From the NCBI GenBank assembly GCA_021813435.1, contig JAKAKR010000009.1, forward strand, positions 1 to 47,319: DNA of 47,319 nucleotides, read 5' to 3'. This stretch comes from Nanobdellota archaeon. GTDB lineage: Archaea > Nanobdellota > Nanobdellia > Woesearchaeales > UBA9642. Made by a program: the position numbers and the translations under genes. How positions within the stretch are numbered: the stretch's first letter is position 1; every line of letters starts with the position of its first letter. This document shows, in pieces, positions 1 through 47,319 of this stretch. The notes beneath the pieces were generated by a model, which was not told the origin of the DNA, searched no databases, and saw only the letters and a program-made list of their open reading frames with translations.

Positions 1-126
1 TATCCCGCTTATTGTTCCTTTTTCTACGAATCGTCCAGTAATTGGTACTTTGGATTGTGCATGTATCCCATAATTCATTCCGAGGAATAGTGCGAGTCCT
101 AAGAGTGTGTTCTTTATGACGCTCAT
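1..126 (-). CDS. 5' part of a putative secreted protein gene (runs off the window)
   Basis: An open frame of 42 codons runs leftward from an ATG at 124-126 to the window edge with no stop. It begins MSVIKNTLLGLALFLG and then NYGIHAQS, which reads as a short positively charged start, a hydrophobic core and a possible cleavage region, so a signal peptide is likely. A TATA-like box on the minus strand (148-158) lies about 26 nt upstream of the ATG, which fits a leaderless transcript. The rest of the protein is outside the window and no family can be named. Confidence 0.55.
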   Translation of the reverse strand, partial: MSVIKNTLLGLALFLGMNYGIHAQSKVPITGRFVEKGTISGI

Positions 127-188
127 ATTCGTAATCTGGGATGCGGGTATTTATAAACTTTACGGTTGTTACCACTAAGAAGAGACTA

Positions 189-234
189 TTTATAAATCAC
201 AAGATTTAAATATGTGTTATCACATAATTATGTG
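189..234 (+). promoter_or_regulatory. Promoter and palindromic operator of the vapBC-like pair
   Basis: A TATA-like box (TTTATAAAT, 189-197) predicts transcription from about 218. A second AT-rich candidate (GATTTAAATA) begins at 203. Just downstream are three alternating half-sites: TATGTG (211-216), CACATA (221-226) and TATGTG (229-234). The last two form the perfect 14-bp palindrome CACATAATTATGTG (221-234). The palindromes overlap the predicted start site. This is where a ribbon-helix-helix antitoxin would bind to repress its own operon. The function is inferred; the symmetry is seen directly. Confidence 0.65.
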
Positions 235-248
235 TGAAGGTGATTTTT

Positions 249-470
249 ATGGGCAATATAACACTATCAATGCCGGATGATGTGCACTCGCAAATGAGGC
301 AATTTTCTGAAGTGAGATGGAGTGAGGTTGCAAGAAAGGCAATTATTGAAAAGCTGGAGACTCTGAAACTTGCTGAATCTCTGGCAAAAAAAAGCAAGCT
401 AACTGAAAAAGATGTGCAGAGTTTTAGTAATAAAATTAATGCATTAGCCACTAAGAGGATTATTGAATGA
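249..470 (+). CDS. vapB: Ribbon-helix-helix-type antitoxin (VapB-like)
   Basis: A 73-aa protein starting MGNITLSMPDD, with a short beta strand followed by two amphipathic helices (VHSQMRQFSEVRWSEVARKA). This is the pattern of ribbon-helix-helix antitoxins, whose N-terminal half binds DNA and whose C-terminal tail wraps the toxin. The ATG at 249 is preferred over the in-frame GTG at 234 because AAGGTGAT (238-245) is a ribosome-binding site at good spacing and 234 is the last base of the operator palindrome. Its stop codon overlaps the downstream toxin start by 4 nt (ATGA), which indicates translational coupling. The family assignment rests on fold pattern and context. Confidence 0.72.
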   Translation: MGNITLSMPDDVHSQMRQFSEVRWSEVARKAIIEKLETLKLAESLAKKSKLTEKDVQSFSNKINALATKRIIE

Positions 471-886
471 ACATCATTTTAGATTCAAACATACTTTTTT
501 CTGCATTAATAAAAAATTCTACAACAAGAAGAATAATCCTTAATTATGATGGCTTCTTCCTTTTTCCATCATATATCTTTGTTGAGATGGAACATCATAT
601 CGATGAATTATTCAAAAAATCTGGATTATCACAAAGAGGATTTGATGATTTGCTCCATCTCATATTAAAGAAAGTATTAATCGTACCCCACAGTACCTTA
701 GCACCCTACACTAAAGACGCATTAGCAATAGCGCAAAATATAGATATCAACGATGCATTATTCATAGCATGCGCACTCGCACATCACGATAGCGTAATAT
801 GGTCTGAAGACAAGAAGCTAAAAACGCAATCCCGAGTGAGAATATTCAATACTAAAGAGATAATGATATACTTGGATGAGCAGTAA
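467..886 (+). CDS. vapC: PIN-domain toxin ribonuclease (VapC-like)
   Basis: A 139-aa protein, the usual size of a single PIN domain. It opens with the typical strand and first acidic residue (MNIILDSNILFSAL, Asp6). Further candidate metal ligands are Glu40 in IFVEMEHH, Asp96 in DINDALFIACAL and Asp115 in IWSEDKKL. PIN toxins of toxin-antitoxin pairs cleave RNA (often tRNA or rRNA) with Mg2+ or Mn2+ held by these acidic residues. It overlaps the antitoxin gene by 4 nt. The strand order and the IWSEDKKL box resemble the PIN_2/PIN_3-type archaeal group more than the classic VapC family. The target is unknown. Confidence 0.82.
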   Translation: MNIILDSNILFSALIKNSTTRRIILNYDGFFLFPSYIFVEMEHHIDELFKKSGLSQRGFDDLLHLILKKVLIVPHSTLAPYTKDALAIAQNIDINDALFIACALAHHDSVIWSEDKKLKTQSRVRIFNTKEIMIYLDEQ

Positions 887-888
887 AC

Positions 889-1245
889 GTAATTTCTTCA
901 AATCTAAATTGTGGTGCTTGTAATATTTCTGGTCACTGTTGTGCTCCTATTTGTTCCGCTAATGGAGTATGTGTGACACCCTGCACTAGTGTGAATGGTC
1001 TTTATGGAAGTTTTTGCGGCGATCCATTTGATGTTTTCCCTCGACCTAATTATCCTAATACTGAATGGAATGCCAAATATGATTGTGCGGGAAGCTGCTA
1101 TCTTTGCTTAGATCTCTATAAGAATTGCAATAATGATATCAGAGATGGCTGCGAGATAAATACTGCAACTGATGCAAATAATTGTGGGAGTTGCGGGAAT
1201 GTTTGCGGCATTGACGTACTTTTTGAACAAAGCCTCTGGTTTTAG
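889..1245 (+). pseudogene. Remnant of a Cys-rich secreted-protein gene
   Basis: Frame 1 is open from about 880 to a TAG at 1243-1245 and encodes a Cys-rich stretch containing NLNCGACNIS, DGCEINTATDA and NNCGSCGNVCG. These resemble the repeated Cys motifs of myxobacterial and archaeal surface proteins. No start codon, signal peptide or promoter precedes the Cys-rich part; the frame simply emerges after the toxin gene. An internal ATG would give 90 residues (973-1245) but would begin in mid-domain. The last twelve residues are not Cys-rich, so a frameshift near 1205 is possible. It is best read as a decayed 3' fragment of a relative of the gene at 1463. Confidence 0.6.
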
Positions 1246-1409
1246 GAGTTGTCGGATAATTAAGCTTCGCTTTTTAGCGTCGTTCGTATCGGAATTCGCA
1301 AATTTAAGGAACATCGTACCACTTGCAATCCTGTCCGATTTTCTAGTTCATTTATCGATGATACTCACTAATTGACGCTAAACTATTATCCGACAACCCC
1401 TGGTTTTAG
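1236..1409. repeat. 10-bp target-site duplication flanking the MITE
   Basis: CTGGTTTTAG is present at 1236-1245 and again at 1400-1409, directly abutting the two ends of the element. The left copy contains the TAG stop of the Cys-rich remnant. Confidence 0.8.
1246..1399. mobile_element. MITE-like non-autonomous element (154 bp)
   Basis: The ends are 15-bp terminal inverted repeats with one mismatch: GAGTTGTCGGATAAT (1246-1260) and ATTATCCGACAACCC (1385-1399). The element is flanked by a perfect 10-bp direct repeat, CTGGTTTTAG (1236-1245 and 1400-1409), as expected of a target-site duplication. Subterminal TTAGCGTC occurs near both ends in inverted orientation. There is no room for a transposase. 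A 10-bp duplication is in the range made by IS4-type transposases, but the parental element is not identified. It lies between the Cys-rich remnant and the TATA box of the next gene. Confidence 0.82.
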
Positions 1410-1414
1410 AAAAC

Positions 1415-1424
1415 TTTATATAAT
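1415..1424 (+). promoter_or_regulatory. TATA box of the Cys-rich protein operon
   Basis: TTTATATAAT begins 5 bp after the right-hand target-site duplication of the MITE and predicts a start near 1445. GAGG at 1455-1458 serves as the ribosome-binding site for the ATG at 1463. The upstream transcription-factor (BRE) region of this promoter is therefore formed by the MITE junction. Confidence 0.55.
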
Positions 1425-1462
1425 CACACTCACAGCATGTTTAAAAAAGGGTTTGAGGACGT

Positions 1463-4330
1463 ATGAATACTAAAAATCTAGTGTTTCTCGCATTGCTCAT
1501 ATTCGCATTACTCTTAATCCATCCTGTGAGCGCAGGCGCGAGCTGCACCACGAGCTATTATAATGTCTGTGGAAATAACATCACGTGCAGTGCAATCATC
1601 AGTTCCCCAACATCATACGATGCTTCATGGGTAACATATTGCAATAACTCCTGCCCCGCATGCCCTACAGCACAGGAGGGGACTTCAAACTTTGGATGCC
1701 AATCTGCTGCTCCGACAAATGGGTATAGTACTGATTCTTATGTGTGCGCAGGAAGTACAATATGCACATTCTGCAACACTAGCTACACCAAATCAGGTAA
1801 TGCATGTGTTAAATCATGCTCAGGAACCCCCAGTACCAAAAGCTGTGGAACCTGCGGCACCACGACACAGGTCTGTGTTGGTGGAACCTGGACATACACC
1901 GGCGCAACCTGCACTGCAACAGGAACAACACAAACACTTTCCTGCACTGCAAATAGCTGTTCAGGAACACTCACCAGCACCTGCACGCTGCAAAGCGGAA
2001 ATTATAATTGGGTCAATGATACCTGCAGTGCGGCATCACTCACACTCTGCGGCGATGGAGTCTGCCGCGCATCATGCACCTACTGCGGTGACAATACCAC
2101 GCAGACACCAAACAATAATGGATTCAATGAAGTCTGTGATGGCACTGATCTTAATAGTCAGACCTGCGCATCCCAGGGCTATGGTTCGGGTACATTAAGT
2201 TGTAAATCTGATTGCTCAGGATTCAACTACTCCGGCTGCTCTGCTGTTGGATGTGATGCTTCCTGCAACGGTCTATGGGGACCATCATGCAATAATGGCC
2301 TTAGCTGTAATGGGTGGAACGTTGTTTCAAATGGAAGTTGCCGTAATTCTTTATGCACAGCGCAATCAAATTGTAATTGTTGCGGCAATAATATTAATGA
2401 TTCTGCTGCTGGTGAAGAATGCGATGATGGCAACACTAATAATGGTGATGGTTGTGATAGCACTTGTCATAAGACTAATTGTGCTATTACCAGCGTCAAT
2501 GTTACGCCGATTGATTGCAGTGGGCAATTATGCACTCAAGGAGAGCATTTGAATGTGTCTATAGCATATTCTGGTGTTGATTGTGCACTTGGTAAGACAC
2601 TCCAAGTTGATTTGTTGCCTAACACCACCTATGCTTCATCCTCTTGTGTTATTGAAAAAAATCTGACTATTGACCAAGTATCACAGGGTTTGACTGTGTT
2701 TATGCCTGGCATGTCGAGCTCTTCTTTTATTAGTGATGCAAGCCATTCTTACTCATTTATCTATACTGTCCCGACAATACCCAACCCTAAATGCACAGGA
2801 AAGAATTTTTATCACACTATTGTAGGTTTATATTCTGCTGATGGCGTATTGCGGCTTAATGATTATACTTCACAGGATGTTTCAGGTATAATGTTTACTG
2901 TTTGCCCGCAGGCAGGTACTGTAATTCCTTATCCTTCAAGCACTAATAAATTATTTGATGCTGTTTATACTAATCCGGGAAAGACTTGGTCTGGTTGTCT
3001 TTTCGCTTGCGTCAATGGATGGGCATCAAATACTGAATATGTAAATAATGCGAGTGGAAAAGGAATTAAGTATGGCCCGTATTTTACATATTATTGTGGT
3101 GCTTTAGATGGCGTCTGTCCAGATAGTTTTAGTTCTAATTATGCTTCAGGATTTAAGTGTAGGTTACAAGGTTCACAATATGGTGTCTGCTCAGGAAATG
3201 GTATCAGCGATCCTGACTGTGGTCCTGTCTGTGGCGATGGCATTGTGACGCCGCCAGAAGAATGTGACTACAATCTTACGCCAAATGGATGCTCGCATGA
3301 ATGCTATAAGAACAATTGTACGATTAATACTACTAACCCAATCACTATCACGCCTATCGGATGCGACAAGGGATTATGCAATATTGGAAGCGCGCTCAAT
3401 ATCACCGTACGATTCAATGGTTCGGACTGCGCGCTTGCAAACACTGTCCAGGTAGACTTTAGAAACGAACCCAATGTCAATATCACGAGCTGTATCATCA
3501 ACAGCACAGGCGGAACAGGCGGGATGTATGGAATGAGTTCTCTACTTCCTGTTGCATTCTCATCGCAGGATACCTTTACTTATACTATCAATGCAATCAC
3601 TGAGGCATGCAGTGGAAAAGCCCTCAGGTTTGCAACACCACAACTCTATACCATCACTGGCGGAAAGACAATCCTGCGCAGTACCCTGCAGGAAGCCCCG
3701 ACAGATTCTATTACGCTCTACACTGATGATTGCAGAAATATCTGTCCTGAAGCGTACAATCTTTCACAACTCTCTGAGTCCACGGGAAAAACCGTCGATG
3801 AACTATTGAAATTAGGCAATGCGCAGGCAGAGGCATTATTCACACAATACGTGCATAATGAGCGCTGCTTCAAGAGAAGTGTAAGGAACCTGCGCAACAC
3901 TTCGTGTGAATTCACTTCACCGGATCAATCTACAGGGCTCGTCTCATTCCTTTGGAATAATATTAAAGGCGATAAAGGGACCCGAAGAAACAAGGACGAA
4001 ACCAACGGACAAGCAAGTAGTGGCGCGACTACTGACACGATTACACCATGCAATAATGGCGTATTGGATTCTTCAGAATACTGCGACGCAAACCCGAATG
4101 GGAAATACATTTCAAAAGATACTACGGGTGATTGCAGAACACTCTTTACTACAGGAACACACAAGATATTTTCAACACTGGACACCACAGCACAGGCTGT
4201 CTGCGCAAGTAACTGCCTCTATGCTACCTGCACAATCATTGATCCCATGACCCAAAGTACCAAAACATTTAAATTATCATGGGATTATACTGCAAGTACA
4301 AGGACTGTTACTGAGGTTCCCAGCTCATAA
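1463..4330 (+). CDS. Large exported Cys-rich protein with two paralogous modules
   Basis: A 955-aa protein with a clear signal peptide (MNTKNLVFLALLIFALLL, cleavage near residues 24-26). Residues 27-300 are a dense Cys-rich region. Two modules follow. Each begins with a Cys-rich repeat (CCGNNINDSAAGEECDDGN at about 307; CGDGIVTPPEECD at about 590) like the DUF4215/myxococcal Cys-rich repeats. Each continues into a beta-rich domain with matching signatures (VTPIDCSGQLC and SGVDCALGKTLQVD against ITPIGCDKGLC and NGSDCALANTVQVD). The C-terminal part has more Cys but no membrane anchor or sorting motif. It is probably extracellular and disulfide-bonded, perhaps an adhesin or surface layer component; no enzyme motif is seen. 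It is followed 27 nt later by a small anchored protein of similar type. Confidence 0.85.
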   Translation: MNTKNLVFLALLIFALLLIHPVSAGASCTTSYYNVCGNNITCSAIISSPTSYDASWVTYCNNSCPACPTAQEGTSNFGCQSAAPTNGYSTDSYVCAGSTICTFCNTSYTKSGNACVKSCSGTPSTKSCGTCGTTTQVCVGGTWTYTGATCTATGTTQTLSCTANSCSGTLTSTCTLQSGNYNWVNDTCSAASLTLCGDGVCRASCTYCGDNTTQTPNNNGFNEVCDGTDLNSQTCASQGYGSGTLSCKSDCSGFNYSGCSAVGCDASCNGLWGPSCNNGLSCNGWNVVSNGSCRNSLCTAQSNCNCCGNNINDSAAGEECDDGNTNNGDGCDSTCHKTNCAITSVNVTPIDCSGQLCTQGEHLNVSIAYSGVDCALGKTLQVDLLPNTTYASSSCVIEKNLTIDQVSQGLTVFMPGMSSSSFISDASHSYSFIYTVPTIPNPKCTGKNFYHTIVGLYSADGVLRLNDYTSQDVSGIMFTVCPQAGTVIPYPSSTNKLFDAVYTNPGKTWSGCLFACVNGWASNTEYVNNASGKGIKYGPYFTYYCGALDGVCPDSFSSNYASGFKCRLQGSQYGVCSGNGISDPDCGPVCGDGIVTPPEECDYNLTPNGCSHECYKNNCTINTTNPITITPIGCDKGLCNIGSALNITVRFNGSDCALANTVQVDFRNEPNVNITSCIINSTGGTGGMYGMSSLLPVAFSSQDTFTYTINAITEACSGKALRFATPQLYTITGGKTILRSTLQEAPTDSITLYTDDCRNICPEAYNLSQLSESTGKTVDELLKLGNAQAEALFTQYVHNERCFKRSVRNLRNTSCEFTSPDQSTGLVSFLWNNIKGDKGTRRNKDETNGQASSGATTDTITPCNNGVLDSSEYCDANPNGKYISKDTTGDCRTLFTTGTHKIFSTLDTTAQAVCASNCLYATCTIIDPMTQSTKTFKLSWDYTASTRTVTEVPSS

Positions 4331-4357
4331 AGCAGGGATAACCTTTAGAGGGAATCA

Positions 4358-4744
4358 ATGGAAAAACAAAATCTCTATCTCATCCTGATTGTCGGAATTG
4401 TCGGGCTTGTAGCAATTATTGCAATGATTACTGCCACCACATCATCGACCACCAGCGAATATTCTACGATTACCGGTCATGTGGTTGCAGCACCATCAGA
4501 TGTTTCGCCGCCTACAATCCAGTCTGTAGTGCAGGGAACAGAATGTAAAAGTACATCGAATGATACTCATGGCGCGTGCGTAAATGGTTACTTTGCGCGC
4601 TGCGGCGACGGATACCTCTTTATCGGTGTTGAGCAGTGCGAAGTCACGACCATGAATGGCAAATCCTGCGAAAGTTTCGGATATGCAGGTGGAACACTCA
4701 AATGCACAGACTGCGTCTTTGATACCAGCGATTGTACAAACTAA
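4358..4744 (+). CDS. Small membrane-anchored Cys-rich surface protein
   Basis: A 128-aa protein with one N-terminal transmembrane helix (about residues 7-27, LILIVGIVGLVAIIAMI), a Thr/Ser-rich linker, and a Cys-rich exterior domain with CGDGYLFIGVEQCE and SFGYAGGTLKCTDC. That domain matches a segment of the preceding large protein (GYGSGTLSCKSDC, about residues 239-251). The start is supported by GAGGGA upstream. It lies 27 nt after the large gene and is probably co-transcribed, so it may be its partner or anchor at the cell surface. The N-terminal architecture resembles the protein at 15089. Confidence 0.78.
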   Translation: MEKQNLYLILIVGIVGLVAIIAMITATTSSTTSEYSTITGHVVAAPSDVSPPTIQSVVQGTECKSTSNDTHGACVNGYFARCGDGYLFIGVEQCEVTTMNGKSCESFGYAGGTLKCTDCVFDTSDCTN

Positions 4745-4916
4745 GTCGAAATCATATATTATTCATATTTATTTCTGCCGGTAACTGCTTGCACGCTCAC
4801 ATCGTTTCTGTCTTTGTTGTAGTCCACGATTTATTGTTCGTCTGCTTCTGTTATTTGAAGGTTCGCGAGGTGCAAGCACAGTGCGCGATGACATGTGCTG
4901 TTGTTTAAAAGAACAC
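4745..4916. other. Intergenic stretch before SRP RNA
   Basis: No credible gene. An 8-bp inverted repeat, GCTTGCAC (about 4787-4794) with GTGCAAGC (about 4870-4877), could form a weak long-loop hairpin. It may contain the end of the Cys-rich transcript. Nothing else is recognised. Confidence 0.35.
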
Positions 4917-4926
4917 CTTTAAAAAT
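4917..4926 (+). promoter_or_regulatory. TATA box of the SRP RNA gene
   Basis: CTTTAAAAAT is centred about 26 nt before the proposed 5' end of SRP RNA at 4948, which agrees with the start inferred from RNA end pairing. Confidence 0.6.
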
Positions 4927-4947
4927 CCTATGCTATTTCTTTGCCTT

Positions 4948-5212
4948 GTGCTAGGCTGGGCAGTTAGTCCTTGCTTGTTACTCCAAACGGACTTTAGGGA
5001 GAGCCGAAGCTCAGGAAGAGGTCTTATCATAGAAGACAGCCCTGGATGTACTGTCGATCCTCTGTCCTCTTTGACTTTTTTCATCATGAACCGGATCAGA
5101 CCAGGAATGGAGCAGTCCTAAGCGTTGAGAAAGGTGCTTTGAGGGTCGCGGAGGGGAGGGAAACCCAGGATCAACTGCTCTTGTATGGTAGAATCCATTC
5201 CTGGGCGTGCAC
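4948..5212 (+). ncRNA. ffs: Signal recognition particle RNA (archaeal 7S RNA)
   Basis: The conserved SRP54-binding helix 8 is visible at about 5091-5126. It has a GGAA tetraloop (5104-5107) closed by CCA/TGG, and the internal-loop strands ATCAGA and AGCAG followed by TCCTAAG. The 5' Alu domain shows GGCTGGGC, the UGUNR-type motif TGTTA (4976-4980) and CTCC/GGGAG pairing. The 3' half has GGGAAACCCAGGATC and CATTCCTGGGC. GTGC (4948-4951) can pair with GCAC (5209-5212), as in archaeal helix 1. The RNA scaffolds SRP19 and SRP54 for co-translational targeting of membrane and secreted proteins. The length of about 265 nt is slightly short for archaea. The ends are approximate. Confidence 0.9.
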
Positions 5213-5232
5213 ACTTCTATTTGCAATCCGGA

Positions 5233-6189
5233 TTACTTGAACATTCTTTCAACAGTCAAGTTGACCCATTGTTGATTGGAATTGCTGGTAAGCCGTGCAG
5301 CATACTTGAACTTGGGGATGGTACCATTGAGCGGCGGCTTATAATAGAGTGTGATATCAATAGTATTTTTGCTGAATACCTGGGAAAATGCGGCATGGTC
5401 CTTGTAACCATAGATGAATACGTCAACAAAATCTGCATCACGCGTCAGCAATTTTACCGGTTGCTGCAATTCATACGATTCTATTGCGGCTTCAGCAATG
5501 ATCCGATGGTCTTTTGTCGCTTTCTTTCCTTTGTGCCTGCACACTGCTTCATATGGTGGGTAGAGCGCATTGCAGAGTGCGACATAGAGCTCCTGATGTT
5601 TTTTGATATCCGCACTGATCTGCGCCACTGCTTTTGCATTCGCGTCAAGAAGGAGCCTTGCGCCCTTATTCTCGACGCGCGCAAGATTCTCGAACAGGAT
5701 GTGCCTGTTCCGCTGTTCCTTTCCATAATAACTCTTTTCCGGATGGTATTTTTTGTTGTATTTGTACTGGGCGGCCACTTTCTTGTGGTCTCTTTTGGAG
5801 AATGAGCTATGCATTTTTTCGATAGAATCCTTGAGGCCGTCGCGCACTTCGTTGCATACTGTCGGCAGGAGCGCAATATTTGAAGAATAATGGATTGCCT
5901 CTTCTTTCTTGAAATATTCCTTGATATTTTTTACGAGCAGATCATATGATGCCCGTGTCTCGCCATTTCTTGCAAGGATCAGTATCCGGTTGAGTGCATC
6001 AAAATTCCGTTGGTAGAATGTGTCGTTGATGCGTGTGACGAGTCCATAGATTGCTGAGGTGTCCTTGAAGCAGGTTTTTTTCTGGGGACTGATGATTGCA
6101 TCTTCGCGTAATTTCTGTGCGGCTATCTCGAGAAGATTGTGGTGTGTCTCGTCGATGATGCACTCGATATGCAATGAATCGGTTTGCAT
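5233..6189 (-). CDS. PIN-like nuclease domain protein
   Basis: A 318-aa protein with a scattered PIN signature: FKDTSAIYGLV (Asp43), LLPTVCNEVRDGL (Glu114), ATKDHRIIAEAAIE (Asp227) and KLLTRDADFVDVF (Asp251 and Asp253). These match the four acidic positions of PIN-fold ribonucleases, but a basic, helical segment of about 100 residues (115-220) separates the second and third motifs. It is larger than VapC toxins and has no antitoxin gene next to it, so a stand-alone RNA-processing or regulatory nuclease is more likely. The start is ATG 6189: the TATA box (CTTTAAAAAG, about 6209-6218) lies about 26 nt upstream, and the longer GTG start at 6210 would fall inside that box. Substrate unknown. Confidence 0.7.
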   Translation of the reverse strand: MQTDSLHIECIIDETHHNLLEIAAQKLREDAIISPQKKTCFKDTSAIYGLVTRINDTFYQRNFDALNRILILARNGETRASYDLLVKNIKEYFKKEEAIHYSSNIALLPTVCNEVRDGLKDSIEKMHSSFSKRDHKKVAAQYKYNKKYHPEKSYYGKEQRNRHILFENLARVENKGARLLLDANAKAVAQISADIKKHQELYVALCNALYPPYEAVCRHKGKKATKDHRIIAEAAIESYELQQPVKLLTRDADFVDVFIYGYKDHAAFSQVFSKNTIDITLYYKPPLNGTIPKFKYAARLTSNSNQQWVNLTVERMFK

Positions 6190-6236
6190 GCGTGGAGAAA
6201 CACTGTTCACTTTTTAAAGTTACCCCTTTTTAGTGA

Positions 6237-9200
6237 TTATTTTGCAATGATTGCCGGTTTTGCAGGTAGCGCCTGTCTTGCCTTTGGCTCGCGGGATTTT
6301 TCAGCAGGAAGAACAGTGATAGTGCAATTGAATGTAGCGCCAAGACTGCTTGCAGTGAATGCATCAATCTCTGCATGTTGGTCTATGCGCTCTTCAGGGA
6401 TCTTGTCGACAATCTTGGGCAGGATCTTCATGATTTCCTGGCCATGTACTTTGAACGCTGAGCCCATGATATGTTTGGTCAATTCGCCGATATTTCGCGT
6501 GTTCAATTCCCGGATCTTTTCAGTAAGTGCATACTTCCATGCATCCGCAATGATGAGTGTTATCTCCTGCGGTTTTTCGATCTTTGCAAGCTCTAAGACT
6601 GACCTGATATCACGCGCAGTATTCTCAATGACTTTTTCCATGAAATGAAGCGACGCATTGATCTGTGATTCATCAAACATCGGCCAGGACGAAAGCGATG
6701 CAAATCCCTTGCCGCCCAGCAGTGCATGGCATTCTTCAGAGAGATGCGGCGCAAACGGGTTCAGAAGGATTGCAAGACCTGCAAGACACTTGCCCAAGAC
6801 TTCCTGCGAGACATGCTCTTTCTCGTCGAAAAGATAATTCGTGTATTCCATGAGTGTCAAAACTGCATTGTTGAGTTTGAACTCATTCATCTGTCCGGTC
6901 AGTTCCCTGATGGTAAGATGCATCTTGCTCGTGACATGCGCATCCTTGGCGTGATCAATTGCAGTGATTGCGCGTGCTGCATGATCCTCGCAGAGCTTAT
7001 AGGCCTTGAGCAGGAATTTGTATGTTCCCTCGATGCCGGTCTCGCTGAACTCAATATCCTTGTCCGGCGCTGCAAGCAGGAGCAGGAATACTCGCGCAGT
7101 ATCAATCCCATATTTTGCTGCGACCTCATCCTGCGTTACTGCATTGCCCTGGCTCTTGCTCATGCGCTTGCCATTCTTATAGACCACGCCTTGGTTGAAT
7201 AATGCATTGAACGGTTCATCAATATCAAGCATGTCCATATCACGCAGCGCCTTGGTGAAGAACCGTGAATAGATGAGATGCCCGACTGCATGCTCGATCC
7301 CGCCGACATACTGGTCGACCGGCATCCAGTAATGGACTTTATCCTTATCGAATGGTGCGCGCGCATTATGCGCGTCACAATACCGCAAAAAATACCATGA
7401 AGAATCCATGAACCCGCCCATGGTATCAGTCTCTCGTCTGGCAGGACCCCTGCATTTCGGGCAAAGCGCTTTTGCAAATGATTTACTGGTGAGCAGCGGA
7501 TTGCCTGGCGTGTCAAAAGTGACATCCTCAGGCAAAAGGAGCGGCAATTCCTCGACGTCAAGCGGGACCACACCGCATGTTGCGCAATGAATCATCGGGA
7601 TGGGCGTTCCCCAATACCGCTGGCGCGAGATGAGCCAATCCTTAAGCTTGTATTGCACTGTTTTTGCACCCCATTTCTTTGATTCAATAAATGCCGTGAT
7701 CTTTTCGATTGCATCACGATTGCTTATGCCGTTGAAATCGCCTGAATTTATGAGAATGCCATTTTCAACATATGCAGATTCTCCTTCAAGATACGCGCGC
7801 AGACCTATAAGATTATAATCATGTGTCGTATATTTTTTTGCTTCATCAGCACTGAACCATACTACCTCATGCAATGTGTGTTCATGCTCCGTAACTTTAG
7901 AGGGATTCTCGTCGAGTAATTCAAGTAGTACGGGTTGGTCTATACGCTTGCGATGTTCATGCTTATGATCTGCATAAAAATGCGCTTGGAATTGGAAACC
8001 TAATTTTCGGACCGCTTTTACTTTGTATCCTGTTTCTTCAAATACCTCACGTTCAGCTGCTTCTTCAGCGGTTTCCCCTTCATCAATCCCGCCAATCACT
8101 GGAGAAATCCATTTCTGGTTTTTCCATTTAAGATATAAGAACTTGTTGGTCTTCTTATCGTGAACGATCGCGGTGATTGTTTTACGTTCAATGTCTTCCT
8201 GATGGGATTCTCCGAAGATAGGGAGGATAACCTGCTTAATTGGTATCTTGTATTTTTTTGCGAATTCATAATCCCTCTGGTCGTGTGCAGGGACAGCCAT
8301 GATGCAGCCTGTCGCATAATCTGCAACAACAAAATTTCCTGCATAGAGTGGAATCTTCTCATTATTCAATGGATTTGTTACATAGCGGCCAGTGAATACG
8401 CCGCTTTTCTCGAGAAAATCCATATCCTCTGCTTCTTGCGCTTTCTTCACTTCTGCAATGAAATTATTGACCGGCTTTTCATACTGCGTCCCTGCAACCA
8501 TTCCTTTCAATTTTGGATGGTTCAAGGCAATGACCATGAATGTGACTCCATAAATAGTATCAGGTCGCGTCGTGAATATCGGGAAATCTGAGCTGTCATC
8601 AAGCGTGAAATTGACCATGGTGCCGTAACTCTTGCCGATCCAATTCTCCTGGATTGACTTGATACGCTGCGACCAGTGGAGTTTTGAGATATCATTAAGG
8701 AGTTCATCAACATATGCAGTTGTCTTGAAGAACCATTGATCAAGCTCTTTTTGCACGACCTCGCTGCCGCACCTCCAGCATTTTCCCTCCTCGACCTCCT
8801 CGTTTGCAAGGACCGTATTGCAGGAATCGCAGTAATTGACTGCAGCCTTCTTGCGATAGACAAGTCCCTTCTCGAAGAATTTGATGAAGAAATATTGGTT
8901 CCACTGGTAATATTCTGGACGGTGTGTTGCAATCATCCGGTCCCAATCATAGCTAAGGCCCAGCTGCTTCATATAGTACTTGATCTTTGCAATCGATCCT
9001 TCAGTATACTCGCGCGGGTGGGTCTTTTCCTTTTTTGCTGCATTCTCTGCAGGAAGTCCGAAGCTGTCATAGCCCATGGGATAGAGGACATTAAAGCCCT
9101 GCAATCGCTTGAACCGTGCAATGGCATCGCCAATGGAGTAATTGCGTACATGGCCCATGTGCAGAAAACTTGCAGAAGGGTAGGGGAACATCTCGAGGCA

Positions 9201-9299
9201 ATAAAATTTCTTTTTGGTATGGTCCTCGTCAGTCCTAAAGACCTCTTTTTCTTCCCATTCCTTTTGCCACTTGTCCTGCACTGCCTTGAAATCAACCAT
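6237..9299 (-). CDS. leuS: Leucyl-tRNA synthetase (bacterial type) with inserted Nudix domain
   Basis: A 1020-aa class Ia synthetase that charges tRNA-Leu. Seen: HIGH-type motif HMGH (47-50), a zinc module (YCDSC to CWRCG, 156-177), CP1 editing domain with TTRPDTIYG (243-251) and MAVPAHDQRDYEFA (334-347), a second Cys pair region (CATC and CPKC), KMSKS as RMSKS (712-716), and an anticodon-binding region near 790-900. The editing domain follows the zinc module, as in bacterial LeuRS and not as in archaeal/eukaryal LeuRS, so the gene was probably acquired from bacteria. Between VPAHDQRDYEFA and the ENGILINSGDFNG segment, where bacterial enzymes have a short linker, there is a complete Nudix domain (about 365-505). 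A TATA box 26 nt upstream (9322-9329) indicates a leaderless mRNA from ATG 9299. Confidence 0.95.
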   Translation of the reverse strand: MVDFKAVQDKWQKEWEEKEVFRTDEDHTKKKFYCLEMFPYPSASFLHMGHVRNYSIGDAIARFKRLQGFNVLYPMGYDSFGLPAENAAKKEKTHPREYTEGSIAKIKYYMKQLGLSYDWDRMIATHRPEYYQWNQYFFIKFFEKGLVYRKKAAVNYCDSCNTVLANEEVEEGKCWRCGSEVVQKELDQWFFKTTAYVDELLNDISKLHWSQRIKSIQENWIGKSYGTMVNFTLDDSSDFPIFTTRPDTIYGVTFMVIALNHPKLKGMVAGTQYEKPVNNFIAEVKKAQEAEDMDFLEKSGVFTGRYVTNPLNNEKIPLYAGNFVVADYATGCIMAVPAHDQRDYEFAKKYKIPIKQVILPIFGESHQEDIERKTITAIVHDKKTNKFLYLKWKNQKWISPVIGGIDEGETAEEAAEREVFEETGYKVKAVRKLGFQFQAHFYADHKHEHRKRIDQPVLLELLDENPSKVTEHEHTLHEVVWFSADEAKKYTTHDYNLIGLRAYLEGESAYVENGILINSGDFNGISNRDAIEKITAFIESKKWGAKTVQYKLKDWLISRQRYWGTPIPMIHCATCGVVPLDVEELPLLLPEDVTFDTPGNPLLTSKSFAKALCPKCRGPARRETDTMGGFMDSSWYFLRYCDAHNARAPFDKDKVHYWMPVDQYVGGIEHAVGHLIYSRFFTKALRDMDMLDIDEPFNALFNQGVVYKNGKRMSKSQGNAVTQDEVAAKYGIDTARVFLLLLAAPDKDIEFSETGIEGTYKFLLKAYKLCEDHAARAITAIDHAKDAHVTSKMHLTIRELTGQMNEFKLNNAVLTLMEYTNYLFDEKEHVSQEVLGKCLAGLAILLNPFAPHLSEECHALLGGKGFASLSSWPMFDESQINASLHFMEKVIENTARDIRSVLELAKIEKPQEITLIIADAWKYALTEKIRELNTRNIGELTKHIMGSAFKVHGQEIMKILPKIVDKIPEERIDQHAEIDAFTASSLGATFNCTITVLPAEKSREPKARQALPAKPAIIAK
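7785..8207 (-). other. Nudix hydrolase domain inside LeuRS
   Basis: Residues about 365-505 of the LeuRS frame. The Nudix box at residues 403-425 (8025-8093) fits GX5EX7REUXEEXGU exactly: Gly403, Glu409, Arg417-Glu418, Glu421-Glu422, Gly424 and Tyr425. It is preceded by a strand and loop typical of the fold (TITAIVHDKKTNKFLYLKW) and followed by the usual C-terminal strands and helix. Catalytic glutamates are intact, so metal-dependent hydrolysis of a nucleoside diphosphate derivative is plausible. The substrate is unknown; domain limits are approximate. Confidence 0.92.
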
Positions 9300-9320
9300 G
9301 GTAAGAAGATAAAACAGTGG

Positions 9321-9361
9321 TATTTAAAGATTACGACTCGGTCAACAGCAATATTTATAAA
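9321..9361. promoter_or_regulatory. Divergent promoters for leuS and the cation ATPase
   Basis: On the minus strand CTTTAAAT (9322-9329) lies 26 nt from the leuS ATG. On the plus strand ATATTTATAAA (9351-9361) predicts a start near 9382, just before the ATPase GTG at 9388. No operator-like palindrome is seen between them. Confidence 0.6.
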
Positions 9362-9387
9362 TTCTCATTCTTAGGATTGCTGCAGAG

Positions 9388-12111
9388 GTGAGTGTATTGT
9401 ATTTTGATGAGCCAATCACTGGAATCTATACTGCATTGCATACTTCTCAAGAAGGGCTCTCTGCAAGTGAAGCAGATGCGCGCCTGCGTGCCAATGGATT
9501 CAACGAGATACAGAAAAGAAAAAATACGACGGTTCTTGTCATACTCCTCAATCAATTCCAGAATTTTCTTACAGTCCTTCTCATCATTGCAGGAGTCATC
9601 AGCCTCTTTCTTGGCGACCTCTATGATTTCATCGGGATTATCGCGATCGTGATACTCTCAGTCATCCTCGGATTTGTCCAGGAATACCGTGCAGAAAAAA
9701 GCGTTGAAGCGCTCGAGAAGATCAGCGCGCCTTACGCAAAGGTCATGCGTGACGGCAAGGAAATCAGGGTTCCGGCACGCGAGATTGTGTCAGGCGACAT
9801 TGTCATTCTGGAAGAAGGCGATATTGTCCCGGCAGACATCAGGCTCTTTGAGGAGTCCAGCCTGAAGATCGATGAATCATCACTCACCGGCGAGAGTACT
9901 CCCTCAAAAAAGGTTTCTGCGCAATTAACGCCAGGGCTTTCTGTGGCAGACCAGGAGAATATGTGCTTTAGCAGTACCATTGTGACCTATGGCAAGGGCA
10001 AGGGTGTCGTGGTAAATACAGGAATGCATACTGAATTTGGACGGATCGCAAAGACACTCCAGGAGACAGAGACAGGCAAGACCCCGCTTCAGGTAAAATT
10101 TGAGATCATGGCGCGTCAATTAACCTTTGCAGTCATCGGACTGGTTCTTGTCGTATTCATTTTTGGAGTACTGAGTCTTGATGTCCCTCTCATGAAATTA
10201 TTCCTCTTCTCTTTAAGTCTTGCAGTCGCTGCAGTCCCGAGTTCATTAACTGCAATCGTAACCATCAGTCTTGCCATGGGCTCGCGCAGGCTTGCAGCAA
10301 AGAATATGATCATTAAGCAGCTTCCTGCAGCAGAAAGCCTGGGTTCAGTCACTGTCATCTGCACTGATAAGACCGGAACATTGACGAGAAACCAGATGAC
10401 GATCACTAAACTCTACGCAAATAATATGGAGATGGATGTGTCAGGCAAGGGATATATCCCTGAAGGAAAATTCTATTATGAGAACAAGGAAGTAAGTGAG
10501 ATCAAGCATATCGAACTCCTCTTGCGGACCGGGCATCTTTGCAATAATGCAAAACTTGCGCAGAGCGAGGGAAAATGGGCGATTGTGGGTGATAGCACTG
10601 AAGGATCGCTTATTGTCCTTGCAAAAAAAGGCAATATCCATGAGGAAGACATCCAGAAAGGATACCGGCAGATCAAGGAATTGCCGTTCGATTCAGACCG
10701 CAAACGCATGTCTGTTATTGTCGAGAATAAAAAGAACAAGAAAAAAGAGGCATACCTCAAGGGCGCGCCGGATATCATCCTTAAATCATGCACGAAGATC
10801 ATGGTGAACGGCAAGATCCATCTGCTCACGAAAAAGGACCGCGATCGCATCATGCAGAAAAATGATGCTTTCGCAAAACGTTCATTGCGCGTCTTAGGAC
10901 TTGCGTTCAAGGATGTCTCGCGATTAAAGACTTATGAAATATCGACAGTCGAAAAAGATTTGGTCTTTCTCGGACTCGTGGGCATGATTGATCCGCCCCG
11001 GGAAGGCGTCACTGATGCCATTGCAAAATGCAACGCTGCAGGCATTGATGTCGTGATGATCACCGGCGATCATCCAGCGACAGCTGCAGCGATTGCCGCA
11101 GAGATCGGACTGCTCCATCCTGAAGATATTGTCCTGACCGGCACTGAACTTGATGCGCTCAGCGATGCAGAACTTGATGCAAAGATCAAGCGGATACGCA
11201 TCATCGCGCGCACGCTTCCAATCCAGAAACTGCGCATCGTGACTGCACTCCAGAAACAGGGCGAGATTGTTGCCATGACAGGCGACGGCGTGAATGACGC
11301 TCCGGCATTGAAGAAAGCAGATGTCGGCATCGCCATGGGCATCACCGGAACAGATGTGAGTAAAGAGGTCGCAAAGGCCATTCTTGTCGACGATAATTTC
11401 ACGACGATCGTGAATGCGATCGAGGAAGGACGAACGATCTATGACAAGATCATCAAATCAACCAAATACCTGCTTGCCTGCAATGTGGGTGAAGTCGTTT
11501 CAGTGCTCCTTGCAATCATCATGCGCCTGCCGCTTCCCATGGTCCCGCTCCAGATACTGCTTATGAATCTTCTTACTGACGGATTGCCTGCATTAGGACT
11601 TGGTTCTGAGAAGGCAGAGGATGATGTGATGCAACGCAAACCACGCAGTCCCCGTGCAAATCCATTGACGAAAAACATGCTTATCCTCATAGCGCTCTTC
11701 GGATTGTTCATGGGCATCGGTACATTGTTCGTATTCAATCTTTACCGCGGGATAGCGCTTACCTACGCGCAGACCATGGCATTCACGACCCTTGTCATGT
11801 TTGAGATGTTTGCAGTCATGAGTGTGCGTAGCTTCAACTCATTCATTAAAGTCGGACCATTCTCCAATAAGTGGCTCACTATCGGGATTGCGTCATCAGT
11901 ACTTATCCAGATCATAGTGATTTATGTTCCTCCCTTGCAGAAAATATTCGGCACAGTCCCCTTGACTGGTATGGATTGGGTCGTTCTCCTTGCAGTCTCA
12001 AGCCTTGGATTTGTATTTATGGAAGTCGGCAAGATATTTATCAAGGATGATGCAGGACAGATATCGTCAACTGCTGCGCCGCAACCCGCTGCGCAAAAAA
12101 ACAACATTTAA
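9388..12111 (+). CDS. P2-type cation-transporting ATPase with unusual TM4 motif
   Basis: A 907-aa P-type ATPase. Actuator loop TGES (residues 167-170), phosphorylation site CTDKTGTLT (Asp327), nucleotide-domain KGAPD (458-462), MITGDHPAT (557-565) and hinge TGDGVNDAPA (631-640) are all intact, with about ten membrane helices. It resembles SERCA/PMR1-like Ca2+ pumps: TM5 keeps NVGE (699-702) and TM6 keeps NLLTD (727-731). TM4 differs: the usual PEGLP is PSSLT (284-288), so the Ca2+-coordinating glutamate is absent. Ion specificity is therefore uncertain. The start is a GTG just downstream of a TATA box. The C-terminus ends in an Ala/Pro/Gln tail. Divergent from leuS. Confidence 0.93.
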   Translation: MSVLYFDEPITGIYTALHTSQEGLSASEADARLRANGFNEIQKRKNTTVLVILLNQFQNFLTVLLIIAGVISLFLGDLYDFIGIIAIVILSVILGFVQEYRAEKSVEALEKISAPYAKVMRDGKEIRVPAREIVSGDIVILEEGDIVPADIRLFEESSLKIDESSLTGESTPSKKVSAQLTPGLSVADQENMCFSSTIVTYGKGKGVVVNTGMHTEFGRIAKTLQETETGKTPLQVKFEIMARQLTFAVIGLVLVVFIFGVLSLDVPLMKLFLFSLSLAVAAVPSSLTAIVTISLAMGSRRLAAKNMIIKQLPAAESLGSVTVICTDKTGTLTRNQMTITKLYANNMEMDVSGKGYIPEGKFYYENKEVSEIKHIELLLRTGHLCNNAKLAQSEGKWAIVGDSTEGSLIVLAKKGNIHEEDIQKGYRQIKELPFDSDRKRMSVIVENKKNKKKEAYLKGAPDIILKSCTKIMVNGKIHLLTKKDRDRIMQKNDAFAKRSLRVLGLAFKDVSRLKTYEISTVEKDLVFLGLVGMIDPPREGVTDAIAKCNAAGIDVVMITGDHPATAAAIAAEIGLLHPEDIVLTGTELDALSDAELDAKIKRIRIIARTLPIQKLRIVTALQKQGEIVAMTGDGVNDAPALKKADVGIAMGITGTDVSKEVAKAILVDDNFTTIVNAIEEGRTIYDKIIKSTKYLLACNVGEVVSVLLAIIMRLPLPMVPLQILLMNLLTDGLPALGLGSEKAEDDVMQRKPRSPRANPLTKNMLILIALFGLFMGIGTLFVFNLYRGIALTYAQTMAFTTLVMFEMFAVMSVRSFNSFIKVGPFSNKWLTIGIASSVLIQIIVIYVPPLQKIFGTVPLTGMDWVVLLAVSSLGFVFMEVGKIFIKDDAGQISSTAAPQPAAQKNNI

Positions 12112-12147
12112 AAATACGCGATACTGCAGTTGCTTCTAGGTGATCAT

Positions 12148-12360
12148 ATGTATAATTATCCACGACCAATATTATTCAAGATCGAGAAGATATTCGGATT
12201 CCTGCTACTCGTCATTGGACTATTTGCGGTATTAAAGCTCGTAGGCATACTCAATTCAAGCCTTATTGTACCGAATGAGTATCTGGCATGGTTCACAAGT
12301 GTTGTCTGCCTCCTTTTCGGATTCATCCTCGTCTCGCACAAGCAACACGGATTCAGCTAA
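12148..12360 (+). CDS. Small two-helix membrane protein
   Basis: A 70-aa protein with two transmembrane helices (about residues 14-33 and 46-64) and short charged ends. ATG 12148 is preferred to the upstream TTG because AGGTGAT (12138-12144) precedes it and a TATA-like CATTTAAAAAT lies near 12105-12115. It is 36 nt from the ATPase gene and on the same strand. It could be a small accessory subunit of the pump, but it also seems to have its own promoter. No family recognised. Confidence 0.6.
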   Translation: MYNYPRPILFKIEKIFGFLLLVIGLFAVLKLVGILNSSLIVPNEYLAWFTSVVCLLFGFILVSHKQHGFS

Positions 12361-12430
12361 ATTATTAAAATTTATTTTTTTTAAATAATTCTTTCTTTAA
12401 ATTTATAAATCGTTTCAGTATTCACTAAAC

Positions 12431-13603
12431 ATGTCCAATCATCCGCATCAAACCAGAGAATCTGAAGAGTCAGCACTGCAAAACGAATCAGCACTGCAGG
12501 ATGAATCAGCACTGCAGGATGAATCAGCACTGCAGGATGAATCGGTAGCGTATTGTGAACCCTGCGAATCAGGAATTGTAATAGACTCTCCAGCAAGTTC
12601 TGCGTATTCTGCGCATTCTTCACGTCACAAGCTTGAGCGTATCCCGCGCAATGTCGACATCAAAAAACGCTTTGAAGAGCACTACCAATTATTGCTCGGA
12701 AAGGATTATGATACATTCATGAATTATTCGCTCTCCTACATCAGAAAATGCATCCGGGTCAATACCTTAAAATCAACTGTCGAAGATGTTCGCGCGCGTC
12801 TTGAATCGCGCTGGAACCTTGAACCCATACCCTGGTGTCCTGAAGGATTCTGGATCGAGTTCAAGAACGGGAAACGATTTGACTTGGGAAACCTCATTGA
12901 ACATCACCTTGGCTATGTCTACATCCAGGAATCGGCATCCATGATCCCGCCGGTCGTCCTTGACCCGCAGCCCGGAGAGGTGGTCCTTGACATGTGCGCA
13001 GCGCCCGGCAGCAAGACAAGCCAGATTGCAATGTACATGCAAAACAAGGGAATACTCATTGCAAATGATGTATCTGGTGCGCGATTAAAGGCGCTTGGGA
13101 TGAACCTGCAGCGCTGCGGCATACGCAACACTGTCATGACCATGATGCAGGAATATCGTTTTGCAAAACTTGCACAGGAAAACCCTGCATTCCGCTTTGA
13201 TCGGATACTTGTCGATGCGCCATGCTCAGGTACTGGAACAATCCGCAAATCACTCAAGACCATCATGATGTGGAATCCATCTGGAATAACTAAACTCTCA
13301 AAAATCCAGAAGAACCTCATTGAGATCGCATTTGGCATGCTCAAAGAAAGTGGGACAATGGTCTATTCGACATGCACCATTGAGCCAGAAGAGAATGAGG
13401 CAGTAGTTTCATATCTTCTTTCCAAATATCCGAATGCGCAGCTACTTGACATTGATTCTGAGCGCTTAGGGATTACGCGGACACCTGCAGTCACAAAATT
13501 CAACAACCTCTTCATTGATCCCCGCGTTGAGAAATGCCTGCGCATCCATCCCTACGATAATAATACTGAGGGTTTCTTTGTAGCGAAGATACAGAAAGGT
13601 TGA
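12431..13603 (+). CDS. RNA cytosine-C5 methyltransferase (NSUN/RsmB-F family)
   Basis: A 390-aa SAM-dependent m5C methyltransferase for tRNA or rRNA. Motif I is LDMCAAPGSKTSQIA (186-200), motif IV is DAPCSGTG with Cys265, and motif VI is VYSTCT with the catalytic nucleophile Cys315. The N-terminal helical region (70-130) is typical of the family. Residues 1-65 are an added acidic, low-complexity tail containing four SALQ(D/N)E repeats and are probably disordered. TATA (ATTTATAAAT, 12401-12410) lies about 26 nt upstream of ATG 12431, so the mRNA is likely leaderless and the tail is probably translated. The exact RNA target cannot be read from sequence. Confidence 0.92.
   Translation: MSNHPHQTRESEESALQNESALQDESALQDESALQDESVAYCEPCESGIVIDSPASSAYSAHSSRHKLERIPRNVDIKKRFEEHYQLLLGKDYDTFMNYSLSYIRKCIRVNTLKSTVEDVRARLESRWNLEPIPWCPEGFWIEFKNGKRFDLGNLIEHHLGYVYIQESASMIPPVVLDPQPGEVVLDMCAAPGSKTSQIAMYMQNKGILIANDVSGARLKALGMNLQRCGIRNTVMTMMQEYRFAKLAQENPAFRFDRILVDAPCSGTGTIRKSLKTIMMWNPSGITKLSKIQKNLIEIAFGMLKESGTMVYSTCTIEPEENEAVVSYLLSKYPNAQLLDIDSERLGITRTPAVTKFNNLFIDPRVEKCLRIHPYDNNTEGFFVAKIQKG
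12470..12541 (+). repeat. Four tandem 18-bp repeats inside the m5C methyltransferase gene
   Basis: Four consecutive 18-bp units of the type TCAGCACTGCAGGATGAA. The last three are identical and the first differs in its second half (AAAACGAA). Each encodes SALQDE or SALQNE and keeps frame. Confidence 0.9.
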
Positions 13604-13692
13604 TGTCTTCAATGTAGTGATGATGACACTTATTGAGGGTATATCCTATATAGAGAATTATTTGCGTTCTATCAATTGGTTCGCCAATGTTT

Positions 13693-14316
13693 CTATTCTA
13701 TCTGGTGTGAATTTTTTACTCGTCCCGTGAGAAGCAAAAGGTAAACCGGATAATTCAGGCTGTCTATCCCGTCAAAATGCATAGGTTCAGGATATGTGAT
13801 GTATATGCTTATATCCATATGGGTATCGCCTGTTTTTTGAGCAGCAGTTATACTCATCTTATAATACTCTTCATGAGGGATATTATAGCAGGTATTGATA
13901 TATTTATAGTCTTTGTCTGAAACTTTTCCTCCTTCTAAATTGCATAGTGCCCAATCTGATGGTTTGAGTGATATCTGAGAATTTGTGGAGAATTGGTTCG
14001 ATATTGTATTAAGGTATAAAGTCATTTCCGTTGAATTAAATATCCTCAAGATATCATCACTAATATCTTTCATACGAACTTGCGATTCCTCTCTGAAATA
14101 AACAAAGCCATCATTGCATCTTACCAGTTTTTCGTTACAACTTCTCTCGAATGCATCTAAAACGTCTTTAGGTACCTCATAATTATAACTCATGTCGCGA
14201 GAATCATATGCTAACATTAACGCCGGTGGTTTTCTCAGAATCTCAATTTCAAAATGTGGTGAATCGATTTTGTAGTATAATCCTTCCCGCAATTCTTTAA
14301 GCTCTTTGATATCCAT
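13693..14316 (-). CDS. Hypothetical protein
   Basis: A 207-aa soluble protein of mixed charge, starting MDIKELKELREGLYYKIDSP and with several predicted beta strands. No catalytic motif, signal peptide or membrane segment is evident, and no family is recognised. A TATA box (ATTTATAAAT, about 14338-14347) is about 26 nt from the ATG, which supports expression and a leaderless start. It stands alone between two convergent or unrelated genes. Codon usage is more AT-rich than in the flanking housekeeping genes, so it may be an accessory gene. Confidence 0.62.
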   Translation of the reverse strand: MDIKELKELREGLYYKIDSPHFEIEILRKPPALMLAYDSRDMSYNYEVPKDVLDAFERSCNEKLVRCNDGFVYFREESQVRMKDISDDILRIFNSTEMTLYLNTISNQFSTNSQISLKPSDWALCNLEGGKVSDKDYKYINTCYNIPHEEYYKMSITAAQKTGDTHMDISIYITYPEPMHFDGIDSLNYPVYLLLLTGRVKNSHQIE

Positions 14317-14401
14317 GTATATACGTATATTATTATATTTATAAATTTTACTAGGATTTACTATTGCCGGGAAGTAACTCGCCGGTATAGTATATTACTT
14401 A

Positions 14402-14983
14402 TTAATTTTTTAGAGTTTTTTTAACATTACTCTCCAACGACATTAACTTCTCTCTTCCCTTAAGAAATTTCTCATTTGCGATATTAACAATGAATGCAGC
14501 ATATTCCTTACTCACAATCAGTTTTCCATGCTCTGCAATCGGCACATCCATCTTCTCAGTCGAGCAGATTTCTACGATTATTACGTTTGAGTCTGCGATG
14601 ATCCCTGAGCGGCGCAGGCCGATGTCGCGTGCAATCTTAAGCAAGCGGTCTGCATCATCAATCATCCTGCATGCAACATGCAAAATCAGGTTTTCCTGCC
14701 TGAGCCAGACGCGCTCTTCTGGCAATTCCGCAAGTGCATTCCATATTGTGTCAAACTCAACAACTTCGTGACTTACAAATAGCCATTTCACATCCGGCTT
14801 GACATCAGACTCAGTGAGGAGCATGATGCGTCCAGAGCAGGAGCTAGTCGTGTAATAGTTCGCGAGCGAATTCAGGTATTCGATAAGTGGGATGATTGGT
14901 TCATCAACATCTCCCTTGCGCGATCTATCTGGCTTATACAATTTATCAAGACACTTCCTTTTCTCGATGTCGAAATCTTTCAT
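14402..14983 (-). CDS. taw3: tRNA wybutosine-pathway methyltransferase TYW3/Taw3
   Basis: A 193-aa protein matching the TYW3 family, which methylates N4 of the wyosine intermediate at position 37 of tRNA-Phe using SAM. The hallmark TTSSCSGRI lies at residues 45-53 following the helix PLIEYLNSLANYY. Later conserved blocks include WLFVSHEVV, LILHVACRMIDDADRLLKIARDIGLRRSG and SNVIIVEICSTEKMDVPI. A TATA box (CCATATAAAC on the minus strand, about 15005-15014) is 26 nt from the ATG. Length is normal for archaeal homologues. Confidence 0.9.
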   Translation of the reverse strand: MKDFDIEKRKCLDKLYKPDRSRKGDVDEPIIPLIEYLNSLANYYTTSSCSGRIMLLTESDVKPDVKWLFVSHEVVEFDTIWNALAELPEERVWLRQENLILHVACRMIDDADRLLKIARDIGLRRSGIIADSNVIIVEICSTEKMDVPIAEHGKLIVSKEYAAFIVNIANEKFLKGREKLMSLESNVKKTLKN

Positions 14984-15004
14984 AGATTAGAGAGGTTTTC
15001 TAAG

Positions 15005-15040
15005 GTTTATATGGTTTTCCAAAAAAAACATTTATATATA
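15005..15040. promoter_or_regulatory. Divergent promoters for taw3 and the Cys-containing surface protein
   Basis: The minus-strand TATA at 15005-15014 serves taw3. The plus-strand CATTTATATATAAG (about 15029-15042) predicts a start near 15061, leaving a leader of about 28 nt that contains GAGAGGTG ahead of the ATG at 15089. Confidence 0.5.
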
Positions 15041-15088
15041 AGTATACTAAAGGATAGCATATAGCTTATACTTACGAGAGGTGTAATA

Positions 15089-15463
15089 ATGGAAGAGAAA
15101 TCAAGCTTTTATGTTGTTGCAATTGTTGCAGTGGTTGCAGTCATTGCATTGGTTGTTTTAGTGATGAATAGACAGACTGCATCGTCAGTGTCTACGGTTT
15201 CTGGACCTGACACTGTCGGACAGGCTGCATGGATACAACCAAAAGGATGTACTGATTCTGACGGCGGACTGAATTATTATAAACAAGGAGTAATTACTGG
15301 CAATCTCATTTCAGGAGATATTGCGGTAGATATATGCGTAGACAATACTACGCTAAGAGAATTATTTTGTAATGATCATAACGCTGGCGAACCACGATTG
15401 TTTGATTGTCCAAATGGTTGCGTAAATGGCGCGTGTATTGGAAATCCTCGATATCAAGTATAA
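15089..15463 (+). CDS. Membrane-anchored surface protein with CTDSDGG-type Cys domain
   Basis: A 124-aa protein with one N-terminal transmembrane helix (about residues 7-27, Val/Ala/Ile-rich), a Ser/Thr linker and an exterior domain: GCTDSDGGLNYYKQGVITG, DICVDNTTLRELFCN and CPNGCVNGACIG. This six-Cys module recurs in secreted proteins of DPANN archaea (recalled from family knowledge, not checked here). The Cys residues probably form disulfides outside the cell. The architecture parallels the protein at 4358. The start is supported by GAGGTG. Function unknown; a structural or adhesion role is possible. Confidence 0.78.
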   Translation: MEEKSSFYVVAIVAVVAVIALVVLVMNRQTASSVSTVSGPDTVGQAAWIQPKGCTDSDGGLNYYKQGVITGNLISGDIAVDICVDNTTLRELFCNDHNAGEPRLFDCPNGCVNGACIGNPRYQV

Positions 15464-15530
15464 CTTGTTTGTCTTATATGAGAATTATTTTTTTCTTTTT
15501 ATTATCTCTCTTATTTCGAGGATTAGTTTT

Positions 15531-16349
15531 TTATTTCCCTTCAATAAACCGTTTCATCTCAAAGACAAAATCGCGCGCTTCCTTATAATAGACGTCGAAT
15601 TGCTGTCCTGAAACGTCAAGCAGTTCTCCATGCATGATGCTCTTGCCGAGTGCATAGAATTGACGCATGGTAAAGGCGTGCCTCTTATGGACCAATCCCT
15701 TCTTGACCAGTTTCTCATCAAGCATATCTGCAACGTGCGCAGGGCTTGGCGGAATCTCATTGATTGACATGAGCGCCGCATGCGCTGCGTCAATGACTGC
15801 CCAATACAGGTCAAGTGTTGCCTGCAGGATATGATTTTTCGAATTTTGGAGTGTCTGCGGCGCGAGTGCAAGATAATTCTGGATAGACTCGCTGCTGGGT
15901 CTGATCCTGCCCTGGTAGAGCAGCAATTGGAGCGGATCAAAAAATCCGCTGTCCATGATCGCAATGCCGTCACGGAGCATGTTGATGGCGATAGGATCGC
16001 CTGCCCGGATGTACTCCCAAAAATTAGTGAAGCGAAGCGTCGTGATATGGAGTCGTTTGGACACTTTTGCGACGATTTTCTCAAGAATGATCCGATAGGT
16101 CTGGACGAGTTCTTGGGTGAGTTGGATTGAGACATCATCAACAATCAGGAGGACATCAACATCTCCAGGCCTTTTCTTGGTATCATGCTCCTGATATTTG
16201 CGTGCAGTGCTGCCAAAAAGAATGATTGCCTTCAAGAGTTCCTTGAATTCCTTGCGTGCCTCTTTTGCAAAGGCATATGCAATATCAATATCCTCTTTTG
16301 CGTACGTATCCGAAGACGGTTTTTTACGGTTTTCGACCTTAAACTCCAC
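15531..16349 (-). CDS. Nucleotidyltransferase (MNT-like) fused to a HEPN-like helical domain
   Basis: A 272-aa protein. The N-terminal half has a minimal nucleotidyltransferase signature: ILFGSTAR (43-50, Gly46-Ser47) and GDVDVLLIV (62-70, Asp63 and Asp65). The C-terminal half (about 165-270) is all helical with HILQATLDLYWAVIDAAHAAL and DVYYKEARDFVFEMKRFIEG, the look of HEPN domains. In MNT/HEPN toxin-antitoxin pairs the two are separate proteins and MNT AMPylates HEPN; here they are joined. The classic R-x4-6-H ribonuclease motif of HEPN is not obvious, so it may be a non-toxic member. Start GTG 16349 is chosen for the GAGGTGG just upstream. Confidence 0.75.
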   Translation of the reverse strand: MEFKVENRKKPSSDTYAKEDIDIAYAFAKEARKEFKELLKAIILFGSTARKYQEHDTKKRPGDVDVLLIVDDVSIQLTQELVQTYRIILEKIVAKVSKRLHITTLRFTNFWEYIRAGDPIAINMLRDGIAIMDSGFFDPLQLLLYQGRIRPSSESIQNYLALAPQTLQNSKNHILQATLDLYWAVIDAAHAALMSINEIPPSPAHVADMLDEKLVKKGLVHKRHAFTMRQFYALGKSIMHGELLDVSGQQFDVYYKEARDFVFEMKRFIEGK

Positions 16350-16411
16350 GATCCACCCACCTCTTTATATGTTGCAGGATTCAGGATTTATTAATCTTGC
16401 GCTATTTCCCG

Positions 16412-18391
16412 TTATTCGAGCGGCACTTCACTCCAAAGCCTGAATTCATTGCTCGGCGAATATGCTCCCACAATGTAATTTGCAGGCGCGCCATATCCGA
16501 AATGTGCATGTCTGATTTGTGACATATTCATCTTATGTCCGATGCCATAGATCGGGCTGCCGAATTGCTCGAGCGTCTCCCATAATGCATGTGGGTTCTC
16601 CCCACCACGCTCGACGATAAAATCCTTGATTCCGGCTTTTTCCATGCGCTGGATAAATTCCTTGATCGGAGCATTACCTTGACCGGGCGTGACATGCTCA
16701 TCATCATAACCGAAATTGTCTGTCAAGTGGACATGACCGATGACGCCATCCTTTGCAAGCTTCTCAGTCTCGTCAAGATACCACTTTTCAAATCGCTTCT
16801 CGGCCTTTTCTGGCGATTCGCCTTCCTTTGCCTGGAAGTATCTTCTCCACATGTTGAAGTGTCCAGTATCGATTGTTGCCTTGATATGTTTTTTTGCAAG
16901 ATCCTTGGCCTCTTCGCTGCCATATCCTTTTTGCTGGAGCATCTTAGCCATCTCCTTGCGTGAACTTTCGATGATGGTTCGTATCTCGTCAGGATGCGAC
17001 CCATACATCTGCGGCATAAAACTTTCAGGCGCAACATAGATCGCTTCCCGAAGCTCGTCCTTCTTTTTCTTGCTGACCTCCATTGCAGTCATACCGACCT
17101 CTGCAATGGTTTTCGTAGTTTTCTTGAGTCCGAAATTCTCAAGCGTTGTTACCTCATTCATCTTTTCCAACGCCTGCCTTGCCATAGCATCAGCTGAGGC
17201 CGAGGACTCATGGATATGGCGCATACGGTCTTCAGTCTGTTTAAGACTCTGGGTAAGATACTCTGAAGGCATGACATCTTTAGGCAGGAGAAATCCTCCT
17301 GATCGATTCGCAAATTTGTTGACGAGCAGTCGCCATTTTTCATTATCAGGAATCCCTACTTCAAGTGAATTATAATAATCCAAGGCTTTCTTGAGTGCAT
17401 CACGTTCCTCTTTTAATTCATCGTATTGAAGTCCATGGAATAATGAATTACCCTTATATTGGAGAACCTGATTTGCAAGCTGTGATTTCATGAAATACAC
17501 TTCAGGAGCAATACCTAAATTCTTTGCCTGTTTTTCAAAATAGGTAAAATCATGTTCTTCTACAGCAAAATTAGTTTTATCCTTATTCCAGACCGGAACC
17601 CTGTTGAATAACTCCTCACTTTTTTTCTGATCGAGGAGCCATTCACGCTTTATGGCGTTTCCATTAATGTCGACCCAATCGTCTTTTTCTACAATATTCC
17701 CATTTTTATCCCTGACGCCAACGATCTTTTTCCCCAACTCTTTCTCATAGGTCGTTGCGGTATGGAATTTTGGTTCATAGACCTTATGGTCTTTTCTGAA
17801 TGCCTGGATCTCTCCAGTCCTTCCATCAACAACCATGACCGGGCTTCGGGAATCCTCATCGCCATATTGTCGGAACATTCCGCCCTTGACGTCAGTAAGC
17901 GGTCTATGCCATTCACCGGTATGGAATACGACTGCGCCGCCTGTTGACGCATCGCCGGCAAATTCAATTGCTTTATTGATCTCGCGCAGGGTCTGTGATC
18001 GCGCTTCCTCGCTGAATCCCTCACGGGTCATTCCTGAAGCGCCATTGATTGCAACTGTTGCATGGACTGAAAATTTTGCATTGTTAAGCCGCGCCATCTC
18101 ACGGATCTGCTCGCGCTCAATTTTTCCGACAGACTCTGGCGTATGCTGCTGCCCACCGCTCTTGCCCTGACCAAAGAACGTGAATTCCACTTTTGCAGAG
18201 CCCTGCCTTATCGCTGCGTCAAATTTCTGGAGCGGTGTTCCGCCACCGATGTCTGCCTCAGATGAACCCATCTCAAATGGGGTAAGATTAGTGATCGGCT
18301 CTTTGAGTACTGGGTCATCGACGTATTTTCCCTTGCTTGCGTTATAATACCCGCGATCCAGTGTGGAATAATATTCAGTATTAAATATCAT
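16412..18391 (-). CDS. Xylose isomerase/AP endonuclease-like TIM-barrel protein with large insertion
   Basis: A 659-aa protein. The two ends carry TIM-barrel blocks with candidate metal ligands: FSVHATVA (His110), VVFHTGEW (His157), YVAPESF (Glu456), IDTGHFNMW (Asp508, His511), IGHVHLTDN (His553, His555) and FIVERGG (Glu594). This is the pattern of the sugar isomerase/endonuclease IV superfamily. Residues about 165-450 are an insertion with a beta-rich part and long helices containing no recognised domain. Substrate unknown: sugar epimerisation or DNA/other phosphoester chemistry are both possible. It is the last of three same-strand genes with a coiled-coil protein and a 503-aa protein; spacing of about 170 nt leaves co-transcription uncertain. 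Confidence 0.78.
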   Translation of the reverse strand: MIFNTEYYSTLDRGYYNASKGKYVDDPVLKEPITNLTPFEMGSSEADIGGGTPLQKFDAAIRQGSAKVEFTFFGQGKSGGQQHTPESVGKIEREQIREMARLNNAKFSVHATVAINGASGMTREGFSEEARSQTLREINKAIEFAGDASTGGAVVFHTGEWHRPLTDVKGGMFRQYGDEDSRSPVMVVDGRTGEIQAFRKDHKVYEPKFHTATTYEKELGKKIVGVRDKNGNIVEKDDWVDINGNAIKREWLLDQKKSEELFNRVPVWNKDKTNFAVEEHDFTYFEKQAKNLGIAPEVYFMKSQLANQVLQYKGNSLFHGLQYDELKEERDALKKALDYYNSLEVGIPDNEKWRLLVNKFANRSGGFLLPKDVMPSEYLTQSLKQTEDRMRHIHESSASADAMARQALEKMNEVTTLENFGLKKTTKTIAEVGMTAMEVSKKKKDELREAIYVAPESFMPQMYGSHPDEIRTIIESSRKEMAKMLQQKGYGSEEAKDLAKKHIKATIDTGHFNMWRRYFQAKEGESPEKAEKRFEKWYLDETEKLAKDGVIGHVHLTDNFGYDDEHVTPGQGNAPIKEFIQRMEKAGIKDFIVERGGENPHALWETLEQFGSPIYGIGHKMNMSQIRHAHFGYGAPANYIVGAYSPSNEFRLWSEVPLE

Positions 18392-18560
18392 GGTTGCTCT
18401 CTGTTACTTGTTTGTATGTATACGGTCATATTCTGCCGTAGCGCCATTCGCATCTTTCTGTGCAGGTCATAACTGACATTTACTCTTGCAATCTCTCATA
18501 TCAGTTTCATTGTTTATTTGTTGATGCTCATCTTAAGGCGCTACTTGAGGTGCATTAATT

Positions 18561-19295
18561 TTAATATCCTTGATACCCTTTCTTGTACTGCCAGATCTGA
18601 TCGACAACATTGAGCGATCGTTGGATATACTGATGCTCGTCTTTGCGTTGGATATCAGTGTCGCTGCTGAACTGCTCGAATTGTTTACGGACATTATCGA
18701 TAAATGCTTCTTCCTGCGGGGTGATCTCCCCCCGTGCTGCACGGTCACGCAATGCGGTGAGTCCATTATAAAAGTTATAATTGGTCGCTTCATAGACATT
18801 GCGGGGAGCGTTGAGTTCCTCGAAAAATTTATGATAATTGGATTGTTGCGATTCAATGCCCGGAGCGCCTCTCGGCGGCGCTGCAGTCTTTGCGACATAA
18901 TCAAGGGATGGCGCCTCTTTATGGCGCTTGTCTTCGGCTTCCTGTTCCTGCGCGATGATCATGCGTTTATGGCGCATCAAATCCTGAAAACTCTGCTCGA
19001 TGAGATCCTCAGTGTCCTCGATCTCCTTTGCTTTTTTCTTTTCGAGATCCTCGAGTTCCTTTTTCTTTTGGGTGATACCGTCAAGCTCTTTTTTCTTGCG
19101 GTTCTCAAGATCCTCGATCTCTTTTTTCTTTTGCGCTTCAAGCGCTTCGATCTCACGCTTTTTTTTGGCTTCGAACTCCTCAAGCTCTTTTTTCTTTGAT
19201 GCAATGGTGCCTTTTTTTTCGCGGGTGATCTCGTTCAATTGATCCATACGCTCCAAGGGGTTGATGTCCATGACCCCGTCGCTTGTTCTGACCAT
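18561..19295 (-). CDS. Highly charged coiled-coil protein
   Basis: A 244-aa protein. Residues about 25-125 are a long coiled coil built from near-repeats such as KKKEIEDLENRKKKEL. A disordered Ala/Pro linker (about 135-147) leads to a helical C-terminal domain containing NYHKFFEELNAPRNVYEATNY and FIDNVRKQFEQF. No enzyme motif or membrane segment. The start is ATG 19295 with GAGGG upstream; an ATG eight codons in is the alternative. It lies 42 nt downstream of the 503-aa gene and upstream of the TIM-barrel gene, so a scaffold role for those two is possible but unproven. Confidence 0.72.
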   Translation of the reverse strand: MVRTSDGVMDINPLERMDQLNEITREKKGTIASKKKELEEFEAKKKREIEALEAQKKKEIEDLENRKKKELDGITQKKKELEDLEKKKAKEIEDTEDLIEQSFQDLMRHKRMIIAQEQEAEDKRHKEAPSLDYVAKTAAPPRGAPGIESQQSNYHKFFEELNAPRNVYEATNYNFYNGLTALRDRAARGEITPQEEAFIDNVRKQFEQFSSDTDIQRKDEHQYIQRSLNVVDQIWQYKKGYQGY

Positions 19296-19337
19296 GCAAT
19301 CCCTCGCCCAGTATTGTTCGCGTGATATTGTCCCTGT

Positions 19338-20849
19338 CTACCAGGTCAATAATTGATGCGCCTTCTTGTAATTTTTCATCAGGAGAATCATCTTCTTGGT
19401 CGCAGCCTTGCCCTTACCCTTCTTTTGGCTTTTACTGCTTGTCTTTTCTGCGCCGCCAAATCCTGTAAACAATGAAGTCGGGGTGAATAAGCCGATGATC
19501 TCCCCAAATCCTCCAAACAGTGCAGCGAATGGCTCAGTGACATCCATGCGCGCGTTCTTTGCTTCAATATCTTTCTCCTTGCCGAGAAAACGGATGAGGG
19601 GATGGACCTTCTTTTTATGCTCCTTTGCCTCTTTTTCCTCTTTGATCTTCTTGAATTCTTCCTCGCCGGCTTCTGCAAGGTATTTCTCTAAATCCTCAGA
19701 TAACGCGTCCACTGCCGCCTTGAGCGATGCGTCAATGACCCCGAGCAGTTCAAGCTCCTCTTTTTCGCGGTATTTCTTGTACGCCTCGATCTCTTCCTTA
19801 TCCCAACCATAGCTGCGCATGCTGATATCGACTTTTCCGACATGGACTGCGCCACGCTGATAGCTTTCAGGCTGCTGATAGCTCAAGGATGGCTTGACAA
19901 AATATTTGAACGTGATGAGAACGCAGGTCGAGGGGTATTTGGTATTGTCATAGGCAAGAATCTCAATCTCAAGCGAAGCCGTCTCGAATGCAGAGATGAT
20001 CTCAGGACTCATGATCTGCTGCTCATTCATGCTCAGGCGCTTCACATTGCGCAGGTATGGCTTGAGCCACCCCATATACATTTTGATGACTGCCCAATGC
20101 TGGCGCAGGTAGTGGATATTGAATTTTCTCCTGTTGCGCAGCTCTTTTTCAATCTGCTCGACCCAGACTGTGAATTCAAAGAGTTTTCTGCGCAATACAT
20201 TCTTTACCCGCTCATTCGTCTGGACCTTATCGACTGCACTGTCGACCTCATCTTTGCTATATGCTTTGGTGTTGAAGAAAAAATCCGGCAGTGTCGCATA
20301 GCCCAGGGTCTGGGCAAGACCATAGACTGATGAAGTCTTCATCTGTCCGCCCTGATTCTCGACAAAATTGATGAACACTTCCTTGAGTGTGACATCGGCC
20401 GCCTTGCTGTTCTTTTTCCAGGCATCATGGGCGACCAGGCGTTCATCAATGATCCTCAATTCGCGGACAAGCGCAAAAAGATCTTTTACCATCTTACCGG
20501 TTGTTGCAAGCAGTGTCTGGACCTTGTCCTGCTGGATTCCAAGACGCTGGCTGGCCTGGCCGAAGAATGAGCTGTTCTCTGAGGCAGAAAAAATATCTGT
20601 GATCTTTTCAATCTTGGGAAATGAGAGATCATACTGCATCTGATTGAGTATCCAGAAATAGGTCTCTTCCATGGAGAGCGAGAACGCCTCATAAACAAGT
20701 CGCAATCGCTCGTCCGGTTCAGGATAATTGGTAGGAGTGTAGATGCCGTTGGTTTCCTCGCCAATCTCCTCACTCCAGCCAAACCGGCTTCCTGCTTCCT
20801 CTAGCGGACTCTTCTTTTTTGCTTCAGGAGCATCTGCCATACCTTTCAT
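19338..20849 (-). CDS. Unrecognised 503-aa protein of the TIM-barrel/coiled-coil block
   Basis: No family recognised. The mainly helical N-terminal part (1-300) has several aromatic-rich stretches (MEETYFWILNQMQYDL, YLRQHWAVIKMYMGWLKPYL). A beta-rich part (about 300-350, EIEILAYDNTKYPSTCVLITFKY) is followed by a charged coiled segment (355-430), a Gly/Phe-rich stretch (GLFTPTSLFTGFGG) and a very basic tail (KKGKGKAATKK). The basic tail suggests contact with nucleic acid or acidic surfaces. There is no signal peptide or clear membrane helix. A TATA-like TTATATA (about 20878-20884) supports a start near 20849. It heads the block with the coiled-coil and TIM-barrel genes. Confidence 0.68.
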   Translation of the reverse strand: MKGMADAPEAKKKSPLEEAGSRFGWSEEIGEETNGIYTPTNYPEPDERLRLVYEAFSLSMEETYFWILNQMQYDLSFPKIEKITDIFSASENSSFFGQASQRLGIQQDKVQTLLATTGKMVKDLFALVRELRIIDERLVAHDAWKKNSKAADVTLKEVFINFVENQGGQMKTSSVYGLAQTLGYATLPDFFFNTKAYSKDEVDSAVDKVQTNERVKNVLRRKLFEFTVWVEQIEKELRNRRKFNIHYLRQHWAVIKMYMGWLKPYLRNVKRLSMNEQQIMSPEIISAFETASLEIEILAYDNTKYPSTCVLITFKYFVKPSLSYQQPESYQRGAVHVGKVDISMRSYGWDKEEIEAYKKYREKEELELLGVIDASLKAAVDALSEDLEKYLAEAGEEEFKKIKEEKEAKEHKKKVHPLIRFLGKEKDIEAKNARMDVTEPFAALFGGFGEIIGLFTPTSLFTGFGGAEKTSSKSQKKGKGKAATKKMILLMKNYKKAHQLLTW

Positions 20850-20972
20850 GACCTCTTTTACGAATAGACTGCACAGTATATAATAGTACTATCCTAGAAT
20901 TACTTATTTATAAACCTTTCCCTCGTTTTATGGTCGTATATTCAGCGCAGGGGATCCTATGACCCTGCGTGC

Positions 20973-21239
20973 TCATTTTTTTGTAAGCACAATCATGAAC
21001 CCGACCTGATCGACGAGAACGCTACCAGTCCTTTCTGCAAGCTCTCGGGCAAGCGCTTTCCGGTCTGTTCCGGATTCATCGAGAAATGTCTTGAGCACCT
21101 TGATCTTGATGAGTCGCTCGCGCTTTAACGCCGCACTGATAAGCGTAAAGGTATGTGCGGTAACGCCATTCTTTCCAATAATAATTTTCGGGCTGAGTAG
21201 TTTTGATTCACTTCGTAATTTTCGCAATTTTTCATCCAT
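20973..21239 (-). CDS. CRM/YhbY-family RNA-binding protein
   Basis: An 88-aa single CRM domain. The order LRKLRSESKLLSPKIIIGKNGVT, then LISAALKRERLIKIKVL, and the C-terminal TGSVLVDQVGFMIVLTKK match YhbY. IGKNGVT is the GxxG-type RNA-binding loop. YhbY-like proteins associate with pre-ribosomal particles in bacteria and archaea. It precedes no obvious partner; the NFACT-R gene lies upstream on the same strand with 61 nt between, so a shared translation-related transcript is possible. Confidence 0.88.
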   Translation of the reverse strand: MDEKLRKLRSESKLLSPKIIIGKNGVTAHTFTLISAALKRERLIKIKVLKTFLDESGTDRKALARELAERTGSVLVDQVGFMIVLTKK

Positions 21240-21300
21240 GGTTTCACATCAATTAGTTTTATCTGAAATGCGCCGGCAGTAGCGTGCATGCGCGTTCATA

Positions 21301-22080
21301 TCACTTCTTTTCTTTCTTGATCGTACAATCCGGCGGCAGTGCCCGGATGATCTCGTCGAGTTCCCCGCCGATGATTTTCTGGATCTTTTTTGCAGTATCA
21401 CTGACCTTGCTCTCGCCTTGGACGAGTTCGAGGTATCGCGTTGCATGATGCGCAATCGCGCTCACGGGTCCGCACATGATCCTGTCCTGATAATTGCATA
21501 CTGCAAGATTGATTTTTGCAGTGATGAATGTCCGTTTGCCATAGATCATGAATGATCCCTTGGCAAGATACTCGCCGGATTTTGCCTCCTTAGAGACCTG
21601 TTCTGGTGTTACCCAGTACACTTCGGCAGTTGTTCTTCCGCTCTTCCATGACTTACTGAAACTGGCGCATATGATCGCAGCTTCCATGCTGGTTTCTTCG
21701 TCGATTTCTTTATGGTCAGGATTTTTGATGACAATAAATGGGCTTCCTGGGAGTTCAGCATGGAATACCCGGTCATTTTTATCCAGATGCTTTTTGATCA
21801 TGATCTCGTTTGTTGTCGCATCCCTTCCGCCGACAACAAGAAAACCGGTGCTGGAGTAGCACCAGCGGAATTTTTCAAACCACTCTTTTTTCCTGATGAT
21901 TTTTTTCTCTTTTGCCGCTGCGGCATCCTCTGCTTTGGTCTGTGCAACGCCAAGCTTTTGCTTCTGCTCTTCAATGGTTTTTTTGACTCCCGGGATCTTG
22001 CGCTTTGCCTTCTTTGCCTTCTCAAAATAGGTTTCGGCATTCTGTTCAACACTCTTCGTGATGACAAGGGTCACTTCCAT
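21301..22080 (-). CDS. Stand-alone NFACT-R domain protein (Rqc2/RqcH C-terminal type)
   Basis: A 259-aa protein with a coiled segment (about 15-62) followed by an NFACT-R (DUF814) domain: WFEKFRWCYSSTGFLVVGGRD, then IMIKKHLDKNDRVFHAEL and PGSPFIVIKNP. Full-length archaeal RqcH/NEMF proteins are around 650 aa, with an N-terminal NFACT-N and HhH region; here that part is absent and there is no room for it. RqcH binds split 60S/50S subunits with peptidyl-tRNA in ribosome quality control; a stand-alone NFACT-R may act in RNA or tRNA modification. TATA (about 22100-22110) lies 26 nt from ATG 22080, so this is a real start and not a truncation artefact. Confidence 0.85.
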   Translation of the reverse strand: MEVTLVITKSVEQNAETYFEKAKKAKRKIPGVKKTIEEQKQKLGVAQTKAEDAAAAKEKKIIRKKEWFEKFRWCYSSTGFLVVGGRDATTNEIMIKKHLDKNDRVFHAELPGSPFIVIKNPDHKEIDEETSMEAAIICASFSKSWKSGRTTAEVYWVTPEQVSKEAKSGEYLAKGSFMIYGKRTFITAKINLAVCNYQDRIMCGPVSAIAHHATRYLELVQGESKVSDTAKKIQKIIGGELDEIIRALPPDCTIKKEKK

Positions 22081-22156
22081 GATTGTGCAGAGTCCGGATG
22101 GTTTAAAAAGTTATAGATTGCAGAGAATGAGCGCGTATGCTGCGCGAAAGTAAAAA

Positions 22157-22621
22157 TTATCCGCATGCAGGGATATCGTCAGTCACGACAGCCTGTCCAG
22201 CGCAGGTCTTTTCCTTGCCGCCATAATGGATGAGCGGAATGATCTCGACATGGAATTTTCCTGAATGGATATAATCGATATTCTTGCTGGCTATGCCGCC
22301 GACTGCAATAGCGCTATCGGCAATGTTCTTATCCTCGACGGCAAGGTCCCGGTTGATGATGCGTAGTTTAATCATCTCGACATCGACATCGCCGGTATTC
22401 TTGACCATGAAATTAATCCTGTTATTGAGCGTATCATAACAGAACACAGGTTTGGTATTGATGGTCTGGATTTCCAGCTTGACACTCGTACAATCCCCTG
22501 AACTTGCAAAGGCGTCCTTGCCCCAGCTCATGATCATCGCACCGATGGACACTGCAAACGCTATCAAGAGGACTGTTGCAATAAGTGGAGAAATGCCCTT
22601 CTTACCCCTTTTTTCGAACAT
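22157..22621 (-). CDS. Archaeal type IV pilin-like protein
   Basis: A 154-aa protein beginning MFEKRGKKGISPLIATVLLIAF. The KKG|ISPLIATVLLIAF junction is the classic archaeal prepilin signal of the DUF1628/pilin_N family, cut after Gly by PibD/EppA peptidase, leaving a hydrophobic assembly helix. The exterior domain (about 40-154) is beta-rich with four Cys. A TATA box (ATTTAAATAC, about 22641-22650) is 26 nt from the ATG. It is far from the pilus machinery at 43351-47233 but could be assembled by it. Confidence 0.88.
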   Translation of the reverse strand: MFEKRGKKGISPLIATVLLIAFAVSIGAMIMSWGKDAFASSGDCTSVKLEIQTINTKPVFCYDTLNNRINFMVKNTGDVDVEMIKLRIINRDLAVEDKNIADSAIAVGGIASKNIDYIHSGKFHVEIIPLIHYGGKEKTCAGQAVVTDDIPACG

Positions 22622-22747
22622 GAATATGCTCTACGTTCCAGTATTTAAATAGGTTACTGTTTGGGATTTTGATTACGTGTTTTGCAACAACAAAATAAAA
22701 TGTACACAAAAAAATAAAAAAATGAATTCCTGCACCTGCGTTGCGCA

Positions 22748-23365
22748 TCAGCGTTCTCTTCCGGCAAGTACATCTTCAATGCTTCCTGCAATGTAGGATA
22801 GCATCTTTCGGGATAGTGCGTCATTATTGAACTGCGCGCCCAGCGAGTGGTTTGCTGCCTTTCTTATTTTCTTCAGCACATTTTCGCAGCTTTGGCGGTA
22901 GGTGACAATCGCCTCGCCCAATTGCGCGCGATATTTCTCATCCTGGACAATAGGCAAGATAGCATACAATGCTCTTGGCGCATATTCTGCAAAGCAAAAG
23001 GAAATCTCAGGGTCTTGGTATGGTGGCAGTATCCGCTCACTGTATACTGGAGTCTCTGGATATGCTTTACGATGATCAATGAGTTCCTCGATTGAGGCAA
23101 TACTACTCCTGCTTTCGTATTTTTGCATTTCGAGCAGCGTCATGATGGTCCTGATTTCCGCAGCAGTCTGCGCCCGGACATCAATACTGAACCGATCATT
23201 TGCTCGTATCTCGAGTTTGAACGGCCCATTCCAAAGTTCAATATACTTTTTTCTTGTCCGTCTTGATTCTTCAGGATCCGGTGGCGGGCTCCATCCCATA
23301 GATGGCTGATAAAACATGTTTTGCACGAGGAGTGCTATCGCTAATCCTAATATGAGCAGTATCAT
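22748..23365 (-). CDS. Membrane-anchored hypothetical protein
   Basis: A 205-aa protein with one N-terminal transmembrane helix (MILLILGLAIALLVQNMF) followed by a Pro-rich linker and a helical, charged exterior domain with one Cys in SFCFAEYAPR and one in RQSCENVL. The frame is open to 23476, but ATG 23363-23365 is chosen because a strong GGAGGT lies 5 nt upstream and the extra upstream residues are basic and unstructured. No family recognised. The flanking 23366-23581 shows no gene. Confidence 0.68.
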   Translation of the reverse strand: MILLILGLAIALLVQNMFYQPSMGWSPPPDPEESRRTRKKYIELWNGPFKLEIRANDRFSIDVRAQTAAEIRTIMTLLEMQKYESRSSIASIEELIDHRKAYPETPVYSERILPPYQDPEISFCFAEYAPRALYAILPIVQDEKYRAQLGEAIVTYRQSCENVLKKIRKAANHSLGAQFNNDALSRKMLSYIAGSIEDVLAGRER

Positions 23366-23581
23366 GGTATACCTCCAAAATATTTTTTTTTTATTGCTCC
23401 TACTCTCTATAGACTGTTTGCAGAGAATGTTCCGATGTTCCTTGTGATGACGATACGGTTTTCGACCGCTGATCACCAGAAGTTATATCGGCATGCTATC
23501 TATTGAAATCCAAAAAGAAATGACCTGTCCACGGATTTCGTATGCATAGTGAGGGAATATCGCAGAAGTATTTAATTGTTT

Positions 23582-24337
23582 TTATTTCCACTGCGCGATC
23601 GCGTCTTCCTCAACAAAATGGAGTTCGCCCGGGATGATGAGGCAGTGGAGCGGCTCTCCGAAATCTTGGGCAAGAAGGTTTTTTGCCGTTGCATATTTTA
23701 TCTTGTGATCGCCGCCGATGCGCGCGCAGCCAATACACCAGGTGTCTTCTGAGAACACCTGCTCCTTGCGCTTGCGTTCGAGTTCCAGAAGCGATTTGAT
23801 GGCGTCATTGACTGTCATGAACTTATCCTCGTGCGGTCTCAAGTCCAGCAGCATCAGGGTATGCAGTCCATGCGTCTTGTTCTCTTTAAGAACAGTATAG
23901 TGCGTTTCAGGACTGAATCCTGGACTTTGGAAAGGTATACTGGTGATGCGGCCATACTTGTAGAGTTCGAGCCCGACAATTCCGACACCGTTGATGATTG
24001 ACGCATTGTGAATGAATGCGCAGTGTACATCCTTCTCCTTTGCGCGCAGCATCAAATCAGTGTGTGTTGTTGCGCCGAAAATATCGCCGATGACGAGGAA
24101 TGCGACATCCTCCTCGCGCGCCTGGTCGATGATCTCGTCTGCGCGTTTCTCGACCATGTCGCGGTCTGCAGTGATGATCTTTTTGCCGTAGAGATCCTCA
24201 AGATCTGCGATATCGCAATGGAGCATACTGGTGTAATACTCGAGATAGATGTACTCGCATTTCTTGACAGTTTCGAGGCCCTTGAGTGTGATGTCTTTCT
24301 CGTCATTGAGTCCGATGCCGATAAAATAGAGTGTCAT
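23582..24337 (-). CDS. dphB: Diphthine synthase
   Basis: A 251-aa SAM-dependent methyltransferase that methylates the modified histidine of elongation factor 2 during diphthamide synthesis. The family start (MTLYFIGIGLNDEKDITLKGLE), YIYLEYYTSML, VAFLVIGDIFGATTHTDL, HNASIINGVGIVGLELYKYG and SIPFQSPGFSPETHY all match Dph5/DphB. Length is typical (250-265 aa). A TATA-like CTTTTTAAAC (about 24360-24370) precedes a leaderless ATG. The HIT gene ends just upstream. Confidence 0.95.
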   Translation of the reverse strand: MTLYFIGIGLNDEKDITLKGLETVKKCEYIYLEYYTSMLHCDIADLEDLYGKKIITADRDMVEKRADEIIDQAREEDVAFLVIGDIFGATTHTDLMLRAKEKDVHCAFIHNASIINGVGIVGLELYKYGRITSIPFQSPGFSPETHYTVLKENKTHGLHTLMLLDLRPHEDKFMTVNDAIKSLLELERKRKEQVFSEDTWCIGCARIGGDHKIKYATAKNLLAQDFGEPLHCLIIPGELHFVEEDAIAQWK

Positions 24338-24368
24338 AGAAGCAGAGGAGATGCGCGTGTTTAAAAAG

Positions 24369-24791
24369 TTATGTTAAGAGCTTGAGGAATTGTTTGACCT
24401 CTTTTGCAGTGATTGACCTGAAGACTTTATCCTGATGGATCTGCACTTTCCGGTAGAGTTCGTCCTGGTATGCGCGGGGCTGGACGTGGATATGGATGTG
24501 GTTCACCTTCACTGCACTCTCCTTGAGTGTTGGCCTGCAGTTCTGCTTGACGTCGCAGCCCCAATATTTTTTCAGGATTTTTTCCTGGTATGCGATGGCA
24601 ACATCAAACAGTTCCCTGCGCTCGCGCGCAGTCAGTTCTGATGGCCGCTCGACATGCCGGTAGGGGATGACGAGAAGATGCCCGGGCATGAGCCGCGGGT
24701 TTGAGAAGCAGACATAGCATTCCTTGAACTTCTTGACAATAATCGTGTGCTTCGGATTAATGGTGCAGAATGGACAGGAATCCTTTTTCAT
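24369..24791 (-). CDS. HIT-family nucleotide hydrolase/transferase
   Basis: A 140-aa HIT protein. The histidine triad reads NHIHIHVQP (His98, His100, His102). CPFC at residues 6-9 is the usual N-terminal zinc ligand pair, and RLMPGHLLVIPYRHV is the conserved central block. HIT enzymes cleave dinucleoside polyphosphates or AMP-linked substrates through a His-AMP intermediate. Its start overlaps the end of the DUF218 gene by 4 nt (24788-24791), so the two are translationally coupled. Confidence 0.93.
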   Translation of the reverse strand: MKKDSCPFCTINPKHTIIVKKFKECYVCFSNPRLMPGHLLVIPYRHVERPSELTARERRELFDVAIAYQEKILKKYWGCDVKQNCRPTLKESAVKVNHIHIHVQPRAYQDELYRKVQIHQDKVFRSITAKEVKQFLKLLT

Positions 24792-25378
24792 TTCAGTATC
24801 CTCCGCATCTGCGTCCAGGGATGGCCGCTGTTGATGAAACTCTTGATGAGTACGTCATCGCCGCTCTTGCCATTATGCAGCACGACCCGATAATACTGGA
24901 GAATAGTTTGTTCCTTGACGAGTCGTTCGTGCCTCTTGAGACTGTTCATCTTTGATTTTACCGGGATATAACGGACCCGGTATCCTTTGCCGAGTGTCTT
25001 CTCAAAGATATAGGCAGTCCTCGGGATATGGAAATCTGAAGTGATGACAATGATGTTTTTCAGTTTCCTCGGTTCCAGGAACTGTTTTTTGGTGTAATAC
25101 GCATTCGCGATGGTGTCCTGCGACTTGGTCTCTATCAGAATCCTTTTTTTCTCGATGCCGAGTTCCAGCGCTTTTTTCTTCATGAGTGCTGCTTCACTCG
25201 TCTTGAACTCCTTGCTTGAAAGAAAGCCGTATTTCCCGGAGAAGATGATCTTGAGTCTTTTATTTTTCAGATATCGCTTGTATATTCTCCCCAACTCTTC
25301 GACTCGCGAGCGCGAGGCATCGTTTAATTCCCCTTTCGGAGTGAGTCCTCCGCCCAAAACAATGATTGCATCAACCAT
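24788..25378 (-). CDS. DUF218/YdcF-SanA family protein
   Basis: A 196-aa protein with DUF218 signatures: DAIIVLGGGLTPKGEL near the N-terminus, SRSRVEELGRIYKRY, KIIFSGKYG, SQDTIANAYYTKKQF (the E/S..T..NA block) and VITSDFHIPRTAYIF. Members of this family are linked to cell-envelope functions in bacteria and bind SAM in YdcF. No membrane helix is present here, so this is a cytoplasmic form. First gene of a two-gene unit with the HIT protein; TATA-like TTTTTAATAT (about 25403-25412) upstream. Confidence 0.85.
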   Translation of the reverse strand: MVDAIIVLGGGLTPKGELNDASRSRVEELGRIYKRYLKNKRLKIIFSGKYGFLSSKEFKTSEAALMKKKALELGIEKKRILIETKSQDTIANAYYTKKQFLEPRKLKNIIVITSDFHIPRTAYIFEKTLGKGYRVRYIPVKSKMNSLKRHERLVKEQTILQYYRVVLHNGKSGDDVLIKSFINSGHPWTQMRRILK

Positions 25379-25422
25379 CCAGAATTATTTCTGAAGGTTT
25401 GATATTAAAAATGTTACGGAAA

Positions 25423-25779
25423 TTAAGATTTGTTGCTATTGAATAGGTTTGCATAAGATTTTTCTTTGATGAGATGCTCGGGCACCAGATTCGCATTGTA
25501 CGAAAAATTTCGCGTGTTATGATGATATGCCTGTTCTATTGCGGCTAACGGCGTTGGCTTGAATGAAAGGCCGTAATTTTCTGCAAACATCTGCAATACG
25601 CTATTTGCGCCCTCGAGTTTTCTCATTGCGGGTTCTGTCGCGATGTCAGGATATTCGTGTTCGGTATCTGCGAAAACCGGCGTTGTTGCCAATATGGCAT
25701 ACATTTCGTACACTTCTGATTCTAATGCTTTTTTTATTGCATTAAACTGTTTTTGCATCTTTCTTTTTGTTGTAAACAT
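25423..25779 (-). CDS. Hypothetical protein (pair member 2)
   Basis: A 118-aa mainly helical soluble protein starting MFTTKRKMQKQFNAIKKAL. No known motif. AGGTGA with 4-nt spacing supports the ATG at 25779. It follows the 123-aa gene by 12 nt and the two are almost certainly one transcript. Such small tandem unknown genes sometimes form two-component toxin-antitoxin or regulatory pairs, but nothing in the sequence proves this. Confidence 0.6.
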   Translation of the reverse strand: MFTTKRKMQKQFNAIKKALESEVYEMYAILATTPVFADTEHEYPDIATEPAMRKLEGANSVLQMFAENYGLSFKPTPLAAIEQAYHHNTRNFSYNANLVPEHLIKEKSYANLFNSNKS

Positions 25780-25791
25780 GGTGTCACCTGT

Positions 25792-26163
25792 TTATTGCAG
25801 GAGATATGCGGGGACATCCTGCGGTGTGATCCTATTTTTTCTTGGACCATTGTTATATCGGAATGCTTTCTTGATGTGTTCGATTTTGATCGTGACGTCT
25901 TCATGATTTTTATCTTCTTTGACCCAGAATTCCTTCATCCAGAACCGTGTTCTTTTAGGTGTTGCAGCACCGTGCACTCTTTCGCTTAGCGTCATATCCC
26001 TAAAATTGATCATGTACCTTGCATCTTTTTCAATAGTATTCATGATTGCATCGATACTCAAATCTTCAACCGTACTCTTGGTATTCCGATAGAATCGTAT
26101 ACACGCATTGCGCGCCAGGATTTCGTATTGTGTATACGCGTTGATGTATGCTTCTTGTACCAA
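25792..26163 (-). CDS. Hypothetical protein (pair member 1)
   Basis: A 123-aa protein containing YTQYEILARNACIRFYRN and TIEKDARYMINFRD; the C-terminal half is basic with Trp-rich WMKEFWVKED. No family recognised. The open frame has no ATG near its start; the TTG at 26161-26163 is taken because a TATA-like TTTTTTATA (about 26187-26196) lies about 26 nt upstream, giving a leaderless TTG start. The next Met is 40 codons in. Upstream gene of a tight pair with the 118-aa protein. Confidence 0.55.
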   Translation of the reverse strand: MVQEAYINAYTQYEILARNACIRFYRNTKSTVEDLSIDAIMNTIEKDARYMINFRDMTLSERVHGAATPKRTRFWMKEFWVKEDKNHEDVTIKIEHIKKAFRYNNGPRKNRITPQDVPAYLLQ

Positions 26164-26204
26164 TGCTTTTTTACTGATGCGAAGAGATATAAAAAAAGAA
26201 ACGC

Positions 26205-27089
26205 TTACTTCATTGTCCGTTGCAATATCAAGAGGTCCTCAGTCGTGAGTTTCTTTCCGCTCTTGATCTTTTCCTGGACTGCAGTATCCTTCTGTTTCAA
26301 GATTTCCTGCTTGCTCTTCTCAATATCCTCTTTGAGCTGGACATTGTTATCCTGCAGTTTCTTGCGGACCACATCCATCTGCGCAAGCTTTGCATCAAGT
26401 TCTGTTCCGAGCGCATTGATATCTGACTTGATCTTCTGGATATTTTCCTCGAATTGCTCCTCTTTTGAGCGCAAGTCATCAATCTCTTTAGAACTCTCGA
26501 TCAATTCGACATGATGCTTCTGTGACTCTTTGGCAGAATGCTGGACAATCTTCTTGTGCATCTCGAGCTGCTCTTTGACGTCGCGCAAGTCGCGGAACTT
26601 GTGATCGAGTTGCCGCTCAATGGCATGGCTCTCTGACGCCTTCTCAAGCTGCTTGCGCATCTTGGAAAGTGATTTCATGATCTCCTTTTCCTTCTCAAAG
26701 GAGATCGCCTCTGTCTCGATCCTGTATTCAAGCTTCTTGATGGTCCGCTTGAGCATGACCGGGTCATCGACGCCGCTCTTCTCAAGGACTTTTTTCCGAT
26801 CTTCCTTAAGCTTTGCGATCTCAGACTCGAGATCAGTGAGTTTCTTTTCTAATTCTTCCTTAGAAAGCTTGGTGTTCTTGACAATGCTGGTAAGTGAATT
26901 GCGCTTCTCCTTGTATTCGCTTGCGTTGCGGATCTTGGAATGGATTTCAGAGCCAATGCGCTTTTTTTCGCGGAACAAATCCTCTTTCTTGCGATCCTCG
27001 CTATTCAGCTTGGAGTGCAGTTCGCGGATCTCTGTCTTGAGCGTATTCAGCTCGTTCATCAATTGTTGTATTTCTGATTCACTAAGCAT
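26205..27089 (-). CDS. COG1340-type archaeal coiled-coil protein
   Basis: A 294-aa protein that is almost entirely coiled coil from MLSESEIQQLMNELNTLKTE onward. The pattern, including DDPVMLKRTIKKLEYRIETEAIS and VQEKIKSGKKLTTEDLLILQ near the C-terminus, matches the widely conserved archaeal COG1340 family. Database records sometimes mislabel this family as phosphoserine phosphatase; no phosphatase motif is seen. Start ATG 27089 is preferred to GTG 27101 because AGGTGA is well spaced from it. It is downstream of the ribosomal stalk operon with a 54-nt gap. Confidence 0.85.
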   Translation of the reverse strand: MLSESEIQQLMNELNTLKTEIRELHSKLNSEDRKKEDLFREKKRIGSEIHSKIRNASEYKEKRNSLTSIVKNTKLSKEELEKKLTDLESEIAKLKEDRKKVLEKSGVDDPVMLKRTIKKLEYRIETEAISFEKEKEIMKSLSKMRKQLEKASESHAIERQLDHKFRDLRDVKEQLEMHKKIVQHSAKESQKHHVELIESSKEIDDLRSKEEQFEENIQKIKSDINALGTELDAKLAQMDVVRKKLQDNNVQLKEDIEKSKQEILKQKDTAVQEKIKSGKKLTTEDLLILQRTMK

Positions 27090-27143
27090 GTGTACATTCA
27101 CCTGAAAGACTTAACAGTAGGGATAAAAAGGTATAAAAAAAAT

Positions 27144-27452
27144 TTATCCGAAGAGTGCAGATAATCCTGCAGCAGATGCTTCTTCAGATGCCTTGTCGTC
27201 CTTCTTCTCTTCCTTCTTAGCCTCTGGCTTGTGTCCTGCATCCTGTGCGGGAGCTGCAGCGACTGGAGCTGCCATGACTGCGGCATTCTTTATTGCATCA
27301 TCAATGTTGACGCCATCCAATGCTGCGACGAGTGCCTTGACCCGGCCATCGTCTGCCTTGACGCCAGCTGCCTCAAGCACCTTCTTTACAGATGCTTCAT
27401 CGACTTTCTTTCCTGTTTTGTGCAAAAGCATTGCGGCATATACGTATTCCAT
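27144..27452 (-). CDS. rpl12: Ribosomal protein L12/P1 (stalk)
   Basis: A 102-aa acidic stalk protein. The N-terminal dimerisation helices ([26 protein letters not shown]) bind P0. The Ala-rich hinge and charged segment lead to the conserved C-terminal peptide ending GLSALFG, which recruits translation GTPases. GGAGGT precedes the ATG. Last gene of the rpl1-rpl10-rpl12 operon. Confidence 0.96.
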
Positions 27453-27512
27453 TTTTTACCTCCAAAAATAGCAGTTTGTATTTTTATTTTTTTTCTTGTT
27501 TTTTTTAATCGT

Positions 27513-28379
27513 TTACTTGTTGACCAGTCCTGCGACGGCATTTGCCTGCGCGTCCGCCTTTGCAATGATCTGTTCAATCACTGCATCTGCAAGAATATCG
27601 CGTTCAAGCGCGAGCGCCTTTGCATCACGGAATGCTTTCTGGACAAGGAGTTCAACAATTCCTTCTGCAGGATATGCGACCTCGACTGCAAGGTTTCTTG
27701 CCTCGCTTGCAGCAGTCATGAGTTTTGCCATGAATGCATCCTGATCGATATCAAGGACGTCGCCGGTCAGTATCTCTCCATTCTCATAGACTGCAGTCAG
27801 GTTGAGCCCGATTTCCATAGGTTCAATGCCGAGCCTTAAGAGGAGTGATGCAAGTTGCGGCTTGATGATGTCGCCCTTCTTTGCGACATGCGCATCTTCC
27901 TTGATTGCAACTTTTCCGCCTTCGATTCCTGCCTTGATCTTGAGCATTCCAAATTCCCCGATGATTGGACCGGGAGCAAATGGTGTGGGACCAGCAGGGA
28001 TTGTGATATCCTTGGGCGTTGCCTGTCCTGCCTTGATTGCAGCAGCACTCTTATTATCCTTGAGGATCTTGTAGATCTTGAACGGATTGACATCAGTCAA
28101 TAATAGTGCAGGCATACCATCAAGATGATCATTCAATTTCTGGATGTCCTTGCGTTTGGACTCCTTGATTGCCTCTTTGATGAGGTTCTTTTTGGCCATG
28201 CGGATATGCATTTCCTTGCGCAGCTTAGTCTTCATCTTCTGCAACTGCCGTGCAGGGAGATTTTCCACATTAATGATGCCAATGATCGGATACTTCTCGA
28301 TGAGCGCCTTTAACTCTCCGACAACCTTCTTTTTTGACTCGGAGATATGGGGATTGTCCTTTGATCGTGTGTGCTTCAT
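27513..28379 (-). CDS. rpl10: Ribosomal protein P0/L10 lacking the C-terminal stalk tail
   Basis: A 288-aa stalk base protein. The rRNA-binding domain contains GIINVENLPARQLQKMKTKLR and MAKKNLIKEAI. The inserted domain has IPAGPTPFAPGPIIGEF. The C-terminal helical spine shows three helices that would bind L12 dimers (about 215-288). Archaeal P0 is normally about 335-340 aa and ends in a charged hinge plus the same GLxALFG-type peptide as L12. Here the frame stops at AVAGLVNK right after the third helix. The 60 nt before rpl12 do not encode the tail. It begins 1 nt after the rpl1 stop codon. Confidence 0.95.
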   Translation of the reverse strand: MKHTRSKDNPHISESKKKVVGELKALIEKYPIIGIINVENLPARQLQKMKTKLRKEMHIRMAKKNLIKEAIKESKRKDIQKLNDHLDGMPALLLTDVNPFKIYKILKDNKSAAAIKAGQATPKDITIPAGPTPFAPGPIIGEFGMLKIKAGIEGGKVAIKEDAHVAKKGDIIKPQLASLLLRLGIEPMEIGLNLTAVYENGEILTGDVLDIDQDAFMAKLMTAASEARNLAVEVAYPAEGIVELLVQKAFRDAKALALERDILADAVIEQIIAKADAQANAVAGLVNK

Positions 28380-28380
28380 T

Positions 28381-29037
28381 TTACACCCCCACCTTCACTG
28401 CCTTGCCCATGGTCGTCTTGATGAACACACTCTTGATGTTGTTCTTTTCCTTGGGCAGGTGGTGGATCAATTGATCATAGAAGAGATAGAGGTTATCTGC
28501 GATCTGTTCATCAGTCATTGCCTCGGTTCCGATCATGACCTGGATGAGCGGTTTGTTTCGCGCAAGTACGCGAATAGTCTTTTGCAGCTTGTCATACAGC
28601 GGCTTCAGGTTTGTCTTTGGCGCAACAACGCATCCTGCCTTTGGGTTCGGCATCTTGTTCTTTGGACCGAGGACGCGTCCGAATGTCGCGGCGATCTTGG
28701 TCATAATCGTTGCCTGCGCGATGAAGAAATCATGCTTTTTTGCAAGCTTCTTGATGCGCTTTTTGTCCTTGCCGAATTCATCGAATTGGGTCAGGGTGAT
28801 GACTGCATCACAATTGGATTTTGCTTCATCAACCATGTCTGCATCGACAAATGCCGCAACACTGCGCTTCTTGCCGACAGTATGTGGCAGGGTGACAAAA
28901 AAGTCAATCTGATGGTCAGGCTTTTTGAAGTCAAGATCCTGCAGGTTGACAATCACATCAACGGATTGTGAAAATTTCTTCTGCGGACTCTGACTACGCA
29001 ACTGTTTTATAATTTCTAATGATTCTTTCTTATCCAT
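28381..29037 (-). CDS. rpl1: Ribosomal protein L1
   Basis: A 218-aa protein that forms the L1 stalk of the large subunit. The conserved core includes FSQSVDVIVNLQDLDFK, RVLGPKNKMPNPKAGCVV (the family hallmark) and the C-terminal IKTTMGKAVKVGV. The start ATG has a strong AGGAGGG site. First gene of the stalk operon in this window; rpl11, often upstream in archaea, is not adjacent. Confidence 0.96.
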   Translation of the reverse strand: MDKKESLEIIKQLRSQSPQKKFSQSVDVIVNLQDLDFKKPDHQIDFFVTLPHTVGKKRSVAAFVDADMVDEAKSNCDAVITLTQFDEFGKDKKRIKKLAKKHDFFIAQATIMTKIAATFGRVLGPKNKMPNPKAGCVVAPKTNLKPLYDKLQKTIRVLARNKPLIQVMIGTEAMTDEQIADNLYLFYDQLIHHLPKEKNNIKSVFIKTTMGKAVKVGV

Positions 29038-29137
29038 AGTGCCCTCCTACACGCGGTAGTACGCAAGCCACCGACGAGAATTGGTGTGCATGCTTATTGG
29101 GTATGCTTAAGGGAATAATGACGTCTTTATAAAGCTT
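29038..29137 (-). promoter_or_regulatory. Promoter and structured leader of the rpl1 operon
   Basis: GCTTTATAAAG (about 29127-29137) is a TATA box that predicts a start near 29106, giving a leader of about 70 nt, unlike the leaderless genes elsewhere in the window. The leader contains CGGT and ACCG arms around a 12-nt loop, and ends in AGGAGGG before the ATG. Archaeal L1 is known to bind its own mRNA in some methanogens; this leader is a candidate site, but the contact motif has not been verified. Confidence 0.45.
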
Positions 29138-29202
29138 TCGTGTCGTCTTTAAGATAACGTTCTACGTCAAGAATACTGCGCGCTAATGCCAATATATACT
29201 CA

Positions 29203-30444
29203 TTACTCGTATCTCAATGCATCGACAGGCTTTAATTTTGATGCGCGATACGCAGGGATTGCGCCGGCAATCATCCCGATGGCAACTGAGATGAGTATGG
29301 CCTCGATGAGTAGGTTTGTCGGGACAACTGTTGTGATGTTGCCGATGCCGCCGATCCGTCCGAGAAGATTGGGCAGGATTGATGAGATGATAACGCCAAG
29401 GCCGATCCCGATGAGTCCTCCGACAAGTCCCACAAGGCCTGAATTCAAGAGAAAGATGATTATGATGTCACGGTTCTTTGCGCCGATAGCCTTCATGACG
29501 CCGATCTCCTTGGTCTTCTCGAGAACTGAAGTGAACATGGTATTGGCGATGCCGACTGCGCCGACCAGGAGCGAGACTGCAGCGATTGCCGCAAGAAAGA
29601 GCGTGAATGTCTGCGTCACGCTCTGGATGCTTTGCTGTGTCGCCTCTGCAGAAGTCACGGTATAATCCTTGGTCTTGCCAATGACATGTCGCGAGATTGC
29701 AAGACGCGCATCAGTCTCATTTGCAATGACCATTGCCTGCGAGGAATCCGCGACCTTGAACACAATAGAATCATACTTGTTCTCGCCGACTCTTCCCAGG
29801 ATTGTGCGCGCATCTTTTACAGTCATGAATATCCTATTATCATCGCCGCCAAACCCGCCGGATGATTCAAGGATCCCGACAATCTTATAGACTGTCCCGT
29901 TAATGGTGATGCCCTGGTTGACTGCAAGCGCCTGTTTGAATGTTGTCTGCGCCACACGGCTTCCGAGGACCACAACACCTGTGTCTGAACTTTCCAGAAG
30001 TCTTCCGGATGCAAGCGGTGTCGTCATCATATTGCTCCAGGCAAGCGGGTCAACACCCTGGATATTAAGGTTTGCAGTCTCTGCAAGATAACTGACACTT
30101 GCCCTTCCGGAAACGATGCCATCGACGAATAATACGCCGTCGACATTTCTTATGACCTGTACATCATTGGTCGTAAGATTATTGGTAACAATCGAGCTTT
30201 CGCGATCCATACCCCGTCCGAATCCTCCGCCTGACGCGCGTTGGAATCCAGGCGTTACAGTGACCTGGTCTGCGCCAAGTCCGCCGAGTCGCGACTGGAG
30301 GCTTACCTGCGCTCCCTCACCAATAGAGATGATTGCGACAATTGCTGCAACACCGATGACAATGCCGATAATGGTGAGCCAGCTGCGCAGCTTACTATGG
30401 ATGAGGATGTTTACTGCAAGTTTGAATGATTTTTGGATTCTCAT
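29203..30444 (-). CDS. MacB/FtsX-type ABC transporter permease
   Basis: A 413-aa protein with the MacB layout. An N-terminal helix follows LAVNILIHSKLRSWLTIIGI (the typical first block). A large exterior MacB_PCD domain (about 45-270) includes GFQRASGGGFGRGMDRESS. Three C-terminal membrane helices form the FtsX domain with VGAVGIANTMF and EIGVMKAIGAKNRDI. Such permeases transmit ATP-driven mechanical force across the membrane instead of moving substrate through a pore. It lies 63 nt after the CARDB protein gene and forms a transporter with the ATPase at 31922. Confidence 0.93.
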   Translation of the reverse strand: MRIQKSFKLAVNILIHSKLRSWLTIIGIVIGVAAIVAIISIGEGAQVSLQSRLGGLGADQVTVTPGFQRASGGGFGRGMDRESSIVTNNLTTNDVQVIRNVDGVLFVDGIVSGRASVSYLAETANLNIQGVDPLAWSNMMTTPLASGRLLESSDTGVVVLGSRVAQTTFKQALAVNQGITINGTVYKIVGILESSGGFGGDDNRIFMTVKDARTILGRVGENKYDSIVFKVADSSQAMVIANETDARLAISRHVIGKTKDYTVTSAEATQQSIQSVTQTFTLFLAAIAAVSLLVGAVGIANTMFTSVLEKTKEIGVMKAIGAKNRDIIIIFLLNSGLVGLVGGLIGIGLGVIISSILPNLLGRIGGIGNITTVVPTNLLIEAILISVAIGMIAGAIPAYRASKLKPVDALRYE

Positions 30445-30507
30445 AAGTAGATTGTCCTACAGGTATTTGGTTTTTGTTATACCTCTATGTGGTGTGGTGT
30501 TTCTGCA

Positions 30508-31929
30508 TTACTTTTTTGGATTCTTTGATGCGACGACAGCGTTTTTCTTCTCATTCTTTTTGTAGAAGAAAAATCCTGTACCTACAACAATGACGATAAG
30601 GATGATCCAGAATGTCGTGCTTCCAAAAAATCCAGTGGACGCGCTTGTCCGGCCATAACCTGTTCCAGTGCCGGTGCTGTTAAAATTTCTGAACTGGATC
30701 GGCACAACTTTTTCTATGGTGATGCGCTTTCCGGTCGTATCAGTATACGAGACATCGACAATAAGTCCGTCGAGAGGTCCACTTCCTCCTGCATTGGTTC
30801 TGTTCTGCATGCGATAATTCTGGTATTGCGCTGTCTGTGCAGGATTTTGCGTGCCATTCTGTAATCGACGGGTGTAATTGCCGCCATCAGTTCGTGGAGT
30901 GATCTGGAATGAGACTAAAGTATAATCTCCCTTGTTGAGATTTCCAATAATTGCCGAGCCGCTTCCGCTGACCTGGAAATTCTGTTGCGGCGGGATGCTG
31001 ACTGACACGGATTGCGCTGGAGTGTTTCCGATGTTTGAGACTGAAAGCGATGTCTGTCCCTGACTGCTCTGGGAGAACACCACATCAAAATCTGTTTCTC
31101 CGCCGACAAAGATTCCGGACTGTGTCGATATGCTTGACGCAGTGGTATTGTCGCCGGTAGATTCAAAATTAAGGTTAAGATTCAATTTATAGAGTCCGGG
31201 ATTTGCATTCACATCAGCGATCGCAACAAACGAGAGCGTGGTTGATTGTCCTGCATCAAGATACCGGATATATTGTGAATTGCCTGAATAGACCGGGAGT
31301 ATGACGCCAGTCGGTTCCTGCCAGGAAAAGACAAGGTTCTGGAGTGGCGCGCTTCCGACATTAGTGATGGTGAAATTGAGTGGAGTCTCAGCACCTGGCT
31401 GGATGTGCGCCTGGTTGACATAACTGATTTGGGCAAATTCCTTGTTCTCGACATTGATGTTAAAACTTAGTGTAGTCCAGGTGCCGCCATTATACCGGTA
31501 CTGGAATCGCAAGGGATAGGATTGTTGCAAAACATTCTTGTCGATCTGCACACTGAACTGCACATTTGCGGCATTCGTTCCGGTCTGATATGCGGCAAGT
31601 GTCGGAATGGTTTGTGTTGCATTCGCGCCGACAGTTGCGAACGGGTAATCATCGACAATACGAAGTTCAAGATTGCTTGCAGGTTGTCCACCCTGATTTT
31701 CGATCTGGAATAATAATTTCATGACATCGCCTGCACGTGCAGGAGTCGGATTCTGGTTGAGCAGCGTCACGCTGATTGCCGGGGAATCCGTGACATCAGC
31801 ACGCACCATGCTGATGAATGCGAATGCCAATACGACAACAGTCAGTAGGAATACTGCTATCTTGGTTGCGCGCTGCGCAATGCCGGTATGTTTGACCAGT
31901 ATATTTTTTTGTTGTTTCATCTTATTCAC
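30508..31929 (-). CDS. CARDB/COG1361-like exported protein of the ABC operon
   Basis: A 473-aa protein with an N-terminal signal or anchor (about residues 20-43). At least three Ig-like CARDB repeats follow (NPTPARAGDVMKLLFQIENQG; FTITNVGSAPLQNLVFSW; LSVSNIGNTPAQSVSVSIP), then a Gly/Thr-rich linker and a C-terminal transmembrane helix (FWIILIVIVVGTGFFFY) with a Lys-rich cytoplasmic tail. COG1361-type proteins are exterior, surface-layer-like. It sits between the ATPase (8-nt overlap) and permease genes, which suggests it is the exterior partner of this MacB-type system, perhaps binding the ligand or substrate. Confidence 0.88.
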   Translation of the reverse strand: MNKMKQQKNILVKHTGIAQRATKIAVFLLTVVVLAFAFISMVRADVTDSPAISVTLLNQNPTPARAGDVMKLLFQIENQGGQPASNLELRIVDDYPFATVGANATQTIPTLAAYQTGTNAANVQFSVQIDKNVLQQSYPLRFQYRYNGGTWTTLSFNINVENKEFAQISYVNQAHIQPGAETPLNFTITNVGSAPLQNLVFSWQEPTGVILPVYSGNSQYIRYLDAGQSTTLSFVAIADVNANPGLYKLNLNLNFESTGDNTTASSISTQSGIFVGGETDFDVVFSQSSQGQTSLSVSNIGNTPAQSVSVSIPPQQNFQVSGSGSAIIGNLNKGDYTLVSFQITPRTDGGNYTRRLQNGTQNPAQTAQYQNYRMQNRTNAGGSGPLDGLIVDVSYTDTTGKRITIEKVVPIQFRNFNSTGTGTGYGRTSASTGFFGSTTFWIILIVIVVGTGFFFYKKNEKKNAVVASKNPKK

Positions 31930-32605
31930 CCTTGACGATCTTTCCGTCTTTTAATCGTATCCTTCGCTCAGCGTGTTCTGCAAGATTCATATCATGCGTG
32001 ACCATGATGATGGTCTTTCCTTCACGCTTCCATAATCGTTCGAGTAATGCCATGACCTCTGTTCCTGAACTCGTATCAAGGTTCCCTGTAGGCTCATCTG
32101 CAAGGATCACTTCAGGATCATTTGATAATGCGCGGGCAATAGCGACACGCTGCTGCTGTCCGCCGGATAATTGCGATGGGAGGTGATGCATACGATCAGA
32201 AAGTCCGACAATCTCAAGGAGTGCGATTGCCTTCTTGCGCGCTTCACCTGCAGGAGTGTCCTGGAATTCAAGAGGGAGCATGACATTTTCAAGCGCAGTA
32301 AGGTTAGGGATGAGATTGAACTGCTGGAATATGAACCCGATCTTTTGCCCGCGGATCTGCGCAAGGGTCGATTCTGAGAGCTTTGCAATGTCCTTGCCGT
32401 CAAGAAAGATGACTCCGCGCGTAGGCAGGTCAAGACATCCGACAAGATTCATCATGGTGCTCTTTCCTGAACCGCTTGATCCGACAATGGCGACAAACTC
32501 ACCCTTGGTGATATGGACATCGACACCCTGGAGCGCATTGACCTCTACCTCACCCATGGAATACACTTTCCAAACGTCGGTTAATTGTATGACAGTCTGT
32601 TTCAT
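31922..32605 (-). CDS. MacB/LolD-type ABC transporter ATPase
   Basis: A 227-aa nucleotide-binding subunit. Walker A is GSSGSGKST (42-50), Q-loop FIFQQFNL, signature LSGGQ (146-150), Walker B VILADE (166-171), D-loop GNLD, and H-switch His204. LVGCLDLPTRG and the short length are typical of the LolD/MacB group. It pairs with the permease at 29203. Its ATG overlaps the stop of the upstream membrane protein gene by 4 nt, and it overlaps the CARDB gene by 8 nt. Confidence 0.96.
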   Translation of the reverse strand: MKQTVIQLTDVWKVYSMGEVEVNALQGVDVHITKGEFVAIVGSSGSGKSTMMNLVGCLDLPTRGVIFLDGKDIAKLSESTLAQIRGQKIGFIFQQFNLIPNLTALENVMLPLEFQDTPAGEARKKAIALLEIVGLSDRMHHLPSQLSGGQQQRVAIARALSNDPEVILADEPTGNLDTSSGTEVMALLERLWKREGKTIIMVTHDMNLAEHAERRIRLKDGKIVKGE

Positions 32606-33036
32606 GGTCTTGCGGCAAATGGTTCCCTTAAATCCGGGCCACGTTCAGGGTCGCGGCTATGATCAAGTCCATCATAGAATTGCATCTCTATATGCATGAG
32701 TATCTTTCCGGTTTGGACATCAATAATATAATTGTGTTTGATGGATGGCGCAGAGAACGTCACCTCAATAGTCTGTGTTGTCGTATGGTTGAGCGGGATG
32801 CTGCGGATATGATCAGAGACCTTTACAGTGTAGGCGGTCGCATTGATCCCCTGGGTTTGCAAGTCGCTTTCTGCGATGGATTTGGCATACGCAATCTGTT
32901 CCGGCGTTGCGATAGCGGCCTTGGATCGGTAATGATACGCGCGCCATATCCCTAAGATGATGATTGCAACAAAGATAATGATAAATATGAATGCAATGGT
33001 TTTCCAGATATTTCTTTTCTTTTTTGCCATGGTCAT
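32602..33036 (-). CDS. Single-pass membrane protein with PepSY-like exterior domain
   Basis: About 144 aa with one transmembrane helix near the N-terminus (about 16-36, AFIFIIIFVAIIILGIW). The exterior domain has SIAESDLQTQGINATAYTVKVS and HNYIIDVQTGKILMHIEMQF, the latter resembling the end of PepSY domains. It is the first gene of the ABC operon and overlaps the ATPase start by 4 nt. The open frame extends to 33123, but ATG 33034-33036 (or the ATG two codons on) is chosen because of GAGG just upstream and a TATA box (ACTATATATACT, about 33088-33101) that puts transcription near 33069. Confidence 0.72.
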   Translation of the reverse strand: MTMAKKKRNIWKTIAFIFIIIFVAIIILGIWRAYHYRSKAAIATPEQIAYAKSIAESDLQTQGINATAYTVKVSDHIRSIPLNHTTTQTIEVTFSAPSIKHNYIIDVQTGKILMHIEMQFYDGLDHSRDPERGPDLREPFAARP

Positions 33037-33087
33037 TTTCCTCACACGCAACACTCTACATTCGCGTACTTGCGATAATCTGCAGTA

Positions 33088-33190
33088 TGCAGTATATATA
33101 GTAAAGAGAAGATGTAACAACATATAGATATTTCCTGAAACCGTTTCATTTTAGTGAAACAACTTCATCGCTATAATAACATTTAAATAA
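33088..33190. promoter_or_regulatory. Divergent promoters with three-half-site operator (33136-33160)
   Basis: Three alternating half-sites are seen: TGAAAC (33136-33141), GTTTCA (33143-33148) and TGAAAC (33155-33160). The first two make the perfect palindrome TGAAACCGTTTCA; the last two make GTTTCA-N6-TGAAAC. They lie between the minus-strand TATA of the ABC operon (33088-33101) and the plus-strand TATA (CATTTAAATAAT, 33179-33190) of the membrane-bound winged-helix gene. The site is about 35 bp from the first TATA box and 20 bp from the second, so one bound protein could control both directions. Confidence 0.7.
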
Positions 33191-33210
33191 TGGCGCGCGA
33201 TACTAAGACG

Positions 33211-33717
33211 ATGAGACGGTTCACTGTCCTTATCGCGATGGTACTCCTTGTCGCATCCATTGTATTCTTGGTCTATCTCTTATTCAATCCGCAACCGATC
33301 CAGATTGTTCTTGAAACCGGACAGGAAATCACGACAAAAAGCCCTGATTATTTTACCATCACGACTGCCATGATCCTTATCACCTGCTCATTCATCATCG
33401 GCGCATCGATCATGTACCTCTATTATAATGCAGATGCCGCAACAGTAATCACCCGGCACACTGCATCAGAGCATAAGGTCGAAGGACATACCCCTGGCGC
33501 GTACGATCTTATCATCCCTCTTTTGCGTGATGATGAGAAAAAAGCAGTGCATATCATCAAGGAACATCACGGGGAGATGCTCCAGAACGAACTCGTCCTC
33601 AAATTAGGGATATCAAAAGTCAAGACCACGCGCATCCTTGCAAGTCTTGAGCGAAAACAAGTCATTACCAAACATCGGCATGGGATGACGAACAGCATCA
33701 AACTGAAACATGTGTAA
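33211..33717 (+). CDS. Membrane-anchored winged-helix transcription regulator (COG2512-like)
   Basis: A 168-aa protein with two transmembrane helices (about 4-25 and 43-65) enclosing a short exterior loop, a linker, and a C-terminal winged helix: DDEKKAVHIIKEHHGEMLQNELVLKLGISKVKTTRILASLERKQVITKHRHGMTNSIKL (described in pieces: recognition helix region SKVKTTRIL, wing KHRHGMTN). This is the layout of archaeal COG2512 membrane regulators. ATG 33211 is chosen over ATG 33190 because the TATA box lies 26 nt upstream of it and ATG 33190 falls at the box itself. Divergent from the ABC operon with an operator between. Confidence 0.85.
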   Translation: MRRFTVLIAMVLLVASIVFLVYLLFNPQPIQIVLETGQEITTKSPDYFTITTAMILITCSFIIGASIMYLYYNADAATVITRHTASEHKVEGHTPGAYDLIIPLLRDDEKKAVHIIKEHHGEMLQNELVLKLGISKVKTTRILASLERKQVITKHRHGMTNSIKLKHV

Positions 33718-33793
33718 TATCGCCCGTGTACTATTCCGGCGTACTGTTATTATAGTGGTACTGTGGTGAATATCTCTTTTGAAATGGTGTATG

Positions 33794-34375
33794 ATGGCAG
33801 ATATCGTCAATTTATCAAAAAAACTTTTTTATGACCGGCTGAAGAAATATCCTCTTGCAAAAGGAGGTTACTATTTTCACGTTCCAGAAGTCGAACGATG
33901 GGCAAGAATTATCCTCCAGAAGAATCCGGATATCGATGCCGAAGTTGTCCTGGTTGCGGTTTGGCTTCACGATATCGGTTCGTTTCCTCACACCAAGCAA
34001 GATCATGCACGCGATCATGCAGTTGCAGGGATGCGGATTGCAAATGTTTTCCTAAAAAAACATCATTATGATGCGCAAAAAACAAGAATGATCCTGCATT
34101 GCATACGCGCGCATCGGTGTCGGGATGTCAAACCAAAAACCAAAGAGGCAAAATGCGTTGCCTGTTCTGATTCTGCAAGCCATTTGACTGATTATGTGTA
34201 TCTTCGCATGATGATAGACGCAAGAACAATCAATGATAAACAATTAGCAGGATACGCGCGCGATAAATTGGAACGGGACTATGACGACCTCTCATTTTTT
34301 CCTCACATACAAAAAGAATTGACGCCGCTCTACCTTGCCTGGAAACGATTGCTCAGCGAATATCACAAGATATGA
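33794..34375 (+). CDS. HD-domain metal-dependent phosphohydrolase
   Basis: About 193 aa. HD signature: FHVPEVERWA (His29), VAVWLHDIGSFPH (His59-Asp60, His66), DHARDHAVAGMRIA (His71, His75) and CSDSASHLTDYVYL (Asp). HD proteins hydrolyse phosphate esters in nucleotides or oligonucleotides. It resembles small YedJ/YfbR-like archaeal HD proteins. The start is uncertain: ATG 33794 or 33791; the TTG at 33779 is the longest option. A TATA-like box (about 33749-33757) supports a start near 33780. It is next to the regulator on the same strand, 76 nt on, with no clear link. Confidence 0.85.
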   Translation: MADIVNLSKKLFYDRLKKYPLAKGGYYFHVPEVERWARIILQKNPDIDAEVVLVAVWLHDIGSFPHTKQDHARDHAVAGMRIANVFLKKHHYDAQKTRMILHCIRAHRCRDVKPKTKEAKCVACSDSASHLTDYVYLRMMIDARTINDKQLAGYARDKLERDYDDLSFFPHIQKELTPLYLAWKRLLSEYHKI

Positions 34376-34415
34376 TTGACTAAGTATGATTGACTAATGG
34401 CAAGAGATCCTGTTT

Positions 34416-35087
34416 CTACCCTTCATGCACAATTGTTCGTTCCTTGAGATATTCCTTGTCAACACGCCACAGGATTGCGATGATTCCCAAAGCAAGAAGC
34501 GCGCCAAGGGTGTTTGCAAGCATATCCCACTGGTAATCATAGACAAGCATATCAGTCTGCAATTGAGTCGGAACCTCGATGCGTTGCAGGACTGTCCCGA
34601 TATCTGCTGCATAATCCCCCTCGCTGAGCATGGTTGCGCCAGTAAACTTCATATATTGCGATCCGACAAACTCAAGATTCTTTGCGACAGCGCCAATGCC
34701 AAGGACGATAAGGAATGCAGCCATTGCCTTTTTGACCGGGAATTTCTTTGCATGCGCAATAAGGAGATAGAATACGATGATAGTAATGGAGAGGCAATTG
34801 AGGAAATGGATATACTTGTCGTATCCAATGCCAAAGATGAGATATTCAAAGAATCCGAAAACAACGCCCATGAGATGGAAGAGGATGGGGACAAAGCCGA
34901 GCGCGACTGCAACCGGCGGCACATAATACTTGCGCTGCAAGAAATAGAATGCAACAATGATGACAAGCCCGCCAATACAGTCCTTGACAAAACCCGGCAC
35001 TGCAAATGCCGCATACACGCCAAATCCGATAGTGATGATTGCCATCACAAGAAACATGATGTTGATGGTCTTCTCATACTTGTGCAT
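34416..35087 (-). CDS. YjdF/DUF2238-like membrane protein, copy 1
   Basis: A 223-aa protein with about six transmembrane helices. Conserved family points: IGYDKYIHFLN, GAVAKNLEFVGSQY and YDYQWDMLANTLGALLAL. The D-K-x-x-H, E-F-x-G and D-x-x-W-D-M-x-x-N motifs, with charged residues at the membrane, resemble the DUF2238 (YjdF) family of unknown function. The usual ExNEF is KNLEF here. ATG 35087 is preferred to ATG 35102 because the TATA box (ATTTAAAT, 35110-35117) is 26 nt from it. It is one of three diverged copies in this region. Confidence 0.82.
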   Translation of the reverse strand: MHKYEKTINIMFLVMAIITIGFGVYAAFAVPGFVKDCIGGLVIIVAFYFLQRKYYVPPVAVALGFVPILFHLMGVVFGFFEYLIFGIGYDKYIHFLNCLSITIIVFYLLIAHAKKFPVKKAMAAFLIVLGIGAVAKNLEFVGSQYMKFTGATMLSEGDYAADIGTVLQRIEVPTQLQTDMLVYDYQWDMLANTLGALLALGIIAILWRVDKEYLKERTIVHEG

Positions 35088-35159
35088 AGGGTAGAGAAGC
35101 ATCCGTCACTATTTAAATTTTTGGAAAAATCAGCAAGCATAGCCTGCGCTCCTCGAAAA

Positions 35160-35852
35160 TTATACAATGACTTCCGGTTCTGCATCCTTGCTATGCGGGA
35201 TGACCTGGAAACTCCACAGGAGACTGATGAGAAGCAGCGCTGCAATTGATCCGCCAAGATTGAATATCATATCCCAGTACGAATCATACACCTGAAAGTC
35301 CTGTTTCAATTTTGAAAGTCCCTCAGGCATGAGGGGCTTGCCGATCCTGATGCCTTCCTGATACATCAAGGTATTCTCGAGATCGCCCTGGCTAAACATC
35401 GTCGGTCCAGTGACATTCAGGTATGTTGATCCCGCAAATTCGTTGATCTCATTGAATGATCCGAATCCAAGGGCGATAAGGAGCGCTGCAATGCCTTTCT
35501 TGATGGGATCGCGTTTCGAATGCGCAATTAATACAAAGAACACCACAAATGCTACGGCAAACGAATTGATGAAATGCGTATACTTGTCGTATCCAATGTC
35601 AAAAAACATCATGCTGAATAATCCTAGTACCACGCCGATGGTATGCAAGAATACCGGGATGAATCCGACGATAATGACCCCGGGCGGAAGGGGATAAGTC
35701 TCTTCGATAAGATAAAATGCTCCGATGAATGCAAGACCGAAGATGCAATCAATGACAAAGGGCTGTCCTTTGAGGATCGAGACAATGAGAAATATCAATT
35801 CAAGGATGAATGCGAAGATGAATAGTTCCCTGCTGGCTGAATGGTGTGTCAC
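35160..35852 (-). CDS. YjdF/DUF2238-like membrane protein, copy 2
   Basis: A 230-aa protein with about six helices. Motifs: IGYDKYTHFIN, GSFNEINEFAGSTY and DSYWDMIFNLGGSIAALLL. It has a longer loop (about 150-185, GDLENTLMYQEGIRIGKPLMP) before the last helix than the other copies. The start is GTG 35852, 26 nt from a TATA box (ATATAAAT, 35873-35880 on the minus strand), and likely leaderless. Its promoter is separate from copy 1 and from the glycosyltransferase. Confidence 0.82.
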   Translation of the reverse strand: MTHHSASRELFIFAFILELIFLIVSILKGQPFVIDCIFGLAFIGAFYLIEETYPLPPGVIIVGFIPVFLHTIGVVLGLFSMMFFDIGYDKYTHFINSFAVAFVVFFVLIAHSKRDPIKKGIAALLIALGFGSFNEINEFAGSTYLNVTGPTMFSQGDLENTLMYQEGIRIGKPLMPEGLSKLKQDFQVYDSYWDMIFNLGGSIAALLLISLLWSFQVIPHSKDAEPEVIV

Positions 35853-35889
35853 ACTGCCTCAGAGTGTCAAGCATTTATATTGTTTATCA

Positions 35890-37056
35890 CTATCGCGCTT
35901 TGCTGCGCGCATGCGTTATGCATTGTGCAAGTGCGTCTTCGAGTATTGTGGTGGCGGCTTCGGCAGTATGTTTTTTCGCGCGGGTCAGCGATGATTGGGA
36001 AAGTTTTTCCCGGAGTTTTGGATTGCGCGTGATGTCAAGGACTGCGCGTGCAAGGGCTGTCGGAGAATTTTTCTTGACGAGAATTCCGTTCCCTTCTGCG
36101 AGTTCACGGATGCCTGCAGTATCCGGCCCAATGATAGGCAATCCACGGAATAATGCTTCGATGATGCTGATGGGCTGCACTTCAGTGTTGCTCATGGTGA
36201 CAAATGCCGTGAACTGTTCAAGAAACCTCGTCTCAAGCAGGATTTTATTTTCCAGAGGACCGAGGATATGGATGTATTCTGATGCGTGTTTTTTTCGCAC
36301 AGTCTCCTCAAGTTTTTTGCGCAGATGCCCTTCACCGATGATATAGAGTTTGATGGACGCGTTTTTCTGATGCGCCAGCATGAATCCTGCAATGAGTGTA
36401 GAGAGATTCTTGTCGCGTGAGACGCGTCCGACATAGACAAACGCTGGTTTCTTGATGGAGTGCGGACTTGTCTTGCGTTTTATCTTTTTATGGTCGATGG
36501 CATTATTGATGACTGTGATTGGCGTTGTGATCTGATGTTTCTGGAGTTCTTTTTTGATATCGATTGATGGACTGATGACGAGGTCTGCACTATTGTAGCA
36601 GTAGCGGGTGTATGCCCACGCGATATACTGGGCAGTATCGGTCTTTCCAAGATTTCCTAAATAAGAAAGATATTCCTTGCTTGCAATACGCGTATGAAAT
36701 ATCCCGACGAGTGGAATCGCAAACATCCGTGCAAGAATGATGGATTTCAAACCGAGTGTTCCTGGCGTCTGGAAATAGATGATGTCCGGCTTGATGCGCT
36801 TGATGCGCTGCACATCCTTCACGCCGATGATGCTGGTGAATTTGATCTCCGGATAGAAGAAGAGTCCCTTGCCGTCAACATAATGTATCTTTACTTGAGG
36901 ATTGATGATGCCGCGGGGGATCTTTGGCGTATCGCGCGTTGCAAGGATATCAATGTGATGCCCGCGCGCAACAAGGGTGTTTGCAGTCACGATAACATAA
37001 TTGAGCACTCCGCTCATGAGTGGATAAAATGAGTCTGTGGTGATAAGGATTCGCAT
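35890..37056 (-). CDS. GT4-family glycosyltransferase
   Basis: A 388-aa GT-B fold retaining glycosyltransferase. N-terminal MRILITTDSFYPLMSGVLNYV is the acceptor-side block. The C-terminal domain has FVYVGRVSRDKNLSTLIAGF, LYIIGEGHLRKKLE and the donor site SIIEALFRGLPIIGPDTAGIRELAEG, with Glu of the EX7E motif (FVTMSNTEVQPISIIEALFRG). The closest relatives by pattern are diacylglycerol or phosphatidylinositol glycosyltransferases, so glycolipid synthesis is plausible. It lies 24 nt downstream of membrane-protein copy 3, which suggests co-transcription and a link to the envelope. Confidence 0.9.
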   Translation of the reverse strand: MRILITTDSFYPLMSGVLNYVIVTANTLVARGHHIDILATRDTPKIPRGIINPQVKIHYVDGKGLFFYPEIKFTSIIGVKDVQRIKRIKPDIIYFQTPGTLGLKSIILARMFAIPLVGIFHTRIASKEYLSYLGNLGKTDTAQYIAWAYTRYCYNSADLVISPSIDIKKELQKHQITTPITVINNAIDHKKIKRKTSPHSIKKPAFVYVGRVSRDKNLSTLIAGFMLAHQKNASIKLYIIGEGHLRKKLEETVRKKHASEYIHILGPLENKILLETRFLEQFTAFVTMSNTEVQPISIIEALFRGLPIIGPDTAGIRELAEGNGILVKKNSPTALARAVLDITRNPKLREKLSQSSLTRAKKHTAEAATTILEDALAQCITHARSKAR

Positions 37057-37080
37057 GGTGGTATGCTCTCATCTATTGTT

Positions 37081-37704
37081 TTATTTTTTTACCTTCTGTT
37101 GTCTTATCCGATCCGCTACTGCGACAAGGAGTATGGCGCTTACTGATCCGAACGTATTAAAGATCATATCCCATTGGGTATCATAGCGTTGGAGATCCGC
37201 AGTGGATGGTGGAAGCTCATCGCCCATGCTAAACATCCCCGCATTGTTCTGGTGAAGATAGGCTGATCCTACGAATTCATTGATTTCATTGATCGCGCCA
37301 AGGCCGATAATGATAAGGACAACTGCAATCATCTTGAGTATGCGATGCGTCCTTTTCCTTGCAGTAAGCATGAAATAGAGGAGATAGGACGCGCAAAACG
37401 CGAAAAAGAAGTGGGCATACTTATCATAACCTATACCAAAAAGTGTGACGCCGAATAATCCGAAAACCCCTCCGAATGAGAGAAGGATTGGCAGAAATCC
37501 CACGATGATTGCATGGATCGGCGCCGGATACTTGCGCTCCACAACGTAAAATATGACAACAGCTATGGTCTCAAACAGGAAATCTGCGACAAACGCTGAT
37601 TTGAGAATGTAGGTGACTGCAAAGGTAATGATTGCGAATAAGAATGCGACAAGAAAAATGATGTTCTTATGCCTTCTGGCTTTTTTCTCTGACTCACGGA
37701 CCAT
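37081..37704 (-). CDS. YjdF/DUF2238-like membrane protein, copy 3
   Basis: A 207-aa protein with about six helices and the shortest of the three copies. Motifs: IGYDKYAHFFFAF, GAINEINEFVGSAY and DTQWDMIFNTFGSVSAILL; DTQWDM is closest to the bacterial YjdF consensus. Both ends are Lys/Arg-rich. It is followed 24 nt later by the glycosyltransferase and preceded by the tRNA-Ser locus. No clear TATA box is visible upstream. Confidence 0.83.
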   Translation of the reverse strand: MVRESEKKARRHKNIIFLVAFLFAIITFAVTYILKSAFVADFLFETIAVVIFYVVERKYPAPIHAIIVGFLPILLSFGGVFGLFGVTLFGIGYDKYAHFFFAFCASYLLYFMLTARKRTHRILKMIAVVLIIIGLGAINEINEFVGSAYLHQNNAGMFSMGDELPPSTADLQRYDTQWDMIFNTFGSVSAILLVAVADRIRQQKVKK

Positions 37705-37730
37705 GGTTATGAAAGATTATTGGGAATGAT

Positions 37731-37808
37731 TACGCCGGCGCCCGATAACAAAAATCATTGATTTTTGGAACCGTGCCCGGTGCTATCGCAAACATACGCC
37801 GGCGCCCG
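37731..37808. repeat. 14-bp duplication of the tRNA-Ser 3' end with an intervening palindrome
   Basis: TACGCCGGCGCCCG occurs at 37731-37744 and again at 37795-37808, where it covers the discriminator, acceptor 3' strand and part of the T stem of tRNA-Ser. Between the copies is a 9-bp inverted repeat with a one-base centre, CAAAAATCA-T-TGATTTTTG (37749-37767). This looks like a pair of att sites or a scar of an integrated element. Confidence 0.75.
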
Positions 37809-37911
37809 GATTTGAACCGGGAAACCTTGCGGAACAGGATTACTTTTGTGCATTGCTACATGCTACAATGCAGTTCCAGTCCTGCGCAGTACCAGATTGT
37901 GCCACGCCGGC
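37797..37911 (-). tRNA. tRNA-Ser(GGA) with a 33-nt intron
   Basis: Read on the minus strand. Acceptor GCCGGCG pairs perfectly with CGCCGGC. The D arm has three pairs with GGTA in the loop. The anticodon stem is CAGGA/TCCTG with loop start CTGGAA, giving anticodon GGA. A long variable arm (TCCGCAAGGT) and discriminator G73 are both serine features. T arm CCCGG-TTCAAAT-CCGGG. The anticodon loop is split after position 37 by a 33-nt intron containing a hairpin (TGCATTG/CAATGCA), the canonical archaeal 37/38 site cut by the splicing endonuclease. CCA is not encoded. A TATA-like CTATTAAAAGC lies upstream (about 37941-37951). Confidence 0.93.
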
Positions 37912-38003
37912 AATATTGACTAATCCTCGAATCAGAAGTTGCTTTTAATAGTTTGTGTTTTTGACCGCAATGATTATAAATCTCAGAGAATTCTACTCAT
38001 CTC

Positions 38004-38447
38004 ATGGGTGCGAACCGTACTCCGAGAAAAAATATCCCTGGAACAGGCCAGAACGCAAGTAGTACTGTAGAGCGGGGGTATTTGCAAAACTTCTCACATT
38101 ATATTGCGACACTTTCCACCTGGAACCCCACTGCGCTGGTCCACACCTTTATTGACACTTACCAGCTCTTATATCAAAAACAGGCATCACGTCTGAAAAA
38201 TCATGAACTCCACTCCAAGTCGCCCCTGCTTTCTGATGAGACCGCTGTTGCGATCATTGTCGAGGCAATCCGGGCGAACACGCCAGAATACCGTCATGAA
38301 TTCCAGCGTGAACTATACGCTGTCATCCATGCGCGAACCATAGACGCAGTCGCAAAAGAAGAATATGAATCCATCGCGCATCTTCCGAGCGTGCCCTGGT
38401 ATTATTTCCTGCGCGTCTACGAGATCGATGCATTTATCTCAAAATAG
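38004..38447 (+). CDS. Hypothetical protein
   Basis: A 147-aa protein with a basic, disordered N-terminus (about 1-22) and a mainly helical remainder (WNPTALVHTFIDTYQLLYQ; DETAVAIIVEAIRANTPEYRHEFQREL). No known motif. A TATA box (GATTATAAAT, 37972-37981) lies about 26 nt from ATG 38004, which supports a leaderless start. It is transcribed away from the tRNA gene. Function unknown. Confidence 0.65.
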   Translation: MGANRTPRKNIPGTGQNASSTVERGYLQNFSHYIATLSTWNPTALVHTFIDTYQLLYQKQASRLKNHELHSKSPLLSDETAVAIIVEAIRANTPEYRHEFQRELYAVIHARTIDAVAKEEYESIAHLPSVPWYYFLRVYEIDAFISK

Positions 38448-38486
38448 TTGATGAAGAATAGTGGGATTTACCTGATTTTTGCTGTT

Positions 38487-38987
38487 CTAGAACCGGTTCA
38501 TATTCAGGTAGCTTCTGATCTCGTTTTCGACATCAGTGGCGTCACGTATCGCTTCAGTATCATAACCTGAAGTATAGACCTTATAGATGAACTTGTCAAA
38601 AATATTCTTGACAAAATAAAATATCGGTCTTGTCTCCCATTTATTCTCATAATCCGTGACGACATACGCATCAAAATAGAATTCTGCGCGTCCCTTGTTA
38701 AGCTTGACCTTGATTGCGTCCTTTTCGACCTCAATCTCGGTCATCTTCGAGAATATCATGAATATCCTGATGTCGATTCTTGCGTAATCAGAAACCTTCT
38801 TGTAAGGGATGATCTCGAGCACGATCTGTTTTTCGCTCTCTGAAATATCCTCCCAATTCTTGATCTCCTGCTTCTCATAGCCGTGATCCTTGAACCATTT
38901 GTCGATGGTACGATAGAGTTCCCTGAGGTTGAATACGCCCTCGTACGAGATGGATTTTCCATCGATTAATGTCTTGATTTCAGCCAT
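38487..38987 (-). CDS. Hypothetical protein, paralogue A
   Basis: A 166-aa alpha/beta soluble protein. It shares an N-terminal pattern with the next gene (ISYEGVFNLRELYRTIDKWFKDHGY against IRYKGVFDFEGLYRMMHAWLINKRF, each seen in pieces), a charged middle (YARIDIRIFMIFSKMTEIEVE) and a Tyr/Phe-rich C-terminal part. No catalytic motif is evident. The TATA-like GTATTTAAAC lies at the end of the upstream gene. The duplicate arrangement suggests the two proteins work together or form a heteromer; this is an inference. Confidence 0.72.
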   Translation of the reverse strand: MAEIKTLIDGKSISYEGVFNLRELYRTIDKWFKDHGYEKQEIKNWEDISESEKQIVLEIIPYKKVSDYARIDIRIFMIFSKMTEIEVEKDAIKVKLNKGRAEFYFDAYVVTDYENKWETRPIFYFVKNIFDKFIYKVYTSGYDTEAIRDATDVENEIRSYLNMNRF

Positions 38988-39011
38988 GAGCCTCTTTTTT
39001 TATGCATGCAA

Positions 39012-39539
39012 TCAGTATGCGTTTGATGAGGATTCGGTGTTTAAATACTTTTTTATCTTGGTCTGCAGGTCGTACATCCCATACGTGAGCGAATCCGCAT
39101 GCTTGATCCGCCAGTCCCAATAGATTATTTTGTCCTGGTAGAATTTTCCCAGTCTTTTTGCAAACGGCCCGCTATTATCGAATTTTCCTGTATAATCGAG
39201 CTGGAGGAGTGCGTCGATTTTTACCTCCATGCGTGACTTTGTCATCTTTGCCTTCTTGCCATCCTTGATGACCTCGACCTCTGCAAAATCCCAGAGGTGA
39301 AAATAGACCGTGATATATTCCTTGACATACTCGGTGACTTTTTTTTCTGCCTTCCACTTAATCTCGAGCTCATTACCGAATGGCGTATAGACCTTGTCCT
39401 TGTAGAGGTCCTCATGGAATAAGAAACGCTTGTTGATGAGCCAGGCATGCATCATACGATAGAGCCCTTCAAAATCAAACACACCCTTATACCGTATGAT
39501 AATCGGTCCGCTATTGAGTACACTAAACGATTCGCCCAT
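39012..39539 (-). CDS. Hypothetical protein, paralogue B
   Basis: A 175-aa protein homologous by eye to paralogue A over its whole length: GVFDFEGLYRMMHAWL, KKVTEYVKEYITVYFHLWDFAEVEV and a later Tyr-rich C-terminal half. It is 24 nt upstream of paralogue A on the same strand. AAGGAGTG precedes the ATG, and a TATA box (ATTTAAATACT) lies near 39562-39572. Function unknown; possibly a small conserved DPANN family. Confidence 0.73.
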   Translation of the reverse strand: MGESFSVLNSGPIIIRYKGVFDFEGLYRMMHAWLINKRFLFHEDLYKDKVYTPFGNELEIKWKAEKKVTEYVKEYITVYFHLWDFAEVEVIKDGKKAKMTKSRMEVKIDALLQLDYTGKFDNSGPFAKRLGKFYQDKIIYWDWRIKHADSLTYGMYDLQTKIKKYLNTESSSNAY

Positions 39540-39618
39540 ACTACACTCCTTAAAAAGACGAGTATTTAAATGTTGCTGTTTGAAGATACGGTTATTTTTT
39601 AGAATTATCTAACTCCTA

Positions 39619-39999
39619 TTATACTATCTTTCCTTTTATTGTATCGTCAACATCGCTCGTAATTCCATTCATATCAAGCATGACAATATCTGTGCATGCA
39701 ATAATCTCGTGATAGATGAATGGTGCAAGTTTGAACATGACAGGATTTGTATATACCTTACGGAATGCTTCTTGCGTATAGATATTCTTAAAATATACTT
39801 CAACTTCTCCTTCAAGAATAATAAGCGTTTCAGGATTTTTGAACGGGTTTTTTCCAGTATGATAATGTTCGCCGCTTACTGTTCCCTTCTTGCGTTTGAT
39901 GAGCAAAAACTTTTTAGAGTCTCGATTGTCAAATTCAAAGACTGTTCCTTTTTCGTTCTCTTTCACAATATCTCCATTGATGATTTCAACGCCATTCAT
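39619..39999 (-). CDS. Cupin-domain protein
   Basis: A 126-aa single cupin barrel. The first metal motif is GEHYHTGKNPF with His-x-His; LIILEGEVEVYF is the second conserved block; FIYHEIIACTD supplies the later His. It resembles WxcM/dTDP-sugar-type or acireductone-like small cupins, but the substrate cannot be told. The frame is open to 40122, inside the FttA gene; ATG 39999 is chosen because the barrel begins right after it and the extra residues come from the overlapping FttA reading. It starts 10 nt after the FttA stop, so it is probably co-transcribed. Confidence 0.8.
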   Translation of the reverse strand: MNGVEIINGDIVKENEKGTVFEFDNRDSKKFLLIKRKKGTVSGEHYHTGKNPFKNPETLIILEGEVEVYFKNIYTQEAFRKVYTNPVMFKLAPFIYHEIIACTDIVMLDMNGITSDVDDTIKGKIV

Positions 40000-40009
40000 A
40001 GTCTTTTCT

Positions 40010-41911
40010 TTACCTGATCCGTATCGCATCAAGATTCCTTGGCGCAATGGTCTCGATCTTGTATTGGTTGTGGATGCTTGACGCAAAGTTGAGGCAGCGC
40101 GAATTCTCTCCGTGGTTGACAATGACTTTTTTCGGCCGCGGACTGCATTTGCCGATGAAATTCATGAGTTCCCGACGGTCAGAGTGCCCGGTGATCTCGA
40201 GCTTGACAACTTCCAGTTTGACCTGGACAGTCTCGGTCTTGTTGCCCTCGCGGAAATTGAATTCTTTTTCCCCGCGCTGGACGCGCGAGCCCAGTGATCC
40301 TTCAGCTTGATAGGATGTGAATACCAGCGCATTGCGCTCATTTCCTGCAAGCGCCCTAAAGTACTGGACTGATGGTCCGCCGACGAGCATGCCTGACGTT
40401 GCAAGCAGGATGCATGAACCTGATTCTTCAAGGATTTGCTGGCGCTCTTTTGCGGATCCTACACGCTTGATGTTGGGCATGAGGAATGGGTTATTGTCCT
40501 TTGCAAAGATCTGCTGGCGCACATCATTGTTCAGATATTCAGGATATGCAGTATGGATTGCAGTGATATCCCAGACCATCCCGTCGATATAGATGGGGAT
40601 CTCGGGCATCCTGCCTTCGCGGATGCAACGCTCGATAAGGACAATGACTTCCTGCGCTCTTCCTGTTCCAAGGACTGGGACAAGGATTTTTCCATTACGC
40701 TTGACTGTCTCGATGACAATCTGGCTGAAGAGTTCATCTGCTTCATATGGTGGCGGCATGACATTTTCCTTTCCGCCGTATGTTGATTCGATGAGCAGTG
40801 TCTCGAGACGGGGGAATTGGGTGATTGCAGGACTCAGCATCGAGGTCTTTGCGTATTTCAGGTCTGCAGTGTACAGGAAATTGTGGAGTCCATTGCCGAT
40901 ATGGAGATGGACCATGGCGCTGCCTAATGTGTGTCCTGCGTTGTAGAACGTGATGCGCACATCTGGCGTGATGTCTGAAACCTCGTCATAATCCAAAGTG
41001 ATGGTGTGCTTGACGACTTCGCGGACATCATCAGCAGTATAGATAGGCTCCTTGCCGTCCTCGCGCTGGATCTTGACAAAGTCAAGCTGCAAAAGCGACA
41101 TGATATCACGGGTCGGCGGGGTGCAGTAGACCGGTCCCCGGTATCCGAATTTGAAGAGATAAGGCACAAGGCCGCAATGATCCAGGTGCGCGTGCGATAC
41201 AATGATTGCATCGAGCTGTGAGATGTTGAATTCCGGCGCTTCAAGATAGGGATAGGATTCTTCAGGAGTATCGCCGCCTGGGTTGATTCCGCAATCAAGA
41301 AGGATGCGTGACTCTGGAGTCTGCAAAAGGATACTGGATCTTCCGACCTCGCGTCCACTGCCCAGGAATGTGATTCTGATCCATTCCTCTTTTTTCTGCC
41401 GGCGCAGCCAGCCATTATAGATACGCTCTCCGGTCTTATGCAGGAATTTTCTGCGATAATCGTTGTTCTGGTATAATACCTCGCGGATATTTTCGATGAG
41501 TTGTGATCGTATCGTCGGAGTTCTGCGGATGATCGGGACCCACAAGGTTTTTTTCTTGATCTCCTGCAATAATTCCCCGTCCTTGCCGATGGCCATGCCG
41601 GGCTTTTCTGCTTCAATGATGACAATGGATCGCTGCGGATCAAAGATGATGCCGCCCATCTTTGCATCCTCGGGCATGATTTTCTTGATGATCTTTTCTG
41701 TTTTTTCCTGCTCGAGACAGATGCTGGGGTCCGGACGCAACTCAATGCGCTTTTTTATCGCATCAACGATTGATTTGATGATCCCGCCATTGTCAAGGAA
41801 AAATTCCTTTTTTTTGGTGTACAGGACAATGTTTGCACCCTCAAAGTAGACCTCGCTGATCTTCCCTTCAGGGATATACTTTAATATTTCTTTGATGATT
41901 TCAGTTGTCAT
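40010..41911 (-). CDS. fttA: KH-beta-CASP ribonuclease aCPSF1/FttA (transcription termination factor)
   Basis: A 633-aa protein, the usual archaeal length. An N-terminal KH pair includes EAEKPGMAIGKDGELLQEI (about 100-118). The metallo-beta-lactamase domain has FLGSGREVGRSS and SHAHLDHCG (His240, His242, Asp244, His245), YNAGHTLGSAM, LYTADLKY. The beta-CASP region has VPVLGTGRAQEVIVL and LLATSGMLVGGPSV, and the C-terminal GHSDRRELMNFIG and VNHGE close the site. FttA cleaves nascent RNA at U-rich sites and terminates archaeal transcription. GAGGGAAG precedes the ATG. Confidence 0.97.
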   Translation of the reverse strand: MTTEIIKEILKYIPEGKISEVYFEGANIVLYTKKKEFFLDNGGIIKSIVDAIKKRIELRPDPSICLEQEKTEKIIKKIMPEDAKMGGIIFDPQRSIVIIEAEKPGMAIGKDGELLQEIKKKTLWVPIIRRTPTIRSQLIENIREVLYQNNDYRRKFLHKTGERIYNGWLRRQKKEEWIRITFLGSGREVGRSSILLQTPESRILLDCGINPGGDTPEESYPYLEAPEFNISQLDAIIVSHAHLDHCGLVPYLFKFGYRGPVYCTPPTRDIMSLLQLDFVKIQREDGKEPIYTADDVREVVKHTITLDYDEVSDITPDVRITFYNAGHTLGSAMVHLHIGNGLHNFLYTADLKYAKTSMLSPAITQFPRLETLLIESTYGGKENVMPPPYEADELFSQIVIETVKRNGKILVPVLGTGRAQEVIVLIERCIREGRMPEIPIYIDGMVWDITAIHTAYPEYLNNDVRQQIFAKDNNPFLMPNIKRVGSAKERQQILEESGSCILLATSGMLVGGPSVQYFRALAGNERNALVFTSYQAEGSLGSRVQRGEKEFNFREGNKTETVQVKLEVVKLEITGHSDRRELMNFIGKCSPRPKKVIVNHGENSRCLNFASSIHNQYKIETIAPRNLDAIRIR

Positions 41912-42020
41912 AAACTTCCCTCGTTTTCTTCATCACTGCTTACCCGAGAATGATATTCTGGTTTTTGTTGTGGTGTCATTTGCGCACTGTTGTGCAAAAT
42001 ATCAATAAAAAAAATAATAG

Positions 42021-42653
42021 TTATATTGATGTGACCTGCATCTTTTTCTGGACTGTTTTCTTGATGCTGTTTTTGGTGATGGTCATCACATCGATGCCAT
42101 TGCCGGATGCACTGTCACGCTGCATTGCAGCACTGATTGCCTTGACGGCAGCATCCTCTGCTTCTTTAGTAGTGATGGTGTCTTTGTAGGTCTGCTCGAG
42201 TATTCCAAAGACCATGGGGCTTCCGGATCCGCTCGAGATGAAATCCTTGACTTCCATCAATGATCCGTCGGGATAGATCTCATACAGGTGCACTCCCTCC
42301 TTGTCGAATCCTGCAAGCAGGTAATGTGCCATGCTGGGAAAATATTGTCTGACACCTTCATAGGACATGCGTGCGGCAAGATTTGCAGCTTCCTTGATTG
42401 TGCTGTTCCTGTTGGTCTTTACATTCTTGAGTTTGAGTTCTGCACGCAAGAGCTTGATGAATACCTGCGCGTCGCTGACTGATCCGGCAATGGTGAGTGC
42501 TACGCTCTCATTGATCTGGACCACTTTGTCCATATCTTTTCCTGCAATGAAATGTCCTGCGGTCGCACGCTTATCTGCAGCGATGACGACTCCGTCTTTG
42601 CAAACAATACCAAGTGTTGTTGTTCCAGTCTTCAGACCTTCTCTACCTTCCAT
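42021..42653 (-). CDS. psmB: Proteasome beta subunit (active)
   Basis: A 210-aa precursor. The propeptide MEGREGLKTG is cut before Thr11, the catalytic nucleophile of TTTLGIVCKDG. Asp27 (Asp17 mature) in AADKRATAG and Lys43 (Lys33 mature) in KDMDKVV complete the active site. GSGSPMVFGIL is the conserved late block. It forms the inner rings of the 20S proteasome. A TATA box (ATTTATAAAT, about 42711-42720) and an AAAGGTGAT site precede the ATG. Confidence 0.97.
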   Translation of the reverse strand: MEGREGLKTGTTTLGIVCKDGVVIAADKRATAGHFIAGKDMDKVVQINESVALTIAGSVSDAQVFIKLLRAELKLKNVKTNRNSTIKEAANLAARMSYEGVRQYFPSMAHYLLAGFDKEGVHLYEIYPDGSLMEVKDFISSGSGSPMVFGILEQTYKDTITTKEAEDAAVKAISAAMQRDSASGNGIDVMTITKNSIKKTVQKKMQVTSI

Positions 42654-42834
42654 GTAATCACCTTTAGAATTTTACAGAATGATACGATGAATGAGGGTAG
42701 TCGCTCATTATTTATAAATATTTTGATTGAGCAGGATTCTTGCCAAAAACCTTTTTTTTTGCCTTGCGAACTTTTGATGACTCGGGTGATTGCAGAATGG
42801 ATTGACGCGGGCAGGAGGATTATTCTGCGCGGTA

Positions 42835-43338
42835 TCAGCCGGTTTTATCCGTGACTGTCCCGTAGATGTCGCCAGTCTGGATATGCCAGGGGCTCCCATC
42901 GCCTACCTTACTAAAACGGATTGCTGCCTTGCCGCGCAGGCGATCATTCGGAGTCCAGGGTGAGAGTGCAAATGTGACATCAACAGTCGACCCTGCAGGA
43001 ACTTCACAGTACGACGCACTGCACGCCGGAGGTCCTGCGACAAAAATCCTGCTGCAGGATCCATTCTCTTCATCGATGATGAGATAGGATTGTTGGCAAC
43101 TCATGTTGAGGTTTGTGCCAAAATTGTTGCGCAATCGCACAGTGACGTTCCCATTGCTGGACATGATGAAATCCTCGCAATGCCATTGGTCTCCGAAATT
43201 GCACTCATCATTCACATATTTGGAAGGATTAAATACGCCAAAATACGCGAGCGCTCCTACTGCGACAAGTACTCCAAGAATGGCCCATCCGTAGGTGACC
43301 AGAAATTCAATTGCTGCCTGTCCTTTTTTTGATCTCAT
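42835..43338 (-). CDS. Class III-signal pilin, copy 1
   Basis: A 167-aa prepilin. The leader MRSKKG is followed by QAAIEFLVTYGWAILGVLVA, a class III signal processed after Gly. The exterior domain has paired Cys (NDECNFGDQWHCED; MSCQQSY; ENGSCSRIF; PACSASYCEV). Residues around IEFLVTYGWAI and FNPSKY match the next gene closely, so the two are paralogues. It is the last pilus gene of the locus, 12 nt after pilin copy 2. Confidence 0.9.
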   Translation of the reverse strand: MRSKKGQAAIEFLVTYGWAILGVLVAVGALAYFGVFNPSKYVNDECNFGDQWHCEDFIMSSNGNVTVRLRNNFGTNLNMSCQQSYLIIDEENGSCSRIFVAGPPACSASYCEVPAGSTVDVTFALSPWTPNDRLRGKAAIRFSKVGDGSPWHIQTGDIYGTVTDKTG

Positions 43339-43350
43339 GATTTATCTTTC

Positions 43351-43800
43351 TTACTGCACTGTTGCATAGAGTTCGCCGAGCGCGACCTGCGTGAATCCAT
43401 TCTTGCTGCGCAGATAATTGAGCGTCACTTTCACTTTTGCCTTATCTTTTTGGATGAATTTGAGGCTGGTGACGTCGCAGGTGATGTTCATGCGGGTATC
43501 TGCCGGCCACTCGCCATCACCAGGGATGCTGGTCGCGCATGCAGCTCCGGTATCCGTGAGTGTTACATTCGGGCTGTACACCTTTTGCCCGAGTCCATTG
43601 ACAATGATGATGTCTGCCTGGCTGGTCGTGATCTGATAATCCGTGCATTGAAAATTATTGCCGAAAATGCATTTGTCTGCAAGGTATTTTGAGGGGTTGA
43701 GGATCCCGAACGATGCAAGCGCCCCGATAGCGATCATGACAATAAGGATCGCCCACCCGTAGGTGACCAGAAATTCAATTGCAACCTGTGATCTTTTCAT
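43351..43800 (-). CDS. Class III-signal pilin, copy 2
   Basis: A 149-aa prepilin starting MKRSQVAIEFLVTYGWAI; the usual KKGQ cut site is KRSQ here, so the residue before the cleavage point is Ser in place of Gly. LNPSKYLADKCIFGNNFQCTD parallels copy 1. ATG 43800 is preferred to ATG 43821: a TATA box (ACATTTAAATG, 43822-43832) is 26 nt from it and the longer start would overlap this box. It has its own promoter downstream of the platform-protein genes. Confidence 0.88.
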   Translation of the reverse strand: MKRSQVAIEFLVTYGWAILIVMIAIGALASFGILNPSKYLADKCIFGNNFQCTDYQITTSQADIIIVNGLGQKVYSPNVTLTDTGAACATSIPGDGEWPADTRMNITCDVTSLKFIQKDKAKVKVTLNYLRSKNGFTQVALGELYATVQ

Positions 43801-43858
43801 AGACTCCACCTTGGTATACATACATTTAAATGTTGCTATTTTGATTTGTATGGTTCAG

Positions 43859-44878
43859 TTATGTGATGACAATGCCCCGAAAGAGCATCTCCAGGACTTT
43901 CATCAGGATGATATAGACGATGATTGAGGAAACCAAAAACATCGGGATATAGCGCAGGCCGCCCTGGATATCCCCTTTCTCGATAATCGAGACAATCATT
44001 GAGGAGAAGAGCGCGATGACAATCAATGCGCCGATTGAGAATGTCCGAAAATCATTCGGACTGATCTGGAGTGCTGCAAAAGTGATGGGTATTGCGGACG
44101 CATTGATGGTTGACAATTTTGCGCTGAATCCGATCATGATCGTAAGGAGTTGGTAGGAGAGCGCAAAGAGTGCAGGCGCAATGACAATGACGATTGCGCC
44201 GATAAAGATGATATAGGATAATGTCGCAGCGCTCATTTCCTGCGCGAGCTGCTTGGTCTTGTTGATATTCTCGATGACCTTATCGACAATATGCGACACT
44301 TTTCCGCCGGTTTCAACCTCGCTGATGATAAGATCGAATGATCGGCGCAGTATCGGGGAATCGTATTTTTCAGTGAATTCGCGCAATGCCTCGGTGAGAT
44401 CATTTCCCGTCATGACCTTCTTATAGACAATACTGATCTCTTTTGAGATGATGCCGAATTCTGGTTTGATGGCGTTCCACAATGATTTCTCAAAACTCAT
44501 CCCGCCTTTCAGGTTTGCTGAAACCATCTGCAGATAGTCTGGCAGGATCTTCTCCAGTTCCTTGGTTCGGCGATAGATGCGGATATTCAGGTCGAAATAG
44601 AGATAGATGATCGCAAGGGTGATGAGCGCGCCCTGGACAAGAATCCATGAGAGGAATGTGATGACAAAGATTGATCCCGTCTGGTATGCACTGATAATAG
44701 GATAAAACACAATAATGTAGGCAAGGGCAGTGATTGCTGCGGTGATGAAAAAAAGCCATCCGAAAAAGGAGTAGGGCACATCATCATATCCTGCCTTGAG
44801 AAAGAATCTTCGGATCCCTGGCCTGATACGTTTGAAGATGAATGCTTTTCCGAATTCGTAGGTGACGGGTGTGCTCAT
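43859..44878 (-). CDS. Type IV pilus platform protein (TadC/ArlJ-like), copy 2
   Basis: A 339-aa T2SSF-family membrane protein with N-terminal helices (about 45-110), a cytoplasmic T2SSF domain (LPDYLQMVSANLKGGMSFEKSL; SFDLIISEVETGGKVSHIVDKV) and four or more C-terminal helices. Such proteins sit at the base of the pilus and couple the ATPase to pilin extraction. It follows the other platform gene by 12 nt. It is the longer partner, resembling the second subunit of paired archaeal TadB/TadC-like proteins. Confidence 0.92.
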   Translation of the reverse strand: MSTPVTYEFGKAFIFKRIRPGIRRFFLKAGYDDVPYSFFGWLFFITAAITALAYIIVFYPIISAYQTGSIFVITFLSWILVQGALITLAIIYLYFDLNIRIYRRTKELEKILPDYLQMVSANLKGGMSFEKSLWNAIKPEFGIISKEISIVYKKVMTGNDLTEALREFTEKYDSPILRRSFDLIISEVETGGKVSHIVDKVIENINKTKQLAQEMSAATLSYIIFIGAIVIVIAPALFALSYQLLTIMIGFSAKLSTINASAIPITFAALQISPNDFRTFSIGALIVIALFSSMIVSIIEKGDIQGGLRYIPMFLVSSIIVYIILMKVLEMLFRGIVIT

Positions 44879-44890
44879 GGGTGTGTTGTT

Positions 44891-45700
44891 TTAGATATTG
44901 AGGTTGGGGCGGATGGATCTGAAGAGAGTGATGAAAAAAAGTTGGACGACCACTAAAAAAAAGAGGAGCATGATGAATGTCTGCATATCGATCCGCAGGG
45001 AGATGATGGATCCGATGACGCTAAAGAGCGTGATGCCAAGTGACGGCGCGACGACAGCGACAAGCATATAGAACATGGTGATGGAGTTCAATTTTTTCCC
45101 GTAGCGCTGGATCTCGATGAGTTGTTCCTGCGTGATATTCTCGAGTGTACCCTCAAGTGATGACGTGACATCAACGCCGATACGAAGCGCATTGTTGATC
45201 TGGAAGAGGATCTTGCGGAATCTTCTCGAGGGAGTCGTGCGTGATGCCTTTTCGAGCGCATCCTCGATCGGTGTCCCGAGATTGATATCATCGACGATCT
45301 CTTTGAAATATTTTCCTGCAACACCATAGCTGTTTGATGCATCGATGAGTGAATTGATGAGCGGTTTTCCGGAATTGAGCTTGACGAGGAGGAACCGTCC
45401 GGCAAACAGGACGTCACGGTCAATCTCTTTTTCCCGCTTCATCTTGAGCACATCAAGGTTGCGTATAGACAAAAAGAAGATGATGGAAAAAAATATCAGG
45501 AATACCGGGATGATAAGGATTGGCGGATTGTTGGTCTTCACAATAAGAAAAAGCGAGAGGATGGCAAGAAATCCTGAGAGGATCGCGCTATTGATGAGCG
45601 ATTCACGGACAAAATCAGTCGGGCGTTTGATGATGCCGGCCATGAGGAGCCGTTCCTTTAGATCAGGCATCTGATTCACAATAATATTAACAATGCTCAT
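44891..45700 (-). CDS. Type IV pilus platform protein (TadC/ArlJ-like), copy 1
   Basis: A 269-aa T2SSF-family protein: two N-terminal helices (about 36-76), the cytoplasmic part RDVLFAGRFLLVKLNSGKPL and NALRIGVDVTSSLEGTLENI, and two C-terminal helices (about 200-260). It is shorter than its partner, lacking extra N-terminal helices. GGGGATGAG precedes the ATG. Together with the next gene it suggests a heteromeric platform below the assembly ATPase. Confidence 0.9.
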   Translation of the reverse strand: MSIVNIIVNQMPDLKERLLMAGIIKRPTDFVRESLINSAILSGFLAILSLFLIVKTNNPPILIIPVFLIFFSIIFFLSIRNLDVLKMKREKEIDRDVLFAGRFLLVKLNSGKPLINSLIDASNSYGVAGKYFKEIVDDINLGTPIEDALEKASRTTPSRRFRKILFQINNALRIGVDVTSSLEGTLENITQEQLIEIQRYGKKLNSITMFYMLVAVVAPSLGITLFSVIGSIISLRIDMQTFIMLLFFLVVVQLFFITLFRSIRPNLNI

Positions 45701-45766
45701 CTCATCCCCTTTTACTCTTTCGGACAGGTGTGACGTATCGGGAGTTAGTCGTGGTCCCGGGCAGTT

Positions 45767-47233
45767 TTAGGTAAGGACTAATTTTCCCATATAATACCGT
45801 GCCATCACTTTTCCGATATCGTCGACATTATCGATCTGTTTGCGGACCATCCACTTGAGGATCTTGACTTTTTGTGCAAGATCATTTTTCAGCTCCTCTT
45901 CAGAAAGACCAGTATAGAGTCGCAATCGCTCCATGACGATCCGCGATGTCGCGATGTCTTCGAGAACATCACTTGCGACATTGAGTTGCATGATGACGTG
46001 CGCATCGCCGGTCTCAGTGATTTCTGCAACCTGCAGTGTCCGTCGCTTGCCGGTCCTCCTGTTACGTGATTGTACGAGTATGACTGAGAGTGAGGATATC
46101 ATTGGCTTTGGGATATCAATAGGAGGATTGGTCAGACGGACAATGACTTCCTCTGCATTATTGGCGTGGATGGTTCCGTAGACCGAGTGGCCGGTGTGCA
46201 TTGCCTCAAGAAGAACCTGCGCCTCGCGCGCGCGCCTGATCTCTCCGACGAGAATCCTGTCGGGTCGCATGCGCAGCGAATTGACGAGGAGGTCAAGCAT
46301 GGTGATCTCTCCCTTGCCTTCAGGATTGGGAAGCCTTGTTTCCATAGGGACCCAGTGCGTGCTACTCGGCAGCACTAATTCGCGGGTATCCTCAATGGAG
46401 ATGATGCGCTGGTTGGGCGGGAAGAAATTTGCAAGAACATTGAGCATTGATGTCTTACCTGAGCCTGTTCCTCCTGCGACAAGAATGGAGAGTTCATTCT
46501 GGATTGCCATCCAGAGAAATGCTGCTGCTTCGACGGATATTGTATTGTCGTTGATGAATTTTGTGATGGTCCAGGGATCAGTCGAGAACTTTCTTATGGT
46601 GAGCGTATTGCCCTTGCTGGATATCGGGTTGAGCGTTGCATTCACACGATCGCCGGTCTTGAGATGCGCGTCCATGAGCGGATTGAGCGTTGTGATCTCT
46701 TTTCCGATGTCGCGCCCGATCATGGTCGCATAGTGCCTGATGCGTGCTTCAGTGATCAGTTTGATGTTGGTGATGAGCCAGCCATGCTTCTTATGATAGA
46801 CCCAGACCGGTTCAGTGTGATTGTTGATGACAATCTCTTCTAATTGGGAGTCCTTGAGCAGTATCTCGATCTTTCCGAGTCCCAGGTTCTCCTGGATGAT
46901 ATAATTGACGAGCATACTGGTCGTCTCTTCATTTGCAGTATGGAAATATTTTTTGATGATCTTTTTGATCTCCCCCTGAAACCGGTCGCGGATATCCTCG
47001 GATTCCCGCGCAGTGTCGATCTGGTGTTTATCGACGACAGATACGAATTCCTGGCGGATCTTTTCGAGAATGAGTTTTGTGGCGTCGCTGATGTTCGTGA
47101 GCGAGACAATGTAGTGCGGGACCGCGTCATCTTCATGGAGTGCAATCTTGATATCGACTACAATATCATTGATTTCGATCTTGTAATGGTCGATGATGCT
47201 CTGTCCGATCTCTCCTGCAGGATTATTCGGCAT
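45767..47233 (-). CDS. Type IV pilus assembly ATPase (TadA/ArlI/PilB superfamily)
   Basis: About 488 aa from ATG 47233. Conserved: Walker A GGTGSGKTS (about 254-262), Asp box SIEDTREL, Walker B RILVGEIRRARE (about 326-337) and His box AMHTGHSVYGTIHA. The N-terminal domain includes LEEIVINNHTEPVWVYH. It powers pilus assembly from the cytoplasmic face with the two platform proteins downstream. AAAGAGGCG precedes ATG 47233 at good spacing. The frame is, however, open up to the window edge, with TTG at 47302 as another start, so a longer N-terminus beginning outside the window cannot be excluded. Confidence 0.92.
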   Translation of the reverse strand: MPNNPAGEIGQSIIDHYKIEINDIVVDIKIALHEDDAVPHYIVSLTNISDATKLILEKIRQEFVSVVDKHQIDTARESEDIRDRFQGEIKKIIKKYFHTANEETTSMLVNYIIQENLGLGKIEILLKDSQLEEIVINNHTEPVWVYHKKHGWLITNIKLITEARIRHYATMIGRDIGKEITTLNPLMDAHLKTGDRVNATLNPISSKGNTLTIRKFSTDPWTITKFINDNTISVEAAAFLWMAIQNELSILVAGGTGSGKTSMLNVLANFFPPNQRIISIEDTRELVLPSSTHWVPMETRLPNPEGKGEITMLDLLVNSLRMRPDRILVGEIRRAREAQVLLEAMHTGHSVYGTIHANNAEEVIVRLTNPPIDIPKPMISSLSVILVQSRNRRTGKRRTLQVAEITETGDAHVIMQLNVASDVLEDIATSRIVMERLRLYTGLSEEELKNDLAQKVKILKWMVRKQIDNVDDIGKVMARYYMGKLVLT

Positions 47234-47319
47234 GTGCAAGCGCCTCTTTGCATTGCTGCAATCGTATCCGTGCAGCGCGATTGTGGGGATTCTTCTCGAC
47301 AATATGGGAGAATAAGGTG

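Follow-up and report, generated by a model that had tools for sequence, protein, structure and literature searches.

A conserved pattern of four repeats surrounds the start signal of a pump operon in the window (the whole stretch of 47,319 nucleotides analysed, contig C16 of the 1,411,830-base genome G000), and is very probably the binding place predicted for the membrane-anchored regulator encoded next to it, as part of a surface-responsive switch. As read from the sequence, the regulator is a DUF7343 one-component protein, predicted to bind the repeats and to control the divergent ABC/CARDB operon, more likely as a repressor; the probability assigned to this reading is about 75%. Gene regulation in DPANN archaea is little known. 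The repeats represent a well-supported candidate operator for a regulator of a family, DUF7343, without assigned function, and they lead to defined predictions of a DNA site, the operon under its control and a sensor in the membrane, as well as to a sequence signature usable to find similar surface-control modules in other uncultured archaea.

Half-sites and promoter elements in the window

Positions 33136-33160 read TGAAAC c GTTTCA ttttag TGAAAC. The three half-sites described as an operator in the original prediction are exact, and the first two of them form a perfect palindrome of 13 bp around a single central base. The operator status is upheld by conservation in relatives; the count of three is not, as a fourth half-site, TGTAAC, has to be added at 33113-33118. 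The elements of the intergenic region are the following.

33113..33118, + strand: half-site 1, TGTAAC here (degenerate), TGAAAC in 11/12 relatives, just downstream of the ABC-operon TATA box (− strand)
33121..33135, − strand: TATA-like and BRE-like elements of the ABC/CARDB operon, framed at constant distance by half-sites 1 and 2
33136..33141, + strand: half-site 2, TGAAAC here, mostly TGTAAC in relatives, abutting the ABC-operon BRE
33143..33148, − strand: half-site 3, GTTTCA, inverted, invariant across 13 aligned module loci
33155..33160, + strand: half-site 4, TGAAAC
33182..33189, + strand: regulator TATA box TTTAAATA, 29 bp upstream of the ATG at 33211

The three direct copies are spaced by 23 and 19 bp, and one copy is inverted. 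The palindrome made by half-sites 2 and 3 occurs once in the window and once in the 1.41-Mb genome. It was rejected as a functional unit, because most relatives feature TGTAAC-TG-GTTTCA, with a two-base centre. Half-sites 3 and 4 have the form TGGTTTCA-N6-TGAAACCA in several relatives.

The half-sites had been placed between two divergent TATA boxes. This is correct for the TATA box of the regulator, which lies outside the repeats, and incorrect for that of the ABC operon: the TATA-like element CTATATG (− strand, 33121-33127) and the BRE-like GGAAA (33131-33135) belong to the interior of the operator, with half-site 1 on one side and half-site 2 on the other. Start-to-start, half-sites 1 and 2 are 22–23 bp apart in 13/13 aligned module loci, and between half-site 4 and the regulator TATA box relatives have anywhere from 7 to 118 bp. 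Because spacing to the ABC TATA box is fixed, and that to the regulator TATA box variable, the putative operator is best viewed as built into the ABC/CARDB promoter, its placement relative to the regulator promoter being loose. At one locus (L057) the regulator gene is located upstream of, and codirectional with, an operon in the order small protein, CARDB, permease, ATPase; the orientation of the operator follows the operon, not the regulator. This locus is an independent check of the predicted tie between operator and ABC/CARDB operon.

A larger regulon was searched for in the window's own genome by patterns and a sequence model, and none was found, the next operator-model match elsewhere having E=0.2. 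The same genome also carries a four-copy TGAAAC array of different layout near another DUF7343 regulator (L114, see below).

Conservation of operator and module in relatives

Orthologues of the regulator (E<1e-40) reside in 12/353 genomes of the order, the window's genome counted, and operator and divergent operon accompany all of them (11 besides the one in the window). The small-protein gene adjoins the regulator gene divergently in 12/12 loci, and, within the reach of the available flanks, that side also holds the ATPase and CARDB genes; the full five-gene set is visible with longer flanks from named genomes. Conservation of the half-sites and of the divergent gene pair in relatives, the test set in advance, was observed with all 12 orthologues, and this co-occurrence bears out the proposed coupling to a neighbouring membrane-bound wHTH protein in a self-contained divergent module. 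The relatives' loci are mostly labelled Candidatus Woesearchaeota, some Nanoarchaeota, Aenigmatarchaeota or 'Euryarchaeota'.

Alignment of the intergenic regions yields 22 invariant columns, which span at least 10 genera and fall nearly all inside one block, corresponding to the operator: GATGAAAC-aaCATATATAt-nTTTCC-TGtAAC-TG-GTTTCA-TTTTtg-TGAAAC-CA. Four half-sites are therefore recognized, and the composite operator in relatives can be written TGAAAC-N16/17-TGAAAC-N1/2-GTTTCA-N6-TGAAAC. A word as short as TGAAAC is often met in single copy, as would fit a chance pattern in an AT-rich promoter region. The probability of this is negligible, given columns invariant in at least 10 genera and the score of the window site under a four-half-site matrix derived from the 12 relatives with the window left out (37.5, whereas 100 shuffled versions of the window gave 24.5 at most).

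A pattern search with half-sites 2–4 across the order found 12 sites, versus one with a reversed control pattern. Nine of them fall at the module; the remaining three, two of which belong to G249 and one to G019, accompany related-type gene pairs. The sequence model R1 has 14 matches at E<=1e-5, which are the 12 orthologues and two related pairs (G249, G019); the count is partly circular, as these very sites were included in building the model. No operator match at E<=1e-5 was found away from the module or related-type gene pairs in the 353 genomes of the order. In G249, the gene adjoining the operator site encodes a two-TM DUF7343 regulator (L084 and L090). The G019 contig carries an exported-protein gene of the same type as the G249 pairs; a regulator was looked for on this contig, and none was recognized. 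In a further genome (G307), found via the small protein, the operon lies at the edge of a contig, and a GTTTCA at base 21 is located where half-site 1 would be expected.

The operator might be bound by another transcription factor encoded elsewhere, the neighbouring wHTH protein having a different target. This is improbable: regulator and operator co-occur in 12/12, model matches at E<=1e-5 are confined to such gene pairs, and TGAAAC arrays beside other two-TM DUF7343 regulators point to the DUF7343 family.

The module has a patchy distribution, being missing in three genomes of the same genus and present in several other families, which suggests horizontal transfer or repeated loss. In an Aenigmatarchaeota-labelled locus (L052), two operators about 350 bp apart (at about 5584 and 5905) are located between regulator and ABC operon, and apparently flank an inserted reading frame.

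The membrane-anchored regulator

33211..33717, + strand: regulator, made by a short N-terminus, TM1, an exterior hairpin of about 25 residues (NPQPIQIVLETGQEITT), TM2, and a C-terminal wHTH (PF24034, DUF7343)

Two membrane helices and a wHTH domain had been predicted, and this description is upheld. Residues 113-172 of the 175-residue reading match PF24034 (E=4.8e-14; 52.4 bits, versus a gathering threshold of 27.6). Scores with the MarR models PF01047 and PF12802, 19.0 and 20.5 bits, are below the gathering thresholds of 24.6 and 27. Two hydrophobic helices and the wHTH domain are conserved in 12/12 orthologues, so that the TM part and the DNA-binding domain share one chain. In the AlphaFold2 model, a hairpin (strands 31-33 and 39-41) connects two long helices, and the wHTH block has pLDDT 83–90; overall pTM is 0.41, and the mutual arrangement of the parts is therefore uncertain. 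The wHTH fold matches those of MarR, ArsR and CodY, the best PDB entries being the wHTH domains of CodY, AntR, HpaR, HlyU and MepR.

The orthologue alignment starts at the ATG at 33211, and a TTTAWATA-like box is found 29–30 bp before the ATG in most relatives. Alignment and TATA spacing indicate 33211, rather than 33190, as the likely start, and the regulator mRNA is predicted to be probably leaderless. The conserved block holds short inverted repeats, and one could see in it an RNA element, or a piece of an mRNA leader, instead of protein-binding DNA. This reading is very improbable and was rejected, as no Rfam match was found, the regulator mRNA predicted above would begin downstream of the block, and half-sites 2–4, being upstream of the ABC TATA box, fall outside both predicted transcripts.

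The divergent ABC/CARDB operon

32602..33030, − strand: small protein, first gene of the operon, with a single N-terminal TM and a helix-plus-sheet domain on the exterior
31922..32605, − strand: ABC ATPase of the MacB/LolD type (Pfam ABC_tran)
30508..31929, − strand: surface protein containing CARDB and NEW3-like repeats, with a signal/TM at the N-terminus and a TM at the C-terminus
29203..30444, − strand: permease of the MacB/FtsX type (Pfam MacB_PCD and FtsX)

The small-protein, ATPase and CARDB genes overlap by a few bases. The assignment of a MacB-type ATPase and permease and of a CARDB surface protein to this operon agrees with Pfam and NCBIfam matches. The surface protein scores 41.0 bits with CARDB (gathering threshold 22.7), in two stretches, and also matches NPCBM_assoc/NEW3; the permease scores 104.7 bits with MacB_PCD and 79.1 bits with FtsX. 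ATPase and permease score as MacB/LolD-like in NCBIfam, below the equivalog cut-offs.

The small protein had been called PepSY-like. This identity was rejected, as the protein has no PepSY match in Pfam, nor any other significant match to a known family, and a fold search in PDB gave nothing better than E=0.12. Its predicted structure (pLDDT 84.6) consists of one TM helix and a helix-and-sheet domain. Across loci, divergence of the regulator correlates most strongly with that of the small protein (r=0.59; 0 of 2000 permutations), followed by CARDB (0.44), ATPase (0.42) and permease (0.39), which suggests, from sequence divergence, a direct partnership between regulator and small anchored protein.

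A second relative of the small protein is encoded in the same genome (G000:C15:59099-59479; L195/L196); ABC/CARDB genes and TGAAAC half-sites are absent from its neighbourhood. Three similar multi-pass membrane proteins are encoded on the − strand of the window (34416-35102, 35160-35852 and 37081-37704). Two are adjacent, the third lies beyond a glycosyltransferase-like gene, and one weakly matches DUF2238/DUF2279; they are likely tandem paralogues.

Proposed mode of action and known systems

The regulator would sit in the membrane by its two helices, with the conserved beta-hairpin of about 25 residues outside, as a likely putative sensor, and the DUF7343 winged helix in the cytoplasm. The wHTH domain, probably as dimers or as a row of monomers, would read the TGAAAC half-sites, its predicted target being three direct copies about two helical turns apart and one inverted copy. 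The predicted sites flank the TATA/BRE of the divergent operon on both sides, and their occupancy would exclude TBP/TFB. Repression would be relieved once the exterior hairpin has sensed a signal or a partner; the small anchored protein is a possible partner. Envelope stress, named in the original prediction, would be a conjectural signal. The pairing of regulator and operator is favoured by sites that are exact and genome-unique, by co-occurrence, gene order and the fixed promoter geometry; it is weighed down by the degenerate half-site 1 in the window and by the many DUF7343 paralogues, the majority in the order, that have no TGAAAC array.

Sites on either side of TATA/BRE suggest promoter occlusion, and hence repression, which we infer to be the somewhat more probable mode of control of the ABC/CARDB operon. 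Proteins on half-sites 2–4, which lie directly upstream of the BRE, might alternatively bring TFB/TBP to the ABC operon, a mode of action put forward for ArnR and CsmR. ArnR activates from boxes upstream of the core promoter (PMC6396743), and CsmR sites upstream of BRE/TATA have been interpreted as activating (PMC13286277). Activation is possible and rather less probable, since half-site 1, downstream of the TATA box and kept at fixed spacing in relatives, would obstruct initiation.

By analogy, ArnR/ArnR1 of Sulfolobus may be regarded as the nearest described system to the repressor proposed here, in terms of mode of action. In S. acidocaldarius these are membrane-bound one-component activators of the archaellum (PMC6396743), and resemble the regulator in being archaeal one-component proteins with an HTH and two TM helices; they control surface-structure genes by way of a pair of inverted-repeat boxes close to the promoter, as the regulator is predicted to do through its repeats. 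In ArnR the HTH is N-terminal, the TMs are C-terminal, and a HAMP-like and sensor domain is also present; the boxes, TCGAC-N5-GTCGA, are upstream of the promoter (PMC6396743). In contrast, the regulator described here has N-terminal TMs, a C-terminal wHTH, a short exterior hairpin, and TGAAAC sites that bracket the TATA box. Domain order being opposite and half-site different, it falls outside the ArnR family. CsmR of Haloferax provides a comparison for operator placement (PMC13286277).

The predicted wHTH fold is of the MarR/ArsR type; unlike such proteins, the regulator has no soluble ligand domain, is anchored to the membrane by two helices, and is sub-threshold to the MarR Pfam models. Its C-terminal domain is above cut-off for PF24034, a Pfam family without assigned function, for which a DNA target and an operon are here predicted. 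ATPase and permease match MacB, LolD and FtsX models, but are far under the NCBIfam equivalog cut-offs and, in contrast to MacB/LolCDE/FtsX systems, are split, with the CARDB surface protein between. Searches of a literature library found no paper on DUF7343, none on Woesearchaeota regulators or operators of this kind, and none on membrane-bound wHTH proteins of Methanoperedens.

TGAAAC arrays in the wider DUF7343 family

Distant homologues of the regulator (n=21, about 30% identity; L058-L078) are found in Methanoperedens and relatives. At 13 of these loci there is a tripartite site whose spacers (1 and 6) are the same and which has 1–3 mismatches, always on the strand opposite to the regulator, and preceding either exported-protein genes or the regulator gene; the genomes searched have one to four operator-model matches each. 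The Methanoperedens block is longer, and half-site 1 is 12 bp further off. One reading frame is open in several loci and often meets stops soon past the block. The block was rejected as coding, a consistent gene being absent; it is probably non-coding, some coding contribution being still conceivable because of the open frame.

Direct pairs of TGAAAC at 19–24 bp are present in 4/64 upstream regions of other DUF7343 proteins (0.03 expected), and TGAAAC is the highest-ranked non-simple word when all 6-mers are compared in the 64 upstream regions from the order. Near paralogous two-TM DUF7343 regulators, direct repeats are spaced by 21–23 bp. TGAAAC was rejected as a code for all DUF7343 paralogues, as arrays mark only a subset of the 64 regions, most paralogues having none. 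All TGAAAC-associated proteins have similar recognition-helix residues (K-V/A/L-K/R-x-S/T/H-R), as do many without arrays, and exterior loops vary from group to group.

Tentatively, and with odds slightly under even, the TGAAAC code may denote a widespread class of archaeal membrane-anchored wHTH proteins, with differing exterior loops, a shared operator architecture and adjacent exported or anchored targets, comprising DUF7343 subgroups in Woesearchaeota, other DPANN lineages and Methanoperedens. If true, this would be an archaeal surface-sensing regulatory system recognizable by sequence.

In the window's genome, four exact TGAAAC copies at 22, 20 and 21 bp (L114, G000:C15:134500-140500, positions 3581-3649) are located upstream of an operon encoding a small exported protein, a small membrane protein and a two-TM DUF7343 regulator. 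Seven TGAAAC/GTTTCA copies are clustered in about 95 bp in G019 (L121, 1767-1860), and precede the gene of an exported protein whose type recurs in L084, L090 and L117. Two-TM DUF7343 paralogues in L116 (2574-3098), L118 (2343-2822) and L119 (941-1543) feature exterior loops with Cys, His and Met residues (examples are SCSHGPTCPMW and HAGCPHM); some regulators reside beside Met/His-rich exported proteins, and the three might sense metals.
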